IMG/VR virus record: IMGVR_UViG_3300043772_002678
Location: 1 to 27,438 of that record
Direction: 5' to 3' (one strand)
Source: a virus
DNA length: 27,438 nt
In this document: one piece after another, positions 1 to 27,438 of the stretch
How the letters are laid out: each line of letters begins with the position of its first letter
How positions within the stretch are numbered: position 1 is the stretch's first letter
Translations under genes and position numbers: made by a program
The notes under the pieces: model-generated
The model's database searches: none
Seen by the model: only the letters and a program-made list of their open reading frames with translations
What the model was told of the DNA's origin: nothing

Positions 1-107
1 CAGTTGGAAACGTCTGTATATTCCGAAATGGACATTGTCGTTTTTCCAATGAGCAGCGAAGTCAGGCCCGCCGCGAAACACCAACGTTTTTAGAATTTCG
101 GCCCTGA
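1..107 (+). CDS. 3' end of a rightward gene cut by the window edge (uncertain frame)
   Basis: The first bases are open on the + strand in two frames: one ends with TAG at 91-93, the other with TGA at 105-107. The second frame is the exact continuation of the gene that runs off the right edge of the window (start at 27345) if the two ends are joined. The joined protein would have 66 residues, ending in PTFLEFRP just before the hairpin at 110-128. This is inference: nothing in the linear sequence proves that the ends join. No function can be assigned from this fragment alone. Confidence 0.35.
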   Translation, partial: VGNVCIFRNGHCRFSNEQRSQARRETPTFLEFRP

Positions 108-109
108 CG

Positions 110-138
110 AGCGGATCAACGATCCGCTGCTACTTTTT
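110..138 (+). terminator. rho-independent terminator, rightward
   Basis: A perfect 8-bp stem (AGCGGATC at 110-117, GATCCGCT at 121-128) closes a three-base AAC loop and is followed, after five bases, by a T5 run at 134-138. It lies directly behind the stop codons at 93 and 107, so it would end transcription of the rightward gene entering from the left edge. The T run is short and slightly displaced, so efficiency is uncertain. Confidence 0.5.
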
Positions 139-256
139 GCACTGTGCTTTCGTATTTCTTTCCGATGATACCGGTCGGCCAGAAACATCAGACACCAGTC
201 AGCGGCTGAAATGCGGAAACCCATTTTCGCGGTTATTGGTTGACTTTCGGGGCGAC

Positions 257-541
257 ATGTCAGACCCTGGGTGTATGAAACTGTTTGCTCAAATGCTCGC
301 GTGTGTCCTCGTCGGTCTCTGCATTGGCTCGGCAATCTCGTGGGAGCGTCATGGCGCGAAGTTGCTGGAGGTTCGCGTCGTTCGCGTCGTCGAAACTCGT
401 GATCAGTCCTCAATGCGTTTCGCCGGAAACTCCCTCCCACATACGATTGTCGAGCATAGGCCGCCCATCAAACAATGGGCCGTGAGTGGGATCCTCGGCG
501 ACGTTGGGGAAATTGTTTACGAACTGCCGCCGGCTGACTGA
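257..541 (+). CDS. small membrane-anchored protein, unknown function
   Basis: The 94-residue reading starts MSDPGCMKLF. A second possible start is the ATG at 275 (MKLFAQMLAC). Position 257 was chosen because GGGG lies about six bases upstream. Residues 7-25 form one hydrophobic segment (MLACVLVGLCIGSAI), either an uncleaved anchor or a signal peptide. The remaining ~65 residues are polar with a valine-rich stretch (VRVVRVVE). It is the only + strand gene beside the leftward late operon, and its TGA stop forms the left half of the TGATCA palindrome whose right half is the stop of the gene coming from the other side. No family was recognised. It could be a lysogeny-expressed cargo gene or a late membrane protein. 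Evidence for coding is the hydrophobic N-terminus and sensible composition only. Confidence 0.55.
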   Translation: MSDPGCMKLFAQMLACVLVGLCIGSAISWERHGAKLLEVRVVRVVETRDQSSMRFAGNSLPHTIVEHRPPIKQWAVSGILGDVGEIVYELPPAD

Positions 542-1321
542 TCAGACCGTTGCGAAAACCGCCGTCAGCTTCCAGCCTGTGTAGATCCAGAGTGTGTAGT
601 CCTGCCCGGTTACGGTTCCGGTCGTTTCGCCTACCCAGAACTGGATGGGCGACGTGCCGCTCCATCCGCTGACGTTCACCAGTTCCTGCAAAAGATCTGT
701 GATATCGACTGATTGAGTTCCACTGTGTCCAATCGTGATGTCCACGTATTCGGTGGTTAGTGTCAAACCGCTTGCCAGATCGGCGTAGGCCGTCAGCGTC
801 GCGAACTGGCTCGTCGATTCCGCCACGCCGTAAATCCGCAAAACCTGCCCAGGGCGAAAGTCAAAAAGCTGAACGCGCAATGTGGCGACGTCGATCGTCG
901 CGGCCCCGGCGATCCCCGCGGCGACAGTCTGCAGGAAGCCGACATACGTGAGCGCATCTGCCGGCGTGTCGTCCACGCCCATTTTTATATCTGTATTGCC
1001 GGCCTCGACCACGTCAACGGAAATTGCGTCACTGTATGCGTATGCGCATTTAGTGCGGTCCATGATGATCCCGGAATACTTGCTGTAGGTCAGATCGCAA
1101 GTTCCAGACGGGCACCGAATGTAAAGCGATTTGCCCTCTGGAATGTCGAGTCGATTAATGCCCTCGGAGATCGTGAACGCGGTAGCTGAGGCGTCCGGGG
1201 TCGCTACGTCCAGAACGACGTCGCAGTCATCGCCGACCGTGACAGCCATGACGAACGATTCGTCGTCGAGATCTGCGAGCTGATACCATGTGGAGGTCAG
1301 GGTCTCGGTGTGCATTGCCAT
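542..1321 (-). CDS. putative virion protein, last gene of the tail-tip cluster
   Basis: This 259-residue protein has no recognised domain. It starts MAMHTETLTS and is rich in beta-prone, Thr/Val/Asp-rich sequence (for example DDCDVVLDVATPDAS and the C-terminal YTLWIYTGWKLTAVF), which suits an extracellular beta-structured virion protein. The start codon overlaps the stop of the preceding gene (TGATG), so it is translated from the same late mRNA as the tail genes. It is the promoter-distal gene of the late operon and abuts the stop of the opposing + strand gene with no spacer. From its position after the tape measure it may be a tail-tip, fibre or adsorption protein. This is inference from location. 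Confidence 0.7.
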   Translation of the reverse strand: MAMHTETLTSTWYQLADLDDESFVMAVTVGDDCDVVLDVATPDASATAFTISEGINRLDIPEGKSLYIRCPSGTCDLTYSKYSGIIMDRTKCAYAYSDAISVDVVEAGNTDIKMGVDDTPADALTYVGFLQTVAAGIAGAATIDVATLRVQLFDFRPGQVLRIYGVAESTSQFATLTAYADLASGLTLTTEYVDITIGHSGTQSVDITDLLQELVNVSGWSGTSPIQFWVGETTGTVTGQDYTLWIYTGWKLTAVFATV

Positions 1322-2847
1322 CAGATTTTCTCGACTGTTATCGTGCTGGGGAATCCGGTGAAAAAACTCGACGGAGAGTTGGCCGACCCCTTGGTGTAGA
1401 ACGTGTTCGCGACTCCACGAGCGACCTGATTAAAAACTGTAGTTCCTTGAGGATTCCACTCACCATAGTCTATGACTGAGTTGTTGTCGTTGCGGTGTCG
1501 GTATTGTGTTCCGCTCGGCAGGTATCGCATATTTCCGCTGGTGCCGACTGGGCTGTTGATCTTAGCATCGATAGAGCAAGTCAACACGGGAGACTCGACC
1601 AACCAGTTCAACTCAATCGCGCCAGTTCCGGCCTTCACGAGCTTAAACCCTGCGGAGGAATTTGTCAGCGTCCATCCCCCTCCGGTGGCGACGTCCAGAG
1701 TAGATGCTCCGCCCGGTCCATTGTCGGAAAATGTCACCCGGTATTGATCCCCGTCGTATCGCTTGCCGTTTACATTGGCGACATTGAACCTTGACCGGTG
1801 ATGCGGGGCGAATGGCGCGACAGAACACGCGGGATAATATGAGGCCGCTGCGGTAGGATCGCCCCCGTAATATCGCGGACTGTTGAATGTCCGAACAGTC
1901 ACCCAGATATCAAACCAGACGCTCTTGCCTTCATAACTTCCAGCGGTGATCGAAACCGGCATCAGCCCGCCAACAGTTCGACGCGGTACCAGTGAGTTCA
2001 GAACTAAATCGTGCGGAAATGCTGTTCCCAGAGTGACAATACCGGTTCTATCGACGCCATCGATCCAAACACGGTAGTGCGTCGTCCTCACGCTACCGTA
2101 TCCGGTCTGTGTTTGGAACTGCCCCTGAGCGATTTCGATCTGCGTTATGCTGGAGCTGAAGTGGGAGCCACTTGTCGGAAGGTTAGCGGTCTTTCCGGTC
2201 GCCGGATTGTTTGAGCTCGTGAAATGCTGCTGGAGCAAATTGATCCACAAGCCGGGTTCATGATGCCCATCGATTGCAAACCGGATGCCCCGCATTCGAT
2301 CGTCGTAGATCCGGTTCCCGTTCGCGTCCGTGCTCGTCGGCGTCTGCAGAGGGTTCCAAAGGTGCTCAAGCGCGTAGCTGTGAATATTGTAGGAAAAATT
2401 GTTCCACGGATTCGGCCATACACTTTGCTGACTGAGGACCGTCCACGCCTTCGTTTCGAGTCCTGTTTCCGGTGCAAGTTGCGAAACAAATTTCGTATAC
2501 CGTTCGATGGACGTTGAAACCGGTGTTTGCGATGCGTTGCGCACGAAACACTGACCGAGTTTTCCGCACGGTTCGGTGAGAACGACGGTATCGGCAGCGA
2601 CGGCTCCGGAACCGACGTTTCTGATTCGCACGGTCTGCCCGGTCGGCACGATTGCCCCGCCGCTGATCGTCATCAGTCGTGCGGTTTTCTGGGTGTGGTC
2701 GCCGGCGGAGATCGCACTCACGACTTTGGCGATCACTGGGCTGGTGATAGTCGAGGCCGCCGAGGAACTAAAGCCGCCAGCGTCGGCCGAGGCTACCAAC
2801 CGCCGCAGATTCCTGGCGGTCTGTTTGTCAGTGGAGATCAGTTTCAT
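1321..2847 (-). CDS. putative tail-tip / receptor-binding protein
   Basis: The 508-residue reading starts MKLISTDKQT at 2847. The frame is open for 39 more codons, but the upstream part overlaps the preceding gene, whereas 2847 gives an ATGA overlap with that gene's stop. Residues 1-105 are a small domain (QTARNLRRLV, then SAISAG and VPTGQTVRI) that is repeated as the neighbouring 106-residue protein. The rest is a long beta-rich, Gly/Ser/Thr/Asn-rich segment (DNGPGGASTL, GTQYRHRNDN) typical of phage appendages. Position downstream of the tape measure and low-complexity beta composition suggest a tail spike, fibre or adsorption protein. No enzymatic motif was seen. The specific function is inferred, not shown. 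Confidence 0.7.
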   Translation of the reverse strand: MKLISTDKQTARNLRRLVASADAGGFSSSAASTITSPVIAKVVSAISAGDHTQKTARLMTISGGAIVPTGQTVRIRNVGSGAVAADTVVLTEPCGKLGQCFVRNASQTPVSTSIERYTKFVSQLAPETGLETKAWTVLSQQSVWPNPWNNFSYNIHSYALEHLWNPLQTPTSTDANGNRIYDDRMRGIRFAIDGHHEPGLWINLLQQHFTSSNNPATGKTANLPTSGSHFSSSITQIEIAQGQFQTQTGYGSVRTTHYRVWIDGVDRTGIVTLGTAFPHDLVLNSLVPRRTVGGLMPVSITAGSYEGKSVWFDIWVTVRTFNSPRYYGGDPTAAASYYPACSVAPFAPHHRSRFNVANVNGKRYDGDQYRVTFSDNGPGGASTLDVATGGGWTLTNSSAGFKLVKAGTGAIELNWLVESPVLTCSIDAKINSPVGTSGNMRYLPSGTQYRHRNDNNSVIDYGEWNPQGTTVFNQVARGVANTFYTKGSANSPSSFFTGFPSTITVEKI

Positions 2848-3164
2848 GTGGGAACCACGCAATAACCAAACCGGGAAACCTTTCGAGCGATCACGCGGTT
2901 CGTTGTCGTGACGGCCGCACCGGTCGCGGATGTAACGCGAATGGTTTGGCCAGTCGCTACCCACGAGCCGCCCGTCAGTCTCATGATGTCCGCGACGACA
3001 GAAACCGTGCTTCCTGCGGCGATTGCTGACCGAGGTTTACATACGACGCTGCTCGCCGTTTGCGGATTGTCCGAGACTAGCGGCGTGATGGTGCTTTCCT
3101 TCGTGAGCTGGATCGCTCGCCGAAGATCTCGCACCGTCTGTTGGTCCGCCATGAGGTACAGCAT
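2844..3164 (-). CDS. small tail-region protein, paralogue of the next gene's N-terminus
   Basis: The protein has 106 residues (MLYLMADQQT). An internal ATG at 3152 (MADQQTVRDL) would also serve and is equally consistent with the homology. The protein aligns with the first ~105 residues of the following 508-residue protein: QTVRDLRRAI against QTARNLRRLV, an SAIAAG/SAISAG block, MRLTGGSWVATGQT against LMTISGGAIVPTGQT, and a closing CVV/CFV motif. The gene starts immediately after the TAA of the upstream gene with no spacer and overlaps the downstream gene by ATGA. The shared domain probably attaches to the tail tip. One copy stays free and the other carries the large C-terminal appendage. Function is inferred. 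Confidence 0.7.
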   Translation of the reverse strand: MLYLMADQQTVRDLRRAIQLTKESTITPLVSDNPQTASSVVCKPRSAIAAGSTVSVVADIMRLTGGSWVATGQTIRVTSATGAAVTTTNRVIARKVSRFGYCVVPT

Positions 3165-4355
3165 TTAGGGCTCGTTGTTCGGCAAAGGAACACTCGACCA
3201 GTCGGCCAGATCCTCGAGAATGAAGGTTTTGAACCGTGCCCCGGGAATGTAGACACTTTTTCCCGTGACGGTCGTCGCGGCTTTTCGGGACAATGTGCAG
3301 GACGTGGAACTCGCGACGGCCGTGATGGTAGCCTCTAGTTTTCGGCCGAATGGACCTGCGCCCGGAATAATCACGAGGCATCCTTTGTGGGTCGCCTCTA
3401 CCAGTCCGCTGCTGACCGTCAGCGTAGTGGCTCCCGCTGTAATCGCACCGCCGGACAAGGGCGTCGTGGTGAGCGAAATGACGCGCGTGGCCTGGCCGTT
3501 GTAGTCCAGCCAGATTGCCTCCGCGGTGTCCTGCTGCTCCGTCGTCTGAATGCGGCGTTTGATCACCTGTTTTTTTGCGGCGGTCGCCTCGGCATCGTAG
3601 GCCGTTTTGGTCACATCGACCCACGGATCGTTGTCGGGCTGCGGGATGGTCGATGTCGAGCGGGCCTGATAAACCAGCTCGTGGAACCCCTTGTTCGGTA
3701 GAATGATGAAATACCCGCTCGGGTTGACCTCCACGTCGTAGGTGATTGGCCAGTATTCGACGCCGTCTTTACTTTTGGTTGGCTCGTCCGGCATTTGAAC
3801 ATTGCTGAGATAGCAGGTTCCCGCGGGATATGTTTTGCCGTGTATTGTGACGGCCGAATCGTTAATCGTTTCCGCGAGGTCGAACAGGTAGTTCGGAATG
3901 GCGGCATAGTTGGCCGTCACGTTGATCTGCCGCAGTCGCTGTTTTTTCGTCAGTCCCTCGAATAAGTCGCCAGCGTCGTTTACCAGAGGATTGCCGAAAG
4001 CGTCGTAGTAGGCTGGAACCTCTTGCGACGCAGATCGCATTCCGCCTTTCACGAGTCGATTGAGCGGATCCTCGTTGTCTTGTTTGCTGATCGGCTTCGT
4101 CGAAAAAGTCGCCGTGAGTGTGAGCAGATCGTCGAAGTCCGAGGCCGCCTTGAGGGAGCGGCCCGTGCAAAATGCGTTGGCGTTTTCGGGGTGAGCTGAT
4201 CGCCGATCTGGAACGCTCGCGTGCGCCAAAATCGTGCTGATCGTTGTCGTGTAGTCGTCGACAAATATCTCGTACTCGATGACGGCCGTCTCGTTGCCGT
4301 CAGCGTCTTCCTGCCAGTCGTAGCGGCGAAGTTCTTTCACCCATGAAACAGCCAT
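3165..4355 (-). CDS. tail protein downstream of the tape measure (distal tail or baseplate candidate)
   Basis: This 396-residue protein begins MAVSWVKELRRYDWQ and starts within a TGATG overlap with the tape-measure stop. The N-terminal ~250 residues are mixed alpha/beta (IEYEIFVDDYTTTIS, NYLFDLAETINDSA, VEYWPITYDVEVNPSG). Residues ~300-385 form a Gly/Thr-rich beta region with an ITAGATTLTVSSG segment that resembles a small beta-barrel/Ig-like module of tail proteins. In siphophages the gene after the tape measure usually encodes the distal tail or baseplate hub protein, and the gene order is the main support for that call here. I see no peptidase or glycosidase motif. Confidence 0.6.
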   Translation of the reverse strand: MAVSWVKELRRYDWQEDADGNETAVIEYEIFVDDYTTTISTILAHASVPDRRSAHPENANAFCTGRSLKAASDFDDLLTLTATFSTKPISKQDNEDPLNRLVKGGMRSASQEVPAYYDAFGNPLVNDAGDLFEGLTKKQRLRQINVTANYAAIPNYLFDLAETINDSAVTIHGKTYPAGTCYLSNVQMPDEPTKSKDGVEYWPITYDVEVNPSGYFIILPNKGFHELVYQARSTSTIPQPDNDPWVDVTKTAYDAEATAAKKQVIKRRIQTTEQQDTAEAIWLDYNGQATRVISLTTTPLSGGAITAGATTLTVSSGLVEATHKGCLVIIPGAGPFGRKLEATITAVASSTSCTLSRKAATTVTGKSVYIPGARFKTFILEDLADWSSVPLPNNEP

Positions 4356-6085
4356 CAGAGATTGACCACCTGGGGAGCAAACCCCGTTGAAGTATTACGA
4401 GCGATCTCCAGCAGTGCGTTGAGATGACGACGTGACACCTCGCCCGTTTTGTTTATGAGGCTCGTGAGTTGTGCTGCCCCGCTAACTGTCCGCACGTCCT
4501 GCGGCTGGGCTCCGGTCGTTTTCGTTGCGGCGGCGACGTTGACGGAAACGCCCTCCAGTTGTGTCGTGAGAGCGGCCTGAGCGTTTGTCACTGCCTCCGG
4601 AACCGTCGGGTCGAGTGCTGCGGCCTCGCCTATGGACATGGCCAGCGCGGCCCGTGCTGCTGCCAAATCGTTGTTGACTCGTCCGACGTTGCTCGCAAAC
4701 TGTGAATCTCTTTCCTTTTGCCGACTCGCTGCGGCGGTGTCAGTCGTCGCCAATTGCTGCTGGAGCATCGCGTCGAGTTCCGCGTTTACGTCGTCGACGT
4801 TGATCGTGGCATCGAAAAAAGCCATCGCACCGACAATTCCCTTTGACAGCGTGTTTTGGAGTTTCGCCCATTTCTTCGCGACATAGGTCGCGGCGGAGTC
4901 GAACACCTCGAGGAAAGCGTGTTTCCAAACGAGCCATTCTTGATTCAATGCGTCGACACCAGTCACCCAGGCTAATCTGAGACCGAGCCAAAGCACATTG
5001 GCGGCCTTCTCATACTCGCCCGCATTGAGGAACTTGAGAATTGCCCCGCCGACTTCCTGAATCGGTGCTAGTAGTCCGGGAAAAGCGTCCTTGAGCATGT
5101 TCAGAGCGTTCGTCGCTCCGCCAAAATATTGAATGATCGCAACGCCCAGACCGGCGACCAGTCCAATCATAATCCCTAGTGGGCTCATGATTGCACCGAG
5201 AACAAACGCGATACCAGTGAGCAGTCCGGCGAATGTCGTGAGTGCGGCTCCGGCGACGACCAGACCGACGCCCAGCATTGCGACGCCTTTGATCAGTCCG
5301 CCGTTTTCTCGGATCCATTGGACCACCTGCCCGATGATAGGAACAACTTGGCCCATCAGATCCGTGATCGCTGGAGCCAGAGCGGCCCCGATCTGCATCG
5401 AGACGGCTCCAAATGTGTTTTTGAGTTTGTCCCACATGTCATCAAACGCGGCGGCGGACGCGGCTTGTTCACCGGAAAGAGTCAAACCGAGCGCGTCTGC
5501 CTCGTCCATCAATTCGCGAATCCCTTCAGCTCCGCCGTTCATCAGAGGCAGCATGTCCGCCCCTGACTTGCCGAGGATGTCCATCGCATACGCCGCACGT
5601 TTCCCCGGGTCCGTCACTTTCGCCAGTGCATCCGCAACGGCGAGCATCTGTTTTTCGGGTGTCATCTTGGCGAGTTCTGCCGACTTCAATCCAAGAATGC
5701 CCAGCGATTTCGCCGCGGTCGCGCTGCCTGAGTTTGCGTCTGTTATCGTGACGCCCAGTTTGCGCATGCTCTTTTCGACCGTCCCGATGTCGGTCCCGGA
5801 CTGGCCGGCGGCATAGGCGAGCTGGCTGAGTGCTTCGGCACTGGCTCCAGTTCGTTGACTCATGTCGTCGATTGCGGCCCCGGCTCCGGCAAACTGAAAC
5901 ACGGCGGCGGTCAGCGGTGCCAAGATCGTCGCACCAGCTCCGGCCATTCCGGCCCCCATCTTGCCGATGTTCGCGGCGGTGGATTCGAGCATCGCTTTCG
6001 TGCTTTCAATGCCACGACGGATTGCGGAGTCCTCCCAGTAGACTCTGACAAATGCTTTCGCCGCTTCGATTCCACCGCTCGACAT
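4355..6085 (-). CDS. tail tape measure protein
   Basis: The 576-residue protein sets tail length and is threaded inside the tail tube. Evidence: an Ala/Gly-rich helical N-terminus (IGKMGAGMAGAGATILAPL); the family-typical pattern around SQRTGASAEALSQLAYAAGQ and TVEKSMRKLG; then a central hydrophobic block at about residues 265-320 (GVGLVVAGAALTTFAGLL) of the kind that inserts in the host membrane during DNA entry; then long helical sequence to the end. The length is short for the family, implying a tail of roughly 85 nm if the usual 0.15 nm per residue holds. It lies directly after the two tail-assembly chaperone frames, as in lambda G/T-H. One base separates its start from the chaperone stop. 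Confidence 0.93.
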   Translation of the reverse strand: MSSGGIEAAKAFVRVYWEDSAIRRGIESTKAMLESTAANIGKMGAGMAGAGATILAPLTAAVFQFAGAGAAIDDMSQRTGASAEALSQLAYAAGQSGTDIGTVEKSMRKLGVTITDANSGSATAAKSLGILGLKSAELAKMTPEKQMLAVADALAKVTDPGKRAAYAMDILGKSGADMLPLMNGGAEGIRELMDEADALGLTLSGEQAASAAAFDDMWDKLKNTFGAVSMQIGAALAPAITDLMGQVVPIIGQVVQWIRENGGLIKGVAMLGVGLVVAGAALTTFAGLLTGIAFVLGAIMSPLGIMIGLVAGLGVAIIQYFGGATNALNMLKDAFPGLLAPIQEVGGAILKFLNAGEYEKAANVLWLGLRLAWVTGVDALNQEWLVWKHAFLEVFDSAATYVAKKWAKLQNTLSKGIVGAMAFFDATINVDDVNAELDAMLQQQLATTDTAAASRQKERDSQFASNVGRVNNDLAAARAALAMSIGEAAALDPTVPEAVTNAQAALTTQLEGVSVNVAAATKTTGAQPQDVRTVSGAAQLTSLINKTGEVSRRHLNALLEIARNTSTGFAPQVVNL

Positions 6086-6086
6086 T

Positions 6087-6850
6087 TTACATCCCCATGA
6101 TCACGGACCAGTCATAACCCGGAGCAAACTCCCACTCGCCGGAGCCCATCGCGGCGACTGCTGCGATGACCTGTGTTCCACTTGCCCCGCGTCGTTTTGT
6201 TTGCTGGTGGCACGGGTGTGCATCAACCCAGCTCCAGACCTTGTGAGTGTCCTTGGTTCGATTCACGTTGTAGACGGCAGCGACCACATGGCCGGCATTC
6301 ATAAACCCGTGGTACGTGATGCCCTCCCACCGCCAAATCAGTTCTCTCAGGGACAGCGTTTCTGCCCCGTTGCCGACGACGCCGCAGATCCAGTTCCACC
6401 ACTTCCACGGGTCAGCGATTTCGAGAGCGCCGAAGAAAAGTCTGTTTCCTCTATCTGTTTCATGACCGCCGTCAGTGCTTTTCCGCCCACCAGTTCCGCG
6501 GCCTCCGTCATCTTGCGGATGAGCGTCGTCAGGATTTGACGGGGGCGGACTGGGAAAAAATCGGCGATCGCTTCCAACAATGCGACCGAGGCCGTCTGGA
6601 AAGCGTCCCCGTCCCAAAGGCTGAAATACTTGTCCTGCCCCTTTTCGTCGATGCCCTCACAACACGCGCACGCGGCCATGAGCGTCTCGGGTTGCTCCGC
6701 GAGTCGCTTGATGATCGTTTGAATGTGTCCGGTGTCAACCAAACACGTCAGGAGGTTGATATCGCATTCACGGAGCAGACGTTTAGCCGTCGCTCCGTCG
6801 ATTTTAAGCGGGTGCGGATGCCCCGTGTTGTCTGTCCAAGTCGCTTGCAT
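6087..6850 (-). CDS. tail assembly chaperone GT-type fusion, made by -1 frameshift
   Basis: A second frame, open from beyond 6617 to its stop at 6087, overlaps the first chaperone gene by 270 bases or more. It encodes a convincing domain (ADPWKWWNWICGVVG, then LSLRELIWRWEGI) but has no plausible start codon near where that domain begins. The heptamer T TTT TTC at 6560-6554 sits at codons 98-99 of the upstream gene, in the correct phase for both Phe tRNAs to slip back one base. The predicted fusion has 254 residues: 99 from the first frame and 155 from the -1 frame. In lambda the analogous gpGT recruits tail tube protein onto the tape measure. Caveat: the original frame still looks coding down to about 6440, so the stretch just after the slip would be a Pro/Gly-rich linker, or slippage occurs further downstream. 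Confidence 0.6.
6347..6850 (-). CDS. tail assembly chaperone, G-like
   Basis: The 167-residue protein (MQATWTDNTGHPHPL) lies between the tail tube gene and the tape measure, the standard place of the phage tail-assembly chaperone. It is mostly helical (TAKRLLRECD, GHIQTIIKRL, ASVALLEAIADFF). An N-terminal segment on the pattern W-D-x-G-x-x-x-x-L-x-I-x-x-x-T is followed by helices. Coding character fades after DFSSA near residue 140, and the last 25 residues (Ser/Gly/Ala-rich) look like read-through in a frame better used by the overlapping gene. The slippery heptamer at 6560-6554 lies inside this gene. It is expected to be made in excess over the frameshifted fusion. Confidence 0.75.
   Translation of the reverse strand: MQATWTDNTGHPHPLKIDGATAKRLLRECDINLLTCLVDTGHIQTIIKRLAEQPETLMAACACCEGIDEKGQDKYFSLWDGDAFQTASVALLEAIADFFPVRPRQILTTLIRKMTEAAELVGGKALTAVMKQIEETDFSSALSKSLTRGSGGTGSAASSATGQKRCP
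6527..6560 (-). promoter_or_regulatory. candidate -1 ribosomal frameshift signal
   Basis: On the - strand, T TTT TTC (6560-6554) matches the X XXY YYZ rule. Both zero-frame codons are Phe, and after a -1 slip both are still Phe. Thirteen bases downstream is a small hairpin, CGTCA-AATCC-TGACG (6541-6527), only five base pairs, which could act as a weak stimulator. The position between tail tube and tape-measure genes is where such signals occur in many tailed phages. Confidence 0.6.
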
Positions 6851-6893
6851 GGTTTGCCCTCAGTGCGTTCGGTTGCGTTGTTCTACGGGCGGT

Positions 6894-7040
6894 TTATTCA
6901 GGTTGAGTCGGCGTCGCTGGTTCCTGTGGCTCCGGCGGTTTCGGATCGCGTTTGATGCCGATCGTCATCAGCTTGACCATTGTTTTTGTGCCATCCGAGG
7001 CGATCACCTCGACCATGTTGATCTCGCCGAGTTCCGGCAT
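6894..7040 (-). CDS. 48-residue tail-region peptide
   Basis: A short gene reads MPELGEINMVEVIASDG to the end PATPTQPE. The start ATG (7040-7038) is preceded by GGGGA about six bases upstream, a clear ribosome binding site. It lies between the tail tube gene and the first chaperone. The first 30 residues are compact and hydrophobic with a MVKLMTIGIK strand, and the tail is Pro/Glu/Thr-rich and probably disordered. It is too short for default gene callers. Function is unknown. Its place suggests a tail accessory or assembly peptide. Composition and the ribosome binding site are the support, and no homologue was recognised. Confidence 0.6.
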   Translation of the reverse strand: MPELGEINMVEVIASDGTKTMVKLMTIGIKRDPKPPEPQEPATPTQPE

Positions 7041-7052
7041 GTTTCATTCCCC

Positions 7053-7091
7053 AAAGAAAAACGGAAGGGGCCGCAGTGTTGCCACTGCGGC
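7053..7091 (-). terminator. hairpin with GNRA loop behind the tail tube gene
   Basis: On the - strand a perfect 9-bp GC-rich stem (GCCGCAGTG / CACTGCGGC, plus-strand arms 7070-7078 and 7083-7091) is closed by a GCAA tetraloop, followed after eight bases by TTTTTCTTT. It stands directly downstream of the major tail tube gene. The T run is displaced, so it may be a partial terminator or an mRNA 3'-end stabiliser that lets the tube gene be expressed more than the chaperone and tape-measure genes. Confidence 0.6.
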
Positions 7092-7110
7092 GTTGAAAAT
7101 GAGCGTTCGA

Positions 7111-7575
7111 CTATGACGCGGTGACGGCCAGCGTCGTCGCGTAGCTGCTGTCCGGAGTCTTGACGATTTCGAAAGCGACTTGCACGTTCCCATTGTCTGG
7201 ACGTGACTCGGTCCAACTCTTGAGCTTGCCCTCGAAACGTGTCACCTGTGCGCCGACCTCAGTGATGTCACCAGTCGAGGCGGCCCAGTGAAGCGTGGTT
7301 TTCGCCTGAAAGGCAGCTTTCAGAACCAGGTAGGCGACACCTGGCGTTCCAACCAGCGTCATAAAGTTTCCGCTAATTGTCGTTTTGCACTTGCCGACGT
7401 GCTCCATCACTTCGTCTGCTCCGCGGTAAACGACTTCGCTTGATCTGCGTTCGCGGTTGATCGTGTCGTCAATCACGCAATCAATCACCGTCAGTGATCC
7501 AGCTCCGCCGAGTGTCGCTGAGTAATAGAGTTTTGCATCGTCGCCGTAAACGGCCCCGGGTGTTGCTGCTGGCAT
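7111..7575 (-). CDS. major tail tube protein (probable)
   Basis: The 154-residue protein MPAATPGAVYGDDAKLYY contains the beta-rich pattern of the siphophage tail tube family: an N-terminal strand (AKLYYSATLGG), a loop with basic/acidic residues (DTINRERRSSEVVYRG), a central GNFMTLVGTPGVAYLVLKAAF block and a C-terminal strand pair (VQVAFEIVKTPDSSYAT). Size, place upstream of the chaperones and tape measure, and the strong hairpin immediately downstream (expected for a highly expressed gene) all agree. The ribosome binding site is AAGGAC about 11 bases upstream. Not distinguishable by eye from a tail-sheath-free myophage tube, but no sheath gene is present. Confidence 0.72.
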   Translation of the reverse strand: MPAATPGAVYGDDAKLYYSATLGGAGSLTVIDCVIDDTINRERRSSEVVYRGADEVMEHVGKCKTTISGNFMTLVGTPGVAYLVLKAAFQAKTTLHWAASTGDITEVGAQVTRFEGKLKSWTESRPDNGNVQVAFEIVKTPDSSYATTLAVTAS

Positions 7576-7587
7576 GTCGGTTAGTCC

Positions 7588-8136
7588 TTAGTTTTTGCCA
7601 CTTGCGGCGGCGAGGAATTGAGGAAATTGAGGCTCGATCGCGGCGAAAGCCGGTTCCATGAATGGGTTGTTTTTTTCGAGTCGTTGCAGGTTTCCGCTAT
7701 GGAACTGGCTCGGTCCAATTACGACGGACGTCCCGGCATCATCGAGAGAAAAGAGAATCAGGTCTTTGAGCGGGTTGAATGTTTTTACCTTGCCAGTCTT
7801 GTTGAAGACTGTTTTTCCCCGCCCGTCGCGTTTGATCAGATGCGTGTGAAGGAGCGGCGGCCGGCCTTTCGGTGCGACGCGATCAGGCAGCATCGGTTCG
7901 GATTTTCGATGTCCCTTCCGCCAGCGTGAAACCTCATACCAATACTGCGCCCGTGCCTCCGGCGTCATTTCCGAAAGCGTCATTTCCTTCGCGGGTTTCA
8001 GTAGTCGCTTCGCGGTCTTGCGTATGGATCCCCCGACGCGGCTGAGGTATCGCCGGCGGACCTTGCCGAGTTGTTTGGCGAGAGGTCTGTCCAGAAACCT
8101 GCTGAGCTGCACTTTGAACGGCTGAAATGCCATCAT
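7588..8136 (-). CDS. tail completion / neck protein, HK97 gp10-like
   Basis: The 182-residue basic protein starts MMAFQPFKVQLSRFLD; the second ATG at 8133 is equally possible. The N-terminal third is Lys/Arg-rich (KQLGKVRRRYLSRVGGSIRKTAK). The C-terminal NPFMEPAFAAIEPQFPQFL matches the 'RPFMRPA' signature at the end of HK97 gp10-like tail completion proteins. It lies between the tail terminator candidate and the tail tube gene, as expected for neck proteins. The start overlaps the upstream stop by ATGA. A 36-residue insertion-like basic region (RWRKGHRKSEPMLPDRVAPKG region) makes it longer than the ~130 residues usual for the family. Confidence 0.6.
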   Translation of the reverse strand: MMAFQPFKVQLSRFLDRPLAKQLGKVRRRYLSRVGGSIRKTAKRLLKPAKEMTLSEMTPEARAQYWYEVSRWRKGHRKSEPMLPDRVAPKGRPPLLHTHLIKRDGRGKTVFNKTGKVKTFNPLKDLILFSLDDAGTSVVIGPSQFHSGNLQRLEKNNPFMEPAFAAIEPQFPQFLAAASGKN

Positions 8137-8603
8137 GCGACCTCCGCAAACAGTCGGTACGTCGTTTGAATGACACTACAGAAAATCTCGTTGTTCCTGA
8201 TCATGTCCGCGGCGTATGGTGTCGGGAGACCAGTCGCAACGCGGCTGGCTGATCTTCCGAAGACCGGCAGCGTCGCTTTCTGTTTTGAGCGCAGAAACTT
8301 GCGGAGGGCGTCCGCGTTTGTGTCGGCCAGATCAGTTTGGGTGATCGTTGTAACGTCTGTGAGTTTTTGCAGCCACACGACGCTGATCGTGACTTCATCC
8401 TGATCAGTGTTGCGGCCGGTTCGTTCCGGCGTGATCGACGACACCAGAACGCAAATACGCCCCGGGGCGGCGTCCGTCCAGCCTCCGACATACTTGTCCA
8501 CGCTGTAGACTCTCTCGACGCTGAATCCGGACGGCAGCGATCCCCAGGCGGCAATGAGGCCGCGGAGAACGTCCGCCAATTCCTGATGAGCGCTGAGAGC
8601 CAT
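8133..8603 (-). CDS. tail terminator-like protein
   Basis: The 156-residue protein MALSAHQELADVLRG is an alpha/beta protein with strands RICVLVSSI, EVTISVVWLQ and FCSVIQTTYRL, and helices at the N-terminus and around TNADALRKFLRS. This pattern (helix, a strand holding the target value, then an exposed beta hairpin with a closing strand) fits the tail terminator/neck family, and the gene lies where that protein belongs. In lambda the order is completion protein then terminator, whereas here the completion-like gene follows. The assignment of the two could therefore be exchanged. Confidence 0.5.
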   Translation of the reverse strand: MALSAHQELADVLRGLIAAWGSLPSGFSVERVYSVDKYVGGWTDAAPGRICVLVSSITPERTGRNTDQDEVTISVVWLQKLTDVTTITQTDLADTNADALRKFLRSKQKATLPVFGRSASRVATGLPTPYAADMIRNNEIFCSVIQTTYRLFAEVA

Positions 8604-8606
8604 GAG

Positions 8607-8921
8607 TTATCGTTCCGCACTCGCGACCGGTGCCGAGGCTCGTGTCGCTTGTTGTGCCTCTCGTTTTAGTTCCACAATCTGACCGACCCACTTGTCATAG
8701 GTTTCGATCGTGTTCTCTCGTTCGTTTTTGTGAGACGCTTCAATCCTCTCGTGAGAATCGTTGATGCTCTTGATGTGCGAGGGTATTGCGACGTTTAGGC
8801 CGAAGTAGAAAAACCAACAGCCCGCAATGAAAATGGCCGTTAGCAAGACGTTTGTGAACGGTTGCCCCTTCGCCCAGTCGACGAGCCCTTTGGTTGCTGC
8901 TTCCTGTATTCCCGAACTCAT
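8607..8921 (-). CDS. single-pass membrane protein with C-terminal helix, inserted among neck genes
   Basis: The 104-residue reading starts MSSGIQEAATKG at 8921. The frame is open 80 codons further upstream but overlaps the preceding gene and looks non-coding there, whereas 8921 makes an ATGA overlap. Residues 25-48 form one transmembrane helix (VLLTAIFIAGCWFFYFGL), followed by a charged helix (SINDSHERIEASHKNEREN) and a helical tail (DKWVGQIVELKREAQQA) that could form a coiled coil. A membrane protein within the head-tail joining genes is unusual. A holin, a spanin-like protein or a virion-associated membrane protein are possible. There is no direct evidence for any of these. Confidence 0.65.
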   Translation of the reverse strand: MSSGIQEAATKGLVDWAKGQPFTNVLLTAIFIAGCWFFYFGLNVAIPSHIKSINDSHERIEASHKNERENTIETYDKWVGQIVELKREAQQATRASAPVASAER

Positions 8922-9289
8922 GATGCCCGTTCCTTGCTGAAAATTCTGTAAACCGTTTTCGATCGGTCGTGCCATCTCCAGACCTGCTCGGCGGATCCCG
9001 GCGGCATCGCCCGAAACACCGTTTCGTTTTCGTCCGTGATTGTGTCGCCCCGTGTCGGTCCGCCCGTAATACCGGACTCCGTCAGATCGGTGGCGATGAT
9101 GAGCCAGTCCTCGGATCGCTCGTCGACGTTCACAGAACCCTCGACGGCCTCCGATGTCCATCGGCTGCTTCCCCGCGTCGCCGTGATCGTCACGGTCGTG
9201 GCTCCGCGCGTGTAGGTAACGGACTCACCACGGACGCGACGAGTCGCGGCGTGTGTCGCTTGCATTGCTGCGTTGACTGGTGAGACCAT
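8918..9289 (-). CDS. head-tail connector-like protein
   Basis: This gene follows the major capsid gene in transcription order. I chose the ATG at 9289 (MVSPVNAAMQATHAA, 123 residues). A GTG at 9331 would add 14 residues but falls in a 21-bp motif that is repeated in non-coding DNA at 23153. The protein is beta-rich (RGESVTYTRGATTVTITAT, DWLIIATDL) and ends with a VFRAMPPGSAEQVWRWHD segment; such proteins of ~120 residues after the capsid gene are usually the head-tail joining or stopper proteins. No strong ribosome binding site precedes either start. Confidence 0.55.
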   Translation of the reverse strand: MVSPVNAAMQATHAATRRVRGESVTYTRGATTVTITATRGSSRWTSEAVEGSVNVDERSEDWLIIATDLTESGITGGPTRGDTITDENETVFRAMPPGSAEQVWRWHDRSKTVYRIFSKERAS

Positions 9290-9312
9290 GACAGAGAACC
9301 AATGTTTTCGAA

Positions 9313-9333
9313 ATGTGGCGAAATTGCCCACTC
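9313..9333. repeat. 21-bp dispersed repeat, copy 1 (near-palindromic)
   Basis: Positions 9313-9333 match 23153-23173 at 20 of 21 bases (the only difference is G/A at 9320 versus 23160). The core GTGG-CGAAATTG-CCAC has inverted GTGG/CCAC arms around AAATT, like an operator. This copy is between the capsid gene and the connector gene; the other is between two early genes. Confidence 0.55.
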
Positions 9334-9380
9334 AGCCCGGCGACGTGAGGACTCCGCCGCCGAGCTGGTGAGCGGATGAA

Positions 9381-10349
9381 CTACGACAACAGCGTCTCTG
9401 TGTCGATGATGCTGTCCGTGACGATCAGCGGAACACCGTCGAAGTCGATCGGGTTCGGTGCTGGGCTGCCGGTCGGGCTGTAGGTCGTGCGGCTCTTGCG
9501 GAGCTGTTTGCGACTGCGGCGAGACATGGCGATCACAGTCGGCTGCATTCCCGATGGGAACAGGGCCATCGCGTCCTCGAGCAAGGCATCGGTTAACCCC
9601 TTGCCACTGTCGGCAGTCAGGTTAGCGATTCGCACGATCGCGTACTTCGAGCCGACCTGAATGCCCAAATGAGCACCAGCGTCGCGGACGTTGGCGACCA
9701 TCGATTTTGAGTTTGCACCCAGAACGACGGACTGGAACGTCGGCGAAATAGTGAAATTGATGTTTGCCCCGCCGTTGATTGCTGGATCTCCAGCCCCGAC
9801 CAGCGCGAACGCGGCATCGTCTGGAGTCGAGCAAATCAAAAACACGGAACTACCAGTGCCCGCCGAGCTGCCGGTCGCGTTGACGACCTGACCGTCTCCG
9901 GATCCGTTGTAATTCGCATCGTTTGCGATACCACTGAACCCGCCGGCGTCGCCATGAACAGTGCCGTAAAAAACCTGTTTTTCGAAAACGCTCAGAGCCT
10001 GGCGGAGCTGCCGCGCGGTGCGGTGATCCATCCACGCCTCTTCCCCGCCCCGATATGCTCGGCATTCCGCACGGTCTTCGATCACCTTTGCGTCGATGTA
10101 CTTCAGCGTCACGCTGGTCTGCGTGCTGCTGCCGGCGGTGTAGTCGGCTCCGTCGTTGACGGCGCGGAACCCTACGGTCGGGGCTCCGGTTTCGATGTTG
10201 AATTTGTGGAGTGTTCCATTGCTTGATGGCATCGCGTGCAATGCCGACAGCACCGGGGCACCGTTAAGAATGTTCGTCATCTCGGCTGGATTCACGTCGG
10301 CGCTGTTGAACAGCACCAGCTCGGCCAGCGTCGTCAGAGTATCAGCCAT
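9381..10349 (-). CDS. major capsid protein, HK97 fold
   Basis: The 322-residue protein forms the capsid shell. It starts MADTLTTLAELVLFN with AGGA about ten bases upstream. Recognisable parts are the N-terminal ILNGAPVLSALHAMPSSNG and IETGAPTVGFRAVNDG segment, typical of the GP7-type HK97-fold capsid family; the spine helix region (RTARQLRQALSVFEKQVFYG); a Gly/Ser/Asn-rich loop; then a domain with QSVVLGANSKSMVANV and the closing PIDFDGVPLIVTDSI strand. The length is usual for the family without an N-terminal delta domain, consistent with a separate scaffold. It sits between the protease-scaffold gene and the connector gene. The long structured leader suggests separate control of expression. 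Confidence 0.85.
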   Translation of the reverse strand: MADTLTTLAELVLFNSADVNPAEMTNILNGAPVLSALHAMPSSNGTLHKFNIETGAPTVGFRAVNDGADYTAGSSTQTSVTLKYIDAKVIEDRAECRAYRGGEEAWMDHRTARQLRQALSVFEKQVFYGTVHGDAGGFSGIANDANYNGSGDGQVVNATGSSAGTGSSVFLICSTPDDAAFALVGAGDPAINGGANINFTISPTFQSVVLGANSKSMVANVRDAGAHLGIQVGSKYAIVRIANLTADSGKGLTDALLEDAMALFPSGMQPTVIAMSRRSRKQLRKSRTTYSPTGSPAPNPIDFDGVPLIVTDSIIDTETLLS

Positions 10350-10487
10350 TGAAAAATTTCCTTTTCGATCCCGCGTGATGGTTTACCATCGGGAAAACTC
10401 TCGTTGAGGGAGAACCCGGAGGCCGTCGCCTTGATCCGGGTCTCCCATCACGGAGACAAAAATGATTTGGTTGCCGCTTCTGGCGGC
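10350..10487 (-). promoter_or_regulatory. structured leader of the capsid gene
   Basis: The 138-base gap before the capsid gene holds two hairpins on the - strand mRNA. One is a 12-bp stem with a single bulge (plus-strand arms 10408-10420 and 10435-10446, core GGAGA-CCCGGA). The other is GATGGT-AA-ACCATC (10377-10390), next to the start codon. Neither is followed by a proper T run, so they are more likely to be mRNA-stabilising or processing structures that raise capsid translation than terminators. No promoter could be recognised. Confidence 0.5.
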
Positions 10488-11624
10488 TCAGTTGGTTTGA
10501 GGTTTAGCGCGGAACGCTTCTGATAATGACTTCCGACCGGTTCCGCCGATGTCGACTGGCTTTTCCTCGCCGAGCATCGCTTTGGCGAGTTCTGCCGTTT
10601 TTGCTCGCAGGCTGGCGTTCTCGGCCTGCAGATCCTGAATCTGGCCTTTGCACGCGGCAAACTGCTGGGCCATCGCCGCAGCGAATGGGAGTTTGTCGCG
10701 GAACATTCGAGCGCCCTCGGCATCGCCGAAGGTGCTCATGTAGATGCCCAGATCTTCCGTTCCAAAGTGGACAACCTGCGGCTGAGGTGTTCCATCTGGC
10801 TCGGCGACTGGGTCGAGGTGAACAGGCTTTGCGGGCTCCGGGGGTGTCTCGATCGTCGTGGATGGTTGTTCGGTCGGTTCTGTCGCTGTCGGCGTTTCGT
10901 CCGGCATTGGCAATGTTCCTTTGTTGGCAAAATAGCGGTCCAAGAATCCGGCAATTCGGGAACGGACCACGTCAGGTTCCGCGTCGCCAAAGTAGGTCGA
11001 GAGCAGTGCGGTCGCTTGTGCTGGGAGGTTCCGATTATCGACGGTGAGCAGGTCGAACATTCCGCCCCGTGTCGCGGCCGGCTCGTCGACGACGTCACCG
11101 GCTCGGATGCCAGTAAAGGACATTTCCCAGCGTCGCGAGCTGTCCGGGTTTCGTTCTTGCATGATGTCGAAGGTCGCGAGGCTTTCCATGTCCAGCTCGG
11201 TCGCCAAAGAAACCCCGAACATGTCCGGCTCATTTTCGGCCATTTCCATGACATACGTTCCGAGGTCTCCCTGTGGAGATGAGAACGCCGCGTCGGCGAT
11301 GTGGAGGTCCGCTCGGAGTTTGCCGTTATCGATTCGCAGGTTCCGCCATCGGCCCAAATAACTGCCCATCCCATCCGACGACATGTTCGGATGTGTGAAC
11401 CGGGCTTTTAATCCATTGTTGCCACGTCCAGCCATTTGCAACGCTTGCTGTAGAGTGGCGTCTGAGACCGTCCACGGCCGAGAGTCGCCGGAATTCAGAT
11501 CCCCAACCTCCATCAGCGAACACCCAAAAACGACCCTCGCGGCACGGTCCACGCGCACGGGCGGCGCGTTGACTGTGTCCGTGCGAAAGGTTCCCGTTTT
11601 TTGTGCTGTCTGAATGGATGGCAT
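10488..11624 (-). CDS. prohead protease fused to scaffold
   Basis: The 378-residue protein starts MPSIQTAQKTGTF at 11624 with GGAAG seven bases upstream; the open frame further upstream crosses the preceding gap and looks non-coding. Residues ~20-165 resemble phage capsid maturation protease sequence (VFGCSLMEVGDLN, ARFTHPNMSSDGMG, RWRNLRIDNGKLRADL, DMFGVSLATELDM); the His of FTHPN and the Ser of FGVSLA are the candidate catalytic pair. A Pro/Thr/Glu-rich linker (about 215-265) leads to a helical C-terminus (FAAAMAQQFAAC, LQAENASLRAKTAELAKAM) that reads as a coiled-coil scaffold. Fusions of this kind are known; the protease normally cuts away the scaffold. The place directly before the capsid gene agrees. 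Confidence 0.75.
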   Translation of the reverse strand: MPSIQTAQKTGTFRTDTVNAPPVRVDRAARVVFGCSLMEVGDLNSGDSRPWTVSDATLQQALQMAGRGNNGLKARFTHPNMSSDGMGSYLGRWRNLRIDNGKLRADLHIADAAFSSPQGDLGTYVMEMAENEPDMFGVSLATELDMESLATFDIMQERNPDSSRRWEMSFTGIRAGDVVDEPAATRGGMFDLLTVDNRNLPAQATALLSTYFGDAEPDVVRSRIAGFLDRYFANKGTLPMPDETPTATEPTEQPSTTIETPPEPAKPVHLDPVAEPDGTPQPQVVHFGTEDLGIYMSTFGDAEGARMFRDKLPFAAAMAQQFAACKGQIQDLQAENASLRAKTAELAKAMLGEEKPVDIGGTGRKSLSEAFRAKPQTN

Positions 11625-11674
11625 GATTTTCTTCCGGAGATTGTTGGACCGAATTGGCGAACGCCGCTGATGTC

Positions 11675-11980
11675 TTACGAGCTGGCCATTACTCCGGCGG
11701 TTTTCAGAGATGCGATGACGGCATTCTGTTTGGTCGAAAGTTCTTTGACCGCGGCCATGAGAGCAGTGATAGCGGCGGCGATTGCGGTCGCGTCGGCTGC
11801 ACTCGGATAAACCGACGAGCCATTCCACGCGACGCTCGGCGTGAAAGTCGTGACCGCTCCGATCGTGCCGTCCGCGGCCGCTCCGCCGGAATTGTCCGTC
11901 AACGCAGTGATAACGGCGGCTTGTGAAATCGCCGGGCTAATCTGCTGAATGGCTTCGATCAGGTCGAGCATGTTTGTCAT
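11675..11980 (-). CDS. head fibre / decoration-like protein
   Basis: The 101-residue protein MTNMLDLIEAIQQIS has an N-terminal helix, then the sequence TALTDNSGGAAADGTIG followed by a helix ending in AALMAAVKELSTKQNAVIASLK. The 'LTDNSGG' motif followed by an Ala-rich coiled-coil segment is seen in small head-fibre or trimeric virion proteins of other phages. It lies between the portal and the protease-scaffold genes. The internal ATG at 11971 is an alternative start. This is a family-resemblance call, not a certain one. Confidence 0.5.
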   Translation of the reverse strand: MTNMLDLIEAIQQISPAISQAAVITALTDNSGGAAADGTIGAVTTFTPSVAWNGSSVYPSAADATAIAAAITALMAAVKELSTKQNAVIASLKTAGVMASS

Positions 11981-11992
11981 GGCTTAGATTTC

Positions 11993-13489
11993 CTAACTTT
12001 CATCTGGAGCAGGATCGACCGGAACTTCCGGCTCGTCTTCGGTGTATTCTTGCGGGTCTATGGCCGTTGCCGGTCGGTCGCTGGTCGTGATCTCGTTGAT
12101 GTCGGCGAGGTACACCATCGCCTGCTGGCTCCACTTCTGGACATAGCCGAGGCTCGCCAGTTCCTCGCGTTCGCCAGCGATTTCCCGGACGTTGTCGATA
12201 TAGTCGCCAAACCCGTGCTCGTCGCACACGTCTTGCATCGACTTGAGCCCAGCGGCGACTGAACGGAGAGCGGTGTCGAGTTCTTCCTGTGGCTTCCACC
12301 ACGCGACCCCACGCGGCACCCAACGGAACGCTAAATCCTGAACCTGCATCGAATTCGGGAGCGTGATTTCACCAGTTCCGCCGAGTTCGACTGGAAGTGT
12401 CCAACGCCAAAAACGCGAGATCGTCATTTTGCGGTGAAGGCGATCCTGTGTTTTCCGTCGTGCATAACAGGCCCGTTCAAACAACAGCCAAGCGGCTCGG
12501 CTTCCGAAAAAGTTCGTGTGAGCCTCGTCAAAAAAGTTGTACGGCAGATCGAGAGATTTGAGAGCCACTTGGGCGCAGAGTTTCAGGAACTCCTGAGTCG
12601 ACGCGGCTGGGTTCGCACTCTGCACCGGTGTGACGTCCTCGCCCTCGTCGAGGTCGAACACTGCTGGGCCATCGCCGAAGTCGACGACTCTGGCGGAACC
12701 CTCCTGAGCGTCAGACGCGGCGGGATCATCTTCGTCGAATGCCTCGGCGTCTGGGGCTCGTTTGAACGCGAGGCCGAACAACTGGTCGAGCTTTACTTTG
12801 GCTCGCATGTGGTCGAATGTCTCGTCGAGATCCCGGAATTCGTTAATTGCGGCGACAATCGGCGATTGAGGTCTGATCTGATTTGGTCGGCCCTCGAATT
12901 GACAGTGCTGCCACACGGAGGAATTGCGGACGCTCTTGTCTTTCCTCTGACCGGTCCTCGGATCTTCTTCGGTAAAGTTCCACGCGACGACGCGGCCTGA
13001 TTTGAGCTTTGCACCGTTGAGCCAAGTGTCCGCCGTGTTTCTGGCCGAGCTGGGATTGTTGCAGTATGAACCCTCAATCATCTGGAGAGTTCCGTCTGCC
13101 ATCTTTACAAAAAAGCAGTCGCCGGCCAATAGTTTCTGGGATTCTGCGACGCGCCGCATGTCGTCCCAATCCATCCGCCCGTAGTAGTCGATCGCCTCTG
13201 GCTCAGTGTCCCGCGCCATAAGTTGCTTGAGAGCGTCGTTGAGGCCGCGGTCTTTTGTTCGCGGCTGAAAATCCCAAAGGCAGCAATAATCGAGAGTACG
13301 GCGAATCGCCCAGGCCATAAGACCCATGTTTCGCCAAACGTCGAGAGCATTAGCCGAAAGAGCCTCACGACGGCGATCAGTCAAAAGCCGATCTTCCAGC
13401 ATGACTCGGCTGGTCGTCGCTCGTCGGCGGTTCTTCGGGTTCAATGCCTGATAGACGGCATCGCCGATGGGAGGTGTGACTGTGCTCAT
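11993..13489 (-). CDS. portal protein, lambda type
   Basis: The 498-residue protein forms the dodecameric ring at the packaging vertex. Evidence: N-terminal RRATTSRVMLEDRLLTDRRRE and VWRNMGLMAWAIRRTLDYC; the LAGDCFFVKMADGTLQ beta segment; a long central helix region (INEFRDLDETFDHMRAKVK); and the family signature LDLPYNFFDEAHTNFFGSRAAW, followed by the crown helix (QDRLHRKMTISRFWRWTL). The C-terminus is acidic and Pro-rich. It overlaps the gpW-like gene by TGATG. Lambda-type portal plus gpW plus GpA-type terminase is a consistent set. Confidence 0.9.
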   Translation of the reverse strand: MSTVTPPIGDAVYQALNPKNRRRATTSRVMLEDRLLTDRRREALSANALDVWRNMGLMAWAIRRTLDYCCLWDFQPRTKDRGLNDALKQLMARDTEPEAIDYYGRMDWDDMRRVAESQKLLAGDCFFVKMADGTLQMIEGSYCNNPSSARNTADTWLNGAKLKSGRVVAWNFTEEDPRTGQRKDKSVRNSSVWQHCQFEGRPNQIRPQSPIVAAINEFRDLDETFDHMRAKVKLDQLFGLAFKRAPDAEAFDEDDPAASDAQEGSARVVDFGDGPAVFDLDEGEDVTPVQSANPAASTQEFLKLCAQVALKSLDLPYNFFDEAHTNFFGSRAAWLLFERACYARRKTQDRLHRKMTISRFWRWTLPVELGGTGEITLPNSMQVQDLAFRWVPRGVAWWKPQEELDTALRSVAAGLKSMQDVCDEHGFGDYIDNVREIAGEREELASLGYVQKWSQQAMVYLADINEITTSDRPATAIDPQEYTEDEPEVPVDPAPDES

Positions 13490-13689
13490 CAGCGTCTCCC
13501 CATCGCCGGAGTGATGACGCGCGAGCGTTTACGACGAACGCCGTATTGTCGCTCAAGTTTCACAAGTTCACGACGGACTGAGTCAAGATCGAATGCGGTC
13601 GTTTCTCCGTCCAATGACGAGGACGTGACACCGCTTTCCAGCAGTGACCGCAGTCTGTTGATCTTGTCGAGGGTCGTCTCGGTTGCCAT
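13489..13689 (-). CDS. gpW-like head-tail joining protein
   Basis: The 66-residue protein MATETTLDKINRLRSL matches the pattern of lambda gpW: an N-terminal helix (DKINRLRSLLESG), a beta hairpin (TSSSLDGETTAFD) and a second helix (LDSVRRELVKLERQYG), with a basic tail. The size (gpW is 68 residues) and the place directly upstream of the portal gene also match. gpW plugs the portal after packaging. The gene overlaps the portal start by one base. No clear ribosome binding site precedes it. Confidence 0.75.
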   Translation of the reverse strand: MATETTLDKINRLRSLLESGVTSSSLDGETTAFDLDSVRRELVKLERQYGVRRKRSRVITPAMGRR

Positions 13690-13730
13690 GTGGCAGAGAT
13701 TGAGGACTAGACCGCAGAAACTAAACCGCG

Positions 13731-14015
13731 TTAATTGGTTTCGCCGGTTTCATCGACCACATATTCCCACGTCCGATCGTTGCGATGCTGTCCGCAGTCC
13801 GGGTTGAGGCATTTTGTCGGCCGGAGAATAACGGCCGTGTAAGGTCGCCCATCCGGAGCCGTTCCATAGCCCTCGATACGTTTGACGTCGTTGTATGTTT
13901 GCCGCTCGGTTCCGCCGCACTTGAGGCACCGACTCGGAGGAACGTCCACGAGATCTCTGTCGGCAGTAGTCGCGCCGGTCGGTCGACCGGTTTTCTTTTT
14001 CTGTGTTGTGCTCAT
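13731..14015 (-). CDS. zinc-ribbon protein between terminase and gpW
   Basis: The 94-residue reading starts MSTTQKKKTGRPTG at 14015 and overlaps the terminase stop by ATGA; the open frame further upstream lies inside the terminase gene and is a shadow. A basic N-terminus precedes two cysteine pairs, CLKCGG at ~30-33 and CLNPDCG at ~69-73, about 35 residues apart, forming a zinc ribbon. Possible roles are DNA binding during packaging or late transcription control. Ogr/Delta-type zinc activators are a distant possibility, but the Cys spacing differs. Function unknown. Confidence 0.7.
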   Translation of the reverse strand: MSTTQKKKTGRPTGATTADRDLVDVPPSRCLKCGGTERQTYNDVKRIEGYGTAPDGRPYTAVILRPTKCLNPDCGQHRNDRTWEYVVDETGETN

Positions 14016-16264
14016 GTCTTGACTTCCGTTTTCCTTCTGGGTTTCCGTTTCCGCTTCCGTTCCACTGCGTCCGAAATCTCTGGCACGTTGCAGCCCATGA
14101 CCGAGCCCAGAACGAGGCAGCCCGTCGTCGTGTCGAGCCAATGGTTTTCTGCCCCGGGTCTGAGTCTCCACTCCATAACAGTCCGGCCGCGGCCTTCGGT
14201 CTGGGTGGCAAACTCCGCCGTTAAATGTTCGGCGTACATCCGATGTTTGCCGTCGTAAAGACTGACCGCTCCGGGGTGCCCGATCCTGATAGCGAGCTGG
14301 TCGTGGAGGTTCGTTTTCCAGAAGTTCACGTCGACCGTCAGCGTCTTGACGTCTGAGACTGTTTTTCGTTTCGGCATCACCCAGCCCAGACCGACTCGAG
14401 AACCGGCGTCGAACTTTCTCTCCTGAATCGGCTTGTCTGCGGCGCGGTAGGATTGCCCGAAATACGCCATCAGACGTTTCGCGTGGTCCGATCTCCGCAG
14501 AGCCTCTCTCACGAGGGTCGTCTGCCAGCGAGCATCGAAGGCCGCTACGCTGAGCGGGATGTCGTCTCCGTCTTCCGTTTTCCACTCGATTGAGAAAAGC
14601 CAGTCTGCCAAGTCAGTGATGCCCTGAGAAAGTGCGGCCATGTCGCCGCGTCGAGGGTACTTTCTGTTAAGAGTCTTGCGGGCTTCCCTTAGCGTGAAAT
14701 ATGGATCGTCCTGTTCTGGCCATGTGCCGTATCGCACAACGTGTCCGCTGCCGTCCTGTTTGAATGCGGCGACCGTGTAATAGAGCAGCGAGCCCTGAAC
14801 GTCGCAATCGGCCACGAGCTGAGTATACCCGCGAGGAATCACTCCGCGGCCGCACTGGATGTTTCGATCCGTTGCCAGGTCGGAAGCCGATAACCACGTC
14901 CGCCCGCTCTTGCTGTCGTCCTCTGGTTCGTTCTGCAGTTCCGAAAAGAAACCGGAGCGGCTGCGATAGTACCATTCCATCGCGTGCTGTATGGCCGATA
15001 CCTCACCACGGTCGGCGGCAAAACGAGCCTCCCAGCTCGCCTCAGCGCTGGAATCCATCGCGGCACGGTTCGCGACGTAGTATTTCGTCGCGTCTCTGAT
15101 GTCTCCGTGAGTTCTCAGGCTGTTTGCTCGCACTTCCGCATACTGGGACCAGAGCCGCATGGCCTCCTCATCCGGCATCGATCGCAGGAACTTTCGGCGG
15201 AGGCCGCACCAGTCGGGGTGAAGTTCCGGCGTGAGCAGTCTGTCGGCGGCGTCGTCCTTCCTGATAACCGTGCATGTGACGAGAGCACAAAACGCGGAGT
15301 CGGGGCCGGCCATTCCGACGAGATCGTTCTGTATGACCTCGTTTCGGTTGTGGCATTGCAGCGGCGACATAGCCGACTCGCGAGTCTGAAAGTCATCGCA
15401 AAGCAGCATTGACGGCCGTATCACTCGACCGTCTGGGAGCGTGTGAAGCGCTCCGCGGACTGCCTCGAGCAATCCCGCCGCGCCAATGATAGCACCGGTC
15501 CCGGGGTATCCCTTGAGCGTTGCGAAGCAGAGCGTTTTGTTGTTTGTGGCGATGTTGGTCGACTCGCCGCGGAACAACTGGCCCCGGGCTCGGTTGGCCA
15601 CTCCCTCCAATGCGACAAATGGAAAAGCGACTTCCGGAAACAACTGGAGCAGCATCTCGTTGTGGGTGAGTTCGACGCTGAGGTCTCGGAGCAGTTTCTC
15701 GGCTTTGCCGCTGTTGGCTGCCGTTAAGATCGCGTAGGAATGGATCCGGCGACACACGGCCCAGAGCATCGCCCGCATTACGATTGTACTTTTGCCCGTT
15801 CCTCGTGGCATCCCGATTGCGCGAAACCCGCCGGACTCGATCACCTTCTGCAGTTCGTTAATCAGGATGAGGTGATCCTCGCACCACCCGAGGCGGAAGG
15901 CGTGCGGGAATACTGTTTCGAGAAACCTTTGGAGGCTCGCCTCACACGCGGCCCGTTTCTCAGGATCCGTGACCGGCGGAAGGGGGCCAATGTCCCGGCC
16001 TGCTTTGCTTTTGGCTCGGGACCGTTTCGCCGCGTCGGCCTTGTGTCGCTCATAGGCTGAAAGGTTGGCCTCGTGATCGTGCTCCGGTGCGTGGTCGCCT
16101 GTGGCATTCGATCGGCGCAGGAGTTCCAGCTCGGCGTCGGTGGCGACATGCTCAATTCGGTCGGGGTCGTAGTCAGCCCGCGCGAGCAGATCCAGCAGCG
16201 TCTGTCTTTCCAGATCGCTGTAATGACTCCAACAGTCGAGCGGCTCCTCGTCGATGGCCATCAT
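14012..16264 (-). CDS. terminase large subunit, GpA-like
   Basis: The 750-residue packaging motor ATPase and nuclease. Walker A is MPRGTGKST at ~152-160, with an adenine/coupling segment SYAILTAANSGKAEK following, and Walker B is SMLLCDDF at ~285-292. The C-terminal half carries the nuclease-like domain with acidic residues (LVADCDVQGSLLYY, SVAAFDARWQTTLV) and ends in NHWLDTTTGCLVLGSVMG, the typical GpA-family terminus. The N-terminal ~90 residues are polar (EHDHEANLSAYERHK) and variable. Starts at 16264 and 16261 are both ATG. The first ~92 bases overlap the small-subunit gene, longer than the other overlaps in this operon. Confidence 0.9.
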   Translation of the reverse strand: MMAIDEEPLDCWSHYSDLERQTLLDLLARADYDPDRIEHVATDAELELLRRSNATGDHAPEHDHEANLSAYERHKADAAKRSRAKSKAGRDIGPLPPVTDPEKRAACEASLQRFLETVFPHAFRLGWCEDHLILINELQKVIESGGFRAIGMPRGTGKSTIVMRAMLWAVCRRIHSYAILTAANSGKAEKLLRDLSVELTHNEMLLQLFPEVAFPFVALEGVANRARGQLFRGESTNIATNNKTLCFATLKGYPGTGAIIGAAGLLEAVRGALHTLPDGRVIRPSMLLCDDFQTRESAMSPLQCHNRNEVIQNDLVGMAGPDSAFCALVTCTVIRKDDAADRLLTPELHPDWCGLRRKFLRSMPDEEAMRLWSQYAEVRANSLRTHGDIRDATKYYVANRAAMDSSAEASWEARFAADRGEVSAIQHAMEWYYRSRSGFFSELQNEPEDDSKSGRTWLSASDLATDRNIQCGRGVIPRGYTQLVADCDVQGSLLYYTVAAFKQDGSGHVVRYGTWPEQDDPYFTLREARKTLNRKYPRRGDMAALSQGITDLADWLFSIEWKTEDGDDIPLSVAAFDARWQTTLVREALRRSDHAKRLMAYFGQSYRAADKPIQERKFDAGSRVGLGWVMPKRKTVSDVKTLTVDVNFWKTNLHDQLAIRIGHPGAVSLYDGKHRMYAEHLTAEFATQTEGRGRTVMEWRLRPGAENHWLDTTTGCLVLGSVMGCNVPEISDAVERKRKRKPRRKTEVKT

Positions 16265-16604
16265 CTGGGACGACCCTCACGTCTTTCGGGAGGAGTCGCC
16301 AGTCGCTCCAGTATCGTCTGAGCTTCGCCTCCGCGTCTTGCTGCACTTTGTACCACGGACTCAGCTCCTCTCCGATGACGTTGCCTTCTTTGTCGTACTT
16401 GCTGACGGACATTGCCAGTTTTCCGTCATCCGTCAGTGCCGCCGTCGCGGCGGCATACTGTGCCCACGTTTGGCAGTATGTCGCGACCTGCACGCGGCTG
16501 GCTCTGCCCAGCATGTCGCGGCTTTTCAGTTCCAGCAGAGTATCTTTCCAAATCGCCTGACCCTCTTCGGCGACCCACGGGGGGCACTCGTCGCCGAGAT
16601 CCAT
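16173..16604 (-). CDS. terminase small subunit, P27-like
   Basis: The 143-residue protein starts MDLGDECPPWVAEEG. It shows the P27-type pattern: WKDTLLELKSRDML, then the helix QVATYCQTWAQYAAATAAL, and a KVQQDAEAKLRRYWSDWRL helix that mediates DNA recognition and oligomerisation. It lies directly upstream of the large subunit and shares 92 bases with it. The last ~30 residues (ARLLESLQRSGKTDAAG) come from that overlap and may be dispensable. AGGGGAAATGAC upstream supports the start. Confidence 0.75.
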   Translation of the reverse strand: MDLGDECPPWVAEEGQAIWKDTLLELKSRDMLGRASRVQVATYCQTWAQYAAATAALTDDGKLAMSVSKYDKEGNVIGEELSPWYKVQQDAEAKLRRYWSDWRLLPKDVRVVPDDGHRRGAARLLESLQRSGKTDAAGSARAG

Positions 16605-16605
16605 G

Positions 16606-16911
16606 TCATTTCCCCTGGTGGAAGATGTCCCAAAGAAAAAACGCTACCTTGATTGCCAGAGCATACTGGGGAAAGATTGAGGCGAAGAACATTCCGAGAA
16701 ACCCCAGTGCTCGCCGTGCCGCTTCTTCGCGTGACTTCGGAGGGTGCTCTGAGTTCATCACGCGGTAGAATGATTTGCTTGCCGCCTTGATGTTTTTTTC
16801 CCGGCGGTTGGATTTCCGTTCGTTTTGCGGGTCGATCCCATCGGCCAGCATCACACCGTCCGACATGAAACGAGCCATCGCGGCGGATTCGTAATCTGTT
16901 TCTGTCGTCAT
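16606..16911 (-). CDS. small protein with hydrophobic C-terminus, unknown
   Basis: The 101-residue reading starts MTTETDYESAAMARFM at 16911, overlapping the upstream stop by ATGA; a longer open frame upstream is not coding-like. The middle is basic (ERKSNRREKNIKAASK), and the C-terminal third has hydrophobic helices (LGFLGMFFASIF, ALAIKVAFFLWDIF). It could be membrane-associated, for example a holin, or a virion component. It precedes terminase, an odd place for a structural protein. Function is not recognised. Confidence 0.6.
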   Translation of the reverse strand: MTTETDYESAAMARFMSDGVMLADGIDPQNERKSNRREKNIKAASKSFYRVMNSEHPPKSREEAARRALGFLGMFFASIFPQYALAIKVAFFLWDIFHQGK

Positions 16912-17945
16912 TGAAACCTCACAGTAAGGTCTGGCGCTCCGTCGAGTTCCAGCGTCGCCCATGAAAGATCGTCAGCAAAGGAAACGCCGCGGAGTGTCGT
17001 CGACAATGAGACACCGAATTTGCGGACAGAAACGATTGCCCCGGGCGCGATCTGAACGCGCCCGGGGCGAATCGAGATAGTGCGATCACTTCCCTTCCAC
17101 GATGCTGAAACACCTTGATTCGGAAACTCGACCGACTGTTTCGAAAGCAAGTCCGCGGCCCACTTCCGCGCGCCTTCGGGTGTGTCTACAGAGATTTCGA
17201 ATAAGCCCTGCACGGCCTGTGTCTCGCTAAGATTTGCCCCTCTCAGCAAATGAGCCGCAAGAACTCCGGCGACGACCTCCGGCGAGCCCTGAGCGTTTGA
17301 AATGACGGCACTGACAGTTTGATCGTCGAAGGTTGGAACCCTGTCAAAGTGGTCATCGTCGTGGAGTGCGTACAATTGCTCGGCCTCCCACGATTCCAGA
17401 AACCACGATTGCCAGTGCTTCCCCTGATGTGGTCCGCCTGTTCGGAGGTGGTTGAGAATCTCAGACTTTGCTGGGCGTTTCTTGTTGTTCAGTTCGACGG
17501 CCATCTCGTTCTGGCGGCGATACGATGGCGGCTGAATGACCTCCCGTTCGGTCTGGACAGTGTACTCGTGAGGAACGCCCCCAATCGCTTTGCCGTGCAA
17601 TTCACGAGCCTTCGCGATCGTGATGATGTTTAAGGGACTGCCGCCGGACGCGAGGAAACGCCGCTTCGCTGCTGGACAGTTTGCGCACCAGTCCTCCGAA
17701 ACGAGCCATCGTTCTGCGATCTTCGCGGAGGATTTCACGAGCCCACTGGATGCCGCGGAAACCTCCCAATGGATGAGAGGCGGAGAACTCGGAACCACGA
17801 CGGCAGGAGTCTGAGCTGCTGGCAGTGACTCTGCTTCGACCGCCGCCGTAGTTTCCGATTTTCTAAAGTCGTCCGGAAGATTCGGGCCGTCCATCGACGC
17901 CAGAATTCCGGCGTCGATAATCAGGATGAGCGCGAGAATATTCAT
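16908..17945 (-). CDS. exported thioredoxin-like protein
   Basis: The 345-residue protein starts MNILALILIIDAGILA, an N-terminal hydrophobic segment (signal or anchor), so it probably acts outside the cytoplasm. Residues 83-96 are SEDWCANCPAAKRR, a CxxC motif after a Trp as in thioredoxin-like oxidoreductases, and GGVPHEY near 122-128 provides the expected cis-Pro. Next comes a LRTGGPHQGKHWQSW/ALHDDDH segment, followed by a C-terminal beta-rich domain (KGSDRTISIRPGRVQ) of unknown function. ATG 17945 is chosen because it gives an ATGA overlap with the papain-like gene; GTG 17951 would add two residues. It may act in envelope redox chemistry or virion disulphide handling. This is inference. Confidence 0.65.
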   Translation of the reverse strand: MNILALILIIDAGILASMDGPNLPDDFRKSETTAAVEAESLPAAQTPAVVVPSSPPLIHWEVSAASSGLVKSSAKIAERWLVSEDWCANCPAAKRRFLASGGSPLNIITIAKARELHGKAIGGVPHEYTVQTEREVIQPPSYRRQNEMAVELNNKKRPAKSEILNHLRTGGPHQGKHWQSWFLESWEAEQLYALHDDDHFDRVPTFDDQTVSAVISNAQGSPEVVAGVLAAHLLRGANLSETQAVQGLFEISVDTPEGARKWAADLLSKQSVEFPNQGVSASWKGSDRTISIRPGRVQIAPGAIVSVRKFGVSLSTTLRGVSFADDLSWATLELDGAPDLTVRFQ

Positions 17946-18919
17946 CGCCACTGGCTCCCCTCTCTAAGTTCAAAGTGCCACGATTCCGCGTCGCCGCTTC
18001 TGAACGCCTTGTCCATGTCTGATCGATAAACGCCAGAACATCCCAGAGGCAGCTCATACGTTGAACCGTCGCGGAGTTTGAGCAGGTTCGGGCCGCTCGG
18101 CGTGTTGTCTCCCCAGCTTTGCCAGTGGAGATAACCGTCCTCGCCGTTGTGGGCCTGAAAGATCCCGCAGAGTGTTTCACAATGTGCGGACGGAGTCGGC
18201 CGCACCATTCCGTTTGCGTCGCGTTTGCCGGTCGTTGCCCATGATCTGGAGAACGCGCCAGCAAATCCGCACGCCAAAGCGTCGGCCGTTTCCCCGGACG
18301 TATTGGCCAAATGAGCGTCGAAAGTGTGACCCTTTGCGGCGGCGACCAGATCGGCCGGCGGTCCCCTTCGGTCAGTCCCCCAGAGTTTTGCGAGATCCGG
18401 CCGACCGAAAGGATTGTCGGCGCTGAGATCCGTGCTTTCGTATTTTGCCCGTGGTATCGCCCCGTGAAGGCTCAGAGTCTTCGCGGCCATCGAGCCGAAC
18501 ATTCCGCCGCCGTTGCCCAGCGAGCTTTTGCCGATGACCGTCCGACCATACCCGTAAATGAATTCATAGGCCAGTATGACGGGTTTCGCGATAACCTGTT
18601 TTTCGTCGATCTGGCGGAGCATCGTGAGCGTTGCGGCTCGGTAGGTTCCACGGGCGACACACGAGCCGGGATCATCATCGGAACGCGGCGGCCGTCGAGC
18701 AAGTTGGAAATCGTTGCGGCGTCCGGGGAAATACTTTGCCATCAGGTGAGGCATCAAGACCGCCTGAACGCCCCGCGCCTTGAGTCGTTCCCACTCGCCG
18801 TCAATGCTGGCATTCTTTGCGCAGATCGGCTGACGACCTGCGGCGATCAATTCCACCACTGCGGCGTCTCGGATGGTGGGATCCAGCAAACAGCCGGAAA
18901 CGAACAGTTCCTCGCTCAT
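17942..18919 (-). CDS. papain-like cysteine peptidase/hydrolase candidate
   Basis: The 325-residue protein has the layout of a papain-fold enzyme: a candidate catalytic Cys (GSCVARGTYRA, C87) at the start of a helix, a candidate His (SAHCETLCGIF, H246), and HWQSWGDN at ~265-272 in the place of the 'NSWG' strand where the third residue lies, with Gln instead of Asn. The middle contains KSSLGNGGGMFGSMAAK. No signal peptide is seen. It is one of the four genes before the terminase, beside an exported thioredoxin-like protein and two small membrane proteins. This suggests a lysis or entry role (peptidoglycan endopeptidase) or a maturation function. No recognisable lysozyme or amidase exists elsewhere in the window, which makes an endolysin role worth considering. 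Confidence 0.6.
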   Translation of the reverse strand: MSEELFVSGCLLDPTIRDAAVVELIAAGRQPICAKNASIDGEWERLKARGVQAVLMPHLMAKYFPGRRNDFQLARRPPRSDDDPGSCVARGTYRAATLTMLRQIDEKQVIAKPVILAYEFIYGYGRTVIGKSSLGNGGGMFGSMAAKTLSLHGAIPRAKYESTDLSADNPFGRPDLAKLWGTDRRGPPADLVAAAKGHTFDAHLANTSGETADALACGFAGAFSRSWATTGKRDANGMVRPTPSAHCETLCGIFQAHNGEDGYLHWQSWGDNTPSGPNLLKLRDGSTYELPLGCSGVYRSDMDKAFRSGDAESWHFELREGSQWR

Positions 18920-19284
18920 TTGCCCCTCAGTTTCTTGACGATCTCCGCGCGGTTGGCCTCAGTGATGTCGATTCGTTTGGCTCGCCACTCGTCAACGCGG
19001 GAAACGTCCGTCAGTGTGCCGGCCTCTTTGAGCGTGTCGGCGATCTTGAGCAAGTGGTCGGTGTGCTGTTGCATGGTTCCGCCCAGCATCTTTGATTCGA
19101 CCGCCACGGCGAATGCGTCCCACGTTTGCTCCGGCGACGGCTTAACGGTGATCAGGTCCGGCGTCGGTTTGATCGGGTCGGGCTGCACTGGTTTCGGTGC
19201 GGATCCCTGCTGACTGAAAAGCCAGATCGCCCCGATGATCAGCACAATAGGCAGCAGGCTTCCCGTTTGCTTTTCATTTGCCAT
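18916..19284 (-). CDS. membrane-anchored small protein
   Basis: The 122-residue protein MANEKQTGSLLPIVL has one N-terminal transmembrane segment (residues 9-22, LLPIVLIIGAIWLF), a Pro/Lys-rich linker (APKPVQPDPIKPTPD) and a helical C-terminal domain (DAFAVAVESKML, DHLLKIADTLKEAG). A short N-terminus before the helix and a periplasmic linker fit a type II membrane protein such as a spanin-like or lysis accessory protein. It overlaps the upstream gene by 11 bases and the downstream gene by ATGA. Function is inferred from topology only. Confidence 0.6.
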   Translation of the reverse strand: MANEKQTGSLLPIVLIIGAIWLFSQQGSAPKPVQPDPIKPTPDLITVKPSPEQTWDAFAVAVESKMLGGTMQQHTDHLLKIADTLKEAGTLTDVSRVDEWRAKRIDITEANRAEIVKKLRGK

Positions 19285-19678
19285 CGGGTTTGACCTCCGG
19301 TGTCGTCGCCGCTTTGGCCAACAGTGCCGCCAGTTCGTCGCGGAGCGGCGAGGCTGGCAAACGGTTGACGATCGCGACGAGTGCCTCCAAAGTTTCCGCC
19401 GGCGTCAGCGTTCCGGGGCTCAGATCACTGGGACCGATCACGCCGACGAGCCGGAGAATTTTCTCGACCGCTGGGATCCTGCCGAGCTGATCGGTGATGG
19501 TGCCGACAATCTTTCCGGGACTGACCAGCAGAGCCAGAGCGATGATCAGACCGGTCTGCCAATTCAATTGGCTGAAGTCGATTTTTAGCCCGGCGGCATC
19601 CTCGGGAGTACAACCCCCGCAGAGGATGGAAAGGATTGCGGCCAACAGCAAAAGGGGCGGACCTTGTCGCGAGTGCAT
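19274..19678 (-). CDS. lipoprotein or membrane protein, first gene of the late operon
   Basis: The ATG at 19678 is chosen because GAGGT lies six bases upstream (134 residues); a GTG at 19684 adds two residues. The N-terminus MHSRQGPPLLLLAAI is a signal sequence ending ILCGGCTP, an imperfect lipobox (Cys at ~22). A second hydrophobic segment follows (TGLIIALALLV), and then an acidic helical domain (TPAETLEALVAIVNR, RDELAALLAKAA). It is the first gene behind the best late-promoter candidate. It may be a lipoprotein anchor or a holin-type protein. No homologue was recognised. Confidence 0.55.
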   Translation of the reverse strand: MHSRQGPPLLLLAAILSILCGGCTPEDAAGLKIDFSQLNWQTGLIIALALLVSPGKIVGTITDQLGRIPAVEKILRLVGVIGPSDLSPGTLTPAETLEALVAIVNRLPASPLRDELAALLAKAATTPEVKPDGK

Positions 19679-19708
19679 TGTCACACCTCGCGGAGACGTC
19701 GAGCCTTA

Positions 19709-19737
19709 AATGTGGCAAACCCCGTTTCGATTGTCAA
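19709..19737 (-). promoter_or_regulatory. candidate late promoter, leftward
   Basis: On the - strand a perfect -35 TTGACA (19737-19732) is followed after 17 bases by CACATT (19714-19709), a weak -10 (3 of 6). The first late gene starts 31 bases further downstream. The -10 region lies in an AAATGTGGCAAAC sequence similar to one at 9311, so an activator may compensate for the weak -10. The exact transcription start is not shown by the sequence. Confidence 0.45.
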
Positions 19738-19785
19738 CATCAACCCGCAGTGCTGCACTCAAACAAACAAACTCAGCAACCTTTT

Positions 19786-20163
19786 TTAGCTGTTCCCAGT
19801 GGTGTAGGTCGTCGCAGGTTGGCGGAAAGTACCTTGAGGGGGGGCCCCGAGTTCCCGGATTTCTTTTTCTATTCTGTCCCAGTCGGCCGGTCGCCAGATC
19901 GCACCACGCACCGCCAGCAGCCACGCGAGTTGATCGGGCGACGCTTTGCCCTGATCGCTCTTGAGTTCGCGAAACAGCACCACGCCGTTCCGTGCGAGGA
20001 CTAAGTCAGGGAAGCCAGCACCATCGGCCGAGACTGCAGTCCGCCAGGTCTCTTTGCCTCCGACCGTTGTCCGAGCTGGTCTGAAATGGGCGACTCGCCA
20101 GCGATGAAGGTGAGCCAGATCGATGACCTGTTTCTGAAACGCCGCCTCGGTCAGCTTTGCCAT
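19786..20163 (-). CDS. VRR-NUC domain nuclease
   Basis: The 125-residue protein starts MAKLTEAAFQKQVID at 20163. A further ATG at 20193 is actually the CAT anticodon of the tRNA remnant, so the shorter start is preferred. The nuclease motif is DGAGFPDLVLARNG, then FRELKSDQGKASPDQ: a PD-(D/E)xK core with D, E and K in the expected order, typical of VRR-NUC restriction-like nucleases common in phage replication and recombination regions. The C-terminus (REPADWDRIEKEIREL) is helical. It lies next to the attachment site and upstream of the late promoter and is transcribed leftward. The role is inferred to be DNA processing. Confidence 0.85.
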   Translation of the reverse strand: MAKLTEAAFQKQVIDLAHLHRWRVAHFRPARTTVGGKETWRTAVSADGAGFPDLVLARNGVVLFRELKSDQGKASPDQLAWLLAVRGAIWRPADWDRIEKEIRELGAPPQGTFRQPATTYTTGNS

Positions 20164-20181
20164 CGTTCGCGCCTGTTGTGA

Positions 20182-20229
20182 TAGCGGGCTCATAATCCGT
20201 TGGTTCTCGGTTCAAGTCCGAGCAGCCCT
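20182..20229 (+). other. attP core: 3' half of a CAT-anticodon tRNA gene
   Basis: The sequence forms the anticodon arm (GCGGG-CTCATAA-TCCGT, anticodon CAT at 20191-20193), a variable segment, a perfect T arm (CTCGG-TTCAAGT-CCGAG, 20206-20222) and the 3' acceptor strand CAGCCCT plus A (to 20230), with no encoded CCA. The upstream 35 bases do not form a D arm or the matching 5' acceptor (AGGGCTG expected), so this is only the 3' half of a Met or Ile2 tRNA. Integration by tyrosine recombinases into tRNA 3' ends leaves exactly such a segment. The integrase gene lies nearby and phage genes flank both sides, so this is attP in an unintegrated or tandem arrangement. Confidence 0.8.
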
Positions 20230-20265
20230 ATTTTTGAACTACGTGTTAGCACATTTGATTGCCTG

Positions 20266-20294
20266 TTGCAATGGAATAGTGATTAGTCCATAAT
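20266..20294 (+). promoter_or_regulatory. promoter of the repressor gene
   Basis: TTGCAA (20266-20271) and CATAAT (20289-20294) are separated by 17 bases, matching the sigma-70 consensus at 4 of 6 and 5 of 6. The predicted start of transcription falls at or near the ATG at 20301, implying a leaderless or near-leaderless message. The -10 lies inside the operator candidate at 20280-20294, suggesting autoregulation. Confidence 0.55.
20280..20294 (+). promoter_or_regulatory. repressor operator candidate O1
   Basis: TGATTAGTCCATAAT is the first of three copies of a shared 15-bp motif. Sites at 20563-20577 (GGATAAGTCCATATT) and 20588-20602 (GGATATATCCATATT) differ from each other at two positions and from this one at three to five. 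This copy covers the -10 of the repressor promoter. Confidence 0.5.
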
Positions 20295-20300
20295 AGGGAG

Positions 20301-20555
20301 ATGGAAGAAATGCACGACAAAGAGGAGGCAAAGCAGTTCTTGGCGAACAATGTTCGGCGAACAAGGAAGCTGCTTGGAATGACTCAGGCGGATCTCGCCA
20401 ACTCATCGGGTGTTGGGCAAGACACGATTAGCCTGATTGAGAACGGTAAAACCACACCCAATTGCTTCGATGTCGCCAACATTGCAGAAGCAATGAACAG
20501 CACAACGGAGATTCTTTTGCGGCCCGTGCCTGCTCATCATCTTCAGAAAGTTTAG
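20301..20555 (+). CDS. XRE-family repressor-like regulator
   Basis: The 84-residue protein has an XRE helix-turn-helix: RRTRKLLGMTQADLANSSG forms helices 1-2, and GQDTISLIENGKTTP the recognition part. The C-terminal helix (FDVANIAEAMNSTTEILL) completes a five-helix domain, with no long dimerisation or cleavage domain. ATG 20301 gives MEEMHDKEE; the second ATG at 20310 has AGGGAG nine bases upstream. If the promoter above is right, 20301 would be translated leaderless (as with lambda cI), so both starts are possible. It lies beside attP and integrase, in the usual place of a lysogeny control gene, and has operator motifs on both sides. The function is supported by context. Confidence 0.75.
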   Translation: MEEMHDKEEAKQFLANNVRRTRKLLGMTQADLANSSGVGQDTISLIENGKTTPNCFDVANIAEAMNSTTEILLRPVPAHHLQKV

Positions 20556-20562
20556 AAAAAAC

Positions 20563-20602
20563 GGATAAGTCCATATTGCATGGACTTGGATATATCCATA
20601 TT
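20563..20602 (+). promoter_or_regulatory. operator candidates O2 and O3
   Basis: Two copies of the repressor-site motif stand 25 bases apart centre to centre: GGATAAGTCCATATT at 20563 and GGATATATCCATATT at 20588. The second contains the perfect palindrome GGATATATCC (20588-20597). A further perfect inverted repeat AAGTCCA-N7-TGGACTT (20567-20587) links the two. They lie behind the repressor gene and before the attenuator and integrase, so they probably control the rightward transcript. Confidence 0.5.
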
Positions 20603-20651
20603 GTTCCTCTCGTCGTGATAGACGGGAGTGGTCCTTGACTCGGACGCCAAG

Positions 20652-20706
20652 CCCGCTGATTGCGATTGATCAGCGGGTTTTTTCTTTCCCGGACGAACCC
20701 GCTGAT
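20652..20706 (+). terminator. terminator with overlapping competing hairpin (attenuator candidate)
   Basis: Segment 1 (CCCGCTGAT, 20652-20660) and segment 2 (ATCAGCGGG, 20669-20677) form a perfect 9-bp stem with an 8-base loop, followed by T6 (20678-20683): a textbook rho-independent terminator. Segment 3 (AACCCGCTGAT, 20696-20706) is fully complementary to segment 2 plus TT (11 bp), so 2:3 pairing would break the terminator and include its T run. This gives two mutually exclusive structures between the repressor and the integrase. Confidence 0.7.
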
Positions 20707-20941
20707 CTCGTTTAATACAAAACCCATCAGCAGGGAGTGTTTATGGAAAGCCTCACGGAATGTTGTGGTTGCTCGCCGCAGAGTAACACTCAGAGTTCTT
20801 GGAATGCGGGGTTTTCCGCACCCGAGGGAACTGTTTCGATTCTTGCTTGTGTCGCGGAAACGGTCGCGGGTAATCCTGTTGCCATCGTTACGCGAAGTAT
20901 CTCAAACGAGATCACGGAGGGTCGTCTTAGGACTGACCACG

Positions 20942-22240
20942 ATGATTGCACCAGTCGAACAGCGGACAGAGTTTCGGAAACCACGGCGACCGATCGAGAT
21001 CAGAGTGATCGTCGAGTTTCAAATGCCCAGGGGAGTCGGGCCGATGAATTATGCACCGGCGGAGTTTGTTTTCACTCCCTCATCAGCTCCGGACGTTGCA
21101 CCTGTGGTGACTGTGTCCGACTCGCTCATCAGCTCAGTGACTTCGCCGGAGCCCTCGGCGGCTATATCGTTGGTGGAACTTTACAGGACCAATCTGGAGC
21201 AGAAGGAGCTGCTCCAGAACGAGGCCAAAACGGTTCGGGCGGATATTCAACGAATCGTGAGGTTTCAAGCATGGTTGGAGCAGCGGAGCGAAACTCCTCT
21301 GCTCAAGCAGATAGCGGACCAGAAGGATATTCTCTGGGACTACGCAAGGCACCTGAGAACGCAGGACAAAGGCTATTCCTCGGCTTCCTGCGGCCATGCA
21401 CTCAATGCGATCATGAAACTCCTGAGATGGTGTTTCGAGTCGACGCTGATCGGCAAGATGTCAAAGGCTCCGACGCGGGGCGATGTCAACATGATGAGAG
21501 CGGCCAGCACCGAGAACGAGGATTTTCAGGGCGAGCCAGTGACGCTCGCCGAGTTCGCCAAACTGATGAGCCCGGAAGTGTTGCAGGGCTGCCGATGGCC
21601 ACGAATCGGAAACGTGAGTCCAGCACAGTTCTGGGAATGCGTGCTACTTTCCCACATGGTATTCGGGTTCCGATCGCAGGACTGGTTCGCCGCACGGACG
21701 AACGAGAAAGCCGGTCTGATGTGGGCGGATATCGTCGCATCAACGCAGTGCCCAAAGCTGGACGACCTCCACAATCCACATGGGTGGTTGTGGTATCTCG
21801 TCCACAAGACGAAGAAGAAAAGCCAGCGAGCGGCGAAGCCTGTCAAGTTGTTGGTGCCGATCCCCGGGCGTTTGCGGGTTCTAATCGAATTGTTTCGCGG
21901 ACTGGATCCGGAGAGAGTTTTTCCTCTCACGTCAAACAGCCGATACTGGTCGCTCGAGTTCACGAAAATTCTGGAGCGGGCGGGGCTGGACGATGCGAGT
22001 CGCAAGGCTGCAAAAAAACCAGTGATCAAACTCAGCCTCGGTCAGAAGAAAGTGGCGAGCCTTCGGAAGGGCTGCGCCTCGATGTGGGCGGATCATCTCG
22101 ACGAGTCGGCAGCAAGTTATCTGCTGAAACACTCAGTCACGGAGGGAGCAGTCTCGGCGATCACTCGCGAGCATTACCTGCAAGCATATCGCCCACTGCG
22201 GGCCATTGTTGCAAATCTCGAAACGCTTCCCATCTGGTAG
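20942..22240 (+). CDS. tyrosine recombinase / integrase
   Basis: The 432-residue protein (from ATG 20942; a second ATG at 21044 has GGGGAG ten bases upstream and gives 398 residues) integrates the phage at attP. Residues ~75-175 form the helical core-binding domain (SLVELYRTNLEQKELL, then NAIMKLLRWCF). The catalytic domain shows Arg at GFRSQDW (R244), Lys near HKTKKK (~290), Arg at ASLRKGCAS (R375), His at LLKHSV (H397) and the nucleophile in REHYLQAY (Y412). The usual His of the HxLR box is replaced by Ala, and it lacks a typical ~60-residue arm-binding domain. The region 20743-20942 is read sensibly only in another frame. It lies beside the tRNA-half attP. Confidence 0.85.
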   Translation: MIAPVEQRTEFRKPRRPIEIRVIVEFQMPRGVGPMNYAPAEFVFTPSSAPDVAPVVTVSDSLISSVTSPEPSAAISLVELYRTNLEQKELLQNEAKTVRADIQRIVRFQAWLEQRSETPLLKQIADQKDILWDYARHLRTQDKGYSSASCGHALNAIMKLLRWCFESTLIGKMSKAPTRGDVNMMRAASTENEDFQGEPVTLAEFAKLMSPEVLQGCRWPRIGNVSPAQFWECVLLSHMVFGFRSQDWFAARTNEKAGLMWADIVASTQCPKLDDLHNPHGWLWYLVHKTKKKSQRAAKPVKLLVPIPGRLRVLIELFRGLDPERVFPLTSNSRYWSLEFTKILERAGLDDASRKAAKKPVIKLSLGQKKVASLRKGCASMWADHLDESAASYLLKHSVTEGAVSAITREHYLQAYRPLRAIVANLETLPIW

Positions 22241-22271
22241 AGGCATCAAGCCAGAAATGTGAGGCGGTTCG

Positions 22272-22358
22272 ATGAACGAACTGACCGTCATTTTCTGCGT
22301 CGTGCTCGCTGGCATTTTTGCTGCTGGAGCAGTCGAGGCAAACCTATTCAGGGAGTGA
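22272..22358 (+). CDS. 28-residue hydrophobic peptide
   Basis: ATG at 22272 starts MNELTVIFCVVLAGIFAAG, and the frame ends with TGA at 22356-22358. GTGAGG is about eight bases upstream. The sequence is one transmembrane helix with a short charged C-terminus (EANLFRE). It lies between the integrase and the terminator hairpin at 22390-22448. Such tiny membrane peptides in early regions may modulate a host membrane process, but coding is supported only by the ribosome binding site and hydrophobicity. Confidence 0.4.
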   Translation: MNELTVIFCVVLAGIFAAGAVEANLFRE

Positions 22359-22389
22359 GGGAGGTTGCGCCATTGTGGCTCAGCCAGTC

Positions 22390-22448
22390 GGCGGCGATGG
22401 ACTCCGCTTTAGCCGGAGACGTCGAACCATCGCCGCCGGCCATTTTTT
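22390..22448 (+). terminator. large terminator hairpin behind the integrase
   Basis: An 11-bp perfect stem (GGCGGCGATGG at 22390-22400, CCATCGCCGCC at 22427-22437) encloses an inner hairpin CTCCG-CTTTAGC-CGGAG (22402-22418) and is followed after five bases by T6 (22443-22448). It ends the integrase transcript before csrA. The nested structure is more elaborate than a minimal terminator, so a regulatory or processed small RNA is conceivable. Confidence 0.65.
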
Positions 22449-22474
22449 AATCGACAACAGTCACGGAGAGACAA

Positions 22475-22663
22475 GTGAGCCAAATCGGAACCAGTGATAT
22501 CGGTTGCCTGACGCTGAAACGCAAAAAAGGCGAGTCGATCACAATTGACGGGAATATAAAAATACACGTTGTAGATGTCCGGGGCGGATACGTTCGCGTC
22601 AGGATCTCAGCACCACGAGACAAAGCCATTTTGCGGGATGAACTCGCAACGGTTGAAGCATGA
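22475..22663 (+). CDS. csrA: CsrA-family RNA-binding translational regulator
   Basis: GTG start at 22475 with GGAGAG about nine bases upstream gives 62 residues. The core CLTLKRKKGESITIDG, IKIHVVDVRGGYVRVRISAPR and ILRDEL follows the CsrA/RsmA family in order: the N-terminal strand (LTLKR for LILTR), GESI, five strands, the 'APR' turn and ILRDEL for VHREEI. The RNA-contacting Arg (Arg44 in E. coli) is kept as R54. A short N-terminal addition (MSQIGTSDIG) is unusual. CsrA dimers bind GGA motifs in mRNA leaders and block or stabilise translation. Several leaders in this block contain CACGGAG next to the start (for example 22462 and 22887). The gene overlaps the next gene by ATGA. It may act on phage mRNAs, host mRNAs or both. 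Confidence 0.88.
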   Translation: MSQIGTSDIGCLTLKRKKGESITIDGNIKIHVVDVRGGYVRVRISAPRDKAILRDELATVEA

Positions 22664-22899
22664 TCACGGACGACTGGGTCGCAATGACTGCGGCGGCCGA
22701 AAGATTCGGCGTTCCAGTGCGGAGACTGATGGCGGCCACGGATGCCCGCCGTCTGCACTGGAAACCACTCGCAGGAACTCAGCGGCCGTACTATGGCGCA
22801 GAGCATCGAATGGTGAACACGGTTGAGGTTGAAAGATGGCTTGCCGGAGAGATCACGGAAGCCTTTGAGGATGAATCGGAACTAAACACGGAGATTTAA
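22660..22899 (+). CDS. winged-helix / excisionase-like DNA-binding protein
   Basis: The 79-residue protein MITDDWVAMTAAAERFG carries an N-terminal helix-turn-helix of the MerR/excisionase type (AMTAAAERFGVPVRRLM), a wing-like segment (HWKPLAGTQRPYYG) and the VEVERWL closing helix. It overlaps csrA by ATGA and is therefore co-translated with it. Roles as an excisionase (partner of the integrase) or as an early transcription regulator are both compatible. The 1-bp gap to the next gene keeps the cluster tight. No C-terminal effector domain is present. Confidence 0.6.
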   Translation: MITDDWVAMTAAAERFGVPVRRLMAATDARRLHWKPLAGTQRPYYGAEHRMVNTVEVERWLAGEITEAFEDESELNTEI

Positions 22900-22900
22900 T

Positions 22901-23149
22901 ATGCACGGTGGTGTTGTTCATCTTTGGGAGCATCGTGAGTCCCAGCGTCAAATAGTCGAATTGCAAATGCGTTTATCGAACGCACTGAAGGCTTACGACT
23001 ACATCATTGAAAGGGTTTTGGCCTCGGCAAAACTGATAAACGAACTTGGTGATCAAGGTCCGTTAATCGCGTGTGATCTGCACGATGCGATTGAGGATTC
23101 GAACGCAATAAAGATCACGGAGCAAATCGACGTAGTAAGCAACAACTGA
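22901..23149 (+). CDS. small helical protein, unknown
   Basis: The 82-residue protein MHGGVVHLWEHRESQ starts one base after the previous stop, with ACGGAGAT upstream. It is mainly helical and charged (QRQIVELQMRLSNALKAYDYI, then ERVLASAKLINEL). No motif or family was recognised. It belongs to the csrA-led cluster of small regulatory genes. A partner protein or DNA/RNA-binding factor is possible; no function is claimed. Confidence 0.6.
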   Translation: MHGGVVHLWEHRESQRQIVELQMRLSNALKAYDYIIERVLASAKLINELGDQGPLIACDLHDAIEDSNAIKITEQIDVVSNN

Positions 23150-23152
23150 GTG

Positions 23153-23173
23153 ATGTGGCAAAATTGCCCACTC
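23153..23173. repeat. 21-bp dispersed repeat, copy 2 (near-palindromic)
   Basis: This matches 9313-9333 at 20 of 21 bases. It lies in the 46-base gap between the 82-residue protein gene and the HD phosphohydrolase gene, just upstream of its ribosome binding site (AAAGGAG). The inverted GTGG/CCAC arms suggest a protein-binding site for a regulator. Confidence 0.55.
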
Positions 23174-23195
23174 GCAAAAACAAAGGAGTTTCGCT

Positions 23196-23786
23196 TTGAC
23201 GGATTGCAGACAAGACTGGTTGAAGGATGCAGCCGATTATGCGGCACCAGTCGATGAACTTGCCCTGTGGATGGCTCGGCTGATTCGGTTTCAAGGTCGC
23301 TCGCCGGTCCCGATGTCTGTGGCTTGCCATTCCATGATTGTCATGAAATTGCTGCCGGCCAGTCGCACAACAGCGGCGGCTCGGCTCGCATTGTTGCACG
23401 ACGCACACGAGTGCTACGCCAGCGACGTTCCGCGGCCTGTCAAAGAACGGTTGGGTTTCGAGCTGGAGAACATCACGAACGAGATCGACGCGATTCTTTT
23501 TCCGCGGTATCGGCTGACGTTCACCGAGGAAGACCGGAAACTCGTCGAAGCGGCCGACCATATGGCAAACCGCATTGAATGCGAGACGCTACACATGGCC
23601 TCTCTGGACAAAGCTGTTTTTGCATTGAAGCAGTTCGCAAACGATTGCCCGGCGTTGTCTGTCGAGGCTAATCGCGCCTTCGTCGCGAAGAAACTGGCCT
23701 GGACGAAAACAGTTGATCAGGACAAAAACGGCTGGCTTTGGTTGTGGGAAGAGTTGAAGGCCGATGTATGGAAGGGAGCGACATGA
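23196..23786 (+). CDS. HD-domain phosphohydrolase, YfbR-like
   Basis: The start is TTG at 23196, eight bases after AAAGGAG; the 196-residue protein is MTDCRQDWLKDAADY. The HD signature is clear: His45 in ACHSMIVM, LLHDAHECYASDVPRP with the HD pair at ~68-69 and a following Glu/Asp, and D116 region EAADHMANRIECE. It resembles YfbR-type 5'-deoxynucleotidases or nucleotide phosphohydrolases that remove nucleotides from the pool. In phages such enzymes can reshape the dNTP pool or degrade signalling nucleotides, but the substrate is unknown here. It overlaps the downstream zinc-ribbon gene by ATGA. Confidence 0.8.
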   Translation: MTDCRQDWLKDAADYAAPVDELALWMARLIRFQGRSPVPMSVACHSMIVMKLLPASRTTAAARLALLHDAHECYASDVPRPVKERLGFELENITNEIDAILFPRYRLTFTEEDRKLVEAADHMANRIECETLHMASLDKAVFALKQFANDCPALSVEANRAFVAKKLAWTKTVDQDKNGWLWLWEELKADVWKGAT

Positions 23787-24055
23787 AGACGGGAAAGATC
23801 AATTGCCGTTACTGCGGCGGCGTTCGGGTCGCTGAGAATGATTTCTGCACGGGTTGCGGCAGTCCTGCGGCGATCGCGCAACAAACTCAGCCGGAACGGC
23901 TCGCAAGGTGCCCAAAATGCACTGACGGCGGCGTCCGCAGACATGAACAGTCGGGCCGGTATATCTGCAATCAGTGCGGCTTCGATGCTCATACGCTTGA
24001 CGGAACGAAGTGTCAGAACTTCCCGTCGTCGCGGAACGGTCGGCGCAGGGATTAG
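23783..24055 (+). CDS. double zinc-ribbon protein
   Basis: The 90-residue protein starts MKTGKINCRYCGG at 23783 within an ATGA overlap. Two ribbons are visible: CRYCGG with CTGCGS (about residues 7-26), and CPKC with CNQCG (about residues 44-63). Basic residues follow near the end (SSRNGRRRD). Proteins of this kind bind DNA or RNA or serve as adaptors. It is followed by a 28-bp palindrome. No specific function is recognised. Confidence 0.65.
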   Translation: MKTGKINCRYCGGVRVAENDFCTGCGSPAAIAQQTQPERLARCPKCTDGGVRRHEQSGRYICNQCGFDAHTLDGTKCQNFPSSRNGRRRD

Positions 24056-24056
24056 G

Positions 24057-24084
24057 TCAAATTGCTCATCGATGAGCAATTTGA
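24057..24084. repeat. 28-bp perfect palindrome
   Basis: Positions 24057-24084 are a perfect inverted repeat: TCAAATTGCTCATC followed by its exact complement GATGAGCAATTTGA, with no mismatch or spacer. It starts two bases after the stop of the zinc-ribbon gene. As a single strand it forms a 12-bp stem with a TCGA loop. There is no T run after it. It may be an operator, a cruciform, an origin element, or a non-terminating mRNA 3' structure. Confidence 0.75.
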
Positions 24085-24364
24085 AATACCCGGGGACGGG
24101 TAAACCCGCATGTGGAGGTGATGGCACCACGGGCGGAAGGGTCGTGAAGGCGGCGAAAGCTGGAGCGGGACGACCTTAAAAAAGACCGCGGACAGAACAT
24201 GACGGTCCTATCGGGCGGCGGCGAAATAGCCTCAAGTCATGTGCTTTCTTCCAACTCTCAGCGGCAAACACCGTTCGAGGGATGGCCGAAGGCACAACAA
24301 ATCCGGAACCCTCAAGCAGCAGTGAAGCGCACTAAGACATTCGAGATTTTTGAAAGGAGACGCA
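24085..24364 (+). other. 280-base gap with structured but apparently non-coding DNA
   Basis: No convincing gene was found. Short inverted repeats are present: CGGGT-AA-ACCCG near 24097-24110; GGTG-ATGG-CACC near 24116-24127; and a GGTCGT/ACGACC pair (24140-24145, 24170-24175) that could form a longer RNA stem. A frame starting at 24199 continues into the next gene and is probably a shadow. The region directly precedes the replication genes and could contain the phage origin or a small RNA. There is no direct evidence for either. Confidence 0.35.
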
Positions 24365-25348
24365 GTGAAAAACGAACTGAAGCAACTCGAAGGAATCGCC
24401 CTCGATACGTTGGCAGAGATGGCAAACGACGCTGGAGAGCAAGTCGGCAAACATGCGAAGAACGTCGTAGCTAGTGCTCTGGCGGCTGGGAATGCTCTGA
24501 ACGCGGCACGGAAAGAAGTCGGGCACGGTGAGTGGTTGCCGTGGCTCGGAAAGAATTGGAACTATAGCCGACAGACTGCAGACCGGTATATGGCCGTCGC
24601 GTCGCATTATACGACGATCAGCAGCCTGAAAGATGCGACAGATATCAACGACGCTCTGCGGATGATCGCGGAGCGGAAAGAGACGGAGACGCCGAGAGAG
24701 GAACGCAAGACGGGTCGAGTCGAGGTTATGAAGCCAGAGCCCGAGCCGGTTGGACAGACTGCTGTCCAACCTGAGAAACAAACTCAGGCAAAGGCCGACG
24801 AAAACGCCGTTCCAGCAGAGCCGAAGACGAACACCAAGCACCAACCCGAAACGGCAAAGGCAAAAGAATCGAGCCGGCCAGCTCCGCCGGTGATCACTCC
24901 AGAGATCATCGAAGAGCCAGAGAAACCAGTTGCTCAGCCGAAACAATGGCCAGAGGTTAGCCTCGAGGAACTGGTTTCCGCAGTGCTGGCAAAACTTGAA
25001 CACGACAAACAGAGGAAAGCGGCGGCGAAGACTCTGAGGAAGTTGGCAGACAGTTTGGATCCGCCGACAAAGTTCGCACCACCTACACAAGAGGAGGTCG
25101 AGGCATACTGTGCGGAGCGTAGAGCCCAAGGAAAACAAAACAACGTCGACGCCGAGGCATTCATTGCCCACTACGAAAAACAAAAATGGAAACAGTCAAA
25201 CGGGCTGAAGTTGGAAAATTGGCGTGCTGCAATCATCACATGGGAAAAGAAAAATGATTCAAGAGATCAGAAAGCTGGAACCGCAATCCCCGGAACGGGC
25301 CGCATCAAACCGAGGGAGTTCGATGAATCCAAAATTGTCTGGAAGTAG
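24365..25348 (+). CDS. DUF3102-type replication protein
   Basis: GTG at 24365 is the start (AGGAG seven bases upstream); a TTG at 24350 would place the start before the ribosome binding site. The 327-residue protein has an N-terminal DUF3102-like helix-turn-helix (LNAARKEVGHGEWLPW, NYSRQTADRYMAVA at ~43-82), a long Glu/Pro/Lys-rich disordered middle (~100-235), and a C-terminal block PPTQEEVEAYCAERR...NNVDAEAFIAHYEK...WRAAIITWEK resembling the end of phage replication initiators/DnaD-like loaders. Directly followed by a DnaC-like loader, it is probably the origin-binding initiator of the phage replisome. The fusion of both parts in one protein is notable. Confidence 0.7.
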   Translation: MKNELKQLEGIALDTLAEMANDAGEQVGKHAKNVVASALAAGNALNAARKEVGHGEWLPWLGKNWNYSRQTADRYMAVASHYTTISSLKDATDINDALRMIAERKETETPREERKTGRVEVMKPEPEPVGQTAVQPEKQTQAKADENAVPAEPKTNTKHQPETAKAKESSRPAPPVITPEIIEEPEKPVAQPKQWPEVSLEELVSAVLAKLEHDKQRKAAAKTLRKLADSLDPPTKFAPPTQEEVEAYCAERRAQGKQNNVDAEAFIAHYEKQKWKQSNGLKLENWRAAIITWEKKNDSRDQKAGTAIPGTGRIKPREFDESKIVWK

Positions 25349-25901
25349 GGTGCGTTCGATCGCCTACAAGCGGCTCGGGCCTCCGGGCTATGAGCATTGC
25401 ACCTGGGAGGGAATGAACAGCCCGGACAGAGTCGCTGAGGTCGTCGCTACGCAAACAGCAAAGCATATCACCGCCCCGCGTTTTCCTATCTACATTTATG
25501 GCCCAGCAGGAACGGGGAAAAGTGGCATCGCCTCCGTTCTGTTTCGCATCGCGACCAGTGCGATCTGGAGGCGAGCCGATACGCTGCTGCTGGATCTTTC
25601 GACTGGCCGCAGCGACGGAAAATACACTCAGGAGATTAAGAAGATCGAGACAACTCACGTTCTCGTTCTTGATGACCTCGGCCTCCGGAAACCTAGCGAG
25701 GGAATGTTCCACATGCTGTTCGATATTTTGGAACGTCGCAAGGCAAAAATGACAGTCATCACCAGCAATCACAGCCCGGAGCAGTTGCGCGACGTCGTGT
25801 TTGAGGACGAGAGAATATTTTCCCGTCTGCTGGCTGGCACCACTTTGGCCTGCGATGGCGAGGATCGCCGCAAAGTTGATCCAGTCCGTTACAAAGTTTG
25901 A
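25323..25901 (+). CDS. DnaC-like helicase loader ATPase
   Basis: The ATG at 25323 (MNPKLSGSRVRSIAY, GAGGGAG about seven bases upstream) gives 192 residues and overlaps the initiator gene by 26 bases; the longer upstream frame lies inside that gene. Walker A is YGPAGTGKSG, Walker B is VLVLDDLG, sensor I is VITSNHS, and RIFSRLLAGT holds the arginine finger: a complete AAA+ ATPase of the DnaC/IstB helicase-loader type without an N-terminal domain. It probably loads the host replicative helicase onto the phage origin with the DUF3102 protein, since no helicase or primase gene is visible. Confidence 0.88.
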   Translation: MNPKLSGSRVRSIAYKRLGPPGYEHCTWEGMNSPDRVAEVVATQTAKHITAPRFPIYIYGPAGTGKSGIASVLFRIATSAIWRRADTLLLDLSTGRSDGKYTQEIKKIETTHVLVLDDLGLRKPSEGMFHMLFDILERRKAKMTVITSNHSPEQLRDVVFEDERIFSRLLAGTTLACDGEDRRKVDPVRYKV

Positions 25902-25949
25902 GCAGAGGTAATTGCATCCGCTGTTCCTGAAAACATTGGAGTTTTTCAA

Positions 25950-26609
25950 ATGACACGACTAATGCTGATCGGCTGCAGCAAGACAAAAAAGGCTGTCGAC
26001 TTCGATCCACGGACAGGCGGTCGCGTCATTCCGGAGCAACTTTACGGATCGCAGCTTTTCACGAAGCGAGTTGACTACGCGAAAGCCAGGGGAATGCGTT
26101 GGGCCGTCCTGTCTGCGCGATACGGCGTTTGGTTCCCGCACATTGGGCTCAAGGCATACGACCAGACGTTCGCAGACATGGAGGCGGCAGAGATTGCAGC
26201 TTGGCACGTCGGAGTCGCTCAGAGGCTCATGGAGGAGCTTTGGGAGTCTTACAATCTCGGAAGGGCAGTCAGTTCAATCAAGCCGTCAGAACTTACGGTA
26301 GAGATCCACGCCGGTGCTGACTACTGCCATCCGCTGGCGGAGATCCTGCGAGCAGTGGGAATTGCCGTCGAACTGCCGCTGGCTGGCCTCGGGATCGGCG
26401 AGCAGTTGGCGTGGTATTGCCAGGCGAAACCAGTCGAGAAACGAATCAGGAAGTACACACGAAAGGTAATCAATGTCTCAGCAACTGACGGGGGAGATTC
26501 GGCAGATCGACTTGGACAAAAGGACCGGGAGACTGTTGTCTGCGGAGGGCCGAAAGGTGGAGATTTATTTTGGGCCTCGGGAAGCGGAAGCGGTGAAGCG
26601 GTGCTTTAA
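25950..26609 (+). CDS. DUF6884-like protein, unknown biochemical function
   Basis: The 219-residue protein MTRLMLIGCSKTKKAVD shows the family pattern: GCSKTKK at the start, EQLYGSQLFTKRVDYA, then AVLSARYGVWFPHIGLKAYDQTF. Related families of the YaaA-like fold occur near nucleotide or DNA-modification functions, but no activity can be assigned here. The last ~45 residues (from ~174) run in the frame that overlaps the next gene by 137 bases and look like read-through, so the natural end may once have been near 26470. It lies between replication genes and small unknown genes. Confidence 0.7.
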   Translation: MTRLMLIGCSKTKKAVDFDPRTGGRVIPEQLYGSQLFTKRVDYAKARGMRWAVLSARYGVWFPHIGLKAYDQTFADMEAAEIAAWHVGVAQRLMEELWESYNLGRAVSSIKPSELTVEIHAGADYCHPLAEILRAVGIAVELPLAGLGIGEQLAWYCQAKPVEKRIRKYTRKVINVSATDGGDSADRLGQKDRETVVCGGPKGGDLFWASGSGSGEAVL

Positions 26610-26682
26610 GGCCGGAGTCGCATGTGTTCTTGACGGCCAGTGGGTCGATGGTCTGTTCTTCGACGTGTGGGCGGTGCGATGA
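26473..26682 (+). CDS. small beta-rich protein, unknown
   Basis: The 69-residue protein MSQQLTGEIRQIDLD starts with AAAGG eight bases upstream and overlaps 137 bases of the previous gene in another frame. It has short strands (GRKVEIYFG, CVLDGQWVDGLFFDVWAV) and one charged helix (REAEAVKRCFKAG), similar in style to small OB/SH3-like phage proteins. No family was recognised. The stop overlaps the next gene's start (ATGA). Probably real, because its composition is better than the overlapping frame. Confidence 0.55.
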   Translation: MSQQLTGEIRQIDLDKRTGRLLSAEGRKVEIYFGPREAEAVKRCFKAGVACVLDGQWVDGLFFDVWAVR

Positions 26683-26843
26683 CAAAGAACAAATGTATGC
26701 AGATTCGCAGGGACAAAGGGCTGTGCGCGATGTGCGGCAAGGTGCCGAGCGTTCGCTTTCGCTGCGAGGAGTGCAACGCGGTAAACAACCTGAGGATTTG
26801 GCGTTTAAGAAGGTCACGCCGCGAACTGGCGACACAAGAGTAA
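26679..26843 (+). CDS. 54-residue zinc finger protein
   Basis: The protein starts MTKNKCMQIRRDKG in an ATGA overlap with the previous gene. One zinc finger is visible, CAMC at 16-19 and CEEC at 29-32 (CxxC-x9-CxxC), followed by a basic helix (RIWRLRRSRRELA). This suggests nucleic-acid binding. Small proteins of this form are common in phage early regions. The exact role is unknown. An open frame further upstream is a shadow of the preceding gene. Confidence 0.6.
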   Translation: MTKNKCMQIRRDKGLCAMCGKVPSVRFRCEECNAVNNLRIWRLRRSRRELATQE

Positions 26844-26875
26844 CAGCGGTATTCCGTTCCAATAACAGGTGAGTT

Positions 26876-27064
26876 ATGACAGTCGAAGAAAGAAAAATGA
26901 GCCGTCCCGATTCTCGCTGGAAAGCCGAACTGCTGAATCTGTATCGATCAGCGGAAAGTCTTCGCGAGGAAATTCCGGAAGCGGCAAACATGGAATATCA
27001 GACTGGCATTATGATGGCCTGTGCGGCGATCTGGCATCGCGTTACTGGAGAGGCGTTGGTTTGA
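26876..27064 (+). CDS. 62-residue helical protein, unknown
   Basis: ATG at 26876 follows AGGTGAG by about four bases. The sequence (MTVEERKMSRPDSRW, then ELLNLYRSAESLREEIPEA and GIMMACAAIWHRVTG) is predominantly helical and moderately acidic. No domain or motif was recognised. It is preceded by a 32-base gap and followed by a 44-base gap, and belongs to the small rightward genes at the end of the early block. Confidence 0.5.
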   Translation: MTVEERKMSRPDSRWKAELLNLYRSAESLREEIPEAANMEYQTGIMMACAAIWHRVTGEALV

Positions 27065-27108
27065 AGATCGGATCGTGGTTTTTCTGTCCCTGAGTTTTGG
27101 AAGTCATC

Positions 27109-27309
27109 ATGCGAAGAAATCTGCTTAGTGCATTTGCGACAATGGCGGCGTTTGGCGGCCTCGATCCGTTAATTCAGATAATCCCGGACACACGGAAACG
27201 AATCAAACAACTGAATACGAAGCGTCCGGAAGGATCGGCGACGGAAGAACAGAAGGCGATTGGGCCGAAGAAACGCGGCAAACTTCCTCGGTCGAAACGT
27301 AAAAAGTAA
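27109..27309 (+). CDS. 66-residue basic protein with hydrophobic N-terminus
   Basis: ATG at 27109 (MRRNLLSAFATMAAFG) is preferred over the TTG at 27097, since TTGGAAG upstream then serves as the binding region. An N-terminal hydrophobic segment (LLSAFATMAAFGGLDPLI) precedes a strongly basic tail (KKRGKLPRSKRKK). It could associate with membranes or nucleic acid. The function is unknown. Confidence 0.5.
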   Translation: MRRNLLSAFATMAAFGGLDPLIQIIPDTRKRIKQLNTKRPEGSATEEQKAIGPKKRGKLPRSKRKK

Positions 27310-27344
27310 ACGCGGTCTGGTACTCCGATTTCATTGAGGTAAGC

Positions 27345-27438
27345 ATGGACTGGAAGCCAATAGAATCAGCGAATCACCATAAGCCGGTGTGGTTGCGTGC
27401 TCCGGGAGTCGTCCCAGTGCTGATGCAATGGAGCTTTG
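27345..27438 (+). CDS. DUF551-like small protein, 5' end only (cut by window edge)
   Basis: ATG at 27345 has GAGGT five bases upstream. The 31 visible residues start MDWKPIESANHHKPV and include VWLRAPGVVPVLMQ, a 'W-x-PIE-x-A...V-x-L' pattern seen in small phage DUF551-like proteins. The gene runs off the right edge. If the genome is circular it continues into the first 107 bases of the window and would be 66 residues long, ending just before the hairpin at 110-128. Confidence 0.5.
   Translation, partial: MDWKPIESANHHKPVWLRAPGVVPVLMQWSF

Follow-up and report, generated by a model that had tools for sequence, protein, structure and literature searches.

The question raised by this locus is whether two overlapping reading frames ahead of a tail tape measure gene are expressed as two separate proteins or are joined by a ribosomal frameshift and, if so, at which codon the reading frame changes. 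The window, i.e. the whole stretch of DNA analysed, is a virus record 27,438 bases long, and the chaperone frames lie on its minus strand. An earlier note had described the overlap, with a slippery T TTT TTC in phase between the two frames at 6560-6554, and the coordinates agree (Table 1). Frame 1 (G) has an SD-like TGAGGG at about 6862-6857, ahead of its ATG. Frame 2 is offset by -1 relative to frame 1, is open to 6087 and, as the note also held, lacks a good start, there being no ATG or GTG in the window ahead of its conserved domain; the earliest start codon listed, a TTG at 6617, precedes the slip. On the evidence set out below, frame 1 very probably encodes a G-type tail chaperone from which a -1 ribosomal slip at T TTT TTC yields a G-T fusion. 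The length of 254 residues that the note had given for this fusion was recomputed as 99 shared residues plus 155.

Table 1. Positions of the chaperone frames, the predicted frameshift elements and the following gene in the window.
Feature	Position	Strand	Basis
G-like tail assembly chaperone frame	6347..6850	minus	ATG, 167 aa; family alignments and AF2 model
Upstream SD-like stimulator position	6571..6577	minus	Weak TTGGAAG in the window, spaced by 10 nt; most relatives have GGAGG
Slip heptamer T TTT TTC	6554..6560	minus	Shared by 99/112 distinct genes at the homologous codon
Downstream RNA structure, including small hairpin 6541-6527	6486..6553	minus	Shuffles, z -1.94 (68 nt) and -2.53 (45 nt)
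Gly/Pro-rich linker of the predicted fusion, -1 frame (in frame 1, C-terminal helices of G)	6414..6553	minus	No -1 stops; low pLDDT
T-like domain, -1 frame, up to TAA (6089-6087)	6087..6413	minus	Family alignment
Tail length tape measure protein	4355..6085	minus	PHROG tape measure families, e.g. phrog_8462, E 8.2e-38

The pair stands immediately before the tape measure gene, the ATG of which (6085) is one base past the stop codon of T. Across the family an ORF of 200+ codons, counted by length and not identified by family as a tape measure gene, lies within 900 nt downstream in 84 of 107 genes. In five relatives (L069, L082, L083, L091 and L095) a small lipoprotein- or membrane-like frame seems, by eye, to follow the T stop, and the tape measure start seemingly does not come directly after it; HK97 has a moron gene at the corresponding place. 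Upstream of the G gene, ORF 7575-7111, where the tail tube gene was sought, gave no significant family match. Between this ORF and the G gene there is a short ORF of about 48 aa (7040-6894, minus strand), and a similar-looking short ORF occupies the same place in L010.

Conservation of the slip heptamer

Homologues were collected from IMG/VR contigs by peptide-pattern scans and range in identity between 98% and about 24%. Of 538 homologous stretches in IMG/VR the best 80 were taken in, and 130 loci were reduced to 112 distinct genes by dropping those identical over nucleotides 61-420, with repeats of the same contigs not entered. One 102-kb contig (IMGVR_UViG_3300048599_000897) carries two copies of the G gene (L120 and L122), about 57 kb apart. 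The slip peptide served as a pattern in some of the scans, which biases the amino acids at the site and leaves the codons unbiased. It was absent from the patterns of the scan that gave the 538 stretches and from those of another that gave 29 loci, 21 of which have a perfect heptamer at the site or one codon before it (19 T TTT TTC and two A AAT TTY) and eight of which have none.

In the window the heptamer is read in frame 1 as GAT TTT TTC CCA (codons 97-100), and 99 of the 112 distinct genes have T TTT TTC at the equivalent codon. A different perfect X XXY YYZ lies no more than two codons from the site in five others, i.e. A AAT TTC and A AAT TTT (one gene each, located one codon earlier) and C CCT TTG in place of T TTT TTC, two codons later (three genes), giving 104/112 with any perfect heptamer there; two of the 99 genes have T TTT TTC and C CCT TTG together. 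When representatives of <72% identity are considered, 36/43 carry T TTT TTC. The residue ahead of Phe-Phe is variable (Asp, Gly, Asn or Ala) with the T run retained, and GAT TTT TTC is used by 30 of the 31 Asp-Phe-Phe representatives, whilst pooled codon usage predicts 0.043 per gene, or about 1.3 in total. Likewise, the octapeptide EAIADFFP is spelled with GAT TTT TTC in all 13 family contigs that have it, compared with 1/16 open frames outside the family, this control consisting of L037 and 15 pattern matches in bacterial genomes, none of which is a relative by tblastn. The heptamer by itself is not rare in the window, where the 15 ORFs inspected (5,279 codons) hold 18 in-frame XXXYYYZ sites, three of them TTTTTTC; its conservation is far beyond chance.

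A further in-frame T TTT TTC, at 1366-1360 on the minus strand, falls 15 codons short of where ORF 2964-1321 ends. From it the -1 frame stays open and leads into ORF 1321-542, an ORF that nevertheless starts with an ATG of its own. L003 and L004 both extend this far and have no heptamer at the place; a blastn comparison of the stretch with L003 gave no match, and this occurrence is probably due to chance.

Eight of the 112 genes (L082, L087, L088 and L091-L095, L093 being cut) have no perfect heptamer near the site and still have an open -1 frame. Since most frameshift overlaps in the data of the PRFect paper are described there as being without an XXXYYYZ motif (PMC10885494), these eight exceptions are, on that description, not alarming.

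Location of the change in frame

Upstream of the site, 10,080 codons of the -1 frame contain 223 stops, and the 6,570 codons downstream contain none; in the +1 frame, stops occur both before and after the site. None of the 112 genes has a -1 stop in the 60 codons past the heptamer, as far as each sequence reaches. For the 52 codons downstream in 111 genes, about 115 stops would be expected from synonymous permutation, with a minimum of 94 in 200 runs, where synonymous codons were shuffled within each gene and, as in the other permutation tests, kinship among genes was ignored. In seven genes (L007, L015, L071, L085, L119, L134 and L142) a -1 stop directly abuts the heptamer on its upstream side, and entry into the -1 frame is therefore not upstream there. 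Because the -1 stops end at the heptamer, abut it in these genes and are absent downstream, the shift is placed at 6560-6554 and not near 6440.

The latter position had been left as an alternative by the earlier note, which saw that frame 1 looks coding to ~6440 and that a slip at 6560 would put a Pro/Gly-rich stretch into the fusion, to be explained either as a linker or by a true frameshift further downstream. Frame 1 is indeed protein-conserved to about 6440, and a short motif near there is identical in the window, L006 and L007; nevertheless, a shift at this point (GAC TTT TCT TCG) has a negligible probability in our judgement, given the open -1 frame past the heptamer where so many stops were expected, and given that none of the 18 in-frame XXXYYYZ sites counted in the 15 ORFs lies near 6440. 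The linker is thus the part of the note's alternative that holds, and the downstream shift the part that does not. Synonymous-site conservation in the relatives, a comparison that the note had proposed, is raised at codons -5, -1, 0 and +1 and again from about +51, at the beginning of the T domain, and is ordinary from +2 to about +50 past the site, where frame 1 dominates, so that the linker seems to be free in sequence except for being without stops.

Frame 2 might also be translated from a start of its own, giving two separate proteins, and the TTG at 6617 could open it in the window. We regard this as highly improbable in view of the -1 stop directly before the heptamer in the seven relatives and of the 11 loci listed for starts, where post-slip -1 start codons lie within or adjoining the T domain and only L009 has a -1 start (GTG) before the slip, L016, which is cut, having none. 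Relatives with two clearly separate genes, which the earlier note had named as evidence against a frameshift, were absent from the 107 with a complete -1 frame, in all of which this frame is open from the slip. It runs for 120-169 codons from the slip (median 150), and 52-86 zero-frame codons (median 67) remain after the site in the family. The conserved heptamer together with the open -1 boundary supports the -1 frameshift at 6560 that the note had proposed for these tail chaperone genes.

Elements flanking the slip site

The family has an SD-like GGAGG, mostly from the codons CTG GAG GAA, and scanning by 8-mers places its peak about 7-10 nt upstream of the heptamer. The best SD duplex has a family mean of -8.4 kcal/mol, compared with -6.4 (sd 0.26) after synonymous permutation, and reaches -6 kcal/mol or lower in 95/112 genes against a permuted mean of 58; the duplex of the window itself is weak (-3.3 kcal/mol). 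The spacing of 10 nt in the window falls inside the range of 9-14 nt that PMC5009743 gives for -1 shifts.

Downstream, the small hairpin that the earlier note had pointed out was found as CGTCA-AATCC-TGACG, 12 nt past the heptamer, and is modest; only 4/200 dinucleotide shuffles of the 45-nt stretch containing it fold as well or better. The case for a stem-loop is stronger from the relatives than from this hairpin. For the 42 nt at offsets 10-52, counted from the first T of the site (n = 111), the mean MFE is -17.1 kcal/mol, as opposed to -12.9 (sd 0.24) in synonymous permutations, and the best stem begins 12-16 nt from that T in 53% of genes versus 25% when permuted, an onset about 6-7 nt downstream of the heptamer. 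The seven uncut genes that lack a perfect heptamer fold at -17 to -23 kcal/mol over 45 nt past the site, a hint of compensation. With the stem held in a single register, pairing is seen in 58% of cells, compared with 28-36% when the register is slid; since some slid controls had at least as many compensatory double changes in the stem, covariation is not claimed. Folding of the L073 and L169 stretches with poorly chosen ends gave no signal, and an Rfam search found nothing.

From the heptamers and these flanking elements we infer that the slippage is ribosomal. The fusion could also arise by transcriptional slippage, with RNA polymerase adding a base in the T6 run and the altered mRNAs being translated normally, and both the six-T run and the fact that one inserted base gives the same -1 frame would suit this route. 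It is nonetheless very unlikely: the non-homopolymer heptamers that are the only perfect sites in 5/112 relatives are compatible with slippage of tandem tRNAs, ribosomal stimulators (the SD-like element and the stem-loop) lie at set distances, and the T6 run is shorter than the runs usually cited for transcriptional slippage, which are longer than six bases. Runs of nine are mentioned in a passage of PMC5009743.

Predicted products

According to the preferred reading, ribosomal slippage, two tRNA-Phe would slip back by one base at the heptamer in a minority of ribosomes, which would then read the -1 frame on to 6087. The resulting GT would have residues 1-99 in common with G; G would retain its two C-terminal helices (101-149), whilst GT would carry a flexible linker and the T-like domain instead. 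By analogy with lambda, G and GT may coat the tape measure protein and T may recruit the tail tube subunit.

Models are consistent with this division. The AlphaFold2 model of G (mean pLDDT 80.8) has a core of residues about 1-98, followed by helices at 101-135 and 138-149 and a disordered tail, and slip codons 98-99 coincide with the end of the core; the model of the -1 product has a low-confidence stretch first and then helices. When the G model was compared with BFVD, predicted tail assembly chaperones ranked first and third (E 0.022 and 0.088; best probability 0.99). Against the PDB, Foldseek and VIA returned only low scores for G, with no match at E<=0.001, and VIA likewise for the T model, for which BFVD gave nothing convincing; a PDB sequence search had no match for G or T. 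G or T may have a known fold despite the low structure scores.

T domains of 33/45 family members match Pfam PF06223 (Phage_tail_T) at E<=1, with a best E of 7.4e-6; when five relatives were scored one at a time, none reached the curated cut-off (L074, 24.2 of 25.9 bits), and the T domain of the window had no match to PF06223 or another family. No convincing Pfam or PHROG family match was obtained for the G protein, hhalign against the single lambda G and T sequences gave nothing, and tblastn of P0001, P0002 and the G of L073 against the annotated phage collection gave no match.

Evolution of the signal

In a tree of the G protein (110 rows; the cut L016 and L093 left out), the three genes with C CCT TTG only require at least three changes on well-supported branches, a count that, with many forks unresolved and some long branches, is a reading of this tree. 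One of these genes, L156, is sister to L135, which carries both sites, and another, L171, is in a small group with L172, which also carries both. L080, L089, L076, L091, L094, L095, L082, L087 and L088 form a clade-like group (fork support 88/85) with the sites AAATTTT, TTTTTTC, AAATTTC, TTTTACC, TTTTTGC and TTTCTGC. There is, we judge, an even chance that the signal is evolving within the family: T TTT TTC would have been lost and C CCT TTG kept, two codons downstream, at least three times, with the two-site relatives as intermediates; in one group the heptamer would have decayed with the -1 frame and strong stems kept, as if stem and SD together took over; and the C-terminal helices would be swapped for T. 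If this is true, G and GT differ by more than one added domain.

Comparison with known systems and implications

Lambda-type G/GT pairs are made as two products in a fixed ratio and are needed for tail assembly. As in lambda, the predicted -1 shift of the window family leads from a chaperone into a T-like domain ahead of the tape measure gene, and the family T domains have weak similarity to Phage_tail_T. Lambda slips at GGGAAAG, at codon 133 of 140, with five zero-frame codons left, far fewer than in the family; lambda GT extends G, whereas the GT of the window family would replace the C-terminal helices of G. The published description of SPP1 17.5/17.5* is of a putative -1 frameshift at a UUUUUUC heptamer inside the chaperone gene, giving proteins of 173 aa (17.5) and 297 aa (17.5*) with the first 112 in common, and the next gene listed is tape measure gene 18 (PMC6316719). 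On that description SPP1 shares with the window family the heptamer, the -1 shift and the long zero-frame continuation, and the long overlap is thus not new. HK97 gp13/gp14 resembles the window family in having a -1 frameshift, annotated in HK97 between the tube and tape measure genes, and in its record no perfect XXXYYYZ leads into gp14, as in the eight family genes without a perfect heptamer. In mechanism only, the E. coli dnaX cassette is similar, with an SD-like element upstream, a slippery heptamer and a stem-loop downstream; gene and purpose are different, and the dnaX shift leads to an early stop whilst that of the window would give a longer product.

In mechanism and role the predicted system matches lambda G/GT, and in layout SPP1 17.5/17.5*; this kind of system is already known. 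What would be new is the occurrence of a chaperone frameshift, as predicted from compared sequences, in a large phage group that has no described relatives, and no description of such a chaperone family in uncultivated phages was recognised in the open-licence PMC literature. A G/GT pair is now predicted for a large set of uncultivated phages (the 538 IMG/VR stretches), in which annotating the two frames separately would cause the T domain to be missed or given a wrong start. The naturally occurring range of slip sites in the family (T6C, AAATTTY, CCCTTTG, double and imperfect), with SD and stem-loop, would also be useful in testing the requirements of the bacterial -1 signal.

Follow-up and report, generated by a model that had tools for sequence, protein, structure and literature searches.

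Intrinsic termination of transcription is decided while the T run sits in the polymerase, and attenuation requires that the competing strand be made before the terminator closes. Attenuators of the trp and riboswitch types accommodate a strand common to an intrinsic terminator and another hairpin, located between the promoter region and the first start codon. Leader structure can also act on translation, as in the folding of the IS10 outside transcript, where structure in the 5′-UTR restricts the start region of the transposase. The 5′-UTR of the ISPpu9 tnp gene is likewise structured in a way that restricts the transposase start region (PMC8450116), and a survey of promoter-proximal terminators reports a mean ΔG of -16.5 kcal/mol for 5′ terminators (PMC2965389). 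Here we describe a phage leader that bears a partial likeness to each of these systems and opens onto an integrase operon.

The window, that is, the whole stretch of DNA analysed, is the complete IMG/VR virus record IMGVR_UViG_3300043772_002678, 27,438 bases in length. Left of ~20,200 lie minus-strand genes, among them those for the large terminase, the portal, a GP7-type major capsid protein and the tape measure protein; the right-hand part holds an Xre-type repressor gene, followed by the leader, the integrase and early genes. The elements that bear on the leader are as follows.

20189-20234, plus strand: 3′ half of a planctomycete tRNA-Met(CAT), probable attP core (matches complete tRNA-Met genes)
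20301-20555, plus strand: Xre/HTH_3-type repressor gene, 84 aa, alternative ATG at 20312 (PF01381, 4e-11; repressor PHROGs)
20563-20603, plus strand: operator-like repeats GGATAAGTCCATATTG / GGATATATCCATATTG and palindrome AAGTCCAT-n5-ATGGACTT (repeat scan)
20576-20581 and 20597-20602, plus strand: possible promoter, TTGCAT and CATATT spaced by 15 (by eye only)
20652-20660, plus strand: segment 1, CCCGCTGAT, 5′ arm of the terminator (sequence, repeat scan, terminator scan)
20668-20683, plus strand: segment 2, ATCAGCGGG (20669-20677; 3′ arm 20668-20679), with the T run 20678-20683
20696-20707, plus strand: segment 3, AACCCGCTGATC, competitor for segment 2 and its first two T (12 bp perfect; shuffles; compensatory changes in a relative)
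20726-20737, plus strand: segment 4, ATCAGCAGGG, imperfect fourth copy of the repeat, at 20726-20735 (sequence, folding)

The sequence at 20189-20234 is identical to the 3′ part of complete Planctomycetota tRNA-Met genes and scores 28.2 bits as an Rfam tRNA, below the cutoff of 29. A pattern drawn from this stretch in the window and a close relative, searched against one genome per species for 84,980 species, matched Planctomycetota records only (one titled Kuenenia), mostly inside complete tRNA-Met genes. We infer that the hosts are Planctomycetota; to our knowledge, lysogeny regulation in phages of this phylum has been little described. Separately, the planctomycete contig JAPLOA010000049.1 (loci L007 and L010) carries a complete tRNA-Met together with a separate 3′ tRNA-Met fragment bearing the same flank, the pattern expected from an element integrated at the same attachment site. 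Farther left, on the minus strand at 19760-19790, four virus contigs (L028-L031) start exactly at GCTAAAAAAGGTTGCTGAGTTTGTTTGTTTG, and these 31 nt stand at both ends of the contig IMGVR_UViG_3300042294_003323, with flanks that differ between phages; this word marks either a packaging (cos) site that has been conserved or a shared sequence at which the assemblies break.

The preliminary description of this leader proposed that segment 2 pairs perfectly either with segment 1, over 9 bp followed by T6, or with segment 3, over 11 bp, and placed the element between the operators and the integrase. These pairings are indeed present, each segment lies where it had been placed, and the element does fall between the operator-like repeats and the integrase operon; the second pairing amounts to 12 bp. 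The 1:2 pairing spans 12 columns at 92% (20649-20660/20669-20680) with 9 perfect pairs, and segment 2 (20669-20677) is followed by TTTTTTC at 20678-20684. A scan tool called 20649-20680 a terminator, and a GC-rich hairpin with a T run directly after it, the anatomy of an intrinsic terminator, is found here as well as in two related loci (L002 and L066, introduced below). The 2:3 pairing (20668-20679/20696-20707) is 12 bp at 100%. The 81-nt stretch has a folding energy of -30.5 kcal/mol (z = -3.8; 0/200 shuffles as good), and segment 2 with its T tract pairs with the downstream 60 nt at -26.3 kcal/mol, against -10.8 +/- 2.3 in shuffles (0/500). The corresponding downstream pairing in L002 reaches -26.9 kcal/mol, against -14.4 +/- 2.6 (0/500). 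Both pairings of segment 2 are thus real and far beyond chance, and they exclude each other, as had been proposed: segment 2 is common to both, and both are kept in the relative. A role for 2:3 as a terminator on the minus strand was considered and rejected, as no T run follows it on that strand. An 11-nt perfect long-range complement also links 20703-20713, at the end of segment 3, with 20904-20914, just before the integrase start; 9 bp of it are kept in L002.

Comparative evidence comes chiefly from L002 (IMGVR_UViG_3300042294_003323), the one close relative, whose integrase is 84% identical. Its leader aligns with that of the window from segment 1 onward, the leaders upstream of this point are not alike, and the xre gene and operators differ. 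A motif related to the 20563-20603 repeats also occurs in the xre promoter of the window, and L002 carries different, equally repeated operators at the same places. Relative to the window, L002 leaves segment 1 unchanged and has three substitutions in segment 2 and four in segment 3; after these seven changes, 12/12 pairs of 2:3 remain, by way of three compensatory doubles and one G-U. In simulations that used the transition bias of this leader (16:7), survival of all 12 pairs had P ~0.006 and at least three doubles P ~0.003. The 1:2 pairing survives in L002 through two G-U pairs (simulated P ~0.08-0.17). With two sequences, the support for 2:3 as an RNA pairing is good, not overwhelming. A distant prophage-like locus, L066, displays the same order of xre, operator-like repeats, terminator, ORF and integrase, with a competitor for the terminator that is not significant against shuffles (P = 0.15). 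Scans of viral contigs by integrase, by frame B (the ORF described below) and by DNA pattern returned only the L002 contig, and an xre query against viral contigs yielded no relatives of the leader. Terminase relatives led to 30 loci from related phages, with this integrase only in the already known one; distant integrases came from genome scans, and their leaders lack a significant competitor.

The order of the parts has consequences for timing. The T run ends at 20683 and segment 3 occupies the positions 13-24 nt beyond it, so that this competing strand is transcribed only after the T run. When folding was followed as the RNA grows, 1:2 was the sole fold until ~25 nt past the T run (~20702-20706), beyond which 2:3 became the better one. 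Because segment 3 is made after the T run, it cannot block termination in the same passage of the polymerase, and therefore refolds only RNA that has already been read through. Given established knowledge of intrinsic termination and the sequence order, segment 3 cannot be an antiterminator. The preliminary description had regarded the mutually exclusive pairing as the hallmark of transcription attenuation, a conclusion that does not follow when segment 3 is absent at the moment termination is decided.

That the element stands before the integrase, as first described, holds only loosely: the integrase starts at ATG 20942, and the leader is followed first by a different start codon, ATG 20743, which belongs to a second frame, termed frame B. 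Segment 4 overlaps the Shine-Dalgarno sequence of this ATG, AGGGAG, and is pairable with segment 3 or segment 1. The 3:4 duplex has P = 0.024 in the window and 0.32 in L002. Folded in full, the leader is nearly isoenergetic in its two states in the window (-70.4 for 1:2 with 3:4 vs -69.6 kcal/mol for 2:3), the corresponding values for L002 being -72.3 and -70.6. In the window, opening the stretch from Shine-Dalgarno to ATG costs 12.0 kcal/mol when segment 3 is left free and 6.9 when 2:3 can form; the L002 costs are 8.9 and 4.6 kcal/mol, respectively. These opening energies do not exceed those of shuffled leaders: the native leader holds its start region no more firmly. When the full-length leader of the window adopts 2:3, segment 1 can pair with segment 4 instead, which would blunt the effect on the start region.

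The account we prefer, offered tentatively as possible rather than probable, is that of a promoter-proximal terminator below Xre-type operators, with the 2:3 pairing acting in read-through RNA to free the start region. The promoter would sit in the operator-like repeats, and 1:2 would serve as a promoter-proximal intrinsic terminator that keeps the integrase operon low. In the RNA that reads through, segment 3 would take segment 2 from segment 1, forming a hairpin of 12 bp that draws in the beginning of the U-tract and keeps segment 3 off the Shine-Dalgarno region of the ORF at ATG 20743. The two near-equal folds would then correspond to a stopped state with the start region paired (1:2 and 3:4) and a state with the start region more open (2:3). 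The sequence itself establishes the terminator, the two pairings with their retention in one relative, and the arrangement of the parts; 3:4 would limit translation and 2:3 would relieve that limit. Rather than cancelling the stop, for which it is made too late, segment 3 is more likely to tune the translation of the few read-through messages.

The main rival, which we hold to be somewhat unlikely, takes the hairpin as the plain terminator of the xre transcript and segments 3 and 4 as a degenerate tandem copy of it (CCCGCTGAT...ATCAGCAGGG...GTTT), leaving 2:3 as a by-product of duplication with no regulatory role. In its favour, segments 1 and 3 form a 19-nt direct repeat (79%), segment 4 looks like segment 2, 94 nt separate the terminator from the xre stop, and L066 has the terminator with no significant competitor. 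However, a decayed copy should lose its pairing, yet 2:3 keeps 12/12 pairs through the seven L002 changes; moreover, operator-like repeats and a potential promoter precede the terminator, which puts it within the leader of the operon that follows. A true attenuator, with a segment 0 farther upstream (~20612-20626, TCGTGATAGACGGG) pairing with segment 1, would have its parts in the right order and an internally consistent chain of five strands, 0:1 with 2:3 being the ON state and 1:2 with 3:4 the OFF state, with a ligand, protein or RNA on segment 0/1 deciding between them. The 0:1 duplex is worth -16.3 kcal/mol in the window and -14.0 in L002, but upstream pairing with segment 1 is not significant in any of the three loci (P = 0.06 in the window, 0.27 in L002 and 0.59 in L066), segment 0 has a hairpin of its own, and the upstream leaders of the two phages are unlike. 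An Rfam search of the leader, with E values allowed up to 10, produced no relevant match to any riboswitch or other known cis-regulatory RNA, and we consider this alternative improbable. Still further down stands classical attenuation in its original form, with segment 3 competing during transcription and coupled to a leader peptide: the mutually exclusive pairing exists and a 25-codon ORF from TTG 20637 crosses the element in the window, but the timing set out above and the absence of that ORF from L002, where the frame carries a stop, render this version highly improbable. No conserved leader peptide was found, and the proposed coupling to translation is not supported. Scarcely credible, finally, is a role at the DNA level in which the CCCGCTGAT copies, four within 85 bp in alternating orientation, bind a phage protein rather than act as RNA arms, given that the L002 copies drift apart yet stay pairable via G-U, as RNA would allow, and that ~420-540 bp separate the copies from the attP core, a long way for arm sites of an integrase.

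Downstream of the leader, two reading frames are superimposed.

20743-22275, plus strand: frame B ORF, 510 codons, overlapping the whole integrase gene; its stop overlaps the next start (ATGA, 22272-22275)
20920-20938, plus strand: putative hairpin GGTCGTC-TTAG-GACTGACC, immediately ahead of the integrase start (sequence; L002 comparison)
20942-22240, plus strand: integrase, a divergent tyrosine recombinase, frame A, 432 aa (catalytic residues, domains of relatives)
22272-22358, plus strand: 28-codon membrane-peptide-like ORF MNELTVIFCVVLAGIFAAGAVEANLFRE, overlapping the frame B stop (ATGA), conserved in L002

Two features mark the integrase as a tyrosine recombinase, the SAM-like domain of a relative and the R...K...R..H..Y series: R244, K289, R375, H397 and Y412 are invariant in two integrase alignments (A5, A6), the relative L060 matches PF02899 (7.8e-7, the SAM-like domain) and the more distant L105 matches PF00589 (9.7e-14). 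The window protein itself gave no Pfam hit, and its predicted structure has a mean pLDDT of 31.8. In L002, an in-frame TAA just upstream of the equivalent of ATG 20942 leaves that ATG as the sole possible start; because of this stop, ATG 20942 is taken as the integrase start, by homology in the window. The 55 nt around this start (20899-20953) are identical in L002 except for one base, synonymous in frame B and creating the frame A stop in L002. The possible hairpin at 20920-20938 covers the integrase Shine-Dalgarno sequence, an arrangement which suggests that the integrase start may be coupled to translation of frame B.

Genes of cells or dsDNA phages rarely overlap at length on the same strand, and such cases are disputed. 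Frame B is open through the integrase in both phages, ending in L002 likewise on the start of the 28-codon ORF. Shuffling synonymous codons of the integrase yields 15.2 +/- 3.0 frame-B stops in the window and 19.2 +/- 3.3 in L002, where the actual count is 0 in each; random synonymous codons at the 211 codons that differ between the two create 8-11 new frame-B stops when one phage is taken as the starting point (P ≤ 2e-4). The window and other loci supplied 249 ORFs of 300 codons or more, and every one of them has stops in that frame when followed from stop to stop. Of 56 related integrases placed on a tree, 18 are free of frame-B stops across the compared gene (across the overlap only for L066), where ~6-22 are expected. 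These form an open-frame clade comprising the window, L002, L066-L068, L093, L098, L099, L101, L102, L105-L108 and L110-L113; the trait requires 4 changes on the tree vs 15.5 in shuffles, and the sister clade of 33 members has near-normal numbers of stops. Because control genes are also stop-depleted, at ~0.5-0.7 of expectation, the raw expectations should be scaled down; the depletion remains large thereafter.

In three members of this clade (L101, L102 and L105), the part of frame B upstream of the integrase opens with an N-terminus whose conservation is recognisable. Inside the overlap, frame B is under weak amino-acid constraint: for the window and L002 it is slightly higher than expected (1124 vs 1072 +/- 15) and is concentrated in the first 200 codons; in other pairs it is not clearly above the control frame. 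It seems that the openness of frame B matters more than its exact protein. Frame B may be a hidden overlapping gene; in the part of the literature covered by our search, no integrase is described as having a second open frame. A broader reading, unlikely in our estimation, is that the leader gates translation of this hidden second gene, kept open by selection in the clade, the terminator and the bistable RNA together deciding ribosome entry and whether and how the nested integrase start is used. More important than the leader itself is that it leads to an ORF overlapping the whole integrase gene, and the clade-wide avoidance of stop codons constitutes a strong, testable signal.

Set against the described systems, this leader combines a transcriptional stop with a competing strand beyond the stop; it resembles attenuation, with its parts in the wrong order for it. 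As in trp-type and riboswitch-type attenuators, a shared strand lies between the promoter region and the first start codon; unlike in those systems, the competitor follows the T run and takes the 3′ arm as its partner, and the leader lacks a conserved leader peptide, a known aptamer and a significant antiterminator. The likeness to ISPpu9 and IS10 is that structure in the leader of a DNA-mobility operon could engage its start region in pairing, depending on where the transcript begins, whereas here the 3′ arm of an intrinsic terminator competes for the sequestering strand and the putative sequestration is not above shuffles. With the promoter-proximal terminators surveyed previously (PMC2965389), the locus shares an intrinsic terminator in a 5′ leader, its ΔG of -16.3 kcal/mol being near their mean; in contrast to these, the terminator here has no significant upstream antiterminator and heads the integrase operon of a Planctomycetota phage.
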